From Bacteroidia bacterium (GTDB lineage Bacteria > Bacteroidota > Bacteroidia > J057 > JANWXU01), in NCBI GenBank assembly GCA_025057395.1, contig JANWXU010000010.1:1-55056 (forward strand): DNA of 55,056 nucleotides, in the 5' to 3' direction. Under the pieces are notes generated by a model. The model saw only the letters and a list, made by a program, of their open reading frames with translations, was not told the DNA's origin and made no database searches. The translations under genes and the position numbers were made by a program. Positions 1-55,056 of the stretch are shown here, piece by piece (positions within the stretch are counted from its first letter, which is position 1; each line of letters opens with the position of its first letter).

Positions 1-2
1 TA

Positions 3-1544
3 TTTTTGCCGTTAGAGATAAGTGGGGAGGGGCCATGGAGGTTGCGGTATAGGGAGAATGGCATAGAGAGGGGTTTGGATGTGGGGGTAGGGGATAGTGG
101 GTGGGTAGTTTATCCGGAGGTGAATAGTAGGTATGAGTTGGTGGGTTTGGAGGATAAGTATGGATGTGAGGGGTATGTGGAGGGGAGCGTGGAGGTGCGG
201 GTAGAGGAGGGACCGTTTGTTCGTTTTGGGGTTGAGCGGTTGGAGGTCTGTGCGGGGGGTAGGGTGGAGATACCGCTTGAATTGGGGGGGGTAGGTCCGT
301 GGGAGGTGTTGTATAGAGTGAATGGGGTGGATGGGGGCGTTTGGCGTGTGGGTGGGAGTGGTAGCGGTGCGGTGGTGGTTGGTAGTGTTTGGGAGGAGGT
401 GTTGGGGAATAGGGAATATGAGTTGGTGGGGGTTCGAGATGGTCGAGGGTGTAGTAGGAGTGTGTCGGGTTTGTTAAGAGTGGAGGTTCGAGGTGGTTTG
501 GGGGTTCGTGTGGTATCGCAGCGGGAGGCGGGTTGTGCGGGGGGTAGCATAAGTGTAGTGGGTGAGGGGGGAAGTGGGTCATATGTTTATAAGTTAGGGG
601 GTATAGAGAATAGGAGTGGGAAGTTTGAGGGTTTGAGTGGTGGGCGGTATGAGTTGGAGGTGAGGGATGGTTTTTGTGTAGTTCGTAGGTTAGTGGAGGT
701 GGCTGTGGGTCGGAGTGTTTCGCTGAGTCGGTTGGAGGTGGAGTCGAGTAACAGCGTACGTGCGGTGTGGCCGTTGGTGGTTGGTGCAAGGAGTTATAAT
801 ATTCGGTATCGGGAGGTGGGGAGTGGTAGTTGGATAGTGGTGGAGGGTTTGGTGGGAGGGGAAGCTCGATTGAATGAGTTGAGCGGAGGCAAGACATATG
901 AGTTTGAGTTACAGGTGGTTTGCGAGAGTGGGGTATTGTTGGAGTGGAGTAGTGGTTTGGGGGTTACGACGCCGGGGGTAAGTTGTGAAGGGGTTGGGAG
1001 GGTATTTGTAGAGGGTGTAGGGAGTAATAGTGCGATGGTGAGGTGGGAGGGTGTTGTGGGGGCGGTGTGTTACGAGGTGTCGTATGGTCCGATGAATGTG
1101 GATGTGGAGTTATGGGATCGGTTTAGTTTGGTGCCGAGCTCTGGTCGTAGTGTGGTATTGAGTGGTTTAGTGAGTGGAGTGGAGTATGGGGTTCGCGTGA
1201 GGGCGAACTGTTCATTATGTTCGAGGGTAGTTGGGAATAGGTCGGTGTGGAGTAGGGTAGAGCGGTTTGTGACGTTGGGGTTGCGGGGATTTGTGGGGGG
1301 TATTGTGGATGCTGGGGTGAGGGTATATCCGAATCCGAGTAGGGGGTTAGTGGAGGTTGTTGGTGGGGAGCATTGGGGCGAGCTGAAGGGGGTAGTGGTA
1401 AGGAGTTTAGCAGGGCGGGAGTTGATGCGGGTGGAGGGGGGTGTTGATGGTCGAATAGACTTAAGTGGTTTAAGGGGAGGAGTATATTTGTTAGAGTTAA
1501 CATATGAGGGGGGTTTTGGGGTGGTGCGTGTGGTGATAGAGTAG
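3..1544 (+). CDS. Secreted Ig/FnIII-repeat protein with T9SS type A sorting domain, 5' end outside window
   Basis: The reading frame is open at the left edge, and the protein begins inside an Ig-like repeat, so this is the 3' part of a longer gene. About 510 residues are visible: two Ig-like repeats containing GPW and YELVG, a short SprB-like segment, two fibronectin type III domains (about 235-330 and 335-435), and a C-terminal sorting domain starting at VRVYPNPSRG. Family knowledge places such proteins on the cell surface or outside the cell via the type IX system. The second FnIII domain is clearly paralogous to that of the protein at 17998-20388 (shared YGP, W, RxNC and NRS/DRS-WS pattern). 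Base use is very odd: the coding strand is packed with G and poor in C (31 G against 6 C in bases 181-240). The protein has about 5 Lys but about 50 Arg. Exact role unknown. Confidence 0.85.
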   Translation, partial: FLPLEISGEGPWRLRYRENGIERGLDVGVGDSGWVVYPEVNSRYELVGLEDKYGCEGYVEGSVEVRVEEGPFVRFGVERLEVCAGGRVEIPLELGGVGPWEVLYRVNGVDGGVWRVGGSGSGAVVVGSVWEEVLGNREYELVGVRDGRGCSRSVSGLLRVEVRGGLGVRVVSQREAGCAGGSISVVGEGGSGSYVYKLGGIENRSGKFEGLSGGRYELEVRDGFCVVRRLVEVAVGRSVSLSRLEVESSNSVRAVWPLVVGARSYNIRYREVGSGSWIVVEGLVGGEARLNELSGGKTYEFELQVVCESGVLLEWSSGLGVTTPGVSCEGVGRVFVEGVGSNSAMVRWEGVVGAVCYEVSYGPMNVDVELWDRFSLVPSSGRSVVLSGLVSGVEYGVRVRANCSLCSRVVGNRSVWSRVERFVTLGLRGFVGGIVDAGVRVYPNPSRGLVEVVGGEHWGELKGVVVRSLAGRELMRVEGGVDGRIDLSGLRGGVYLLELTYEGGFGVVRVVIE

Positions 1545-1570
1545 GGGTTGTGGGAAAAGGAGAGGAGAGA

Positions 1571-1606
1571 AGTTGCCTGGCTGATAGCTGGGCGACTTTT
1601 CTTTTT
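1571..1606 (+). terminator. Intrinsic terminator of the G-rich sorting-domain gene
   Basis: Bases 1571-1597 fold into a stem of about 12 pairs (including G-U) closed by the loop GAT, followed by TTTTCTTTTT. It lies 26 bases after the stop codon of the upstream gene and just touches the 3' end of the converging gene remnant. The G-rich character of the upstream gene continues through the untranslated tail to this hairpin and ends there. Confidence 0.8.
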
Positions 1607-1787
1607 AGAAGGGTCCTAATTCGTTTTTGATAAGGGTTAATAGGGATTGATATTCTTGGATGAGTTGTTGAATGACGTCTGAGGCGGAGCGGATTTGGGT
1701 AACAAGAGCGGCTGCTTGTCCTATTTCAAGTTCTCCCTCTTCTAGATTTCCTTCAAACATGCCTAAACGCGCACGCCCTTTATTCAA
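1605..1787 (-). pseudogene. C-terminal remnant of a nitronate monooxygenase / FabK-type flavin oxidoreductase
   Basis: The frame encodes about 59 residues containing GMFEGNLEEGELEIGQ, the typical end of NAD(P)H-dependent flavin oxidoreductases of the 2-nitropropane dioxygenase/FabK family, which are normally 310-360 residues long. A TAA stop sits directly before the first codon (TTG), and the next 180 bases upstream on this strand are AT-rich and contain no recognisable FMN- or substrate-binding part. I read it as a decayed or deletion-truncated gene. A separately expressed small protein cannot be excluded, but no start signal is visible. Its stop overlaps the T-run of the converging terminator. 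Confidence 0.65.
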
Positions 1788-1971
1788 TTACAGGAAGTTA
1801 CCTTATGTTTAGCCCTCTAATATTAAGAACTAAAGTTAGAAGCCTTTAATTTTTATTGCCTCTAATCTTTTCTTAATATTAATATCCACATTTTTTATTG
1901 CAATTCTTTCTTAGGGAAAAATTAGAGAGTAAATTAAACTTTTAACAAAGAAAAACAAGGGGAAAACTAAT

Positions 1972-3984
1972 TTATTGATTTTGTTTTTGAAGTGCTTGTT
2001 GGATAGATTGAAGCCCTGCATTAGCTTGAGGATGATTAGGCATTAGTTCTACTACTTTACGCCAAGCTTCCTGTGCTTGTAATAGCCTGCCGGTATTAAA
2101 ATAAATAGCTCCTAAATAATACCAATAATCTACCATTTTGGGTTCTAGACGAGTAGCATGTAAATAGGCTTCAATAGCCTTATCATATTGGCCTTTTAGA
2201 TTGTAACAAAATCCCAAATTTGACCAGGCTGTGGCGTATTTAGGATCAAAATAAACAGTTTTTTGAAGATTGTAAAAAGCGGAATCAATATTTCCCTTAA
2301 AGAAAGCTCTTTCTGCCCGTTTATAATAGACTTGCCCTAAAATTTCAGTGTATTTTACAATATCGGTATCGTGTGGGTTAATTCGATAGGCTCTATCCCA
2401 ATATTTTTCTGCGTTTACAGTATCGCCTAATACGTAATACATTTTTCCTAGATTTAATAAAGGGTTATAGAATTCAGGATATATTTCTACAGCTCTTTTG
2501 AGGTAAGGAATAGCCTGCCGCTGATATTCACGACGTTTTAAAGAATCTTTCTCCGCATCTGCTTTATTTAAAAAAGTTTGTGCACGAGATTTAAATATCA
2601 TCGCACTATTTGTAACCTGAACGTCACGGGCTACTAAAGTTTCGCTGTTATACCAATCTTTATTACGTTCAAAAGTTTTATACCAGCATAGCCATATCAT
2701 AATGCCCAAGCCCACATAGCTTATAACTTTGAGGGTAGGTGCTCTGAGGATATTACTAAGGCGACAGTAATAATAGTAGAAAATAATAGCTATTGTTGTA
2801 ACAAACCCCAATGAGCCTTGAAACACAAGGCGTTCTGCCATAAAACCCCCGATATTGATAAATATATTAGAAACAATTGAGATACTAGCATAAAAAAATA
2901 AAATACTCCAACCAATAGGATTTTTATGATATAAATATTTCAAGCCAAGTAGAGGAAATCCAAAATGAAGGATAAAAGAAAAGATAACAGAAGGGTAGTA
3001 AAGTTCTTTATAAGGAATTTCCTGATAAGAATAATCCCATGCTAGAGGGTGTGGCAATATTAAAAGGTGTAAATAATGGGTAAAAACATAAAAGATAGTA
3101 GCGTATTTTTGAGAGGTAGTTGCTTTGGAATAAGAATTATTGATCACGTCTACAATCTGTTCTCCCCCTAGACCAACAATATTATAACGGATTATTAAAT
3201 AAATAGATACCAGAACAAGGTAGGGCAGGGTTAAAAGAATAACTTCTTTGATTTTAGCACGAGTAAAACAAAAAAAAGTGATAGGAATAATAGCTAGAAA
3301 TGTAATAGCGTTTTCTTTTGAAAGAAGGCTAAGAAAAAAAAGAATAAAGGAGCCAACCCAATAGCTAAGGCGATAAGCCAGGTTAGTTTTTTCTAAGCCT
3401 TTGAATAAGGTGAAAAGTGAAAGTGTAGAAAGCAAAAGGGGTAATATTTCATCTCTTCCTTTAATATTAGCAACAACTTCTGTATGGATAGGATGAATTA
3501 AGAAAAATAAAGCAGCTAAGAAAGCGATGGGCAGGGGTAAGCAATACCGTACCAAGAAGAAGAAAATGCTAATTACACAGGCGGCATATAAAATTACATT
3601 AATAGCATGGCTGATCAGAGGGTTTTCTCCGCCTATAATTTCGTATTCAATAGCGAAGGTAATTTGGGGTAAGGGACGATACCTTCCGCCAGCAATAAGC
3701 TTTAAGTCTTTTTTGAGCCAGCCTGCAAAACTATCAGAAGTAAGAATATCGGGGATGCCAGCAATACCTTTTTTGGTAAAATCGTTATTATTAATTACAA
3801 TAGCGTCATCGAGTGCATAATCATTGAGTAGGGTATTTCCATAAAAAAGAAAACTCAGTAGGAAAAAAAGTACAGCTATAAACCCTAATGTATATTTGCC
3901 TAAAGGTTGAGAAACAGTTAAAGGAGTAATGATAAAGGGCTCTCTTTTAGGTGCAGACTTTTTTTCTACTTTTGAATTTTTCAT
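1972..3984 (-). CDS. TMTC-like (DUF1736) multi-pass membrane protein with C-terminal TPRs, copy 1
   Basis: 670 residues. The N-terminal two thirds is a polytopic membrane domain starting with a helix at about 31-50, followed by a DD pair (59-60), RYRPL (101-105) and HPIHTEVVANIKGRDE (164-179). These match eukaryotic TMTC proteins, which are GT-C fold O-mannosyltransferases, where the acidic pair lies in the first outer loop. The last 170 residues or so are TPR repeats (PEFYNPLLNLGKMYYVLGD and three similar units), probably periplasmic. It is the last gene of a three-copy tandem array, and its start overlaps the previous stop by 4 bases. Glycosyltransferase activity is inferred from fold and motifs; the donor and acceptor are not visible. 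Confidence 0.8.
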   Translation of the reverse strand: MKNSKVEKKSAPKREPFIITPLTVSQPLGKYTLGFIAVLFFLLSFLFYGNTLLNDYALDDAIVINNNDFTKKGIAGIPDILTSDSFAGWLKKDLKLIAGGRYRPLPQITFAIEYEIIGGENPLISHAINVILYAACVISIFFFLVRYCLPLPIAFLAALFFLIHPIHTEVVANIKGRDEILPLLLSTLSLFTLFKGLEKTNLAYRLSYWVGSFILFFLSLLSKENAITFLAIIPITFFCFTRAKIKEVILLTLPYLVLVSIYLIIRYNIVGLGGEQIVDVINNSYSKATTSQKYATIFYVFTHYLHLLILPHPLAWDYSYQEIPYKELYYPSVIFSFILHFGFPLLGLKYLYHKNPIGWSILFFYASISIVSNIFINIGGFMAERLVFQGSLGFVTTIAIIFYYYYCRLSNILRAPTLKVISYVGLGIMIWLCWYKTFERNKDWYNSETLVARDVQVTNSAMIFKSRAQTFLNKADAEKDSLKRREYQRQAIPYLKRAVEIYPEFYNPLLNLGKMYYVLGDTVNAEKYWDRAYRINPHDTDIVKYTEILGQVYYKRAERAFFKGNIDSAFYNLQKTVYFDPKYATAWSNLGFCYNLKGQYDKAIEAYLHATRLEPKMVDYWYYLGAIYFNTGRLLQAQEAWRKVVELMPNHPQANAGLQSIQQALQKQNQ

Positions 3985-6107
3985 TTTTGTTGGATAATTT
4001 TAAATACTGGCGCTTTAGGGTAAAGGGCATCTCTTGCCTGCTTGTGCTCCGGATTTATGCGAAGACACTCCTTCCAAGCCCAAACAGCAGAATCTTGCTT
4101 ACCATTATTAAAATAGCTCCAACCTAATCCGTACCAATGCTCAGCATTAGTTTTTTCATAGGATACTGCTAATTTGTAGTGATGTAGGGACGAATCGTTT
4201 CTGCCTACATTATAGTAGTACAATCCTAAATTGGAGTGAGCAGCAGCGTTTTTAGGGTCATACTGCAAAGCTTTATAGCATAATTGTATTGTTTTTTGAT
4301 ATTGTTGCAAAGCAAGCTCTTCTTTACCTTCCTTTCGGCTATGCTCTGCTTTTTTACCTAGTTCGTTTGCTTTTTGTATGTAAAGTCGGGCGATATTATT
4401 AATTAGGGTAGGATGTTTAGGGTTCACTTTATAAGCCTCCATGTAGATTTTTTCTTCTTCATCTAAGTACTTACCATCTTTATAAATTTCTTCTAAAAAA
4501 TAATATAACTGACCCATTATAATATAAGCTTCCATAAAGCCCTTATGTCTTTCAATAGCTTTACGTGCCCAAATAAGGCCTTCTTTAAGATAGGCCTTTT
4601 TTCTTTCTTCTACATTTTGGATTTTTTCCCAAGGCTCAGGCGGCATTGTTAGCTGTGTTTTGAGCTGGTCGGCATAAGCTGCATTAGTGCGAGCACTATG
4701 CGGGGCAGCGTATACGTCGTTAGCAAAAAGTTTGAGATTCCAAGCCCACTGTTCATTTCGTACAGATGTTTTCCAAAAGCACAAGCCTATGATTACAAAT
4801 AGAATCGTAATACTAAGTGCTATATTTTTTTTCTCCTGTCGATAATGTTCTAATATTTGAGTGAATATACCCCCCATTACGATAGCAAAACCAATAGATG
4901 GCTGAAAAAGAAAACGATCAGCTAGAAAGGCCCCCCCAATATTTAGTAGTATACTTGAAACAATAAAAATAGAAAGGTAATAAAATAAAATACCATAAGC
5001 GTAGATACTACGTTTAGGTAATTGCCAAAAGCCCCAACCTAGTAAAGCTGTATTGATAATTATTGCAGCCCAAACGCGAGGTTCATCTAAGTAGTAGTAA
5101 GGAATTTCGCTATAGGAATAGTCCCAAGCCTGAGGATGTGGCCAGATTACCAAGTGTAAATATTTAAGTAAGACGTAGACAATAGTAGCATACTTGTGAA
5201 TAACGCTGGGAGCATATAAAAATGCGTTATTCATTACATCATCGCTTGGCTCGAGGTTTAGGCCAATAGCTATACGAATAAGCAAATAAATGATAATTAC
5301 TACAACAATAGGCAGTGTATATCGAAGAATTTGCTTGTAATTTAAGGAAGTAAAAAAGTAAAGTGTTAGGGGCATAATACCTAGAAGCATTAATCCATTT
5401 TCTTTGGATAAAAGGGCAAGAAAAAACCACCCCCCTGCCCCTATTGCATATTTGTAATTTTGAGTTTGAATTGCCCTAAAAGTATGGTAAAAGGTGAGCA
5501 AAATAAACAGTAGTGATAGAATTTCGTCTCTGCCCTTAATATTAGCTACTGCTTCAACGTGAATAGGATGAATAGCAAAAATAAGAGTTGCTAAAAAAGC
5601 CCAAAGTGGCTTTTGGGGAATAAAATAATGAAAAAGTAGGAAATGTAGTAAAAATACTACTCCGCAATAAAGAACCACATTAATAAAATGGCTCATTTTA
5701 GGTTCGTGAGGATAGTAGTTTTTTTCGAATTCGGCAGGGGGCTTCATTTTACCCCATAATTGTTTTTCTATAGCAAAGGTTACGATAGAAAGAGGGCGGT
5801 AGCGCCCCCCTAAAAGTAGTTTAGGATCTTGATCAGGATTGTACCCTCTAAAGCTATCGTATCTTAAAATATTCCAAATGCCTGCAAAGCCCTTTTGGGT
5901 GTATTTATTTTGTTCAATTACTAAGCCGTCATCGACAGCATAGCCGTTATCCAACGTATTAGCATAAAAGATAAAGGAGATAATTATAAGAATGATAGAT
6001 TGCACTTTATAGCGTAGCCACCAAGGGGTAGGTGGGGGCAAGTTTATTGGTGCTACTCTTCGGCGTGCTGGTTGTTGAATTGGGGGCTTTTTTGTTTGTG
6101 TACCCAT
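3981..6107 (-). CDS. TMTC-like (DUF1736) multi-pass membrane protein with C-terminal TPRs, copy 2
   Basis: 708 residues, with the same plan as its neighbours: an N-terminal cytoplasmic tail rich in Pro and basic residues, a first membrane helix at about 35-50, a DD pair at 59-60, GRYRPL at about 101-106, and HPIHVEAVANIKGRDE in the next loop. The TPR tail covers roughly 500-700 and includes a charged insertion (EEKIYMEAYKVNPKHP and following). It sits in the middle of the array, 38 bases after copy 3 and overlapping copy 1, so the three are very likely co-transcribed. The copies are divergent in sequence but keep every conserved loop motif, which suggests three working enzymes with different specificity, not recent duplicates. 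Confidence 0.8.
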   Translation of the reverse strand: MGTQTKKPPIQQPARRRVAPINLPPPTPWWLRYKVQSIILIIISFIFYANTLDNGYAVDDGLVIEQNKYTQKGFAGIWNILRYDSFRGYNPDQDPKLLLGGRYRPLSIVTFAIEKQLWGKMKPPAEFEKNYYPHEPKMSHFINVVLYCGVVFLLHFLLFHYFIPQKPLWAFLATLIFAIHPIHVEAVANIKGRDEILSLLFILLTFYHTFRAIQTQNYKYAIGAGGWFFLALLSKENGLMLLGIMPLTLYFFTSLNYKQILRYTLPIVVVIIIYLLIRIAIGLNLEPSDDVMNNAFLYAPSVIHKYATIVYVLLKYLHLVIWPHPQAWDYSYSEIPYYYLDEPRVWAAIIINTALLGWGFWQLPKRSIYAYGILFYYLSIFIVSSILLNIGGAFLADRFLFQPSIGFAIVMGGIFTQILEHYRQEKKNIALSITILFVIIGLCFWKTSVRNEQWAWNLKLFANDVYAAPHSARTNAAYADQLKTQLTMPPEPWEKIQNVEERKKAYLKEGLIWARKAIERHKGFMEAYIIMGQLYYFLEEIYKDGKYLDEEEKIYMEAYKVNPKHPTLINNIARLYIQKANELGKKAEHSRKEGKEELALQQYQKTIQLCYKALQYDPKNAAAHSNLGLYYYNVGRNDSSLHHYKLAVSYEKTNAEHWYGLGWSYFNNGKQDSAVWAWKECLRINPEHKQARDALYPKAPVFKIIQQK

Positions 6108-6145
6108 GAACTTAATAAAATAAGATAAATAGATGCAAAATAAGT

Positions 6146-8176
6146 CTATTTTTGTAAACGTTGTAAAGCTGCCCTGGCAGATGTGTGATTAGGATTAATT
6201 TGTAATGCTTTTTGATAAGCCACTATTGCTTTTGCATTTTGTGCGGTTTCTCCTTCTTTTAAGCCATAAGCCCAACCTAGGCTATACCAATACTCAGCAT
6301 TTTGAGGCTCTATTTCTGTAGCCTTAGAAAAAGCATGTATTGCTTTGTCGTATTGACCAATTGCGCTATAGAAAACTCCTAGGTTGGACCATGCATTAGC
6401 ATGTTTAGGATCATAATTTGTGGCAATCTCTGCACTTTGGATAGCTAGGTTTAAATTTTTTTGATTATAGTATTCAATGGCTTTTTGATTATATAAGCGG
6501 CAGAGATTTTGTAATAAGGTAGGGTAATTGGGCTTATACTTGTAGGCTTGTAAGTAATATTTTTGAGCACTGTCTAAGTTATTTTTTAAAAAGTATGCTG
6601 TTCCTAGTTCCATAGCTGCTTGGGCATAGCCAGGATGAATTTGTATGGCTCTTGTAAGTAGGGGAATGGCTTGGTTGAGAAGTGCTTCTCTTTCAGGTGA
6701 ATTAGCAGGCATTTGATTAGCCTTTTCTACTAATTGCCCCCCCGCTGCGGCATTAGTTTTGGTGCTATTGGGGGCGGCAACCACATCGCGCATCACTAAG
6801 GTGTATCCATTGAACCAATCCTTATTACGACTAATTGTCTTTTGTAGGGCTAGAATAAGAGTTACTGCTAAAGTGATAATAACAGCCGTTGTAGAAAAAG
6901 AGCCTAGCTTTTGATTTTGATAAATATACCAAAAAATAGTGGCTAAAAATATACAAAAGCCCAAAGAAGCTTGAAAAAGAAATCTTTCTCCAATATAGCC
7001 ACCAATATTAATTACTAAATTAGAAACAATAAATAAAGAACCTACAAAAAACAAAATACTAAAAGCTAAAATTTTATCTAAAGAGATAGAAGAACCCATT
7101 TTATGATCCTTAAGAGTTTTTATAGCCCAAAAGATAGAACCTACGTATATCAAAACAGCTATAATAGCAATAGGATCGGTAAAATCTCGAAAAGGCATTT
7201 GAGCAAAGGAATAGTCCCAGGAAAGAGGATGAGGAAAGAATAGAAGTTGTAGGTAGAAAAGTAAAATACTAAAAATTGTAGCATATTTCACCCAAAAAGG
7301 CTTACCGTAATAAAAATTACTTAGAACATCTGTACTAGGAACACTAGGGTTAAAACCAATAAAATATAGGCGCCAACCTATATAGAAGATAAAAGTAATT
7401 AACAGGGGCAAAGCGGCAAAAGCAATTTTCTTCAGGTTTTGAGTTTGAAATATCCATAGGGTTAAGGGAAATAAAAATAATAGCATTATTCCATTTTCTT
7501 TTGAAAAAAGGGCTAGCAGGTAGGCAACGCCTAAGCCTATAGCTGTTTTCCATTTAGGGTTTAAGGCATAAGCAAATCCTAGATTTAATGTTAGGACGAC
7601 AAAAAGCATTGAAAGAAGCTCGTCTCTACCCTTGAGGCTAGCTACTACTTCACAATGAATAGGATGAACAGCAAATAAGAGAGTGGAAATTAAAGCAATA
7701 TAAGGATATTGTGGAAAAAGAAATTTTCTTTGCAATCGGTAGATTAACAAAAGAGTAATAGCAAAAAAAAGGATATTTATCTTGTGGCTTCGGTAGGGGT
7801 TAAAATCTAGGGGCGGAGGAGCATTTTTGGAAATTTCTCTTTCAATAGCAAAAGTTACAATTGCAAGGGGGCGGAAGTAACGTTTGGCAAAATCAGGAGA
7901 ATCTCCCCAAAATCCGTGAAAACTGTCTTTAGTAAGAATATCGGGTATTCCCTTGATACCATTTCGAGTGTATACATTTCCATAGGTATACATTTGGTCA
8001 TCGCCTGCATATTCGTGGTCATGGGTGTTGCCAAAAGCGAGTATAGCGGCAATTACTATGATTATTGCATGTACAAACCACTGGCTTAATATAGGGGGGG
8101 TAGCCTTTTTATTGGTAATTTGTATTTGATTGGCAGTTGAAGTGGATACCTTATTACTTTTAGATGATTTTGCCAT
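6146..8176 (-). CDS. TMTC-like (DUF1736) multi-pass membrane protein with C-terminal TPRs, copy 3
   Basis: 676 residues from the ATG at 8176. An in-frame ATG 30 bases further upstream also exists, but starting at MAKSSKSNKV puts the DD pair at residues 59-60, exactly as in the other two copies. Motifs seen: YAGDD, TKDSFHGF, RYFRPL, HPIHCEVVASLKGRDE, then further membrane helices and about five TPR units from roughly 490 to the end. It is the promoter-proximal gene of the array and diverges from the giant adhesin gene at 8404 across a 227-base region. A TAACTTTG-like -10 element is present on this strand at 8252-8259, but I see no good upstream partner for it. Confidence 0.8.
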   Translation of the reverse strand: MAKSSKSNKVSTSTANQIQITNKKATPPILSQWFVHAIIIVIAAILAFGNTHDHEYAGDDQMYTYGNVYTRNGIKGIPDILTKDSFHGFWGDSPDFAKRYFRPLAIVTFAIEREISKNAPPPLDFNPYRSHKINILFFAITLLLIYRLQRKFLFPQYPYIALISTLLFAVHPIHCEVVASLKGRDELLSMLFVVLTLNLGFAYALNPKWKTAIGLGVAYLLALFSKENGIMLLFLFPLTLWIFQTQNLKKIAFAALPLLITFIFYIGWRLYFIGFNPSVPSTDVLSNFYYGKPFWVKYATIFSILLFYLQLLFFPHPLSWDYSFAQMPFRDFTDPIAIIAVLIYVGSIFWAIKTLKDHKMGSSISLDKILAFSILFFVGSLFIVSNLVINIGGYIGERFLFQASLGFCIFLATIFWYIYQNQKLGSFSTTAVIITLAVTLILALQKTISRNKDWFNGYTLVMRDVVAAPNSTKTNAAAGGQLVEKANQMPANSPEREALLNQAIPLLTRAIQIHPGYAQAAMELGTAYFLKNNLDSAQKYYLQAYKYKPNYPTLLQNLCRLYNQKAIEYYNQKNLNLAIQSAEIATNYDPKHANAWSNLGVFYSAIGQYDKAIHAFSKATEIEPQNAEYWYSLGWAYGLKEGETAQNAKAIVAYQKALQINPNHTSARAALQRLQK

Positions 8177-8403
8177 AACCAAGCAAATATAATTTTCAAG
8201 GCGCAAATAGGAAAACCTAATTTTAGCTTTCGTTGCATATTTTTATAAATGCAAAGTTACAGCATTAAAAATGGTTAGAAATAATTCCTTAGTTGTAAGA
8301 AATTAAACTTCAATAAGTTGTACTTGTGTAAATAAAATTTTTAGCTTAGCTAGTATTCTTTCAGCTGCCTTTGTAACTTGTAAAATAAAAGATTAAACAT
8401 AAT

Positions 8404-11400
8404 ATGGTTGCTATACATATACCACTATACACTTTCCTAATTGCTCTTTTATATTTGGTAAGTACTTATTGTGTAAAAGCTCAATGTGTTGTTTTTCACG
8501 AAAATTTCAATGCTTTGAGTAATACGAATACTGGTGGTTGGCAACTTAGTCAAAGAGGAGACGCATGCCATGCTAAGTGGTATATTTCTGATAGAGAACC
8601 GGGTCGGCCTACTAGTACTCCGTGCACCGATTATAATTGGGATTGTTTAGATAAAACACTTCATATTGGTCAAAATGATAACTTTTTATGCCAAGACTTA
8701 ACAGATCCTAGAAGATGTGGTGATTGTGGTGCATGGCAAATTGAATCTTCAGTAGGTTGTCCTCGCTTAAATTATTCTACTCAAGCTGAGGCAATTAGTC
8801 CAGTAATTCGTTTAAGGAGTGCTACGGATAGTATAAAAATAGAATTTGATTTTGTAGCAGGCCTACGCGGTGCCTGTGGCAGTCCTACAGGTGACTATGC
8901 CCAGGTTTTTTTTAGAACTTCTACCAATAACGGGGCTTCCTTTGGACCGTGGATAAACTTAATGCCGCTAAATAGTCCTTGCCTACCCCGAACTAGCTCC
9001 TGCCCCGGAGCAAGAAACGAGGTTAGCGTAATCACGAATCTAGCTAAAGTATTGGCACTGTCTTCTGATATAAATGCTTTACAGTTACGCTTTACCTGGA
9101 ATTCTTATGATGATTGCAATGGCGTAAGGCTAACTACTCTTGCAGTTGATAACATTAAGGTAACTGCCTTCCCAAGAGGAGGTACTCTACAAGTAGTGAA
9201 TGCTGGTGGAGATCAATTTCGAGTTTGTCAAAGAAGCACTTGGCTAAATGCCGCTACTCCAGGGGGAACCTGGAGCCAACTTAGTGGACCTGCTGCTACT
9301 ATTCAGTCTCCTAATCAAGCTTCTACCTTTGTAACAGGGCTGTTGCCCAACAACACTTATTTGTTTGAGTGGAAAATAGGCACTGCTTGCGATGTAGTAG
9401 TTATAACAACTAATTCGGGTACTCCGCCTAATGTAAATGCCGGACCCGACCAAGTAATTTGTACTAATAATACTACTTTGAATGCTACCGCTCCTGCAGG
9501 GGCTAATCCTAGAGGATGGCGCATCTTGCAGCAGCCTGCAGGAGCTAGTGCTACTTTTTCCAATCCCTCAGCCCCCAATACTCGGATTTCGAATCTAAAT
9601 CAGGAGGGAGATTATGTTTTGGAATGGCTTGCCTTTTCAGGGTGTTGCGTAGGCAGAGATACAGTAATAATTACAGTTAAGCAGGAAGCTCCGAATGTTT
9701 TTGCAGGCAATGATACTGCCATATGTGGTGAGTCATTATTATTAAGAGCGGCTCCTGTTCCTGCCACTGTTGTTGCCCAATGGTCGATCTTAGAACAGCC
9801 TGCGGGTAGCAATGCTTCTATTCAAGAACCCTCTAAGGCTACAACTTCTGTAAATAATCTCATTGCAGGGGAATATAAATTTCTTTGGCAAGTTAATGAT
9901 GATTGTAATAATAGAGTCCTTAAGGACACTTTAATAGTTAAAGTTACTACACCGTCTTTTTCTTTTTCAGTGGGTCAAGATTCTACCACTTGTCTTTCTA
10001 CACTTAGCCTTTGGGCTACTCCTCTTTCTTCAGGGCTTAGCGGTAATTGGTTAGTTTTACAGCAACCAGATAATAATAATCCTGCTATAATTTCAGAATC
10101 TAACAAACCTAATGCTCGTATTTTTCTACCTACGGAGGGAGTGTACAAGCTCTTATGGAAAGTTACCGACGGTACTTGTACCCTGCAGGATACCCTGACA
10201 ATAAATTATGATAAAAATTCTTTTCGTCTAGATACTGCTAGTTTGTTGCGTCCTATATGTACTTCCAACAATGGAGAAATTAGACTTCGGGCAATAAGCA
10301 GCTCCGACCTTACAAAATTGACAATAGCCCCTAACATTGGAGAGAGGGAGGGAGGATTTATTTTTAAGCGCCTGCCAGAAGGAACTTATGTTTTTGAGGC
10401 GGAAAATAAGGAGGGTTGCAAAACTACTTTAAAGGTAAAATTAGAATCTATTCAGCCTAATATAGCTATTTCGGAAATAGAAACTCAGCCTGCAAGTTGC
10501 CGAAAAGATAATGGCGCTTTAAAAATTGAGGCAGTAGGCGGAGTTGAACCGTATACCTATCAAATAACTCATCCTATTCAGCAAAGCAATACTACGGGTA
10601 TCTTTACTAATTTATCTGCAGCTTTATACTGGATAGAAGTAAGCGACAGAAATGGTTGCAAAGCTAAAGCTTCGTTTGATGTGCCTACAAAAGACTTCGA
10701 AATTAAGGAAGCTCAGCTACGTATGCCTAAGTGTCATGGTAGTAATGATGGTCAAATTGTAGTTTCTGCTACTGGTGCTACTGAGCCATTTCTCTATACA
10801 CTAGAACCTGGTAATATTACAAATACTACAGGTATTTTTGACCGACTAAAAGCAGGTTCTTATACTGTAACAGTACTAGATAGGAATACCTGTTCTATAA
10901 TAGTACCGTTAGTATTGGAGGCGCCTTTGCCCTTAAACTTGAAGTTAAGTCTTCAAGCTCCTGGCTGTACTACAACGGATGGGAAAATTCTTTTTAGTGC
11001 TACTGGCGGAACTCCGCCCTATACATGCAGCTTATTGCCTAGTGCTGGACAATTTACTGATACCGCATTTATTAATCTTCCGGCAGGGGCTTATAGTCTA
11101 AAATTGCAAGACCAGAAGGGGTGCACTTTAGATACTCTAATAGCTCTTAATCCACCTAGTGATATTCAAATTACTATTAGTCCTAATGATATTATTCCGG
11201 CAAGTTGTAAGGGCAGGGCGGATGGGCAAATACTTATACGTGCGCATAGCATGGTGCCTATTCGCTTTTACTCTATATTTCCTGAGGTAGGTAATAATTT
11301 GCAAAATGGAATCTTTACCGACTTACCTGCTGGAAAGTATTTAGTGACAGTAACAAATGCAGTAGGGTGTAAATTCAGTAAGGAAGTAATAGTACCAGAA

Positions 11401-13404
11401 AAGGAGCTTTTTGAAGTAAAAATAATTAGTAAGGCTGACCTAAGTTGTGCTCAAAGTCAAGATGGGGCTATCACTCTTCAAGTGCGAGGCAACGGAATAC
11501 CACCCTTTTTGTTTTCTATTGATGGAGGTATTAACACTGTTCGTACAGGTGAGTCACAGCTTACTTATACAGGACTTGATGCAGGAGAATACATTCCTTG
11601 GGTAAAAGATAGGCAAGGATGTATTGTACAATTACCACCTATAGTGGTTTCTGCTCCTTTGCCCCTTAGCTGGGACGTAAGTTACAGTGCTCCTAATTGT
11701 GTAGGAGTAAACAACGGAAAAATTATAGCCCTTATGAGTGGTGGAACCCCTCCTTATACTTTTATTTTATCTGACCAAAGTGGAGTAATAAAAACTCAAG
11801 ATAAGGGAGAGTTTCTAAATTTAGCACCGGGTGAATACGGGCTAGAAGTAAAAGATGATAAGGGTTGTAGCCTTAAGCTATCAGAATTCATAGACCTAAG
11901 AATTTTAGATCCCCTTTCAATGGAAGTAGTAAATATTCAGCCGCCTATTTGTGCAGGGCAGGCTACAGCCAGTATACAATTAAAAGTCAAAAATGCCCGA
12001 GCTCCATGGAAGGTGATGGCTACGCCAGGCAACCAAATTTTTGAAAACACTGAAAACTTAACAGCCTTAAAAGCTGGCAAATACTGGCTGGTTTTACGAG
12101 ATGCTTCTGGTTGTGAATATACTCTAGTAGACTCTGTAAATATTCCTTCTCCTTTGCCATTAAAATGGGAAAGTTTTGTAGCTACCTCTCCTGCTTGTTA
12201 TAATGGTGCGGATGGTTCTTTAAAGGTAAATTTAGCCAATGCCAATTCGCCTGTCACTTTTACCTTAAAAACTTCAGAGGGACAAGAAGTAACTCAAAGT
12301 GAGGGCTATTTTGAAAATTTAAAAGCAAGTAGATATTTACTTAGAGCAGTAGATGTAAAAGGATGCCAGTTGGATACTACTTTCATTCTTGTGAATCCAC
12401 TACCCATAATCATTTCTCCCTCTGATACACTGCTTTGTGTTGGTCAGACGGGGGGCAAACAAATTGTGCCCTTAGTAGCTAAGCAAGGTAGTACTATTCT
12501 AAGGGAGGGGAGTTGGAGTGGAGCTGGGGTAGAAGCCAATAGTGCTCGCTTCAATTCCTCATTAGTAAACGATGCGCCGGGCAAATATACTGTACAGTTT
12601 ACTTCGTCTAAGGGTTGTATTGCAAATGCTACTATTCAAATTATTAATTTGCAGGTTCAGGCTACAGATACAGTATGCTTTGGGAGCGAAAATTATAAGC
12701 CACCTTTGCCTAATTTGGTAGGAGGAAGTTGGCGAGCAGGTAATGCTGCTGTGCAAATAAATCCCCAGACAGGAAATGTGGAAAATATTAAGGAGCTCAG
12801 GAGTGATAATTACCTGCTAATATATGAGGCAGATGGATGCCAAGATACTCTGGTACTTTATATTTTGCCTCCTATAAGCGGAACTATTTTAACGACTCCT
12901 AGTGAAGACGCTCTTTATCCAAACCAACCTATTACGATGGGTATAGTTACTCAAGAAGAAATTCGCTCTGTATTTTGGGATGGTGGTATTTTGCATCGGG
13001 AAGATGATACCAGTAGTAGAAAAAATCCTGTTTTTACTTATCCAGAAAAAGGGAATTACACCGTAAAGGTTTGGATTACTAATACAAGAGGTTGTAAGCA
13101 ATTGCTAGAAAAACAACTTGCTATTAAATGGCTGCTAGATCCTTTTATTCCTAATGTAATTACTCCTAATGGGGATGGGGTTAATGATGGGGTGGAATTG
13201 AACTTTAGTTCTTTTGTTCGTTTAACTTTTACTGTTTACGATGCTTGGGGTAAACAAATTTTTCAAACTCAAGACCCTAAGGGAACATGGTTTCCTAGAA
13301 AAGAAGATTTAAGTCCGGGCACGTATTATTACTTGCTTCAGTTTGAAAATCCAGAAAATAATCAAAAACATACTAAAACTGGAAATATCGCTATAATTTA
13401 TTAA
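8404..13404 (+). CDS. Giant secreted PKD/SprB-repeat adhesin with gliding-associated (T9SS type B) C-terminal domain
   Basis: 1666 residues. Signal peptide 1-26 (ends VKAQ). Residues 27-255 form a Cys-rich N-terminal domain resembling MAM or cleaved-adhesin domains. Four PKD-like repeats follow (each starting near NAGPDQVIC or similar, about 260-605), then nine SprB-like repeats of about 80 residues (pattern C...DG.I...GG.PPY.... near 620-1370), further Ig-like segments, and a CHU_C-type sorting domain containing PNVITPNGDGVNDG. Such proteins are exported by the type IX system and act as surface adhesins or gliding components. At least 12 D(S/T)(A/I/L/V) triplets are present, the known Bacteroidota O-glycosylation sequon. 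It diverges from the TMTC-like array. The ligand is unknown. Confidence 0.9.
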   Translation: MVAIHIPLYTFLIALLYLVSTYCVKAQCVVFHENFNALSNTNTGGWQLSQRGDACHAKWYISDREPGRPTSTPCTDYNWDCLDKTLHIGQNDNFLCQDLTDPRRCGDCGAWQIESSVGCPRLNYSTQAEAISPVIRLRSATDSIKIEFDFVAGLRGACGSPTGDYAQVFFRTSTNNGASFGPWINLMPLNSPCLPRTSSCPGARNEVSVITNLAKVLALSSDINALQLRFTWNSYDDCNGVRLTTLAVDNIKVTAFPRGGTLQVVNAGGDQFRVCQRSTWLNAATPGGTWSQLSGPAATIQSPNQASTFVTGLLPNNTYLFEWKIGTACDVVVITTNSGTPPNVNAGPDQVICTNNTTLNATAPAGANPRGWRILQQPAGASATFSNPSAPNTRISNLNQEGDYVLEWLAFSGCCVGRDTVIITVKQEAPNVFAGNDTAICGESLLLRAAPVPATVVAQWSILEQPAGSNASIQEPSKATTSVNNLIAGEYKFLWQVNDDCNNRVLKDTLIVKVTTPSFSFSVGQDSTTCLSTLSLWATPLSSGLSGNWLVLQQPDNNNPAIISESNKPNARIFLPTEGVYKLLWKVTDGTCTLQDTLTINYDKNSFRLDTASLLRPICTSNNGEIRLRAISSSDLTKLTIAPNIGEREGGFIFKRLPEGTYVFEAENKEGCKTTLKVKLESIQPNIAISEIETQPASCRKDNGALKIEAVGGVEPYTYQITHPIQQSNTTGIFTNLSAALYWIEVSDRNGCKAKASFDVPTKDFEIKEAQLRMPKCHGSNDGQIVVSATGATEPFLYTLEPGNITNTTGIFDRLKAGSYTVTVLDRNTCSIIVPLVLEAPLPLNLKLSLQAPGCTTTDGKILFSATGGTPPYTCSLLPSAGQFTDTAFINLPAGAYSLKLQDQKGCTLDTLIALNPPSDIQITISPNDIIPASCKGRADGQILIRAHSMVPIRFYSIFPEVGNNLQNGIFTDLPAGKYLVTVTNAVGCKFSKEVIVPEKELFEVKIISKADLSCAQSQDGAITLQVRGNGIPPFLFSIDGGINTVRTGESQLTYTGLDAGEYIPWVKDRQGCIVQLPPIVVSAPLPLSWDVSYSAPNCVGVNNGKIIALMSGGTPPYTFILSDQSGVIKTQDKGEFLNLAPGEYGLEVKDDKGCSLKLSEFIDLRILDPLSMEVVNIQPPICAGQATASIQLKVKNARAPWKVMATPGNQIFENTENLTALKAGKYWLVLRDASGCEYTLVDSVNIPSPLPLKWESFVATSPACYNGADGSLKVNLANANSPVTFTLKTSEGQEVTQSEGYFENLKASRYLLRAVDVKGCQLDTTFILVNPLPIIISPSDTLLCVGQTGGKQIVPLVAKQGSTILREGSWSGAGVEANSARFNSSLVNDAPGKYTVQFTSSKGCIANATIQIINLQVQATDTVCFGSENYKPPLPNLVGGSWRAGNAAVQINPQTGNVENIKELRSDNYLLIYEADGCQDTLVLYILPPISGTILTTPSEDALYPNQPITMGIVTQEEIRSVFWDGGILHREDDTSSRKNPVFTYPEKGNYTVKVWITNTRGCKQLLEKQLAIKWLLDPFIPNVITPNGDGVNDGVELNFSSFVRLTFTVYDAWGKQIFQTQDPKGTWFPRKEDLSPGTYYYLLQFENPENNQKHTKTGNIAIIY

Positions 13405-13429
13405 ATTTAGGGTTTGCTAACTATAAAGG

Positions 13430-13459
13430 AGCCCCTTATAAAAAAGGGGCTTATTTTTT
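13430..13459 (+). terminator. Intrinsic terminator after the giant adhesin gene
   Basis: AGCCCCTT (13430-13437) pairs with AAGGGGCT (13444-13451) across a 6-base A-rich loop, and a T-rich tract follows (13452-13459). It lies 26 bases after the adhesin stop. It also covers the first in-frame ATG of the next gene, which is why that gene's start is placed downstream at 13465. Confidence 0.75.
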
Positions 13460-13464
13460 ATACT

Positions 13465-14649
13465 ATGGAATACGCTGATTTTTGCTCTGCTCTAGAGGCA
13501 TATCCTAAGCCCTTAGCTTTTGTGGATTTGGATGCCCTGGATGAAAATATACAGCTAGTAAAAGAAAGAGTAAAGTATAAAATTCCTATTCGTATAGCTA
13601 CTAAGTCTATCCGTTGTGTATGGATACTTAACTATATAAGAGAGCAGCTAGGCGAGCTTTATGCAGGATTAATGGCATTTAGTCCGGAGGAGGCAGTATG
13701 GTTATGCCAAAAAGGTTTTGAAAATATAGTAATTGGTTATCCTTATGTTCATTCTCAAAGTTTAAAGAACATTTTAGCCCAAAATTCTGCACAAAAAAAA
13801 ATAGTGGTTATGGTAGACTTAATAGAACATTTAGATAGATTGCAGCATATCGGTTGGTCTGAGGGTAAGCAATTTTTAGTTTGTGTAGATTTAGATATGT
13901 CTACTCGATTTCCTTTTTTGTATTTTGGAGTATATCGTTCTAGTATTCGAACTGAAAAAAAACTAAAAGAATTTTTAGCGTATATTCGAAAGTGTAGCCA
14001 TCTACGGTTAGTAGGGGCAATGGGATACGAAGCACAAATCTCAGGCGTTCAAGATATACCCTTAGGAAAGCCATTTTGGGCGCCTATTATTCGAATATTG
14101 AAAAAGAATTCGATACATTCTTTAACTGCTCGAAGGCAAAAGATGATTCAAATTATTAAACAAACGGGTTTTAGTTTAGAATTTGTAAATGGTGGGGGAA
14201 CAGGGAGTTTAGAAAGTTCATTGCAAGATGCTACTCTCACAGAGGTTACAGTAGGTTCAGCTTTCTTTGCGCCTGCTTTATTCGAGGGCTATTCTAATTT
14301 TAGGCATCGACCTGCTGCTGGCTTTGCCCTAGAAGTTACTCGTAATCCTGAAAAAGGTGTGTATACTTGTGCAGGTGGAGGATACGTAGCTTCGGGAGCT
14401 GCCGGAATGGATAAGTTACCGCAACCTTGGCTTCCCCAAGGAGCCAGTCTTATTAGAAATGAGGGAGCAGGCGAAGTACAAACGCCAATTGTTACTAAAG
14501 AGCTTCTACGCCTGGGAATGCCTGTTATCTTTCGGCATGCAAAGGCAGGTGAACTATGTGAAAGATTTAATTCTCTCTTATTATTTAGAAAGGGAAAAGT
14601 TGTTCAGGAAGTACTTACTTATCGCGGTGAAGGAAAGTGTTTTTTATAA
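13465..14649 (+). CDS. PLP-dependent amino acid deaminase/aldolase, alanine racemase/D-threonine aldolase fold
   Basis: 394 residues. The N-terminal part is an alanine-racemase-like TIM barrel: FVDLDALDENI followed by RIATKSIRC, whose Lys is the expected pyridoxal-phosphate anchor. GGGTGSLESS (about 237) is a likely phosphate-binding loop. The C-terminal beta domain ends with FRHAKAGELCERF, with the His and Cys typical of the COG3616 deaminase/aldolase subgroup. The substrate is unknown; D-threonine or another hydroxy amino acid is possible. The start at 13465 is chosen because the earlier in-frame ATG lies upstream of the terminator hairpin of the preceding gene. No pathway partner is adjacent. 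Confidence 0.75.
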   Translation: MEYADFCSALEAYPKPLAFVDLDALDENIQLVKERVKYKIPIRIATKSIRCVWILNYIREQLGELYAGLMAFSPEEAVWLCQKGFENIVIGYPYVHSQSLKNILAQNSAQKKIVVMVDLIEHLDRLQHIGWSEGKQFLVCVDLDMSTRFPFLYFGVYRSSIRTEKKLKEFLAYIRKCSHLRLVGAMGYEAQISGVQDIPLGKPFWAPIIRILKKNSIHSLTARRQKMIQIIKQTGFSLEFVNGGGTGSLESSLQDATLTEVTVGSAFFAPALFEGYSNFRHRPAAGFALEVTRNPEKGVYTCAGGGYVASGAAGMDKLPQPWLPQGASLIRNEGAGEVQTPIVTKELLRLGMPVIFRHAKAGELCERFNSLLLFRKGKVVQEVLTYRGEGKCFL

Positions 14650-14742
14650 AAGTGTATTTATTTGTGAAAATGTGGAACATGATAATAAAAAAATCAATAA
14701 CATTACTAAATGACTGATTTGCAAAATTAATCCTAGAACCAA

Positions 14743-15732
14743 ATGGTGCATACCCAAGAAAATCTTCAACTTTTTGTTTTAAAGCTAGTAAATTTACTAC
14801 CTTCTCAATTTGAAAAAATAATTAGAGAAAAGAAACTATTTTACTTACAAAATCAGCCTCCCTTACCTGAAAATGTAGAAAATATTATAAAAAAGTACAG
14901 TTTACTTAATGCGGGAATTGCGGCGGGCAGTGCTATGATGCCTACTCCTATTTCAATATTAGCAATTGTGCCTGAACTCATAGCCGTAACAACTAACCAA
15001 GTTAAAATGCTAATCGATATTGCTGCTGCGTATGATAAGCACCCTATTTTGAGCAAGGATTTATTAATGAGTCTTTTATGCTATATTGATGGGATTCCTA
15101 CTCCACTGATAGAAGCTGATAAAAGTAAAATTTTATTTCCTCGTTTTACCGAATCCATGAGTCAGCAGCTTGCAACAGCAGTAGCTCGTCAAATTGGGAT
15201 TCGCTTAGGCAAATCTTCCGTGCTCCGATTTATTCCTATCTTAGGTTCTGTGGCTTTGGGTTATTGGGTACAATTATATACTTCTCGGCTCGGACAAAGT
15301 GCTATTGCCTTTTTTCAAAAGAGAATTGAATTTACAGAAGTCTCTGCCCAGGGCCTTCCTACTATGGAGCTAGAAGCAGAACAGAGAGCAAAAATTGAAT
15401 TCGAGAGAGCTTTAGCTCTTATTAATTTGATGAAAATTGATGGAAAAATAGATAGGAGGGAGCTTCAGTTTGTGAAAAAAATTTTGCGAGAATTGGAGCT
15501 TTCGTCTCTAGCTAAAAGGGAATTAACAGAATATATTTATTCTTCTAATTTTAGATCTGTTAATACTGCTCTTATTAAAGAAGATGCTGGAGAAGCTTTG
15601 GCTACTTTAGTGGATATGGTAGTCTTAAGTCAAAAGGATGGAGAAATAGATAGGGAAGAAAAAAAGTACATTTTTCAAATTGGTAAAGAGCTTGATTTTT
15701 CTCTTATGACTATTGATTCTTTGTTTGGTTAA
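14743..15732 (+). CDS. EcsC-like membrane-associated protein with C-terminal TerB-like domain
   Basis: 329 residues. The first 190 carry hydrophobic, Gly/Ala-rich segments (NAGIAAGSAMMPTPISILAIV and FIPILGSVALGYWV) like the EcsC/DUF697 group. Residues about 215-329 form a TerB-like all-alpha domain with two acidic motifs, MKIDGKIDRRE and SQKDGEIDREE, in which aspartates can bind metal. TerB-type proteins are linked to tellurite resistance and membrane stress complexes, but the actual role here is unknown. No signal peptide is seen. It ends 4 bases from the converging SiaC-like gene without an obvious terminator. Confidence 0.6.
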   Translation: MVHTQENLQLFVLKLVNLLPSQFEKIIREKKLFYLQNQPPLPENVENIIKKYSLLNAGIAAGSAMMPTPISILAIVPELIAVTTNQVKMLIDIAAAYDKHPILSKDLLMSLLCYIDGIPTPLIEADKSKILFPRFTESMSQQLATAVARQIGIRLGKSSVLRFIPILGSVALGYWVQLYTSRLGQSAIAFFQKRIEFTEVSAQGLPTMELEAEQRAKIEFERALALINLMKIDGKIDRRELQFVKKILRELELSSLAKRELTEYIYSSNFRSVNTALIKEDAGEALATLVDMVVLSQKDGEIDREEKKYIFQIGKELDFSLMTIDSLFG

Positions 15733-15736
15733 AAAA

Positions 15737-16129
15737 TTAGTCTTCTCTTTCTACTAATTCAAAAGGGATGTTTACAAAATTTTTTAGATCTTCTCCAATA
15801 TCTCGCATATTTGTATCTTCAGGTAGGTAATGCCAACGTACTACGCAAGTTCTGCCGGCTGCGATTTGATTTTCAAGTAAATCTAGAAGCTGAATAATTA
15901 ATTTGGTAGAGCTGGTATTTATATAGTCAAAATAAAAATCGATATTAATGTTTGGATACTTGCCCGTTTCTATCTGGGTTCTATACCAATCGATGATATG
16001 GGAATAAAAGGCAACGGAATCTGAAGGATAAGAATTGCCGCGTAAAATTAAGTCGCCCGTGGCTTTATTAATAATCATTTCAGGGGTGTCTTTTGTAGGG
16101 GCTTTGTAATCTTCAATATCTTGTACCAT
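15737..16129 (-). CDS. SiaC family regulatory phosphoprotein (DUF1987)
   Basis: 130 residues from MVQDIEDYKAP; the longer upstream extension is hydrophobic and not typical, and 126-130 residues is the family's usual length. Conserved features seen are TPEMIINKATGDLILRGNSYP near the N terminus, FDYINTSSTKLI in the middle (the ST region equivalent to the phosphorylated threonine of Pseudomonas SiaC), and WHYLPEDTNMRDIGED near the end. In Pseudomonas, SiaC is controlled by a kinase and a phosphatase and activates a diguanylate cyclase. No such partner genes are beside it here, so what it controls is unknown. Confidence 0.8.
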   Translation of the reverse strand: MVQDIEDYKAPTKDTPEMIINKATGDLILRGNSYPSDSVAFYSHIIDWYRTQIETGKYPNINIDFYFDYINTSSTKLIIQLLDLLENQIAAGRTCVVRWHYLPEDTNMRDIGEDLKNFVNIPFELVERED

Positions 16130-16239
16130 ATTCAGTAAAATATTCTTCAGCTGCAAAATTGAAGAAAAAAAATGAATATCAAAAATAAGTGCTATATGCA
16201 CGTAAAGTGTAATTACTTTATTTATTCAATTACAATTTT

Positions 16240-17742
16240 TTATCTTCTAGGCGAACCGGTAGTTCTGGGAATATTATCTCTAAATTCAGGCAAGTGCCAA
16301 TCATTAGAGTCAAGATTATAGTCTGGTATTCTAGATTTTAGCAGCATAGCACGCCAGTTGGCATTGTAGGTTTCACCGGCTAGAGTAGAGTGTAATAGCG
16401 GATATTCATTAGAAGAATAGTCACTATCGTAAAAGACAAAAATCACTCCCTGCTGAGAACCAATTTTATTGTAGGTCCAGACCTGGTAGGGCATTTTGTC
16501 TTGCTCCCCGTTTATGTCTTGAATATCATCTGGGGTTCCGTAAGTTAATAGAACTCTCCCCCTTTCCGTCTTCCACCCCGGTTTAGAAGCTGATTTGAAA
16601 TGTTGGCAAGCATATTTGAATCGTTGGTAATAATTTCTCCATTGCTTTTGTGGATCATTAGGATCATTTTCACGTTTTAACCAAAAATTGTAGAAATATT
16701 TTTTCTTTTCTTCATAAGTCTGCAGTACCTGTGCCATTTCTTTTTCTGTAGCGGTACTAATATATTGCAGAGCTGCAATGTAAGTATTGAGTTCAGGCTC
16801 GGGATAGTTGTATAGTTGGTCGTACAAATCTACAAAGTTAGAGGGTAGGGCGATATGGGGATTATCTATATACACTTTATAATGAGTGGAGGCTACCAAG
16901 GTACCATCATTTTTTTTAAGTTCCACATGTAAAACATATATTTGGGAGCTAAGGTCTTTAATGCAAAATTCTCCTGAAAAAATTTCAAAAATATTAGGTT
17001 TACGGGGTTTCGAAATTTTATTTAACTTTTTTAGAGGAGTAGTAGAATTTACCTCGCTTAAGTAAAAATTAATATAGTAGGGCTCCTGTAGTAATTGATT
17101 TAGATGGTACCATTCTAAATAAAACCGCAATGTATCTTGGTTTCTAAAATAGTTGCCTGTTGCAAAAGGAATAATTTCATATCCATGTTTGGTAAAGTCG
17201 TTATTTCTTTCACTCTTTTGAATAGATTCAATGAAATGAATATCGCTAAAATGAAAAGCATTTGCTCTCTTTTCTTCTATGAAGAATTCACGTACCAACT
17301 CTGATTTTTCAGGATTTGTAGCGAATTTATCTATTGCACTTGACTTTAAAACATAGTACCCTGGTTCTACAGCTACTCGTACTTGTGAAAGCGTATGGTA
17401 GCGCAAACTGGCGTATTGAGTATCAGGTAATTCAGGAGTAGAAATAGATAAAGTATCGTTATAGGTATAGTCTTTCTCTCCTTTACGTTGAATTTGAAGT
17501 ATTAATTCTGCTAATCCTTGATAAAGATTTCGAGAATTTTTTTTATAATGTAAAGAAGTTCCGTCTATTGCTATGTAAATTTCAATGTAAGGTGTACCTT
17601 TAGCTGGGTGTAAATATTGGTTGATGTTCAAAAAATAATATATTCCTTCCTTACTAGCCGCACGAATTTTATTGAAAATTACTGCTTGCAGCCCTACTAT
17701 AAGGCTTATAAGAAGGAAGCTAAATTTTTTATAAACTACCAT
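16240..17742 (-). CDS. GWxTD domain-containing protein
   Basis: 500 residues with an N-terminal hydrophobic segment (FSFLLISLIVGLQAVIF), probably a signal peptide or anchor. The middle is beta-rich. The diagnostic part is near residues 395-440: PGWKTERGRVLLTYGTPDDI, followed by YQVWTYNKIG and VIFVFYD, matching the GWxTD domain found in secreted or periplasmic proteins of Bacteroidota and related phyla. Its function is not established. The C-terminal tail is short and basic (TTGSPRR). The gene diverges from the Ig-repeat protein at 17998 across 255 bases in which I find no convincing promoter pair. Confidence 0.75.
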   Translation of the reverse strand: MVVYKKFSFLLISLIVGLQAVIFNKIRAASKEGIYYFLNINQYLHPAKGTPYIEIYIAIDGTSLHYKKNSRNLYQGLAELILQIQRKGEKDYTYNDTLSISTPELPDTQYASLRYHTLSQVRVAVEPGYYVLKSSAIDKFATNPEKSELVREFFIEEKRANAFHFSDIHFIESIQKSERNNDFTKHGYEIIPFATGNYFRNQDTLRFYLEWYHLNQLLQEPYYINFYLSEVNSTTPLKKLNKISKPRKPNIFEIFSGEFCIKDLSSQIYVLHVELKKNDGTLVASTHYKVYIDNPHIALPSNFVDLYDQLYNYPEPELNTYIAALQYISTATEKEMAQVLQTYEEKKKYFYNFWLKRENDPNDPQKQWRNYYQRFKYACQHFKSASKPGWKTERGRVLLTYGTPDDIQDINGEQDKMPYQVWTYNKIGSQQGVIFVFYDSDYSSNEYPLLHSTLAGETYNANWRAMLLKSRIPDYNLDSNDWHLPEFRDNIPRTTGSPRR

Positions 17743-17997
17743 TTCGGAAGAAAGAATTTTTTAAGGTAAATAAATATACACAAAAATCGTCTTTTGGAAA
17801 AGAAACTAAGGCTTCAATTTGAATAGTTGTGCTGCTATTAAGTCTCTATTTAAACTGAATGTATTTTATTATCTATATTCGCATGGTAAATTCTACTATC
17901 AAAAGTGTTAAAAAATATTGAGTAAAACTCAAAGTTGGATTAAAACTTGAGTTTTCATTTTCATTCCTCCTTTAATACACTGCATTTTCGTAGCTAG

Positions 17998-20388
17998 ATG
18001 GCTCTTCTAATAAATTTAAATTTTTATATTATCGTTACTCTTTTTGTTGGCATTTGGAAATGGGGGCAAGCGCAGAATAAAGCTAATTGCCCCACGGAGG
18101 TAGAAATTATTACTAATTCTCCCGTATGTGAAGGAGTTACTTTGCGGTTATCTACTTCCTGGAAAGGACAGGCTTCATGGCTATGGCAAGGACCTAATCA
18201 ATTTTTAAGTAAGGAACCCCGTGCTGCCAAATATGCTACTACATTGAAAGATGGGGGCATATATACCCTAGTTTTACAAATTCCTGGTTGCCCTAGTTTA
18301 GAAAAAAAATTTGAGGTAGAAATTCGCCCTTTTCCAACTAAACCATCGATACCTGCTTTTCAAAACTTATGTACCGGCGATACTCTATTTTTACCTGTTG
18401 AGCCTTTACCGAGAGCCACGTATGAGTGGAGAGGACCTAATAATTTTGTTTCCCGGGAGGCAAGTTTATACAAGCCTGATGTTACATCCAATGATGCTGG
18501 TTTGTATCAATTGGTTGTTATGCAAAATGGTTGTATTTCTAAACCTTCCTCCCTTCGCCTTGTTGTTAATAATCGTCCGCCTTTGCCCGAAATCCAACAC
18601 AATGCACCTATATGTGAAGGAGAAACTTTATTGCTTTCAACTCCTGCTATAGCAGGGGTCTCTTATGAGTGGAAGGGGCCTGAAGGATTTTATTCTCATG
18701 CCAGAACTATTCAAATGCCTGCTTTCTTAAAACATGCTGGAGAATACTCCCTACGTTTACATAAAAATGGGTGTTTTTCCCAAGTTAATAAAAAAAAAAT
18801 TGAAGTTTTGCCTTTACCTGGTGAAGTACGGATTATAGGACCCGATACTCTTTGTGGTAATTCTACGTTAGAGTTAATAGCAACGGCACAACGCCAAGAA
18901 GTAAAATTTTTTTGGAAAGGGCCCTTTAATTTTTCCTATGTAGGGCCAAGTTTTAAAAAGGTGTTATCTATCTACCGGGAAACAGAGGAAGTATATGAAG
19001 TGGTAGGTGCTATCGGTAGCTGTAGTACCCAAGCAGTAACTAAGAAGTTAAAATTTCTTCCACCTCCCTTACCAGTAATAGTAACTTCTAATAGCCCTAT
19101 TTGTAGTGGACAGGCTTTACATTTTACTACCATTGCCCTGGAAAGAAATATTTTTTATTATTGGAAGGGGCCTAATAACTACACTTCCCCAGAGCCCAAT
19201 CCAACGATTGAAAAAGCGTCTAACCTACAAAATGGAACTTATTCTTTAGTAGTTAGAAATAATTTTTGTAGCTCACTTCCAATAACTGTGCTAGTACAAG
19301 TAAATACTTTTCCTTCTTTGACAAACGTTTTTACCAATAGTCCGGTTTGTGAAAAGGAAACATTAAAGCTTAGCGTAGAAGTCAATCTTGGGGTAGAATA
19401 CTACTGGCAAGGTCCTAACCATTGGCAATATTTTGGAGCCGCGGCTGAAATTCCTAATGTAGCTAAAGAAAATTCTGGCTGGTACCGACTCACTGCTCAA
19501 CATCGTGGCTGTAAAACTGATACGCTGATAAAAGTTATTGTCAAGTCTCAACCTATTGTAGGCTTCATTCCTATTAGTGCGTCTGTATGTTTAGGAGAAT
19601 CTCTAAAAATTGATGTTCCTTTGATAGAAGGAGCTTACTACCTATGGCAGGGCCCGGCAGGATTTGCACATAAGGAACCTGAATTGAAAATTTCTAAAGT
19701 TAATTATCATAACGCAGGCGACTATCTGCTTAAGGTAGTGGTGGAGGGCTGTACGTCGGAAGTACAAAATGTAGAAGTAAAAGTTTTGGACTGCAGAAAG
19801 CAATGTTTGCCTCCTGAGGATATTTCTGTACAAGAAACTACTGCTAGTAGAGCTTTGGTTCGGTTTAGTCCTAGAAGTTCTGAAGCAAAGTCATATATTA
19901 TTGCGTATGGTCCATTGTGGCGAAATCCTGAGCGATGGGAAACTAAAGTAATAAGCGCCCTAGAGCCAGCTGTTGTATTAGAAGATTTACAGCCAGCTAC
20001 TCGATATGGCTTTCGCATACGGAGTAACTGTACCTTACTTTCTAGAGCAAGTGGAGACCGTTCTTATTGGAGTAATTCTATTTCTTTTTTGACTCCAGAA
20101 AGTGAAGCAGTCTATAAAATACAAAAAAAATTAGCAAATGCTAGTTGCGTTGTATATCCTAATCCTTTTTATGGAGTACTCAAAATTACCTTTGCTTCTT
20201 TCTGGCAAGGGCAAACGCTAATTACTTTTTATGATGGAGAGGGTAAGTCTAAATTTCAAACGCTAGCTTTTATTCATGCAGCAAATCCATTAGTTGAATT
20301 GCAATTAACAAGTTTGGAAAATGGTTTTTATACTCTAGAAATAAAAAAGGAGGATACAGCCTTGCGTCTTATGCTTGTAAAAAATTAA
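17998..20388 (+). CDS. Secreted protein with seven Ig-like repeats, FnIII domain and T9SS type A sorting domain
   Basis: 796 residues. Signal peptide about 1-25 (hydrophobic core, ends WGQAQN). Seven repeats of about 80 residues follow, each with a W.GP signature (WQGPNQF, WRGPNNF, WKGPEGF and so on) and a later aG.Y.L....gC segment. One fibronectin type III domain lies at about 605-700, and a C-terminal sorting domain starts at VVYPNPFYG. The FnIII domain is paralogous to that at the left end of the window, but this gene uses the ordinary A/T-ending codons and is Lys-rich. Probably a surface-anchored adhesin or scaffold; ligand unknown. The mscS gene follows 27 bases later. Confidence 0.88.
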   Translation: MALLINLNFYIIVTLFVGIWKWGQAQNKANCPTEVEIITNSPVCEGVTLRLSTSWKGQASWLWQGPNQFLSKEPRAAKYATTLKDGGIYTLVLQIPGCPSLEKKFEVEIRPFPTKPSIPAFQNLCTGDTLFLPVEPLPRATYEWRGPNNFVSREASLYKPDVTSNDAGLYQLVVMQNGCISKPSSLRLVVNNRPPLPEIQHNAPICEGETLLLSTPAIAGVSYEWKGPEGFYSHARTIQMPAFLKHAGEYSLRLHKNGCFSQVNKKKIEVLPLPGEVRIIGPDTLCGNSTLELIATAQRQEVKFFWKGPFNFSYVGPSFKKVLSIYRETEEVYEVVGAIGSCSTQAVTKKLKFLPPPLPVIVTSNSPICSGQALHFTTIALERNIFYYWKGPNNYTSPEPNPTIEKASNLQNGTYSLVVRNNFCSSLPITVLVQVNTFPSLTNVFTNSPVCEKETLKLSVEVNLGVEYYWQGPNHWQYFGAAAEIPNVAKENSGWYRLTAQHRGCKTDTLIKVIVKSQPIVGFIPISASVCLGESLKIDVPLIEGAYYLWQGPAGFAHKEPELKISKVNYHNAGDYLLKVVVEGCTSEVQNVEVKVLDCRKQCLPPEDISVQETTASRALVRFSPRSSEAKSYIIAYGPLWRNPERWETKVISALEPAVVLEDLQPATRYGFRIRSNCTLLSRASGDRSYWSNSISFLTPESEAVYKIQKKLANASCVVYPNPFYGVLKITFASFWQGQTLITFYDGEGKSKFQTLAFIHAANPLVELQLTSLENGFYTLEIKKEDTALRLMLVKN

Positions 20389-20415
20389 TTGGTACTAGCT
20401 TAAAGAAGTATCCTA

Positions 20416-21258
20416 ATGGAGTTTATTAAGACTTTAAAATTTTTATTAGAATATCCAATCTTTACTATTAACAAACAACAAATCACACTAATCAATTTCA
20501 TTGTACTGCTTTTATTAATAGCAGTAGGTAAGCTGTTGGGGTGGCTCATAACTAAGTTCATCAGCCAACAGCTCATGAAAACTCAGCGGGTTCCTTTAGG
20601 CAGGGCGTACGCCGTAACTCAAATTGCAAAATACTTAATATATGCTTTACTCTTGATTATTGGCTTACAAAGCACTGGTGTCAATGTAACAGTATTAGTA
20701 GCAAGTTCTACAGCTCTATTAGTAGGGGTAGGATTAGGGTTGCAAACTATTTTTAATGATTTTTTTAGTGGGTTGATTCTTCTTTTTGAAGGTAATTTGC
20801 AGGTAGATGATGTTGTTCAAGTTGAAAATTTAATTGGCAGAGTTACTGAGGTAGGCTTTCGTACTTCAAAAATAATTACTCGAGACGGAGTCTCGATTAT
20901 TGTTCCTAATTCGAGGTTTATTTCTAATAGTCTAGTAAATTGGAGTCATGAAAACCCTATCTCTCGCTTTTATATAAGTGTAGGCGTAGCTTATGATAGC
21001 GACGTGGAAAAAGTTAAACAAATTTTGTTATCCTGTGCCTTAGCCCATGAGTCGGTGGAAAAGGAGCCTGCTCCACAAGTTTTTTTTGAAGATTATGCTG
21101 ACTTTTCTTTAATTTTTCGACTTCATTTTTGGACAAATGATGTTTTCAACGTAGAAACGACAAAAAGCGAATTACGCTATGCTATATGGCATGCTTTGAA
21201 AGCTAATCAAATTACGATTCCTTTTCCACAGCGTGAAATTAAAATTATTTCATCGTAA
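20416..21258 (+). CDS. Small-conductance mechanosensitive channel, MscS family
   Basis: 280 residues. Membrane helices are visible at about 22-45, 65-85 and 93-125. The pore-lining helix and adjoining beta domain show the family pattern GVGLGLQTIFNDFFSGLILL, then DDVVQVENLIGRVTEVGFRTS and IIVPNSRFISNSLVNWS. A cytoplasmic alpha/beta domain completes the protein. It releases solutes during hypo-osmotic shock. Length is normal for a minimal MscS. Ten bases separate its stop from mqnD, so the two are probably co-transcribed without an evident functional link. Confidence 0.9.
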   Translation: MEFIKTLKFLLEYPIFTINKQQITLINFIVLLLLIAVGKLLGWLITKFISQQLMKTQRVPLGRAYAVTQIAKYLIYALLLIIGLQSTGVNVTVLVASSTALLVGVGLGLQTIFNDFFSGLILLFEGNLQVDDVVQVENLIGRVTEVGFRTSKIITRDGVSIIVPNSRFISNSLVNWSHENPISRFYISVGVAYDSDVEKVKQILLSCALAHESVEKEPAPQVFFEDYADFSLIFRLHFWTNDVFNVETTKSELRYAIWHALKANQITIPFPQREIKIISS

Positions 21259-21268
21259 TCTTTGTTAT

Positions 21269-22105
21269 ATGGTTGCTTTACGTTTAGCTTATAGTACTTG
21301 CCCTAATGATACTTTTATTTTTGGAGCAATAGCCCAAAAATTAATTTCTACAGAGCCTTTTGATTTAAACATACACTTGGCAGATATTCAACAATTGAAT
21401 ATGCTGGCTCGCAAAGGAGAGGTAGATATTTGTAAAGTTTCTTTTCTTACCTACTTTTTGCTTCGTGAAAAGTACGAGCTTTTGCCCGTGGGTAGTGCTA
21501 TAGGAAGGGGCTGCGGACCATTATTAATTGCTCGTCCTGGTATTAATGAAAACACTGATCTTAGGAGCATGCGCATAGGAATTCCGGGATGGGATACTAC
21601 AGCCCATTTTTTATTACACTACTTTAACCCTAATATTCCAAGTGAAAATAAAAAAGTATTACTTTTTCATCAAATTATACCCGCTTTATTAAATAATGAA
21701 ATTGACGTAGGAGTAATTATTCATGAAAGTCGTTTTATTTACCAGCGTTGGGGGCTAAAGTTATTAATAGACTTAGGTGAATATTGGGAAAAGAGCACTC
21801 AGGCTCTTATTCCTTTAGGAGCAATTATCATCCGAAAGGTATTGACTCCTTCTATAAAAGAACATTTTGTATACCTACTAAAACAAAGCATTGAATATGC
21901 CTTTGCTAATCCTGCTTCTTTGATGCCCTATATTCATTCTTTGGCGCAAGAACTAGAAGAGGAAGTGATTAAGGCTCATATTAAGCTATACGTAAATGAA
22001 TATACCCGAGATTTAGGCACTGAGGGTAATGCTAGTATTGAACATTTTTTTGAGGTCGCTAATCAGTTGAATTGGGATTTTATAGCTAGAGCGTTTATTG
22101 ATTAG
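21269..22105 (+). CDS. mqnD: 1,4-dihydroxy-6-naphthoate synthase of the futalosine menaquinone pathway
   Basis: 278 residues starting at MVALRLAYSTCPNDTF; an in-frame ATG further upstream would overlap mscS and add a non-conserved tail. The signature STCPNDTFIF at the N terminus, CKVSFLTYF, the GRGCGPLL loop and the GVIIHESRFIYQ motif are those of MqnD, a periplasmic-binding-protein-like fold enzyme that converts cyclic de-hypoxanthinyl futalosine to dihydroxynaphthoate. It implies menaquinone made by the futalosine route, fitting the oxidase operon in the same window. Its 3' end overlaps the converging TonB receptor gene by 11 bases. Other mqn genes are not in the window. Confidence 0.9.
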   Translation: MVALRLAYSTCPNDTFIFGAIAQKLISTEPFDLNIHLADIQQLNMLARKGEVDICKVSFLTYFLLREKYELLPVGSAIGRGCGPLLIARPGINENTDLRSMRIGIPGWDTTAHFLLHYFNPNIPSENKKVLLFHQIIPALLNNEIDVGVIIHESRFIYQRWGLKLLIDLGEYWEKSTQALIPLGAIIIRKVLTPSIKEHFVYLLKQSIEYAFANPASLMPYIHSLAQELEEEVIKAHIKLYVNEYTRDLGTEGNASIEHFFEVANQLNWDFIARAFID

Positions 22106-24362
22106 TGCATATAGTTTTGTCTTTGAGTACGTATCGAAATCCTAAATAAATAATTCTGCCCATAATAGGTCCCCACACGTATGAAGTATCAAAAAAGAGG
22201 CTGAAAGGAGCGTTGGCTGCAACAATAGGCTCAGCAAGAGTAAAATTATTTAGGTTTTCCCCACCTATATAAAATTCCCAGTCTTTGTAGGCGTAGTTGA
22301 TTTGAGCATAAAGAGTGTAATACGAGGGAGAATAGGGGGGGCGTTGGTAGATAGTTGGAATATTCAAGGAATTGGGTAGCCGCTGGGGGCCATACCAATG
22401 AACAGTGAAGTCGAATTTCCAGCTTTTGATGGCATAAGCAACATTAAATAGTGCTCGATGTTTCGCTACTAAAGGCCTTTCCAGGAGCTGACCATGAAAA
22501 GTACTTTTTACATCGTACCATTTCCAGGCGAGTTTAAGCTCTAAGTTGGTTAAGGGCTCTAGTATAGCTTCCAATTGTGCAGTATTAGCAAAAGAGCTCC
22601 CTTTTAGGTTATAAAAGTGAATGGCAGTTCTTTCTTGGTCTAAGTCTGCAATCACTTGGGCTTCGAATTGTGTGCGGTAGAGGTCGATAGTAAATATCCA
22701 TTCTTTACGAGCAATTTTTACACTTTGGGTAAAATTAGCGCCTATGTTCCAGCCCTTTTCGGGAAAAAGGTTTTCGGAAATTATTAATCTTCGGGAGCTC
22801 GTAAGTGCGTTAATGTTATCTGCGAAAATATTAGCTACTCGGTAGCCCCTACCTGCTGCTAAGCGCAAAGTACTTTGGGGAGTAAAATTATATTTAATAT
22901 GCAAACGTGGAGCAAAAAGCCACTGAAAGAGGTTGTGATGGTCTAAACGCATAGAGGTAACGCAGGAAAGCTTTTCACTAGGTTTGAGGGTATATTCTAA
23001 AAAAATACCTGGTACTCTCTCTTGGCGAGCCAATACTAAAGTATGAAGATGAGTATCTAGAGGAGTAAATGTAATTTGCTCTGTATAGTTATCTGCTAGC
23101 AAGCTAAAGCCAGCAGTAATAGTATGATTAGGATTGATTATTGGGGTAGAAAATAATAAATTGATATTAAAGTTAGTTTGGAGGGCGTTATAGTATCTTC
23201 TTCCAAAATACGAATTTTGTTGGTGGTAGGTGCCAAAAATTTGGGTACCTATGCTTTGGTGCGGTTTATTAGGAAATACATATCCTGTTTTGGCGAATAA
23301 TTCAATTCTCTGTGTTTGAATTTTTACCCCATATTTTTGAAAAGTTCCTTTATGCATTTTTTCTATAAAATCTTTTTCTCCACTAAGAATATTATCCCAA
23401 ACAATATGTATACCATATTTTCCTTCCCAGCCCGTAGGTAATGCAAAGCTCCATCGGCTCAAAAAATTATATTGGGTGTATTTAGGAGTATCTAAAAAAT
23501 TATCTTTGTTATTATCGTTTGAAGTAGATAATCCACTTACATGGAAAAAATGAGCGGAATTTATTCTTTTATGGGGTTGGTATTTAAACAATATATTTCC
23601 TTCCATTCGTCCCATAGTATTGCTGTAGAAGTTAAGTAAAAATTTTTCCATAGTTTCTGGCTGTTTAAGCTGGATATTAATTTGACCCGTAATGGATTCG
23701 TAAAAGTTAGTAGCAGAGCCCGCTCCTTTGCTTACCTGCACTGCATTCAACCAAACACCAGGAATATAATTGAGTCCATAAGTTCTGCCTATACCACGTA
23801 TTAAGGGCAAATTTTCGGTTAAAATTTGCGTATAGACTCCAGATAAGCCTAACATTTGTACTTCTTTTACTCCAGTAATGGGATCTGCATAAGATACATC
23901 TACAGTAGCATTATTTATAAAACTTTCAGAAAGATTACAACATGCTGCTTTAAGAAATTCTTTTTCTGAAAGTATTTCAACTTTTTGTGTAGAAAGGTGA
24001 GAAATGGAGGTAGCTTTAACTTGAGAAAACACTTCTACAGCTGCCACCTCTAAAGGACGTCTGAGAATAATAGTAACATTTTTAGGAGAAAAAACTTTTA
24101 GGGTATCATTATGATAACCTATGAAAGAAGTAACTAAATAAGCAGGTAATGAAGAGGGAAGCTTAATGGTAAAAAAACCATTTTCATCAGAAATGGCTCC
24201 TGTATCAGAGTTTAACCATTGAATTCTTGCGCCTGCCAGCGGAGTGGGCATACCCGGTCCTGGCTTTTCATATACGTATCCTTTAAGTAGAGTAGGTAGG
24301 TTTTGTGATTGGGGCGAGTAAAAGAAAGAAGAAAATAAAAGGTATAACAATAATTTTTTCAT
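22095..24362 (-). CDS. TonB-dependent outer-membrane receptor with N-terminal carboxypeptidase-regulatory-like domain
   Basis: 755 residues. Signal peptide 1-20. A carboxypeptidase D regulatory-like beta domain occupies about 25-105 (GYVYEKPGPGMPTPLAGARI onward). The plug domain includes AACCNLSESFINNATVDVSY, VQMLGLSGVYTQIL and GAGSATNFYESITGQINIQL, followed by a beta barrel to the C-terminal FRYVL. This plug type is, in my experience of the family, often next to heavy-metal-handling proteins in Bacteroidota. The Cys-rich lipoprotein just upstream fits metal (possibly copper) uptake, which is inference. A terminator separates the two genes, so this gene probably has its own promoter or depends on read-through. 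Confidence 0.88.
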   Translation of the reverse strand: MKKLLLYLLFSSFFYSPQSQNLPTLLKGYVYEKPGPGMPTPLAGARIQWLNSDTGAISDENGFFTIKLPSSLPAYLVTSFIGYHNDTLKVFSPKNVTIILRRPLEVAAVEVFSQVKATSISHLSTQKVEILSEKEFLKAACCNLSESFINNATVDVSYADPITGVKEVQMLGLSGVYTQILTENLPLIRGIGRTYGLNYIPGVWLNAVQVSKGAGSATNFYESITGQINIQLKQPETMEKFLLNFYSNTMGRMEGNILFKYQPHKRINSAHFFHVSGLSTSNDNNKDNFLDTPKYTQYNFLSRWSFALPTGWEGKYGIHIVWDNILSGEKDFIEKMHKGTFQKYGVKIQTQRIELFAKTGYVFPNKPHQSIGTQIFGTYHQQNSYFGRRYYNALQTNFNINLLFSTPIINPNHTITAGFSLLADNYTEQITFTPLDTHLHTLVLARQERVPGIFLEYTLKPSEKLSCVTSMRLDHHNLFQWLFAPRLHIKYNFTPQSTLRLAAGRGYRVANIFADNINALTSSRRLIISENLFPEKGWNIGANFTQSVKIARKEWIFTIDLYRTQFEAQVIADLDQERTAIHFYNLKGSSFANTAQLEAILEPLTNLELKLAWKWYDVKSTFHGQLLERPLVAKHRALFNVAYAIKSWKFDFTVHWYGPQRLPNSLNIPTIYQRPPYSPSYYTLYAQINYAYKDWEFYIGGENLNNFTLAEPIVAANAPFSLFFDTSYVWGPIMGRIIYLGFRYVLKDKTICTNQ

Positions 24363-24374
24363 TGCATAAAAAGC

Positions 24375-24408
24375 AAAAAAGCCCTTTCGTTGTTACCAAC
24401 GAAGGGCT
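24375..24408 (-). terminator. Intrinsic terminator between the Cys-rich lipoprotein and the TonB receptor
   Basis: Read on the minus strand, AGCCCTTCGTTGG pairs with CAACGAAAGGGCT (one bulged base, 4-base loop) and is followed by TTTTTT. On the plus strand this is 24380-24408, with the A-run at 24375-24380. It lies between the lipoprotein stop (24428) and the TonB receptor start (24362). Confidence 0.8.
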
Positions 24409-24427
24409 ACGGATATCAAAATAAGAA

Positions 24428-24745
24428 CTATAATTTAATTTTATTTCCTATTAAGGATGCACCTAGAATAATACCTAGCCCCATAATCATTGAGAGGGCA
24501 ACGCAAGTAGTATTGCACATACCTTTTTCGGATGCCTGGGTATTACTAGCAAATACAACTTGGGTATTATTTACATTACTTTTACCTGCTTGCCCAGGAC
24601 AAAGTCTTTGCATACTAGGACAGACTGATTGCCCTACATGCGCTGGATTTGCACTTTGACTTGCAGTAGCTGCCTTTTCTCCACACGCTAGTAATTGTAA
24701 GGCAAATAAAAAAGCAAGAATAAATGATGCAATTAGTTTAAGCAT
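24428..24745 (-). CDS. Small Cys-rich lipoprotein with C-terminal membrane segment
   Basis: 105 residues. The N terminus has a lipoprotein signal with lipobox LLAC (Cys 21). Downstream are SVCPSMQRLC and MCNTTC, giving four or more further cysteines with spacing suited to metal binding or disulfides. Residues 80-100 are hydrophobic (VALSMIMGLGIILGASLIG) and may form a membrane helix. I do not recognise a named family. It precedes a TonB receptor on the same strand but is separated from it by a strong terminator. A role in metal capture at the cell envelope is inferred only from the cysteines and neighbour. Confidence 0.6.
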   Translation of the reverse strand: MLKLIASFILAFLFALQLLACGEKAATASQSANPAHVGQSVCPSMQRLCPGQAGKSNVNNTQVVFASNTQASEKGMCNTTCVALSMIMGLGIILGASLIGNKIKL

Positions 24746-24812
24746 AGTTTTAATATTTATGTCACAAAAATAACAAATAAGCTTTAAGAAAAATTCAAGA
24801 AAAGGATGAAAT

Positions 24813-26675
<1,863 letters not shown>

Positions 26676-26800
26676 TTATTATTTTTTTTATTTAGACTAA
26701 GTATAAATAATACTTAAAGGTATGATATAATACTATACAAACAAAATTTTTCGAAGCATAATTTCTTTTAGTAAACTAAAAAACATACTAACTAAAAATA

Positions 26801-28465
26801 CTAAAAATTTAATCTTTGTCGAAGGTCAAGCCGAAATTTTCGTGCCGTATCTTTAGCTATATCATAACCTGCGTCTGCATGGCGAATGACTCCTATACCC
26901 GGATCGTTATTCAATACGCGAGCTAGCCTTTTATCTGCTTCTGCAGTGCCGTCACACACAATTACCATTCCTGCATGAATAGAATAGCCCATTCCTACGC
27001 CCCCACCATGGTGTAGCGAAACCCAACTTGCACCAGAAGCAGTATTAAGCAGTGCATTTAATACAGGCCAATCTGCCACGGCATCAGAGCCATCGAGCAT
27101 ACCCTCGGTTTCACGGTAAGGAGAGGCTACAGAACCAGTATCTAGATGGTCTCTTCCTATAACAATAGGTGCTTTTACTTTTTCTTTTCGAACAAGTTCA
27201 TTGAAAGCTAGGCCTGCCTTTGCTCTTTCTCCCATAGAAAGCCAGCAAATACGAGCAGGGAGTCCTTGAAATGAAATTTTTTCCTTGGCCATATTCAGCC
27301 AACGAATAAGTCCTTGGTTTTCTGGGAAAAGTTCCTTAAGTAGGTTATCTGTAGTATAAATATCTTCAGGATCGCCCGAAAGGGCTACCCAGCGAAAGGG
27401 ACCACTACCTTTACAAAACAGGGGACGAATATATTCAGGCACAAAACCAGGAATATTGAAAGCATTTTGTACGCCCTGACTAAAGGCTTGACCTCGAATA
27501 TTGTTGCCATAATCAAAAGTTATAGTACCTCTTTTTTGAAATTCAAGCATTAGCTCCACATGTTTAGCCATTGCTTTTAGGGAGAGAGTGGTATATAGTT
27601 GGGGGTCGCTTTTACGTAAAGCTTTTGCTTCTTCTACCGTTAAGGTATCGGGAAAATAACCATTAAGAGGGTCATGCGCAGAGGTTTGATCCGTTAAAGT
27701 ATCTGGAATAATATTGCGCTCCAGCAGCCGGCGAAGTAGGTCGATAGCATTGGCTACCACGCCAACGGAAATTGCTTTTTTTTCTTTTTTGGCTTCTAAA
27801 GCTTTATCAATTGCAGTATCGAGATCATATTCTATAAAGTCGATATACTTAGTCTCTAGGCGTTAAAGGATGCGCCATTCTTCTACTTCTGCAGCTAAGC
27901 AAACTCCCTCATTTAGCGTAATTGCAAGAGGCTGAGCTCCTCCCATTCCTCCTAGTCCTGCTGTAACATTAAGCCTGCCTTTGAGGGTGCCCCCAAAATG
28001 CTTATTAGCTAGTGCTAAAAAAGTTTCGTAAGTACCTTGTACAATACCCTGGGAACCAATGTAAATCCATGAACCTGCAGTCATTTGTCCATACATCATT
28101 AGGCCTTTTGCCTCCAGTTCATGGAAGTGCTCCCAAGTAGCCCATTTAGGTACTAGTAAAGAATTAGCAATCAACACCCTAGGTGCATCAGGATGTGTAG
28201 GCAAAATTCCAACAGGTTTGCCTGACTGAACTAGCAATGTTTCGTCATTTTCTAAATCTTGTAGAGCCCTAATAATTAGCTCTAACGCTTCATGGTTACG
28301 AGCTGCTTTACCGATGCCTCCATACACTATTAACTCATCAGGTTTTTCTGCTACCTCCGGGTTTAAATTATTTAGTAGCATTCGGAGGGCAGCTTCTTGT
28401 ATCCAACCTTTACAGTGGAGTTGCTGGTAGTTTTGTTGTATTGTATTGGTTAGTAAAGTGTGCAT
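26801..28465 (-). pseudogene. hutU: Urocanate hydratase gene interrupted by one in-frame TAA codon
   Basis: Both halves lie in the same frame: residues 1-200, then TAA at 27863-27865, then 34 more sense codons and a 319-residue part, 553 sense codons in all, the normal length for urocanase (imidazolonepropionate formation in histidine breakdown). Before the stop are [27 protein letters not shown] and [12 protein letters not shown] (NAD-binding Gly-rich loop). After it are [28 protein letters not shown] and [15 protein letters not shown]. Homologues read through this position with a polar or basic residue before RLET, so a single base change (from CAA or AAA) would explain it. No frameshift or other lesion is visible. 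No other hut gene is present. Confidence 0.85.
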
Positions 28466-28620
28466 TATTGTGATATTGTAAAAATTTATTAATTGCTGCT
28501 CGTTTAAGCTATTAATTTAAACTTAAAATTATGGCATCTTGTTAGGTTCAAGAATAATAAATATAAGTAAAGTAGAATTAATTACAAAATTTAGGTTTTT
28601 ACGAGTTAGGCAAGTGATGT

Positions 28621-30369
28621 ATGATTTATCCCATGGTGAAGAGTTCCGTTGTATGTGGGCTGCTCCTGTTGTCCTTATTACTAAACAACCTAGAGGGGCA
28701 AATAATTGCCTTAGTGGGGGGAAATATTTTACACCCTGAAACCCAAAAAATTACTTATGAATCATTAATTCTGATTACAGGAGATAGAATAACTCACATA
28801 GGAAGTAAGTATACGACTAAAATTCCACCGCAGGCTAAAATAATTGATATCAGCGGTAAATGGGTGATTCCAGGTCTTATTGATGGCCATGTGCATTTTT
28901 TTCAGTCTGGAGGGCTGTATACGCGACCCGACATTATCCATTTGGATAGCATAAAGGAGAAATTAGTTACTTTCAAAACTTATGAACAGGACCAGCAATG
29001 GATACAACAAAACATAGAAGATATTTTTCGGCGCTATTTAGCCTGTGGCATTACTACAGTAGTGGATATGGGGGGGCCTTTCTGGAACTTTGCACTTCGG
29101 CGTAAAGCTTTACAAACACCTGCTGCCCCCACTATCATTACTACCGGTCCTTTAATTGCTACTTATCAGCCTGCTGTTTTTAAAGGAGAAGATTCTCCTA
29201 TCATCAAGGTTAACAGTGAAAATGAAGCCAGAAATTGGGTGTTAAAGCAGCTGCCCCATAAGCCTGATTTTATTAAAATATGGTATATCACGTCTGAGGA
29301 AAGTGCAGAGAGTAATTACTCGATTGTCAAAGCAGCAATTGAAGCCGCTCACCAGCATAAATTGCGGGTGGCAGTACATGCCACTGAGTTAAAAACAGCA
29401 CAATTAGCCGTAAGGGCAGGAGCAGATATTTTGGTACATAGCATAGATGATACACTTATTCCCTATGATTTTTTACAAACGTTACAAAGAAAGAAAATAG
29501 GCTATATTCCTACGCTACTTGTTCATAAAAGATATCGAGAAATATTGAGCCGCCAATACAATTTTACACCAGATGAAATTCTTTGGGGACATCCTGAAAT
29601 TGTAGCTTCTCTGTTAGAAATTAAGAAATTGCCTAAGGATTCCTTGCCCTGGAAAATGCGAAGAATGGCTTCTACTACTAGAATAGGAGATAATTGGAAC
29701 GCACTTGTTAATCTTAAAAATGTAATACAGCAAAATGTTTTAGTAGGCTTAGGAACAGATGCTGGAAACATAGGTACTTTGCATGGTGCTTCTTACACCA
29801 ACGAGGCTTTACTTTTCAGAAAAGCTGGTTTAACCAATTGGCAAATATTACGAGCTGCTACTTATGATGCTGCCAAAATGTTTAGAAAAGAGCATGAAAT
29901 TGGCAGTATTCAGAAAGGTAAAAGGGCAGATATAGTTGTTCTTAATCAAAATCCATTAGATAGCATATTGCACCTTGGAGATATTTATATGGTGATAAAG
30001 TATGGTATTCCTTTTTTAAGAGACTCTCTTATCACTTTCAGCAACGTAGATATCGTAAATATTCAGTTAAACGCTTACAATGCACGTAATATTGAAGCTT
30101 TTATGAAAACTTATTCAGAAAATATCAAATTATATAATTTCCCTTCGGAACCTCGCTTTAGTAACTACTATGCTATGAAGATACATTATGAGAAATTTTT
30201 TGAAAATAATCCTGGTCTATATTGCACTATAAAGAATAGAATTGTGCAGGGTAACTTTATTATAGACCAGGAGTATGTTACAGGTTTAAGTAATGGTCAA
30301 ACTATAAAGGCTGTGGCTACTTATGAAGTGCAAAAGGGGAAAATCCAAAACGTATGGTTTATTCGATAA
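28621..30369 (+). CDS. Secreted amidohydrolase with C-terminal SnoaL/NTF2-like domain
   Basis: 582 residues; the second ATG (28633) may be the true start. A signal peptide is evident (SSVVCGLLLLSLLLNNLEGQ). The central metal-dependent amidohydrolase domain shows GLIDGHVHFF (HxH), AVHATELK, DILVHSIDD and GLGTDAGNIG, the expected metal ligands and catalytic Asp, and ends at ADIVVLNQNPL. Residues about 475-582 look like a SnoaL/NTF2-like cone domain (NAYNARNIEAFMKTYSENI). The enzyme resembles imidazolonepropionase-related hydrolases, but the export signal and extra domain argue against it being HutI. The substrate is unknown. It converges on the VWA-like gene with only 2 bases between stops. Confidence 0.8.
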   Translation: MIYPMVKSSVVCGLLLLSLLLNNLEGQIIALVGGNILHPETQKITYESLILITGDRITHIGSKYTTKIPPQAKIIDISGKWVIPGLIDGHVHFFQSGGLYTRPDIIHLDSIKEKLVTFKTYEQDQQWIQQNIEDIFRRYLACGITTVVDMGGPFWNFALRRKALQTPAAPTIITTGPLIATYQPAVFKGEDSPIIKVNSENEARNWVLKQLPHKPDFIKIWYITSEESAESNYSIVKAAIEAAHQHKLRVAVHATELKTAQLAVRAGADILVHSIDDTLIPYDFLQTLQRKKIGYIPTLLVHKRYREILSRQYNFTPDEILWGHPEIVASLLEIKKLPKDSLPWKMRRMASTTRIGDNWNALVNLKNVIQQNVLVGLGTDAGNIGTLHGASYTNEALLFRKAGLTNWQILRAATYDAAKMFRKEHEIGSIQKGKRADIVVLNQNPLDSILHLGDIYMVIKYGIPFLRDSLITFSNVDIVNIQLNAYNARNIEAFMKTYSENIKLYNFPSEPRFSNYYAMKIHYEKFFENNPGLYCTIKNRIVQGNFIIDQEYVTGLSNGQTIKAVATYEVQKGKIQNVWFIR

Positions 30370-30371
30370 CC

Positions 30372-31232
30372 TTAGTGCTTTTGATCTTTTTCAATTTTAA
30401 TGCCTAGATTTTCAAGTTGTGATAATACCCAGTCGATTGCTTGATTATCAGAAACGGTACCCGAAAAAATTTCCTCTATGTATATATCTCCCTTATCGGT
30501 AGCAGCAGAAGGATATCCATAGCCCCCCCTAGTAAAATCTGCCCAGCCCTCTAGTTCTTTTACAGAAAATATCATTTTTCGAAGCATTGCTGGGTGGGCT
30601 AGGCAAAAAGCTAAATCTGTCATCTCTAAAGGTTGGTTAGCTTTTTTTACTACCACAGAGATTTCGAACCATCCTTCCTCTTTCTTTTGCCCTTCTCTAT
30701 GTTCTTTTGTACCATCAATACTTGTTGCGTTATTACAGATGACTTCAGCCCGGTCTCCTGCATATTCAATAGCTTCTACGAGGGCACAAATCATAGCTCC
30801 ACGCTGAATAATTGTTTCGGGGCTTATGTCTGCAGAAAAGCTAACAGAGCAAACTACTTTAATAATGCGACCTGGCTCTTTTTTTTCTTCAAGTTGCTTA
30901 TGAATAAAACATTCAGGTTGATTAGCTAAAAAATAGCCTATATCTACAACATAGCCTGCATGCGAGTAAACGGGTTGCGGACGCATTACTTTTGGGGTAA
31001 TGAGAGGTGAAATTTTAGCTCTATATTTTTCAATTTCTTTCATTCCTTCTTTCCACCCATGAAGAGCTAGTATTTTAGCTTCTTCCCAAGTTACATTTCC
31101 TGACCAGGCTGATACATCTGTACGCGAGCATTTGTTATATGCGTTACTTTCTTGCATAGCATATTTCCAAAAATCGCCGAGATTTTCAAAAAATAGTTCT
31201 TTGTTAATTACGCCGTTTTTTTTATTGGACAT
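30372..31232 (-). CDS. VWA-like partner protein of the adjacent AAA+ ATPase
   Basis: 286 residues, no signal peptide, predicted cytoplasmic. I do not recognise a firmly named family. It resembles proteins found beside CobS-like ATPases in phages and bacteria. Residues about 121-275 have the order of a von Willebrand A-like fold: strand GRIIKVVCSVSFSAD, helix IIQRGAMICALVEAIEY, strand RAEVIC, then EISVVVKK and helix DLAFCLAHPAMLRKM. The usual DxSxS metal site is not intact (CSVSFSAD). It lies 81 bases downstream of the AAA+ gene on the same strand, the gene order of MoxR-VWA pairs. Function unknown; substrate or adaptor recognition for the ATPase is inferred. Confidence 0.55.
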   Translation of the reverse strand: MSNKKNGVINKELFFENLGDFWKYAMQESNAYNKCSRTDVSAWSGNVTWEEAKILALHGWKEGMKEIEKYRAKISPLITPKVMRPQPVYSHAGYVVDIGYFLANQPECFIHKQLEEKKEPGRIIKVVCSVSFSADISPETIIQRGAMICALVEAIEYAGDRAEVICNNATSIDGTKEHREGQKKEEGWFEISVVVKKANQPLEMTDLAFCLAHPAMLRKMIFSVKELEGWADFTRGGYGYPSAATDKGDIYIEEIFSGTVSDNQAIDWVLSQLENLGIKIEKDQKH

Positions 31233-31305
31233 ATGCTTATTAAATTTTAATTATTGAATTGGTTTAATAGCACAAAAATGTTATTGTAATACACAAGTTT
31301 GTTTT

Positions 31306-31337
31306 GCAACCTTCTACGAGGAAGGTTGCTTTTTTTT
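31306..31337 (+). terminator. Terminator-shaped hairpin antisense to the end of the AAA+ gene
   Basis: GCAACCTTC (31306-31314) pairs perfectly with GAAGGTTGC (31321-31329) around a 6-base loop and is followed by eight T on the plus strand. The stop codon of the minus-strand AAA+ gene lies inside the structure. On the minus strand the hairpin is followed by AAAACAAAC, so it is not a good terminator for that gene. No plus-strand gene ends nearby. Confidence 0.55.
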
Positions 31338-32663
31338 GAGTATGGCTATCTGTTCCCCTTTTTGAACCAATAAGTTTGGGCTACGTAAATAAGTTACTTT
31401 CCCATCGCAGGGAGCAAAAATATCGTGATATTTTGTTAAGCCCTTGTGGTCTATGTACGTGATTGTCGCAATTAAATCGTTCTTCTTGACTGTCCTAGGA
31501 TAGGTTGAAGAAAAATAGTAACCATTAGGAATCGTAAGTGTTCCACTATAATCAGCAAAAAAGGGAATTTCGTCGCGTATTTCCATAATGATTTTTTCCT
31601 TAGTAGTTTCATCAATTCCCTTCCAAATTACACTTTGCTCCACTACTTCCCTTGGCAGGCCTTGAGCAATTAGCCTAGCCCCATTGATAGAAGCTCGGGG
31701 AGTAACTAGGTGCCGAATCTTATTCTCCTCAATGCACCTTCTGATTTTCTGCACATAGCTACACCATTCGTCATTTCCTGTTAGTATACGCTCTAAGTTT
31801 TCATCATATTTCCATTCAAGGAAAGCAAAACGGTCTAAGGAGGCGGCATCTAGTTGGTTTCTGCCAATATACTGTCTATCTGCTCCTTGCCCGTAGGTAT
31901 TGGCAGCGGCAATACAGTAGAAATTAGGGTGACGCTGAACCCGCTTATCAGGAAAGTCCATGTAGTCATTAGCTAGTGCTGCATTGAAAGCTAATACAGC
32001 TTGAGGAAAACTAGCATCAATTTCATCAAACAGAAATAGCCCTCCCTCTTCGTAAGCCTTACGGAATTCAGTAGAGACAATGCGGCCATGTGCGTCTATA
32101 AATCCGGTTAACTTAAATTCACTGGCTATTGCTCCGGTAAAATAAAACGGAATATTGAGTGCCTTAGCACATGCCTGGGCAGCATACGTTTTCCCTGAGC
32201 CCGCTGGGCCTACAAGGTATACGTTCAGGCGTGCGCAAAGCATTTTCAGTAGAGTAGGAAATTGATAGTGTTGATTCTCAATTAATTGCGGCGGAAGATT
32301 ATTTATTTGGATATTTAGATTAAGAGGCTTGACCTTCTTAATATTGTTAATTTCAACCGAGAGATCGTTAATAAGCCTATATAGGCCATTTTTAGCCGAT
32401 GATAGTTGCCACTCTAATTGCTCAAGCTTTTGAGGAAGTCCCTCAAAATTAAACTCATCCAAGAAGTTTTCTATTTTCTTAAGTCTTCTTAAGATTCTAC
32501 TTACCTTAGTGGAAATTGAATTTTGTTTTTGTTTCAGTTCGGTATCATCTATTTCTACAAAGCAGGTTGCTATAAAGTTAATCAGCGTTCTAATGAAGGG
32601 ATTGCTATTATTGTTGTTCAAAATTTGATTGTCGAGGGTAGACTTAATATTTACTTTTAACAT
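31314..32663 (-). CDS. MoxR/CobS-like AAA+ ATPase with C-terminal barrel-sandwich (lipoyl-like) domain
   Basis: 449 residues, cytoplasmic. An N-terminal helical, charged region (about 45-112) is likely coiled coil. The AAA+ core shows Walker A GPAGSGKT (152-159), Walker B LFLFDEID (209-216), sensor AAANT (252-256) and LDAASLDRF (271-279), the CobS/MoxR pattern. Residues about 375-445 look like a lipoyl/biotinyl-type barrel-sandwich hybrid (VKKNDLIATI, then FAPCDGKV and VQKGEQIAIL). A Lys lies near the hairpin, but the spacing differs from modified domains, so modification is doubtful. The downstream VWA-like gene is its probable partner. Such pairs remodel or load metals into target proteins; the target here is unknown. 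Confidence 0.7.
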   Translation of the reverse strand: MLKVNIKSTLDNQILNNNNSNPFIRTLINFIATCFVEIDDTELKQKQNSISTKVSRILRRLKKIENFLDEFNFEGLPQKLEQLEWQLSSAKNGLYRLINDLSVEINNIKKVKPLNLNIQINNLPPQLIENQHYQFPTLLKMLCARLNVYLVGPAGSGKTYAAQACAKALNIPFYFTGAIASEFKLTGFIDAHGRIVSTEFRKAYEEGGLFLFDEIDASFPQAVLAFNAALANDYMDFPDKRVQRHPNFYCIAAANTYGQGADRQYIGRNQLDAASLDRFAFLEWKYDENLERILTGNDEWCSYVQKIRRCIEENKIRHLVTPRASINGARLIAQGLPREVVEQSVIWKGIDETTKEKIIMEIRDEIPFFADYSGTLTIPNGYYFSSTYPRTVKKNDLIATITYIDHKGLTKYHDIFAPCDGKVTYLRSPNLLVQKGEQIAILKKKQPSS

Positions 32664-33144
32664 ACTGGCTTAAGAAATTATCTTTTAGGTTTTAGTTAAT
32701 TAATTATTGATTTTTTGATATTATTTACGAACTTTTTATCTATTATGTTTACTCTTAATTAGCAGCTAATCTTCTAGCTTTTTGTTTTTTTTGAGCAACT
32801 TTTTGACTTAACGCTTAATAAGAGCTTTAAAAAAAATTGAGTAAATAGCAGGAAAAGTGCACTATATTTATTTTAATGTTGCTTATTAAATAAATTGTAG
32901 AAAAATCTTATTCATTTGTAAATAGCTAGATTTATTATTTAATATTTTTTTAGTTAATTATTTTATCTATAGGTTGGAATTGAATATTTCTAGTTTTTTT
33001 AGTAGGCTATTATTGAAGTACAAGGTTAGTTGAAGTAAAGCAAAAACCTAGCGTGCCAGGTACTTCAGGCACTTGAGGAAAGTCACGAAGAAAAAGAAGA
33101 AAACAAGGAGTAGGCTCAGAAAGGAATAGAATTATGGAGCAGTA
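32664..33144. other. 481-base gene-free, AT-rich region
   Basis: Between the start of the AAA+ gene and the end of the lptF/G-type gene. It has many T-runs and frequent stops in all frames, and I see no credible small gene. The only structure of note is GTGCC/GGCAC at 33053-33072, which on the minus strand is followed by GCTAGGTTTTTG and could be a weak terminator for the permease gene. No TAnnTTTG element precedes the AAA+ gene on its strand. This is the only stretch over 300 bases without a gene in the window. Confidence 0.6.
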
Positions 33145-34575
33145 TTATGTTTTATTGTTTTCTTGTTTCCAAAATTTTTGTCCTAAGTATCGCCAACTAT
33201 CTAGATCTAATAGGCGAGAATCTGTGGCAGACTGGTATGTGACATATAAAGCCATAGGTAGCATTATGAAAATAGGCATCCAAACTCCTAGCCATGGCTC
33301 TATAACTCCCTCACGTGCTAATTTTCTTCCCTGAGACATAAGCGCATAAAAAATAACAAAAAATAAAATTGATACGATAGTAGGCACTCCTAATCCCCCC
33401 TTACGGATAATTGCTCCTAAAGGTGCGCCAATAAATAGCAGAAGGATGCAAGCTAGAGGCAAAGTAAACTTTAGGTGATATTCAATTTGATATTTTCTTA
33501 AGTTGGTAGTTTGTTCTTGTAGGGAGGTTTGGATGAAGATTAAGTAATCTTTAATAGTGCGTAAGTTATTAAGGGTGGCTAAATGGATAGGCCTTAGGGT
33601 CGGGGAAGGTAGTGAATCAAAGGCTTGGGCTGTAGAATTAATATGTTTTATATTAGGCGAGGCTTTTAGGTAGTAAGGTAGATTTAAATAGTTATTCATA
33701 AAGTCCTGGAGATTACTGAGGGTTGTTTGAGGAAGCTTTTGAAGGCTATCAATTGAGTGACTTAGCATTTTCAAATTTTGCATGTAATGATGGGAAATAA
33801 ACCACTTTTCGTCGCTTCGTTTTAGTCCAAAATCAGATAAATCTAGTTGTAAGCGTAAAGTATCGAATGTTGCACGGGCTAAAGGATAAACTTGCTTTTG
33901 CCCAGGCTCTACTGCACGTTCCAAATACCTTTGCCCTTGGTACAACCTAAGGCACATGGTTTGTCTTTGCAAGTCGATATTCATAGTGGCGGAATCGGCA
34001 GCTAGAACCTCAATATTACCTCTATTTTGGACGTGGTTCCAAATAATTATATTTTTTAGAATACTATCAGCTTTTTTTTCTGAAAAATAAATAGTGAATT
34101 TATCGATATTACTATTAAAATATTTTGCTCTTAGGGCTAAAGCCGGCTTAGATTGTTGGGCATCCCAAAGTAGAGAATATAATTTAAGATTAGCTTGAGG
34201 AATAAAAGTGGTAGTGAGGGCAAAAGAAGCAAGAGATAATAAAGTAGTAATAAAAAAGAGTGGAGTAAGGATACGAAACAAACTAATACCTGCTGCTTTG
34301 ATGGCTGCTAGTTCATAGTTTTCTCCCATTTTACCTAATAGGGAGAGTGAAGAAATCATAACAGAGATGGGTAGTGCCAATACTGCAAGTTGTATACTGG
34401 CGTAGAAAAACAACTTTAAAATCACTATGGCTCCCAAGCCCTTACCAAAAATATCACCTTTATACTTAGAAAGAAACTGTATAACCAAAATAAAAAGGGT
34501 AACAATAAAACTAATGAACCACGGTCCTATGAAGGACTTTAACATTAGATAATGTAACTTTTTTATTCTCAGCAT
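33145..34575 (-). CDS. LptF/LptG family permease (lipopolysaccharide export, YjgP/YjgQ)
   Basis: 476 residues from MLRIKKLHYLML; the longer frame would start inside a terminator hairpin. Membrane helices 1-3 lie at about 12-110 (SFIGPWFISFIVTLFILVIQFL, the LAVLALPISVMISSL helix, and one ending LTTTF), with the family motif KMGENYELAAIKAAGISLFRIL between them. A long periplasmic beta-rich region follows (about 120-360), then three C-terminal helices (FTLPLACILLLFIGAPLGAI and following). Works as one half of the inner-membrane part of the LPS transporter with LptB. Bacteroidota often carry F/G-like proteins in single, non-operonic genes, so I cannot say which of the two it is. Confidence 0.85.
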   Translation of the reverse strand: MLRIKKLHYLMLKSFIGPWFISFIVTLFILVIQFLSKYKGDIFGKGLGAIVILKLFFYASIQLAVLALPISVMISSLSLLGKMGENYELAAIKAAGISLFRILTPLFFITTLLSLASFALTTTFIPQANLKLYSLLWDAQQSKPALALRAKYFNSNIDKFTIYFSEKKADSILKNIIIWNHVQNRGNIEVLAADSATMNIDLQRQTMCLRLYQGQRYLERAVEPGQKQVYPLARATFDTLRLQLDLSDFGLKRSDEKWFISHHYMQNLKMLSHSIDSLQKLPQTTLSNLQDFMNNYLNLPYYLKASPNIKHINSTAQAFDSLPSPTLRPIHLATLNNLRTIKDYLIFIQTSLQEQTTNLRKYQIEYHLKFTLPLACILLLFIGAPLGAIIRKGGLGVPTIVSILFFVIFYALMSQGRKLAREGVIEPWLGVWMPIFIMLPMALYVTYQSATDSRLLDLDSWRYLGQKFWKQENNKT

Positions 34576-34604
34576 GGGCTTGTAAATTATAAGGACTGCT
34601 GAAA

Positions 34605-34640
34605 ACAAAAGACCTTCCCGCTGTAGGGAAGGTCTTTTGT
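34605..34640 (-). terminator. Intrinsic terminator after the FKBP gene
   Basis: AGACCTTCCC pairs with GGGAAGGTCT around a 6-base loop (34610-34635). On the minus strand it is followed by TTTTGTTTT, and on the plus strand by a shorter T-run, so it could work in both directions. It sits between the FKBP stop (34659) and the permease start (34575). Confidence 0.8.
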
Positions 34641-34658
34641 TACTTAATTGGGTTAAAG

Positions 34659-35477
34659 CTATTCTTGGATGTGAATGTGAAAAATGAGAGTAGCATTTTC
34701 TGGTATTACATCTGGAATCCCCCTGGCACCATAGCCTAAATCTGGAGGAATGATAAGTACTGCTTTAGAACCCCGCCGTAAAAGCTGTAAACCTTCATCC
34801 CAGCCCTTAATTACTTGCCCTACGCCTACTTGTAGGGGGAAAGGCTGGTCTCTTTCAAAGGAGCTATCGAATACCTTTCCATCTGGTAACATTCCGTGAT
34901 AATGAACATTTACTGTTTCTCCTTGTTTTACTGGTGCACCTTTACCCTCTTCTATGATTACGTATTTTAACCCTGAAGCAGTCGTTTTAACGTCTTTTTC
35001 ACTATAGGTATAGGGCTTGAATACAGGAGCTTCTTTTACTTGAACTAGGTGTACATGGAAAATAAGAGTGGAATTTGCCGGAATGTTAGGCCTTTCGTTA
35101 GAACCGTAGGCTAATTGTGGTGGAATGATGAATACGGCTTTACTCCCTTCATTAAGAAGCTGTAGGCCCTCATCCCAGCCCTTTATAACGTAGCCTTTGC
35201 CCAAGGGAAATTCTATGGGAGTTCCCCTATCAAAAGAACTATCAAATTTTTTACCATCAGTTAAAACGCCATGGTAATGTACGGATACCTTATCACCAGG
35301 TTTGGGTTTTTTACCCTTGCCCTGTTCTATGATTATGTACTTTAAGCCTGAAGCAGTGGTGATCGCTTTTTTTTCGTCGTATTTGTAAGGGACTTCTTGT
35401 GCGAATAGGCTACATGTTCCTCTTGCGGTAACTAGGACCAATACTACTATGAACCAACGAATAATGTTATGAATCAT
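34659..35477 (-). CDS. Exported peptidyl-prolyl isomerase with two FKBP domains
   Basis: 272 residues. Signal peptide at about 1-27 (ends CSLFAQ). Two FKBP domains in tandem, about 40-150 and 158-272, each with VSVHYHGVLTDGKKFDSSFD or the matching VNVHYHGMLPDGKVFDSSFE, a KGWDEGLQLL segment, and AVFIIPP/AVLIIPP followed by the YGS/YGA loop. They catalyse proline isomerisation and probably help folding of envelope or secreted proteins in the periplasm. Both domains keep the main active-site aromatics, so the protein is likely bivalent. It stands alone between its own terminator and the oppositely oriented cox promoter region. Confidence 0.92.
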   Translation of the reverse strand: MIHNIIRWFIVVLVLVTARGTCSLFAQEVPYKYDEKKAITTASGLKYIIIEQGKGKKPKPGDKVSVHYHGVLTDGKKFDSSFDRGTPIEFPLGKGYVIKGWDEGLQLLNEGSKAVFIIPPQLAYGSNERPNIPANSTLIFHVHLVQVKEAPVFKPYTYSEKDVKTTASGLKYVIIEEGKGAPVKQGETVNVHYHGMLPDGKVFDSSFERDQPFPLQVGVGQVIKGWDEGLQLLRRGSKAVLIIPPDLGYGARGIPDVIPENATLIFHIHIQE

Positions 35478-35649
35478 TTTTTTCTATAATAATGTTAAGC
35501 TTAGGAAAATACACGCCTTAATTTTAGTGCAAATTAATAATAATTGGCTAATTGAAGTTATTTTTGCTTTAATTTATATACGTCTTAAAAAACCAAAGAA
35601 AACGGAAGTAGGGTTATATATTTGGAACGATTCTAAATTTTCATTTTAA

Positions 35650-35680
35650 TTTGAAAATAAATTTAAGTTATATAAATTTG
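35650..35680 (+). promoter_or_regulatory. Bacteroidota-type promoter of the cytochrome oxidase operon
   Basis: TTTG at 35650-35653, a 19-base spacer and TAAATTTG at 35673-35680 match the TTTG-N19-TAnnTTTG consensus of the phylum's main sigma factor. A start of transcription near 35687 would give a leader of about 43 bases before coxB. A second TATATTTG at 35617-35624 lacks a suitable upstream box. Confidence 0.65.
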
Positions 35681-35695
35681 GTTATTACGTAGATT

Positions 35696-35730
35696 ATTAT
35701 TTGTGTTATTATTTATTATTTGTGTTATTA
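35696..35730 (+). repeat. 16-base direct repeat ahead of the coxB start
   Basis: ATTATTTGTGTTATTA occurs at 35696-35711 and again at 35715-35730, with a period of 19 bases. The second copy ends with the A of the coxB start codon. It lies in the expected 5' leader of the operon. Confidence 0.85.
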
Positions 35731-36938
35731 TGCAGAATGTAATAAAAGGCTATAAGTGGTTTGCTTTTATTCTAGTAGCAGTCATAATATGGGGGGTAGG
35801 TGCTCCTGAGCTACTAGGGGAAGAAGTACGCGAGATTGGGAAAGCTGCTCAAGAAAGAATGACGCAAGCGATTGGAGAAGCCAAAGAAATACAGCCAGAG
35901 CAGTTGAATAACCTTGTAGCATGGATTCCCAAATTAGTGATACTGCTCATTGTGTTGGCATTTGTGCTGGCTGGGCTAGCGGCGAAGTTAGTAGATTTTA
36001 ATCCATTTAGAAATGTCAAGGCTAACACAGTAAATGCCTCACTAATGGTGGTTTTTGGACTCCTATTTGGTGTTCTGGTTGTTTATGAAATGATTTATCA
36101 TGCTCCTTTAACTTTACCAGGAGCTTCTTCGAAGCATGGAAGGGAGATTGATATTTTATACTACATTACTTTGGTTATCACAGGACTTGTGTTTGTAGTA
36201 ATGCAAATACTTATTTTCACTTTTGCTTATAGAAATCGTTATAGAGAAGGAAGGCAAGCCCTGTTCTATCCTGAGAATCATAAACTTGAACTACTGTGGA
36301 CAATTATTCCTGCAGTGGGCTTAGCTTGTATGATTATTCCTGGTTTAAAATTTTGGTATGATATAAATCATCCTGATTTTTCTAAAGAAAAACCCCTTAC
36401 TATAGAGGTAGTAGGCGAGCAGTTTCAGTGGCGGTTCCGCTATCCTGGTAAGGATGGCAAATTAGGCAGGCACGCATTTAAATTAATCAGTGATACTAAC
36501 CCTGTAGGAGTAGACTCAAGTGATGTGGCCTCAAAAGATGATTTTACGCCTACACAAAAAGAAATCCATCTTCCAGTGAATAAGCCTGTTCTATTTCAAA
36601 TACGTGCTAAGGATGTTTTACACGGTGTTTATCTACCCCATTTTCGGGTAAATATGTATGCTGTGCCAGGCATGCCCACTCAATTTGCTTTTATACCAGA
36701 AGTTACAACAGAAGAAATGCGTGTAAGGTTAAACAATCCTAATTTCAACTATGAAATGTTATGCTCACAGCTTTGTGGAGCTGCACACTACAATATGCGA
36801 GTGGTAGTAGTGGTAGAAAGCGAAGAGAAATATAAAAAATGGCTTGCCTCGCAACAACCGGAGGTACCTACTAATAGTATAACCGAAGCAAAAGACAGAA
36901 ATAACAATACAAATATAAACAATGCAACCCAACTTTAG
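35730..36938 (+). CDS. coxB: Cytochrome c oxidase subunit II
   Basis: 402 residues from MQNVIKGYKWF, chosen because it follows the promoter and repeat and starts a clear signal-like helix. Unusually long for subunit II: an extra N-terminal membrane segment (about 5-30) and an amphipathic linker precede a helix at about 70-90, then two canonical helices (about 150-170 and 190-210). The periplasmic cupredoxin domain includes VGEQFQWRFRYPG, the VLHG His and the CuA site CSQLCGAAHYNM (Cys-x3-Cys-x3-His-x2-Met). It accepts electrons from cytochrome c. First gene of the operon; no fused cytochrome c domain is seen. Confidence 0.93.
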   Translation: MQNVIKGYKWFAFILVAVIIWGVGAPELLGEEVREIGKAAQERMTQAIGEAKEIQPEQLNNLVAWIPKLVILLIVLAFVLAGLAAKLVDFNPFRNVKANTVNASLMVVFGLLFGVLVVYEMIYHAPLTLPGASSKHGREIDILYYITLVITGLVFVVMQILIFTFAYRNRYREGRQALFYPENHKLELLWTIIPAVGLACMIIPGLKFWYDINHPDFSKEKPLTIEVVGEQFQWRFRYPGKDGKLGRHAFKLISDTNPVGVDSSDVASKDDFTPTQKEIHLPVNKPVLFQIRAKDVLHGVYLPHFRVNMYAVPGMPTQFAFIPEVTTEEMRVRLNNPNFNYEMLCSQLCGAAHYNMRVVVVVESEEKYKKWLASQQPEVPTNSITEAKDRNNNTNINNATQL

Positions 36939-36973
36939 ATAGTTTATTTAACGTTTTCAATGTAAGTAAGTCT

Positions 36974-38947
36974 ATGATAGAGCATCAATCCACTTCAACG
37001 GCTGTGGCGCACGCTGTGGAGCATCATGAGGGGCACCATGGCCATCATGAACATCATAAAGAGTCGTTCTGGACTAAATATATTTTTAGCCAGGACCACA
37101 AGATGATTGCTAAGCAATTTCTGATTACAGGCATGACGATGGGTTTTGTGGGGGGCATTATGTCTGCGTTGTTTCGTTTGCAATTAGCTTGGCCAGATAC
37201 GCCTATTCCCTTTCTTGAAGCTCTGTTAGGAAAATGGGCCAAGGGTGGAGTAATGGACCCTAATTTTTACATGGCCTTAGTAACTTTGCATGGTACCATA
37301 ATGGTATTCTTCGTATTGACAGCGGGGTTAAGCGGAACTTTTAGTAATCTTCTTATACCCTTGCAGTGTGGCGCTCGAGATATGGCTTCGCCATTTATAA
37401 ACATGCTCTCGTACTGGTTCTTTTTTCTCTCCTCAGTGGTAATGACCATATCCATATTTGTAGAGACAGGTCCTGCGGCGCCAGGTTGGACAATTTATCC
37501 ACCCCTAAGTGCTTTAGAAAAGGCAATGCCGGGTTCAGGGTTGGGAATGACTCTATGGCTTTTAAGCATGACCCTTTTTGTTATCTCTTCTCTTATGGGC
37601 TCCCTCAATTATATAGCCACGGTACTTAATATGCGCACGGTAGGTATGAAAATGTTGCACCTTCCGCTTACTATTTGGGCATTTTTCCTTACTGCAATTG
37701 TTGGGGTTCTTTCTTTTCCCGTATTAGTGGCGGCTGTTATTCTCCTCCTTTTTGATAGAAGCTTAGGCACAAGTTTCTATCTTTCTGAAATTTATATAGC
37801 AGGTCAGCATTTACCGAACATGGGAGGAAGCCCAGTATTATTCCAGCATCTTTTTTGGTTTTTGGGTCACCCTGAGGTATACATCATTTTAATGCCTGCG
37901 TTAGGAATTACTTCAGAAGTAGTAGCTTGTAATTCTCGCAAGCCCATATTTGGCTATCGTGCAATGATTGGATCCCTGCTAGCTATTTCTATATTGTCGT
38001 TTATTGTTTGGGGGCATCATATGTTTGTTACTGGAATGAACCCATTTTTAGGAACGATATTTATCGTGGTTACTTTAGTGATTGCAATTCCGTCAGCTGT
38101 AAAGGCTTTTAATTATTTAGCTACGCTCTGGAAAGGGAATATCATATACACCCCTGCTATGCTTTTTGCTGTAGGCATGGTCTCTTTATTTGTAAGTGGT
38201 GGTTTAACAGGCTTATACTTGGGAAATGCACCCCTTGATGTGGTGCTTCATAATACTTATTTTGTGGTAGCACATTTTCACATAGTGATGGGGGCCTCTG
38301 CTATTTTTGGAATGTTTAGCGGCATATACCATTGGTTCCCTAAATTATTCGGGCGCATGATGAACAAGCAACTGGGTTACATCCATTTCTGGCTCACCTT
38401 TGCCTCAGCCTATGCTACATTTTTCCCTATGCATTTTATTGGCTTAGCAGGAGTTCCTCGTAGGTATTATGCCTTTACAGAGTTTGAACTTACTAAGGTT
38501 TGGGTAGACGTAAATGTATTTATGACTATTGCTGCAATTATAGGCGTGGCAGCTCAATTTATTTTCTTGTATAATTTTATTGTAAGTGCCTTATGGGGAG
38601 AGCGTGCTCCTAAAAATCCCTGGAGGTCTAATACCCTAGAGTGGACTGCGCCGGTAGAGCATCTTCATGGAAACTGGCCTGGCGAAATTCCCGCTGTTTA
38701 TCGTTGGCCTTATGATTATAGTAAGCCGGGAGCCCCTGTAGACTACATTCCTCAGAATATTTCAGACGAAGATTTAGCAAGAGGGGTACGTTATTGGGAG
38801 GATGATGACCATACGCCAGGAGGGGATGGTACTACTTCCCCTGCAGGCGGAGGTGGACACTATGCAGAAGAAGAAGTTCGAAAGCCGGAAGCCGTTCACT
38901 TTAAGGAGGAAGAGAGTAGGCAACAGAAAGAGGACGAAAGAAGCTAG
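36974..38947 (+). CDS. coxA: Cytochrome c oxidase subunit I (aa3-type, A1 class)
   Basis: 657 residues, twelve core membrane helices. Motifs seen: LHGTIMVFF (haem a His), FWFLGHPEVYIILMPALG (the Glu of the D channel and the cross-linked His/Tyr, which mark class A1), WGHHMFVTGMNP (CuB histidines) and FVVAHFHIVMG (haem a3 and a axial ligands). It reduces oxygen to water and pumps protons. Odd points: an N-terminal tail with 10 His in the first 29 residues, and a charged Gly/Glu-rich C-terminal tail of about 50 residues after the last helix. Subunits III and IV and assembly factors follow in the operon. Confidence 0.95.
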   Translation: MIEHQSTSTAVAHAVEHHEGHHGHHEHHKESFWTKYIFSQDHKMIAKQFLITGMTMGFVGGIMSALFRLQLAWPDTPIPFLEALLGKWAKGGVMDPNFYMALVTLHGTIMVFFVLTAGLSGTFSNLLIPLQCGARDMASPFINMLSYWFFFLSSVVMTISIFVETGPAAPGWTIYPPLSALEKAMPGSGLGMTLWLLSMTLFVISSLMGSLNYIATVLNMRTVGMKMLHLPLTIWAFFLTAIVGVLSFPVLVAAVILLLFDRSLGTSFYLSEIYIAGQHLPNMGGSPVLFQHLFWFLGHPEVYIILMPALGITSEVVACNSRKPIFGYRAMIGSLLAISILSFIVWGHHMFVTGMNPFLGTIFIVVTLVIAIPSAVKAFNYLATLWKGNIIYTPAMLFAVGMVSLFVSGGLTGLYLGNAPLDVVLHNTYFVVAHFHIVMGASAIFGMFSGIYHWFPKLFGRMMNKQLGYIHFWLTFASAYATFFPMHFIGLAGVPRRYYAFTEFELTKVWVDVNVFMTIAAIIGVAAQFIFLYNFIVSALWGERAPKNPWRSNTLEWTAPVEHLHGNWPGEIPAVYRWPYDYSKPGAPVDYIPQNISDEDLARGVRYWEDDDHTPGGDGTTSPAGGGGHYAEEEVRKPEAVHFKEEESRQQKEDERS

Positions 38948-38952
38948 TATAA

Positions 38953-39996
38953 ATGAAAGCAGTACCTAAGCAGCCCCCCCTCCAAGGGGCTGCTAATTTT
39001 TTCTTGCGCTTATTTAATTGTTTAAGTTTAGCAGCTCTAATAGCTGTTCTTTTGGTGATTTTAGCAGGGGGCATTGTTCGAATGACAGGTTCGGGCTTAG
39101 GATGTCCTGATTGGCCGAAATGTTTTGGCTCTTGGATTCCTCCTACCCATGAAAGTCAATTACCTCCTAATTATCAAGAAATTTTTAAGATTCAAGGTAA
39201 AACTATTGCTCCATTTAATCCTTTCAAAACTTGGACCGAATATATTAATCGTTTATTAGGAGCTCTAGCAGGCCTTTTAGTTCTATTAGCATTTTTTAGT
39301 TCTATCCCCTTACTTAAAACTACTTTTCGTTACATTTTCTTCTGTGCTTTATTAAGTTTAACTTTAATGGGATTGCAAGGCTGGCTAGGTGCGCAGGTAG
39401 TAGATTCTTTACTAGCTCCCTACATGGTAACTATTCATATGTTGCTAGCTTTAATCATTATAGGGGGCCTTGTATTTTCGACTTTTTGGCATAGACTACC
39501 CTCTTTTATAGGAACAGCTAAAACTAGAATTCGTGGTATTGCGTTCCTGAACTTACTTCTTCTCATGATACAGGTAGGGCTAGGAACTCAAGTGCGTGAG
39601 CATGTAGATACAATACTATTGGAACTCACGTCAATATCTGTTTCCGATTTTGAATCTATTGGTATCTTTTTTTGGGTACACCGCTCGTTTTCTATTATTG
39701 TACTATTAGCTTATCTTTATCAAGCCTATTGTTTTTATTCTTTACGAGAGTTGTGGGCTAGATATTTTTATCTAGGGATTATACCATTAATATGGATTGG
39801 CCTTGAACTAATAAGTGGTATAGGGCTTGTTTATGCAGGCTTACCGCCAATTTTACAACCATTTCATTTATTAGTTGCTTCTATACTGTTTGCAAATCAA
39901 TTTTTAGTGGTATTACTTTTGTTAAAGGGTAAGGAAAAAAGAAATCTATCTTGGCAAGAAAGTGATAAGTTAAACTGGCGAACTTCAATCAGTTAA
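38953..39996 (+). CDS. ctaA: Haem A synthase
   Basis: 347 residues from the ATG five bases after coxA. Eight-helix COX15/CtaA protein oxidising haem O to haem A: ILAGGIVRMTGSGLGCPDWPKCFGSW shows the conserved Gly and Cys pair in the first outer loop, here broken as GGIVRMTGSGLGC and PDWPKCFGSW, with haem-ligand histidines in HMLLALI, VHRSFSI and PFHLLVAS. The first 18 codons form a strong terminator-shaped hairpin. An alternative TTG start at 39004 (giving MRLFNCLSLAAL) would match the shorter N terminus usual in the family and lie just after that hairpin, so the start is uncertain. Confidence 0.88.
   Translation: MKAVPKQPPLQGAANFFLRLFNCLSLAALIAVLLVILAGGIVRMTGSGLGCPDWPKCFGSWIPPTHESQLPPNYQEIFKIQGKTIAPFNPFKTWTEYINRLLGALAGLLVLLAFFSSIPLLKTTFRYIFFCALLSLTLMGLQGWLGAQVVDSLLAPYMVTIHMLLALIIIGGLVFSTFWHRLPSFIGTAKTRIRGIAFLNLLLLMIQVGLGTQVREHVDTILLELTSISVSDFESIGIFFWVHRSFSIIVLLAYLYQAYCFYSLRELWARYFYLGIIPLIWIGLELISGIGLVYAGLPPILQPFHLLVASILFANQFLVVLLLLKGKEKRNLSWQESDKLNWRTSIS
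38969..39003 (+). terminator. Terminator-like hairpin at the coxA/ctaA junction
   Basis: AGCAGCCCC (38969-38977) pairs perfectly with GGGGCTGCT (38986-38994) across an 8-base loop, followed by AATTTTTTC. It lies 21 bases after the coxA stop and inside the 5' end of ctaA if the ATG at 38953 is used. It has the form of an intrinsic terminator and may reduce expression of the assembly genes relative to coxB and coxA. Confidence 0.6.
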
Positions 39997-40009
39997 GTTA
40001 AAAAAAAAT

Positions 40010-40909
40010 ATGCCAACAGAAAAAGCTGTATCTACCGACTTTGTATGGAATTTTAGCCAAAAAATTATTGATTATGTGCAATTAGGAAAATTGCGCTTAT
40101 CCTTGGTCGTGGTGTTTTCTGCAGGCGTATCTTACCTTATAGGCCTGCAAACTGCTATAGACTGGTGGATATTTAGTGGTCTACTAGTAGGAGGTTTAAT
40201 GATAACCCTTTCTGCTAATGCGATCAACGAGATATTAGAAAGGAAATATGACGCATTAATGCAAAGAACGGCTATGCGTCCTTTACCGGCAGGGCGTATG
40301 GAAATACGTGAGGCTATTACTTTTGCGTTTATTACTGGAATGTGGGGGCTGAGTATTCTATATTTTCTAGTTAGCCTGGAGGCTGCATTTCTGGGCGCAG
40401 CTTCCTTAATCCTCTATAGCTTTATCTATACTCCATTGAAAAGAATTACCTCTTTTTCTGTTTTTATCGGAGCTATTCCAGGAGCTCTACCAACCCTAAT
40501 AGGTTGGTTAGCAGCAACAAGCGAATTAGAAGCAGGTGGATGGGTTCTTTTTACGATACAATTTTTATGGCAGTTGCCTCATTTTTGGTCAATTGCTTGG
40601 CTTGGCTTTGAGGAGTATACGCGTGCAGGTTATCGTTTGATGCCTCTAGGAGGCGGTAAGGATAGAAAAAGTGCTTGGCAAATTTTAATATACACGATGT
40701 TTTTGTTACCGATAAGCTTTTTACCGTACTATTTTCAAATGACTAGTTGGGTAGCGGTAGTAATCCTACTCTTACTAGCTATTCTTTTTAGTTTTCCTTG
40801 CATTCTGCTTATTCGGAGGCTAAGTCGTCGTCAAGCACTTTGGATTATGTTTGCTTCTTTTTTATACTTACCATTAGCTCAGTTAGCAATTTTGTTGGAT
40901 AAAGTTTAA
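40010..40909 (+). CDS. ctaB: Protoheme IX farnesyltransferase (haem O synthase)
   Basis: 299 residues with about nine membrane helices, UbiA prenyltransferase superfamily. The Asp-rich motif appears as NAINEILERKYDALMQRTAMRPL (shown here by NAINEI, then ERKYDALMQRT and RPLPAGR), and YTPLKRITSFSVFIGAIPGA is the second conserved loop. It attaches a farnesyl group to haem b to make haem O for CtaA. It follows ctaA by 13 bases; the pair supplies haem A to the oxidase in the same operon. Length and motifs are standard. Confidence 0.93.
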   Translation: MPTEKAVSTDFVWNFSQKIIDYVQLGKLRLSLVVVFSAGVSYLIGLQTAIDWWIFSGLLVGGLMITLSANAINEILERKYDALMQRTAMRPLPAGRMEIREAITFAFITGMWGLSILYFLVSLEAAFLGAASLILYSFIYTPLKRITSFSVFIGAIPGALPTLIGWLAATSELEAGGWVLFTIQFLWQLPHFWSIAWLGFEEYTRAGYRLMPLGGGKDRKSAWQILIYTMFLLPISFLPYYFQMTSWVAVVILLLLAILFSFPCILLIRRLSRRQALWIMFASFLYLPLAQLAILLDKV

Positions 40910-40998
40910 AGGCAAAATATGAACTTGATTTTGATTCTTTACGTTGCTTCCTATTGATAGTGAATTTGTTTGAAAGTAGAATAATAAACTCAATTTGT

Positions 40999-41592
40999 AT
41001 GCAGTCGCAAATAGTTTCAAATTTTTCACCAACAACAACATCGAAATTTAATACCCAGCGCTTATTAATGTGGTTATACCTGGGTACAGTAGCGATGTTA
41101 TTTGCTGCTTTTACGAGCGCACTTATTGTAAGCCGTACAGATAATCTTGCAAGAGATAACTGGCTACAATTTAAAATGCCCTTTTCTTTTACAATTACTA
41201 CAGCTATTATATTGCTTAGTAGTGTTACGCTTCATTGGGCATGGATAAGTGCAAAGAAAGACCGGCCTTCTTCATTAAATTTAGCACTAGCCCTAACTAT
41301 TGTCCTAGGAATTTTGTTTTTAACAGGGCAGGTAATTGGTTACAGTAAATTGGTAGCTATGAATGTATATTTAGTGGGTAACGTTTCAGGCTCCTTTTTT
41401 TACGTATTGACGGCTATGCACGGCTTACACCTTGTAGCAGGCTTAATTGCTTTAATATACATAACGATACAAGCTTTTCGCCTGCGTATTTCGTCTTCTA
41501 ATCTGGTAGGTTTGGAATTATGCTCTACTTTTTGGCATGCGTTAGGTTTACTTTGGCTTTATTTGTTTGTATTTTTGTCGTATATTTACTAA
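40999..41592 (+). CDS. Cytochrome c oxidase subunit III-like protein, first copy
   Basis: 197 residues from MQSQIVSNF; an upstream in-frame ATG at 40954 would add an atypical 15 residues. Five membrane helices. Subunit III marks: LMWLYLGTVAMLFAAFTSAL, then SGSFFYVLTAMHGLHLVAGLIAL and the final LCSTFWHALGLLWLYLFVF, given here in part as TAMHGLHLVAG and FWHALGLLWLYLF. This is the shorter of two adjacent subunit III genes. Paired subunit III paralogues are common in Bacteroidota oxidase operons, and both may be structural subunits. Supports complex stability and proton uptake rather than catalysis. Confidence 0.85.
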   Translation: MQSQIVSNFSPTTTSKFNTQRLLMWLYLGTVAMLFAAFTSALIVSRTDNLARDNWLQFKMPFSFTITTAIILLSSVTLHWAWISAKKDRPSSLNLALALTIVLGILFLTGQVIGYSKLVAMNVYLVGNVSGSFFYVLTAMHGLHLVAGLIALIYITIQAFRLRISSSNLVGLELCSTFWHALGLLWLYLFVFLSYIY

Positions 41593-41619
41593 AGTATGTT
41601 AATTTATTTTTAACTTAAA

Positions 41620-42303
41620 ATGGCAGTACAAGCAGTAGCGCAATCCACGCAAGAAAAGCTTAACACAGGCGTGTGGGGAGGAGGAAAGTTACCTTTCAAT
41701 GCTTCATGGGGAAAGCTCATGATGTGGTTCTTTCTCCTTTCTGATACCTTTACTTTTTCTGGCTTATTAGTAGGATATGGAGTTATCCGGTACATACATG
41801 ATCATTGGGCTGACCCAGAGCGAGTTTTTAATTCTATTCCTGGTGTAGAAGGAAATTATCCACTGGTTTTTGTGGGGTTAATGACCTTTATATTGATTGT
41901 TAGTAGTGTAACTATGGTCTTAGCCGTGGATGCAGGCCATAAGCTGCAGCAAGAAAAATGTGCTTTTTATTTAGGACTAACTATCTTAGGGGGCTTAACT
42001 TTTGTGATATGCCAGGCTTTTGAATGGACCCATTTAATAACTCACGGAACCACTATTTCAGGTAACCCTTGGTGTCCCGATAATTCTTGTCCTGCTTTTG
42101 GCCAATTGTTTTTCTTAATTACCGGCTTCCACGGCGGGCATGTAACGGTAGGTGTAATTATAAACTCTATTGTCTTCGATAGAGTGTGGAAAGGGGTACA
42201 TCAGCGTAAAAGAGACTATGAGCTAGTAGAAAAAGTAGGACTTTATTGGCATTTTGTAGATCTGGTTTGGGTTTTTGTTTTTACTTTTTTCTATTTAATA
42301 TAG
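41620..42303 (+). CDS. coxC: Cytochrome c oxidase subunit III, second copy
   Basis: 227 residues with five to six membrane helices. The typical pattern is present: KLMMWFFLLSDTFTFSGLL at the N terminus, QAFEWTHLI in the middle, then FLITGFHGGHVTVGVI and YWHFVDLVWVFVFTFFYL at the end. It carries an insertion with two cysteines (CPDNSCPAF, about 152-160). Lies 27 bases after the first copy and 16 before subunit IV, clearly in the same operon. The terminal HFVDLVW motif makes this the better match to canonical subunit III. Confidence 0.9.
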   Translation: MAVQAVAQSTQEKLNTGVWGGGKLPFNASWGKLMMWFFLLSDTFTFSGLLVGYGVIRYIHDHWADPERVFNSIPGVEGNYPLVFVGLMTFILIVSSVTMVLAVDAGHKLQQEKCAFYLGLTILGGLTFVICQAFEWTHLITHGTTISGNPWCPDNSCPAFGQLFFLITGFHGGHVTVGVIINSIVFDRVWKGVHQRKRDYELVEKVGLYWHFVDLVWVFVFTFFYLI

Positions 42304-42319
42304 ATAAACTTTTTTGATT

Positions 42320-42661
42320 ATGGCTATGGAGCATAATGAGCATGTAGAGCACGTTCAGCACGAGGTACATGGTACCGTTTTTCAACGTATAATAGTACCG
42401 TTTATTATTTTGAGTATTGTTACTGTTATAGAGTTTTTAGTAGCTTTTACCCTTTCTAAGGGTGGAGTAAAAATTGCTATTTTTGTGGTACTAACTTTGG
42501 TAAAAGCGTTTTACATCGTGGCTTATTTTATGCACGTTAAGTTTGAAAGGTTAAATTTTATCTATGCTGTAACTTTACCCTTTTTGTTTATCGTTTATCT
42601 ACTGGTATTACTTCTCATAGAGGGTAAATATCAGGATGTATTTGCTTATGGAGTCTTCTAG
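42320..42661 (+). CDS. Cytochrome c oxidase subunit IV (prokaryotic, COX4-like)
   Basis: 113 residues from the ATG at 42320. Three membrane helices at about 25-45, 50-70 and 80-103, with FYIVAYFMHVKFE between the second and third, the hallmark of the bacterial COX4/CyoD-type small subunit. The N terminus is His-rich (five His in the first 17 residues), echoing the His-rich tail of CoxA in the same complex. It probably stabilises the subunit I-III core. Its end overlaps the start of the SCO gene. Confidence 0.85.
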   Translation: MAMEHNEHVEHVQHEVHGTVFQRIIVPFIILSIVTVIEFLVAFTLSKGGVKIAIFVVLTLVKAFYIVAYFMHVKFERLNFIYAVTLPFLFIVYLLVLLLIEGKYQDVFAYGVF

Positions 42662-43373
42662 TACAAGGACACAGACTGCTGCAGAAAATAATAAGGAGAA
42701 AGCAACCAGAATATTTAATTTTCGCTTTTGGTCGGTTTTCTTTATACTAGTTGTTCCTAGTACTATTTTGTTGCTTTCTCCTTTTTTTTGTAAGCAACAC
42801 TGCAAGAAACTGCCCGTTTACTTTAACGAAGTAACAGAGAAAGGTGACACCATAGAGCATCATATTCCTCATTTTGCTTTCGAAAACCAGGCAGGTCAGG
42901 TTATTACTCATGACTCTATGCGAGGCAATATTACAGTAGTAGACTTCTTTTTTACTACCTGCCCTGGTATCTGTAAAACTTTAAGCTCTGAAATGCAGCA
43001 GCTACAAGAAAAGGTAAAAGATATTAAAGATATAAAGCTAATTTCTTTTACTGTCGATCCTCAAGTAGATTCTGTTCCTGTTCTTGCTGATTATGCAAAG
43101 TTATATAAGGCTATTCCTAACAAATGGCATTTCTTAACTAGTAGAAACGATTCTGTGCTATATGATGTTATAAAGAAAGGATTCAAGGCTCCAGTTTATG
43201 TAGATCCTAAGGGAGTTGAAAAGGTTACACATAGCCCTATGTTTTATTTAGTGGATAAGGATTTGAGAATTCGAGCTTTTGTAGATATGACTCAAGATAC
43301 AGGAAGAAAAAAAATATTAGAGCTAATAGATGTTCTTCGATGTGAGTATAGAAATACCAATGCTAAAAATTAA
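42648..43373 (+). CDS. SCO1/SenC family copper chaperone for cytochrome oxidase
   Basis: 241 residues from MESSSTRTQ; an ATG 12 bases earlier is equally in frame. A single N-terminal membrane anchor (about 30-50, WSVFFILVVPSTILLLSPFF) is followed by a thioredoxin-fold domain outside the membrane. The copper site is TTCPGICK (Cys-x3-Cys), with the third ligand His in VTHSPMFYLVD. It delivers copper to the CuA centre of subunit II. Overlap with the subunit IV gene points to translational coupling. Length and ligands are complete. Confidence 0.92.
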   Translation: MESSSTRTQTAAENNKEKATRIFNFRFWSVFFILVVPSTILLLSPFFCKQHCKKLPVYFNEVTEKGDTIEHHIPHFAFENQAGQVITHDSMRGNITVVDFFFTTCPGICKTLSSEMQQLQEKVKDIKDIKLISFTVDPQVDSVPVLADYAKLYKAIPNKWHFLTSRNDSVLYDVIKKGFKAPVYVDPKGVEKVTHSPMFYLVDKDLRIRAFVDMTQDTGRKKILELIDVLRCEYRNTNAKN

Positions 43374-43378
43374 AACTA

Positions 43379-43912
43379 ATGATTGCGCTCCGGGAAAGGC
43401 ATTATCTTATTCTTATATCGATAGTTTCAATTCTCATACCCATAGTAGTCGCCTTACTTCTATTTTTGCCAGAAAGAGCAACTATTATAACAGCCTTTGA
43501 TATAAAAATCCTACCCCTACTTAATGCAAGTATCAATTCTACTGTTACTATATTACTGCTTGCGGCCTATTGGGCTATACGGAACAAAAAGATTGCGCTA
43601 CACAAGTCTTTGATGCTAAGTGCTTTTTTTCTTTCTGCTTTATTTTTGGTCTCCTATGTAATCTATCACTTTCAGGCAGAGCCTACAAAGTTTGGCGGAG
43701 CAGGCGTAATAAAATACGTGTACTACTTTATACTAATAAGCCATATTTTTTTAGCCACTACAATAGTTCCGCTAGCTTTATTATCGATTTATCGAGGCTT
43801 AAATAAACAGTTCATACTACATAAAAAAATAGCTCGCTGGACTTTACCTATCTGGTTATATGTATCGATAACAGGTGTTTTGGTATATATTATGATATCT
43901 CCTTATTACTAA
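43379..43912 (+). CDS. DUF420 membrane protein, CtaM/YozB-like oxidase maturation factor
   Basis: 177 residues with five membrane helices. DUF420 features: LPLLNASINSTVTILLL, then ALHKSLMLSAFFLSALFLVSYVIYHF (here as KIALHKSLMLSAFF), an ISHIFLATTIV helix and HKKIARWTLPIWLYVSITGVLVY. Conserved histidines occur in several helices. YozB/CtaM in Firmicutes is needed to mature aa3 oxidase, and its position right after SCO fits the same job here. Biochemical role not settled in any organism I know of. Confidence 0.82.
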   Translation: MIALRERHYLILISIVSILIPIVVALLLFLPERATIITAFDIKILPLLNASINSTVTILLLAAYWAIRNKKIALHKSLMLSAFFLSALFLVSYVIYHFQAEPTKFGGAGVIKYVYYFILISHIFLATTIVPLALLSIYRGLNKQFILHKKIARWTLPIWLYVSITGVLVYIMISPYY

Positions 43913-43923
43913 AATTAAAAGAT

Positions 43924-44184
43924 ATGAAAAACTGTATTCGAAAATTTTTACTAAATCTATTTGTAGTATTTATACTGCTTTGCTGCTTTGAGGGTATAAG
44001 TGCTCAATGTCCTATGTGCAAAATGAACGTACAAGCGGCTCAGAAGCGCGGTGAAAAAGTGGGTTTGGGCTTGAATAGTGGAATTTTATTTTTGCTGTCG
44101 ATGCCCTATTTAGTGGTGGGGGCAATAGGATTAGTTTGGTACCTTCAAAATAAAAAGAAGAAACAAAAGGAAGTACTGGCTTAG
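43924..44184 (+). CDS. Small exported membrane protein with CPMCK motif
   Basis: 86 residues. Signal peptide or anchor at 1-28 (ends GISAQ), then CPMCKMNVQAAQKRGEK, a second helix at about 51-72 (GILFLLSMPYLVVGAIGLVWYL) and a Lys-rich tail. The CPMC pair just outside the membrane could bind copper or take part in thiol exchange. I do not know a named family. Place in the operon, between the DUF420 and DUF983 genes, suggests a part in oxidase assembly; this is inference. Confidence 0.65.
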   Translation: MKNCIRKFLLNLFVVFILLCCFEGISAQCPMCKMNVQAAQKRGEKVGLGLNSGILFLLSMPYLVVGAIGLVWYLQNKKKKQKEVLA

Positions 44185-44196
44185 TCTTGATAAAAA

Positions 44197-44595
44197 ATGC
44201 CACAACAAAAAGTATCTCTCCTAAAGGGAATAATTCACCATAAATGTCCAAGGTGCAGAAAAGGAAATATTTACACTCATAGTAACTGGAATTATTTGAA
44301 GGCCACTAGCATGTATAAAAATTGTTCCCATTGTGGTCTACAATATGAGGTAGAGCCTGGTTTTTTTTGGGGCGCAATGTATATAGCATATGCGCTTATC
44401 ACAGCTCTTTTTGTAGGGGCTCTTATTATCTTTTTCTTTTTTATAGATAAAGGGCTAGAGGTACTTATTTACTTTATTAGCAGTTACTTACTTGTTATCT
44501 TGTTACTAGTTCCATTTATCTTACGTTATTCTCGCACTTTGATGTTGTATGCCTTTGGTGGCATTAAGTATGAGCCAGCCCTTAGTGGCGATTGA
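44197..44595 (+). CDS. DUF983 membrane protein with N-terminal zinc ribbon
   Basis: 132 residues. Four Cys in two pairs near the N terminus, HHKCPRCRKGN and KNCSHCGLQYE, form a zinc-ribbon-like knuckle. FFWGAMYIAYALI and a second long hydrophobic segment follow (about 58-110). DUF983 genes recur in haem-copper oxidase loci; the function is unknown. It is the last gene of the cox operon. Its 3' end overlaps the converging SRPBCC gene by 14 bases and no terminator hairpin is visible. Confidence 0.82.
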   Translation: MPQQKVSLLKGIIHHKCPRCRKGNIYTHSNWNYLKATSMYKNCSHCGLQYEVEPGFFWGAMYIAYALITALFVGALIIFFFFIDKGLEVLIYFISSYLLVILLLVPFILRYSRTLMLYAFGGIKYEPALSGD

Positions 44596-45025
44596 ATATT
44601 TTTTGATAAATTGGTTTGCGATATAAAAATTGAAGATAAAGGAAAGGGTATACTAATATCTCTACTAGTGCGTTAATTGCGCGATACTCGATTACATCGA
44701 TAATAGCTGTTTTGTTTTCTTCTATTTTTTCTAAAATATGAGTATGCCTCCAGTACTTTAAAAAGAAGGGAAGCATCATTCCCTCATCTATAAAATAGAT
44801 TTTATCTTCGGTTTGCACATTATCTGTAATAATACTTATCCATCGTTCTTTGAAAATTCCAAAACTAATATCTAGGTGCACAGCATCTCCTTTATTGCAC
44901 CCATCAAATCTTCTTACAGTAATGATAGGAAAGGGAGGAGAAAGTTGCATAAATAAGTATTTATCAAATCCTTTGTACACATTTCCAATAGTGTTATTTA
45001 CTTTGGTAGTTATTTGAATTTTCAT
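44582..45025 (-). CDS. SRPBCC (START/Bet v1-like) superfamily protein
   Basis: 147 residues, no signal peptide. The order of a long N-terminal strand (MKIQITTKVNNTIGNVYKGF), a beta-rich middle (VHLDISFGIFKERWISII) and a long C-terminal helix with aromatic residues suits the SRPBCC hydrophobic-pocket fold. ILEKIEENKTAIIDVIEYR is the late beta-hairpin. Ligand unknown. It follows nhaA on the same strand by 23 bases and is probably co-transcribed. Confidence 0.65.
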   Translation of the reverse strand: MKIQITTKVNNTIGNVYKGFDKYLFMQLSPPFPIITVRRFDGCNKGDAVHLDISFGIFKERWISIITDNVQTEDKIYFIDEGMMLPFFLKYWRHTHILEKIEENKTAIIDVIEYRAINALVEILVYPFLYLQFLYRKPIYQKIFNRH

Positions 45026-45048
45026 GCTAGCTCTAAATTACATTTGTT

Positions 45049-46383
45049 TTAACTAGCTCTTTTGGGTTTAGGTGTAATTCTAAAAATTATAATTCCTACT
45101 AGTGTAGCCAGTGTTGAACCTAGTAATATAGCTGCTTTGGCATTATCGATATATTCGGGAGATGTTTTATAAGCAAGTTCAGAAACAAAGATAGCTACGG
45201 TGAAACCGATTCCGCAGAGAAATCCCATGCCCAAGAATTGTTGGAAATGTATATCTTTGGATATTTTTCCTAGCCCCAAAAATTGCATAGCATATGAAAA
45301 AGAAATAATTCCTAAAGGTTTGCCAACTAGCAATCCCAAAATGATACCCAGTGAAACAGGATTACCTAATTGTGTAAGTGTTTCAGTATTAATTACCAGT
45401 CCTGAGTTTGCAAAAGCAAATATGGGTACAATGAAGAATGCTACCCAGTTCTGAATACTATGCTCTAGACGCTCAGAAGGCGACTGTACAGCCTCACAAA
45501 TTTGTTCTAAAGACTGGATAGAAGACTTGTATTGGTATTCAATTTCCTTAGTAGACTCGGTTGATTCAGTTATTTTTTTGAGGCTGTTTACAATTCCTAG
45601 GCTTTTATTATAGAATTGCTCATAATTAATGCGACTTTTAATAGGAAGCAAAAAGGCAATAATTACTCCTGTTAACGTTGAATGTACGCCTGATTGCAGT
45701 AGAAATAGCCACAAAAAGAAGCCCACTATTATGTAGGGCAAGATGTTACGAATTTTGAGTAAAGAAAAAAAGGCTAAGATACCAGTGAAAATTGAACTTA
45801 ATACTAAAGCGTTTAGATTAATAGTAGCTGTGTAAAAAACAGCAATAACAATAATAGCGAGAAGATCATCTACAATTGCAAGAGTTGCTAGGAAAACTTT
45901 CAAAGCATAGGGAGCACGCCTGCCCATTAACGAAAGTATGCCTAGAGAAAATGCAATATCGGTAGCCGTAGGAATTGCCCAGCCTTTAATGGTAGGTAAA
46001 CCAATATTGAAATAAGTGAATATAAGAGAGGGAACTATCATTCCCCCTACTGCAGCCACTACTGGCACCAATGATTTTTTTATCGAACTTAGCTCACCGT
46101 AAGCAATTTCTCTTTTAATTTCTAGCCCTACAAGCAAAAAGAAAATTGTCATTAGACCGTCGTTGATCCAATGATGCGTAGTATTTTTAATTTCAAAATT
46201 ATCGTAGCTGAATTTAATAGGAGTCTCAAAAAAATGATGATAATGTGGGTAGAGAGGAGAATTAGCTATGAGTAGTGCAAATAGAGTAACAATAATTAAG
46301 ATAATACCACTTGCCGATTCAGTTTCAAAAAAGCGTAAAAAAGGTGTTATAATTCTAAATCTTTTTTTCAAACTTAAGTTCAT
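45049..46383 (-). CDS. nhaA: Na+/H+ antiporter NhaA
   Basis: 444 residues, eleven to twelve membrane helices. The paired aspartates that bind sodium and protons appear in FLATLAIVDDLLAI (about 168-169); other NhaA marks are HHWINDGLMTIFFLLVGLEIKRE (here HHWINDGLMTIFF and GLEIKRE), ATDIAFSLGIL and GIGFTVAIFVSELA. It exports sodium in exchange for protons, aiding pH and salt balance. A charged cytoplasmic insertion of about 50 residues (ITESTESTKEIEYQYKSSI region) precedes helix IX, as in many Bacteroidota NhaA proteins. No upstream NhaR regulator is seen. Confidence 0.95.
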   Translation of the reverse strand: MNLSLKKRFRIITPFLRFFETESASGIILIIVTLFALLIANSPLYPHYHHFFETPIKFSYDNFEIKNTTHHWINDGLMTIFFLLVGLEIKREIAYGELSSIKKSLVPVVAAVGGMIVPSLIFTYFNIGLPTIKGWAIPTATDIAFSLGILSLMGRRAPYALKVFLATLAIVDDLLAIIVIAVFYTATINLNALVLSSIFTGILAFFSLLKIRNILPYIIVGFFLWLFLLQSGVHSTLTGVIIAFLLPIKSRINYEQFYNKSLGIVNSLKKITESTESTKEIEYQYKSSIQSLEQICEAVQSPSERLEHSIQNWVAFFIVPIFAFANSGLVINTETLTQLGNPVSLGIILGLLVGKPLGIISFSYAMQFLGLGKISKDIHFQQFLGMGFLCGIGFTVAIFVSELAYKTSPEYIDNAKAAILLGSTLATLVGIIIFRITPKPKRAS

Positions 46384-46493
46384 TATTATCTATTAGGAGT
46401 AAAATAATCTCCATGCAATAATATTCAAAAATAATCAAACTCAAAAAAGATTGCAGTTTTTGCTTAAAGTAGCTTAATAGGTAGAAAATAGGG

Positions 46494-46934
46494 ATGAAAG
46501 ACGAAAAAAAAGAAATTCGGATTGCAGATACTCGAGGAGAAATTCAAGCAGAAGAAAAATATCAATTGCTTCAAACTTTTGAGTTATTGAGCGAACAACC
46601 ACAGTGGATACATATCCATACAAAAGAGTTTTCGGCAGTATGCCCGGGAACAGGCTTACCTGATATTGGTACGTTAGATATTGATTATATTCCTAGGCGT
46701 AAGTGTGTAGAACTAAAGTCGCTTAAGTATTACTTATTTTCTTACAGAGACGCAGCAATATTTCAGGAGCCAGTAACAGAAATTATTTTTCAGCATTTAT
46801 GGCGCTTATTAGAGCCCTATTATCTAAGGGTAAATATGGTATATAATACAAGGGGAGGTTTTGATACTACTGTATGGCTTGAGAAGGGCGATCCGGGTAT
46901 TATAAACCCTCAAAATAAAAGAATTTTGCCTTAA
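46494..46934 (+). CDS. queF: NADPH-dependent 7-cyano-7-deazaguanine reductase
   Basis: 146 residues, single-domain type. The nitrile-attacking Cys lies in FSAVCPGTGLPDIGTLDIDYIP, here split as FSAVCPGTGLPDIG and TLDIDYIPRRKCVELKSLKYY. The latter contains the Glu of the substrate pocket and the NADPH-binding ELKSLKYY. It makes preQ1 for the queuosine tRNA modification. The usual Cys-Pro-x-Thr-Gly sequence is kept, so it should be active. Upstream 110 bases hold no preQ1 riboswitch that I can recognise. ndk follows with its own promoter. Confidence 0.92.
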   Translation: MKDEKKEIRIADTRGEIQAEEKYQLLQTFELLSEQPQWIHIHTKEFSAVCPGTGLPDIGTLDIDYIPRRKCVELKSLKYYLFSYRDAAIFQEPVTEIIFQHLWRLLEPYYLRVNMVYNTRGGFDTTVWLEKGDPGIINPQNKRILP

Positions 46935-46957
46935 AGTTACTTCTTTTCCTAGTTTTG
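46925..46957 (+). promoter_or_regulatory. Bacteroidota-type promoter of ndk
   Basis: TTTG at 46925-46928 (inside the end of queF), a 21-base spacer and TAGTTTTG at 46950-46957 fit the TTTG-N17-23-TAnnTTTG pattern. It lies 17 bases before the ndk start codon, so the leader would be very short. Confidence 0.5.
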
Positions 46958-46974
46958 CATTTATTTAATTAGTT

Positions 46975-47394
46975 ATGGCAGGAAATAGAACATTAGCAAT
47001 TATTAAACCAGACGCTGTAGAGCGAGGTTTTACAGGAAAAATTATTGACCATATCCTAACCGCAGGCTTTCAAATTAAAGCTATGAAGTTGTTACGATTA
47101 AGTTCAACGCAGGCTGCTCAATTTTATATTGTGCACAAAGAACGACCCTTTTATAACGATTTGGTTAAGTTTATGACTAGTGGTCCTGTAATTCCTATGA
47201 TTTTGGAAAAGGAAAATGCTGTAGAAAGTTTCCGAAAACTTATTGGTGCTACAGATCCTGCAAAAGCCGAAGAAGGGACTATTCGCAAATTGTATGCTCA
47301 GAATATCGAAGCTAATGCTATTCATGGTTCTGACTCAGATGAAAATGCTCTAATTGAAGCTGCCTTTTTCTTTTCTACCCTTGAAACTTTGTAA
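46975..47394 (+). CDS. ndk: Nucleoside diphosphate kinase
   Basis: 139 residues. The phosphorylated His is in [15 protein letters not shown] (His 119 region); [20 protein letters not shown] at the N terminus and [20 protein letters not shown] in the middle are family constants, given here in parts of the protein as seen. It balances nucleoside triphosphate pools. Full length, cytoplasmic. Its stop codon lies inside the probable start region of the TonB receptor gene that follows. Confidence 0.95.
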
Positions 47395-49774
47395 TCTTCT
47401 TATTTATCGTTGTATTCTTATAGTATGTGGAATAACTTTAGGGGAAGCCTGGTGGCTTCCCATGAGTAAACGCATATATGCTCAAAAAAACGTTACTATT
47501 AGTGGCTACATTCGGGATTCGCTCTCTGGAGAAAATTTGTCAGGAGTAGTGATTCAAGCAAGGCCTACCCCCCTAGGAGCTATTTCTAATAATTACGGGT
47601 ATTACTCTCTAACTATTCCTGCCGGCAACTACGAGTTGCACTACTCTTCCCTCGGTTATCGTTTAACTAAAATTACGGCAACTATTAATAAAGATACTGT
47701 AATTAACGTTCATTTGGTAGAAGAAGCCCAAGAATTAGAGACGATAGTGATTGAAGAAGAGAAAATAACTGATATTGTTAATACTACACAAATGAGTGTG
47801 AATACCCTTCAAATTGAAACTATCAAGCAACTACCAGCAATTTTCGGTGAAGTGGATGTTTTGAAAGTAGTGCAACTTCTTCCAGGTATTAAAGCCGGAA
47901 CTGAGGGTACTTCCGGCTTTTTTGTACGGGGCGGAAGTAATGACCAAAATTTAATTTTGTTAGATGACGCAGTAGTATATAATGCCGCGCATATGGGGGG
48001 GCTTTTTAGTGTTTTTAATTCTGATGCAGTTAAAGGAATTAAAATTTATCGTGGAGATTTTCCAGCTAATTATGGGGGAAGATTATCTTCTGTATTAGAT
48101 GTACAAATGAAGGAAGGGAATAATAGAAAGCTTAAAGCAACAGGCGGTATCGGCTTAATTTCTTCTAGAATTACCCTAGAAGTTCCCGTTCAAAAAAATA
48201 GAAGTTCTTTACTTCTTGCAGGCCGTAGAACTTATGTTGACCTTTTTACTCGGCTAATTAATGCGGCTAATGAGTCTAAGCCTAATTATACACCCTTGCC
48301 TAACTATTATTTCTATGATCTAAATCTAAAAGCCAACTATCAAATCAGTGATAGAGATAGAGTTTATCTTAGTGGTTTTTTTAGTAGTGATGCTATCACG
48401 CTTTCACTAAACTTTTTTTCCTTTGACTTTTCGTGGCAAAATACAACTACGGCAATTCGATGGAACCACCTCTTCAATAGAAAATTATTCCTCAACACGA
48501 CTGCTATCTTTAGTAATTATATTTATAGCATTAATAATGAGTTTGCTGACCTAAAAGGACAGCTTAATTCTAAAATTAATGACTGGGTATTGAAGCTTGA
48601 TTTTGAATATTTTCCTTCTCCAGCGCATACAATTCGCCTTGGTGCAAATTATATCTACCATACTTTCAATCCTAGCAGTTTTAATGCGCAAAGTCGAGAC
48701 CAGTCCGTACGTTTTGAAGCCAATCGAAGGCTTTACGGCACTGAATTAGCCACTTATATAGCCGATGATTGGGAGCTTAGTGAAAGGTTTCGTTTAAATT
48801 ATGGTTTGCGTTTTTCGGGTTTTGTAGCAAGAGAAAAATTTTATTCAGGTGCAGAACCCAGGCTAGCTTTGCGCTATAAGTTAAGCGACTCTATTGCTAT
48901 CAAAGCGAGCTATGCCAGAATGTATCAGTATATTCATTTAGCAAGTAGTAGTACAATTAGTTTACCCACAGATGTTTGGTATCCCTCTACTAATAGGCTA
49001 GGACCGCAAAGTTCAGATCAAATAGCTTGTGGTTTTAGTTGGGTTGTCCCCTTTATTAGTAACCTAGTAATTACTAATGAGTTGTATTATAAGTGGCTAC
49101 ATAATCAAATTGAATTTCGTGAAAATGCTATCATTTTTGCCAATCCTCGCCTAGACGAGGAATTTGTATTTGGAAAAGGGTATAGTTATGGCAATGAACT
49201 TCTGATAGAAAAAAAAGAAGGTAAATTTACGGGTTGGCTTGCTTATACTCTTTCTTGGACGAATCGTTTATTCACAGAGCTGAATAAGGGCAGGCCTTTT
49301 CCTTATCGATACGATCGTAGGCATGATTTATCGATAGTTTTAGGCTATCAAGTATCTAAAAGATTAAACTTAAGTGCAACTTTTACATTTCGTACAGGCG
49401 AAGCAATTACTTTGCCTAAAAGCCGCTTTTTTTTACGGGATATTCAAGGGGTAAGAAATGTAGTCTTTACCCGTGATTCAACTGGAAGGTTTATTATAGA
49501 CCCCGGCGTGATTATTCCAGAATACCAAGAGCGTAATAGTTTTCGACTACCGGTATATCACCGTCTTGATTTAAGTGCTACCTGGAAGTTTAAACCTAAA
49601 AAAGGTGAATCAGATATAAATATCAGTATTTATAACGTATATAACCGAGCGAATCCATTTTTTTTGTATTTTGACGAAGATAGAAATGCACAACGTATTA
49701 CTACTAGTATTACTGGGCGCATCATAGCTCTATTTCCTATTATCCCATCGATTACTTATAACTTTAAATTTTAA
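47381..49774 (+). CDS. TonB-dependent receptor with CarboxypepD_reg-like domain
   Basis: 797 residues if the TTG at 47381 is the start. This choice gives a signal peptide ([19 protein letters not shown] onward, ending YAQ) and a 14-base overlap with ndk. The first ATG (47462) would remove the signal. A regulatory-like beta domain ([19 protein letters not shown]) leads to the plug, with [37 protein letters not shown] and [15 protein letters not shown], then a beta barrel ending in TYNFKF. This is the plug type usually paired with DUF4249 lipoproteins, as here. Substrate unknown. Confidence 0.88.
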
Positions 49775-49784
49775 TCTTTTTATT

Positions 49785-50693
49785 ATGTATATCCAACTTA
49801 GAGTTTTTTTAAAAGAGATATGGAATGCTAAAAGAAAAGTTAGGATATACTGCTTATGTATCATTTTATGTATCATTGGTGCTTTAATACTAATAGGCTG
49901 CTTGCGCGAAAATGAAGTAGTGGTACAACTTCCTGAAAGCCAACGTACTTTAGTAGTAGAGGCTTATTTGGAGCCGGATTCTATATATAGGGTTTCTGTA
50001 AGTAGAACCCAGCCTTATTTTGAAATTCCTAATCCTAATGACTTAGTAAAGCTTTTAGTGCCTGATGCTTTAGTAACAATTAGTCATCAGGGCAAGGTGG
50101 ATACCTTAACATATTTCCCTCCTATCACTTTTGCACCTGATCCTCGCCCTACACCAGGTCTTTTTTATGTAACAGGTGAATATAGGTTGAATAAAAAAAT
50201 TCCGGCTAATTTTACCGAACCATTCAAATTAAATATTCGTGCTGATGGTAAAAATATCACGGCGCAGACTTTGATTATGCCCCCTGTTGTTATAGACTCT
50301 TTATATATTTTGTATGATAATCGTCAAAGAGCATCTATACGAATAATTTGGCAAGATCCTAATCCAAGTAAATTAAATTATTATCGCTTTATAGCTGATA
50401 ATGGCAAAGCCGATTCTTTAAATCACTTTGTGTTTAGTGACCGTTTGTTGAGCAGCGAAAAGCAAATTCTTTCTACAGGTTATAATTATAAGGCAGGGGA
50501 TACAGTGTATGTAAGGCTTTATCATATTACAGAAGAATATTATAATTTTTATCGTTCTGTTTCCCGGGCTATTAGTGCTAATTATAATCCTTTATCAGAG
50601 CCTACTAGTATTAAATCGAACGTGCAAGGCGGGGCTATTGGTATTTTCACAGGTTTTTCACAAACACGAAAAAGGGTTATTATTCCTCGTTAA
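49785..50693 (+). CDS. DUF4249 lipoprotein, partner of the TonB receptor
   Basis: 302 residues. Basic N terminus and a hydrophobic stretch ending in the lipobox LIGC (about Cys 39), an unusually long signal. The next residues, LVVEAYLEPDSIYRVSVSRT, start the DUF4249 beta-rich fold. It lies 10 bases after the TonB receptor gene, the usual pairing in Bacteroidota, where the lipoprotein is thought to act at the cell surface with the receptor. Substrate not known. An alternative start nearer the hydrophobic core is possible. Confidence 0.82.
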   Translation: MYIQLRVFLKEIWNAKRKVRIYCLCIILCIIGALILIGCLRENEVVVQLPESQRTLVVEAYLEPDSIYRVSVSRTQPYFEIPNPNDLVKLLVPDALVTISHQGKVDTLTYFPPITFAPDPRPTPGLFYVTGEYRLNKKIPANFTEPFKLNIRADGKNITAQTLIMPPVVIDSLYILYDNRQRASIRIIWQDPNPSKLNYYRFIADNGKADSLNHFVFSDRLLSSEKQILSTGYNYKAGDTVYVRLYHITEEYYNFYRSVSRAISANYNPLSEPTSIKSNVQGGAIGIFTGFSQTRKRVIIPR

Positions 50694-50762
50694 TTTTTTG
50701 CATTTATAATTTATAAGATTTATAATTATACGGGTTAATTTTCATTAAAAAGTTTAGAAGCT

Positions 50763-51728
50763 ATGTTTCTAACAATTGCTTTTTTATTCTTATTAATTAT
50801 TCTTCTTTCTTCAAGTTTTTTTACTATTAAGCAACAAACCATGGGCATTATTGAGCGGTTTGGAAAGTTTCATCGCATCGTAAAGCCCGGGCTTAACATT
50901 AAAGTCCCTTTTATAGACCAACTTGTAGCAAAGGTAAATTTAAGAGTGCAGCAGCTGGATGTAGAAGTGGAAACTAAAACAGAGGATAACGTATTTGTCA
51001 AAATACGAGTATCTGTTCAATACATGGTGATACATGAAAAGGTATTTGATGCTTATTATAAACTTAGCAATGTACAGCAGCAAATCACTTCTTTTGTGTT
51101 TGATGTTGTGCGGGCGCAGGTACCCCACCTTAAGTTAGACGATGTATTTGCTAAAAAAGATGATATTGCTATTGCTGTAAAAGAAGAATTACAGGTTACT
51201 ATGGAAGAATTTGGCTATCAAATTCTAAAAGCTCTGGTAACAGACGTAGATCCTGATAAAAACGTAAAGCATGCAATGAATGAAATTAATACTGCTACGC
51301 GCTTAAAAATGGCTGCTATAGAAAGAGGGGAAACAGAAAAGATTTTGAAGGTTAAGGCGGCGGAGGCAGAGGCAGAAAGTAAGGCTTTACAAGGTAAAGG
51401 AATCGCTTTGCAGCGTAAAGCTATCATTGATGGTCTTAAAGAATCAGTAGAAGATTTTCGTCATGCTGTAGATGGGGCTACTGCCAAAGATGTAATGATG
51501 CTTGTGTTAATGACTCAATATTTTGACACTCTTAAGGAAATTGCTGAAAATTCTAGCACTAACACTATTATGGTGCCCAGTACGCCTGGCGGCTTAAGTA
51601 GCTTTACAGACCAAATTCGAGAGGCACTTATTTCAGCTATCGAAACTTCGAAGGTGCACGCGGACGCTACTGCGAATGCCACCGCAGAAACAGAAATATT
51701 ACCTAACCGTGAAAAGCCTATTTCTTAA
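50763..51728 (+). CDS. SPFH/band 7 family membrane protein
   Basis: 321 residues. One N-terminal membrane helix (1-22), then the SPFH domain from GIIERFGKFHRIVKPGLNIK to about residue 190, with RVQQLDVEVETKTEDN typical of the stomatin/QmcA-like branch. A charged Ala/Glu-rich helical stretch (about 185-235, MAAIERGETEKILKVKAAEAEAE) drives oligomerisation. It probably forms membrane-associated rings tied to membrane microdomains or protease control. No NfeD partner is adjacent. Its stop lies 4 bases from that of the converging transporter gene. Confidence 0.88.
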   Translation: MFLTIAFLFLLIILLSSSFFTIKQQTMGIIERFGKFHRIVKPGLNIKVPFIDQLVAKVNLRVQQLDVEVETKTEDNVFVKIRVSVQYMVIHEKVFDAYYKLSNVQQQITSFVFDVVRAQVPHLKLDDVFAKKDDIAIAVKEELQVTMEEFGYQILKALVTDVDPDKNVKHAMNEINTATRLKMAAIERGETEKILKVKAAEAEAESKALQGKGIALQRKAIIDGLKESVEDFRHAVDGATAKDVMMLVLMTQYFDTLKEIAENSSTNTIMVPSTPGGLSSFTDQIREALISAIETSKVHADATANATAETEILPNREKPIS

Positions 51729-51732
51729 CATT

Positions 51733-52611
51733 TTATTTATTTACAAGCCAAACCCCTACTAAAATAAGTAAAGAGCCCACAATTTGATAAATGTTAATCC
51801 ACTCTCCGTAGTAAATTCCCCAGGCAAGAGCAACTACAGGAATGAGATAGGTTACGGAAGAGGCAAAAACAGGGCTAGATAGACGCAGTAAGTTATAGAA
51901 TAGAAAAGAAGCTAAAGCGGTTCCTAGGACACCCAAGATGAATGCCGATAGAATAGCTCGGCCTGCTAGAGGATGACAGTAGGTAAGATCTAAAAAATCT
52001 GAATAGAGAAGGTACATAGTGGTAGGAATCAGGCTAAAGCTAAGAGAGATACTCGCTAATTCTAAAGAGCTAATATGAAGCAGGTATTTATTAACAAAAT
52101 TTACATTAATAGCATAAAGTAAAGTAGCCAGAATAGCAAAAATTCCAAAACCCAAATTATAGTTTTTCCCACTCTCTACTTCTCCGAGCAGAAGGATGCT
52201 AAAGGCTCCTATCAGCCCTATTAGCACTCCTAAAAGCCGAGTAAAAGAAATCTTAATTTGAAAGAACAAAGTTCCTAAAAGAAGGGTAAAAAGTGGAGTA
52301 AGAGAATTAAGTGCTCCTGAGGTAGAGCTAGAGATTTGGGTTTGGGCTAGGGGGAAAAGAAATGCGGGTATCATACTCCCGCATAAACCCGAAATAATCA
52401 TGTGTAAAATAGGGTATTTTTTATAGTTATTACGAAGTAAGTAAGAAATAGCAAGAGGCAATAAAACACAGCTTGCAAAAAATAGGCGTAAAGCGCCTAC
52501 TTGCATAGGAGAATATACTAAAAGGATATTTTTCATTAATATAAATGAGCTTCCCCAAATGAGTACGCAACTGCTTAGTAATAAAATGACTTGAATATTT
52601 TTCTTTTTCAC
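51733..52611 (-). CDS. EamA/DMT-family transporter
   Basis: 292 residues with ten membrane helices arranged as two EamA repeats (about 8-140 and 150-290). The first repeat opens with LSSCVLIWGSSFILMKN, the usual WGS motif, and the second ends with PVVALAWGIYYGEWI and a final GSLLILVGVWLVNK. It probably exports metabolites or amino acids; the substrate cannot be told from sequence. It lies 37 bases downstream of carB on the same strand. Confidence 0.88.
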   Translation of the reverse strand: MKKKNIQVILLLSSCVLIWGSSFILMKNILLVYSPMQVGALRLFFASCVLLPLAISYLLRNNYKKYPILHMIISGLCGSMIPAFLFPLAQTQISSSTSGALNSLTPLFTLLLGTLFFQIKISFTRLLGVLIGLIGAFSILLLGEVESGKNYNLGFGIFAILATLLYAINVNFVNKYLLHISSLELASISLSFSLIPTTMYLLYSDFLDLTYCHPLAGRAILSAFILGVLGTALASFLFYNLLRLSSPVFASSVTYLIPVVALAWGIYYGEWINIYQIVGSLLILVGVWLVNK

Positions 52612-52648
52612 TAGTGCCGCTCTCTTATATTTTTATTGTTTTAATTTT

Positions 52649-55056
52649 TTACCGACTTAAATAAATATTTCTTTGCCGGTATAAGTTTACAAAGAATTCA
52701 TCTTCTAGGTTCTCTATAAACCGAATTTCTTCTCCCGTGGATTTCATTTCGGGTCCTAGTTCCTTATTGACTTTAGGAAATTTATCGAAAGAAAATATAG
52801 GTAGTTTAATCGCGTATCCTTTTTGCTGAGGCTTTATTACAAAGTCTGAAAGCTTATGGGTACCTAACATAATTTTGGTTGCAATATTTACATAGGGTAC
52901 TTGGTGAGCTTTAGCAATAAAAGGAACAGTTCGTGAGGCTCTGGGATTAGCTTCGATAACATAAACTTTTTGTTCTTGAATTACGAATTGTACATTGATT
53001 AGTCCTTTGACTTGTAAATTTAAGGCAATTTGGGTAGTATAATCGGTGATTTGCTCTAGCACTTCTTTGCTTAGGCTAAAAGGGGGCAAAACTGCCGTAG
53101 AATCGCCTGAATGGATACCCGCCGGCTCGATATGCTCCATTATTCCGAGAATATGTACATTTTCGCCATCGCAAATAGCATCGGCTTCTGCTTCCGTTGC
53201 ACCAGCTAGAAAGGCATCTATTAATACTGCATTGCCAGGAAGCTCCTGTAGTACTTTGATAACCTGCTCTTCAAGTTCTTGTTGGTTCAGCACTATTCGC
53301 ATTTTTTGGCCACCTAGTACGTAGGAGGGGCGCACTAAGGCTGGAAAGCCTATTTGTTCTACTACTTGGAGGGCTTGGGCAGCGCTGTAAGCTACTCCAA
53401 AACGGGGGTAAGGTATACCAAGCTCCTGTAGAAATTGCGAAAAACGTCCGCGGTCCTCTGCAAGGTCTATCGAGTCAAAAGAGGTGCCTAGTAAAGGCAC
53501 TTTCCACCTATGTAATTTTTCAGCTAGCTTGAGAGCAGTTTGCCCACCTAGTTGTACTATTACTCCAATGGGCTTTTCTTGCTCTATTACTTCATAAACA
53601 TGCTCCCAAAAGACAGGCTCAAAGAATAGCTTATTTGCAATATCGAAGTCTGTGGATACTGTTTCGGGGTTGCAATTAATCATAATTGTTTCGAATCCTG
53701 CTTCTTTAGCTGCTATAACTCCATGTACACAACAATAATCGAATTCAATTCCCTGCCCGATACGGTTAGGACCCGAACCTAAAATAATTACCTTGGGATT
53801 AGAGGAAGGAATATTTTCATTTTCTTGTTCGAAGGTTGAATAGTAGTAAGGAGTTTGGGCTTGGAATTCAGCAGCACAAGTATCGACCATTTTATATACT
53901 CTTTGAATACCTAGAGATTTTCTTTTTTGGTAAACTTCGCTTTCTAGGCAGTGTAGTAGATGAGCTATTTGTCTATCTGCAAAGCCCATTCTTTTTGCTT
54001 GATGCAGAACTTCTTTAGGTAGATGCTCAAGCGAAGAAAAGCTAGCTATGTACTTTTCCATCTCACAAATAGCTTGAATTTGATATAAGAACCATGGATC
54101 AATTTGTGTAAGTTTATGAATAGTACTAATTGGCATTCCTAAGAGTAGGGCATCGTGGATGTAAAAAATTCGGTCACTATTAGGGGCACTTAATCTTTCC
54201 TGTAGGCGATGTAAATTTTTGACTTCACGTCCATCTGCTCCTAGTCCGTTTCTTCTGATTTCTAGAGATTGACAAGCTTTTTGTAGAGCTTCTGCAAAAC
54301 TACGTCCTATTCCCATTACTTCTCCTACGGACTTCATTTGAAGTCCTAGTCTACGGTCTGCGCCGGGGAATTTTTCAAAGTTCCAGCGAGGAATTTTTAC
54401 TACTACGTAATCTAGGGTAGGCTCAAAAAAGGCAGAGGTATGGCGAGTAATTTGGTTGGGTAGTTCATCTAGCCGATAGCCAATAGCAAGCAAGGCTGCT
54501 ATTCGAGCTATAGGATAGCCCGTAGCTTTGGATGCTAGGGCAGAGGAGCGCGAAACCCTAGGGTTTACTTCAATAATTGCTATTTGATTAGTATTAGGCT
54601 CTACAGCGAATTGAATGTTGCACCCGCCCGCAAAATTACCTAGAGCACGTATAACAGCAATAGCCTGGTCGCGCATACGTTGATAAAGAGTATCTGGCAG
54701 CGTTTGAGCGGGTGCAACTGTAATAGAATCTCCTGTATGAATACCCATAGGGTCTATATTTTCTATTGAGCAAACTACAATTACGTTTCCTGCGCAGTCT
54801 TGCAATAATTCTAGTTCAAATTCTTTCCAGCCATAAATACTTTTTTCTATTAGAACCTCGTGTATGGGGCTGGTAAGTAGACCATGTTTAAGAGCTTTTT
54901 CAAATTCTTCTTTATTATTTGCAAATCCACCCCCTGAGCCGCCTAGGGTGTAGGAAGGACGAATTACTAGCGGAAAGCCTAGATTTTGTGCAATTTCTTT
55001 TCCTTCTAGATACGACCGAGCAATTTGAGAAGGGGGTACTTCAAAGCCTAAACTTA
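52649..55056 (-). CDS. carB: Carbamoyl-phosphate synthase large subunit, 5' end outside window
   Basis: The frame is open to the right edge; about 800 residues of the C-terminal side are present. The first ATP-grasp unit shows [28 protein letters not shown] and [20 protein letters not shown]; the oligomerisation region (about [18 protein letters not shown] onward) links to the second unit with [27 protein letters not shown] and [12 protein letters not shown]. The chain ends soon after GPEMKSTGE with NIYLSR, so the MGS-like regulatory domain at the end of E. coli CarB is absent. I recall a similar short form in other Bacteroidota. It makes carbamoyl phosphate for arginine and pyrimidines. Confidence 0.93.

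Follow-up and report, generated by a model that had tools for sequence, protein, structure and literature searches.

Strand asymmetry in base composition is usually taken as a faint mark that replication or transcription leaves across the whole genome, and in bacteria the coding or leading strand is enriched in G and T relative to C and A. Other precedents come from quite different settings. The vertebrate mitochondrial ND6 gene, encoded on the light strand, has a G/T-rich and C-poor coding strand that pulls the composition of its protein along. In mammalian immunoglobulin switch regions the non-template strand is G-rich and C-poor over kilobases, and traces of recombination lie close by. Giant bacterial surface-protein genes are very long and repetitive, and their oligonucleotide usage is atypical of the genomes in which they reside, but we know of no report of a strand asymmetry in such genes as large as the one described here. 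This asymmetry is found in a 4.08-Mb draft assembly (244 contigs) of a Bacteroidia bacterium (GCA_025057395.1). The window covers the full length of contig JANWXU010000010.1 (55,056 nucleotides), which we call C11; other contigs are designated in the same manner.

The skewed gene lies at the very start of C11. It is the 3′ part of a T9SS surface-protein gene (positions 3 to 1544, plus strand, 513 codons), whose open frame is truncated at its 5′ end by the start of the contig. The coding strand of this fragment (3 to 1541) consists of.18 A,.07 C,.48 G and.28 T, and its third positions hold G at.52 and C at.03. At the 260 fourfold sites there are 144 G, 69 T, 41 A and 6 C (G.55, C.02), as expected from the preliminary description of a plus strand packed with G and poor in C at synonymous sites. 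The sample count given there (31 G and 6 C in bases 181 to 240) is likewise correct, as is the statement that the remainder of the window is ordinary. GC skew in 500-bp windows is mostly within +/-0.3 along the contig and ranges from +0.73 to +0.79 within positions 1 to 1500, and fourfold G is.04 to.18 in all other large ORFs. At a scale of 1.5 kb the skew of positions 1 to 1500 is 0.754, compared with a mean absolute value of 0.083 and a 99th percentile of 0.32 among 2,700 such windows of the genome. Similarly, the synonymous log-odds per codon of the gene is +0.48 versus -0.85 +/- 0.16 (maximum -0.40) for ordinary genes, and a two-state hidden Markov model of synonymous codon usage places the entire fragment in the skewed state (log-odds +246). 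The extreme G-over-C bias of this coding strand is thus confirmed. It is also local to the gene rather than replichore-wide, given that the skew of C11 drops from +0.74 to about 0 past 2 kb, and the ordinary composition of the neighboring DNA rules out a replication-strand origin. Further along, the window contains three consecutive related genes of the O-mannosyltransferase/TPR type (TMTC-like) on the minus strand (1972 to 8206).

The protein encoded by the C11 fragment has a fibronectin type III domain at residues 336 to 402 (positions 1008 to 1208; PF00041, 38.3 bits, exceeding the cut-off) and a T9SS type A C-terminal sorting domain at residues 441 to 512 (positions 1323 to 1538; TIGR04183, 29.5 bits against a cut-off of 23). 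A second model for the sorting domain, PF18962, scores 20.9 bits, which is under its cut-off of 27. With these two domains, the product belongs to a well-known type of secreted or surface-anchored protein, and its sorting domain is that expected of T9SS type A cargo. The coding region is followed by an untranslated tail of 31 bases (1545 to 1575) with 16 G, 10 A, 5 T and no C, a G count that has a probability of about 1e-5 relative to ordinary tails. The skew ends at an intrinsic terminator (1566 to 1607), in which a 17-bp hairpin (1566 to 1602, -24.1 kcal/mol) is followed by TTTTT within a T-rich tail. A simple terminator scan missed this hairpin, and it was found by folding.

The preliminary description had raised the prospect of a chimeric join near this boundary. 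An assembly fork does exist, but it lies 200 bases past the point where the skew ends. Positions 1705 to 1781 of C11 are identical over 77 bp to the start of contig C104 (L340:1-77), and the two contigs diverge after 1781. The gene broken at the fork (1608 to 1787, minus strand) is separate from the skewed gene. Only its last 60 codons, forming its 3′ end, are retained in the window, while C104 carries a complete version. We take it to be nitronate-monooxygenase-like by motif resemblance, and a Pfam search of the fragment returned no match. The join at 1781/1782, where a k-mer fork separates 1-1781 from 1782-55056, could reflect either an assembly error or variation between strains.

The observation is stronger than the preliminary description could have known, since the bias recurs in other genes of the genome. 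About 1.7 Mb (overlaps included) of the 4.08 Mb was examined, such that counts of skewed genes are lower bounds, and the 870 ORFs from this sequence provide a background with a mean fourfold G of 0.123 (sd 0.058). Even more extreme than the C11 gene at fourfold sites is a T9SS gene of 3,540 codons on C144 (C144:26-10645), with G at.67, C at.02, T at.19 and A at.12 (n=1754). Skew that is weaker or confined to segments occurs in a gene on C60 (C60:6201-7934; fourfold G.45, C.04), in one that closes C82 (.41), in part of a repeat gene that opens C241 (.35) and in a C7 gene of the AAA-ATPase_like/PDDEXK_9 type (.32), which becomes G-rich toward its 3′ end. Because the C144, C60 and C82 proteins all terminate in sorting domains, as does that of C11, the small class of sorting-domain genes anticipated earlier does share the bias. 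PKD, fn3 and sorting domains are still recognized in the skewed genes. Nearly all of the skewed loci are located at contig ends, and in C241 and C54 the break is probably explained by tandem repeats at the contig start.

This class is set within an unusually large collection of giant T9SS-type proteins (e.g., on C167, C88, C133 and C180), with frames of up to 7,941 codons. The C11 protein alone matches 178 places in its own genome, many of them in open frames of 2,000 to 7,900 codons, and nearly all of the matches examined are ordinary in composition. Indeed, most giant T9SS paralogues are unbiased, including genes that are equally long. Several structural features of these loci were also noted. 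The C241 locus (L188:1-1601) consists of a 762-bp unit repeated in tandem; copies one and two differ at 4/762 bases, and each copy is part skewed and part ordinary. The 3′ end of the C144 gene (L032:1-77) forks into two contigs, C194 (L183:1-77) and C90 (L184:1-77), and the loop of the terminator hairpin is inverted between the two (CCAATTTTTGG versus CCAAAAATTGG). These variants suggest either that the 3′ end was duplicated or that the terminator was the site of a rearrangement. The AAA-ATPase_like/PDDEXK_9 gene is present on C7 (L051:11954-13674, with a frameshift near 13336), on C239, at the ends of C56, C175, C20 and C23, and on C228 in a copy of ordinary composition. Several contigs break inside the first 75 codons of this gene.

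The limits of the skewed regions bear on the earlier proposal that the bias follows the transcription unit rather than the reading frame. The C11 gene agrees with this proposal, as its C-free tail runs up to the terminator. In the C144 gene, however, the skewed state sets in about 12 codons past the likely start, from where it lasts through the stop codon (log-odds +2241). The skew also ends about 23 codons ahead of the stop codon in C60 and about 40 codons ahead of it in C82, where a return to A-rich codons can be seen directly in the sequence. In addition, the two-state model identifies bounded skewed segments inside otherwise ordinary genes on C241, C54 and C217. Given the ends within coding sequence in C60 and C82 and the extension to the hairpin in C11, the extent of the skew approximates the transcription unit without coinciding with it, and the link holds only loosely.

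The kind of base change can be deduced in part from codon boxes that exchange purines and pyrimidines at the third position. The purine share in the Pro and Thr boxes rises from 0.32 in ordinary genes to 0.84 in C144 (p = 9e-99), 1.00 in C11 (p = 5e-9) and 0.73 in C60. Therefore, pyrimidine-to-purine changes are needed, unless the ancestral genes already differed. The mechanism offered by the preliminary description, C to T plus A to G change, fails on this point because these transitions are unable to raise Pro and Thr third-position purines, and transversions are required. The share of CTR among R-ending Leu codons falls from 31% to 4% despite CTG ending in G, leaving TTR at 95 to 96% of such codons in the skewed genes, and among Ser codons AGT is preferred to TCG. 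Furthermore, the third base in C144 depends on the first base of the next codon (junction dinucleotide z up to 8), a dependence that is not significant in C11. The effect acts at the level of composition and is not purely one of codon choice, as is shown by its presence at all three codon positions and in one untranslated tail. Adaptation to tRNAs or codon usage is disfavored by the avoidance of CTG, the neighbor dependence in C144 and the C-free tail of C11. ARAGORN identified 6 tRNAs in the sequence examined, which is too few to test codon adaptation.

Two further expectations about these genes were less durable. The protein composition had been thought to be pulled along by the bias, and the reported 5 Lys and 50 Arg of the C11 gene are exact (alongside 97 Val and 93 Gly). 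However, Lys/(Lys+Arg) is equally low, at 0.10 to 0.13, in giant T9SS genes with ordinary base composition, and a drift from Lys to Arg is thus not a sign of the skew. What does fall with skew is Ile/(Ile+Val), at.09 to.26 versus.32 to.47 in the ordinary giants listed. Codons for Thr, Pro and Ile are scarce in the C11 gene, and Thr makes up 1% of its protein, compared with about 10 to 14% in most of the other giants listed. The suggested G-quadruplex potential does not hold up against a synonymous-shuffle null, with 3 motifs observed versus 4.6 +/- 2.9 in C11 and 5 versus 11.4 +/- 4.2 in C144. GGGG runs are mildly in excess in C11 only (38 versus 30.9 +/- 2.8). Selection for G-quadruplexes was set aside for lack of a motif excess.

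No comparable bias emerged from other genomes. A search of public genomes with a G-ending sorting-motif pattern revealed no comparable skew among the matches listed (at least 118 loci), where the largest 1.5-kb skew is 0.39, the largest ORF skew is 0.32 (in a piece of 111 codons) and no ORF of at least 150 codons exceeds 0.28. When 3.5 kb of C144 was searched as DNA against 396 Bacteroidota genomes, the only matches outside its own genome were 30 to 50 bases long and in unskewed regions. Ten homologous loci in two genomes of the same order are also unskewed. The N-terminal part of the C144 protein found no relatives in a scan of genome contigs, and among 22 genomes of the order it found only itself. 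For the C11 protein, the best matches are paralogues in its own genome (31 to 36% identity), ahead of those elsewhere in the order. No other member of the family of the source genome was present among the relatives sampled, and a search with a pattern of C-free runs returned mostly AT-rich tracts. Within these limits, the phenomenon appears to be private to the lineage. A literature search found no description of gene-local G-over-C strand bias of this kind.

The bias is extreme and confined to particular genes or segments, and the data show that passing from ordinary composition to the skewed state needs transversions plus A-to-G and C-to-T changes, a spectrum derived from composition. As the leading explanation, which we hold tentatively and with somewhat less than even confidence, we propose that a gene-local, strand-specific mutation pressure moves the coding (non-template) strand of a few giant T9SS genes toward G while removing C. 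The source would be mutational and tied to the orientation of transcription. Perhaps the non-template strand is repeatedly exposed in R-loops or as a single strand and then undergoes error-prone repair with G as the outcome. The resulting changes would be filtered by purifying selection acting on the protein, and domain recombination might spread segments among paralogous genes. A more pointed proposal, which we regard as unlikely, is that a gene-targeted process rewrites the non-template strand of selected giant surface genes to G, transversions included, and would constitute an undescribed strand-specific mutator acting on adhesins. Several facts sit poorly with strand-specific mutation pressure. 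No bacterial process known to us replaces T and C by G on a single strand, and the sharp boundaries within the coding sequences of C60 and C82 misfit a simple transcript-wide process. Also counting against it are the absence of a 5′-to-3′ gradient of synonymous bias over the 10.5-kb C144 gene and the equally long genes of the genome that are unaffected.

The main rival, which we judge possible but clearly less probable, is selection on the composition of the transcript or non-template strand, in which long genes benefit from being C-poor and G-rich, for example by lacking the C-over-G stretches on which Rho loads or by promoting R-loops or elongation. Rho is described as anchoring at cytidine-rich rut sites of nascent RNA (PMC6797219). 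No 80-nt window with more C than G exists in the C11, C144 or C60 genes, whereas ordinary genes over 800 amino acids have such an excess in a mean of 42% (minimum 15%) of their windows, although this lack follows trivially from the skew. The escape of the first codons and some terminal codons would be expected if initiation needs A-rich sequence. Yet such selection would have to act effectively on almost all synonymous positions of a gene 10 kb long while sparing paralogues that are just as large. Avoidance of mRNA structure was rejected as its basis, given that predicted structure is lower than in an ordinary-usage recoding in C11 but not in C144 (-36.4 versus -34.4 kcal/mol per 150 nt) or C60. 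Moreover, a survey of 1,550 prokaryotic genomes indicates that C and U are usually favored where selection acts on the fourfold sites of transcribed strands (PMC4844684), which is the reverse of the direction seen in the skewed genes.

Horizontal acquisition or domain import from a donor with such codon usage would account for one unusual usage being common to whole genes and to domain-sized segments, including those bounded within otherwise ordinary genes on C241, C54 and C217. We consider it doubtful, since the closest protein matches are paralogues of the same genome, the surveys of Bacteroidota genomes and sorting-motif loci above yielded no biased homologue, and the intensity of the bias (fourfold G) differs between genes, from.35 to.67. 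To our knowledge, no genome has a fourfold G of.67 with C of.02. Transcription-associated deamination, producing C to T and A to G on an exposed non-template strand, fits the depletion of C, the replacement of Leu CTN by TTR and the loss of A in favor of G. As a sole cause it is contradicted by the Pro and Thr purine shares, which these transitions are unable to alter. In addition, T at fourfold sites drops from.41 to between.19 and.27 in C144, C11 and C60 where a rise is expected, and boundaries fall inside coding sequence. Deamination is therefore very improbable except as a component. Lower still in our estimation is an error of sequencing or assembly, for instance G calls from dark cycles close to contig ends. 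The concentration of skewed loci at contig ends, the fork in C11 and poly-G/poly-C tracts resembling two-colour sequencer dark-cycle errors (C77:1-49, L167; C60:1234-1314, L165) would suit an artefact. However, the C144 gene stays biased for 10.5 kb while its reading frame is unbroken and its domains recognizable, and the skew of C11 stops 200 bases before the fork. Synonymous sites carry most of the bias, and shifts of the C-to-T type are among the changes, unlike what G overcalling would give. Base-calling error is rejected for C144 and C11 on the grounds that the changes are concentrated where they least harm the protein, and the continued recognition of sorting, fn3 and PKD domains likewise indicates that the pattern evolved.

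Skewed and ordinary paralogues of one family occur together in a single cell and so provide built-in controls for studying the origin of strand bias. If the cause is mutational, as in the strand-specific pressure that we favor, these genes point to a strand-specific mutator that is not yet known; if it is selective, they reveal an unexpectedly strong constraint on long transcripts. Their positions also suggest that such genes may drop out at the contig ends of short-read assemblies.

None of the known systems noted at the outset matches this combination of features. In ND6 the pattern extends to the whole strand of a replicon and is accounted for by deamination in the course of replication, whereas here single bacterial genes are involved and purines rise. 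Switch regions are noncoding and rich in G clusters, whereas the skewed genes are coding and have G-runs about as their codon content predicts, with no G clusters beyond composition by the synonymous-shuffle null. Diversity-generating retroelements make adenine-directed changes copied from a template repeat and have a reverse transcriptase nearby; the replacement of C, T and A by G along 10 kb does not look like their work. Giant surface-protein genes as a class are an imperfect match as well, because most giants in this genome are ordinary in composition. The bacterial GC/AT skew linked to replication and transcription is alike in direction, with an excess of G and T, but in the present case it is single genes or segments beside ordinary neighbors that are skewed, the asymmetry is far stronger (0.75), and transversions are required to produce it.
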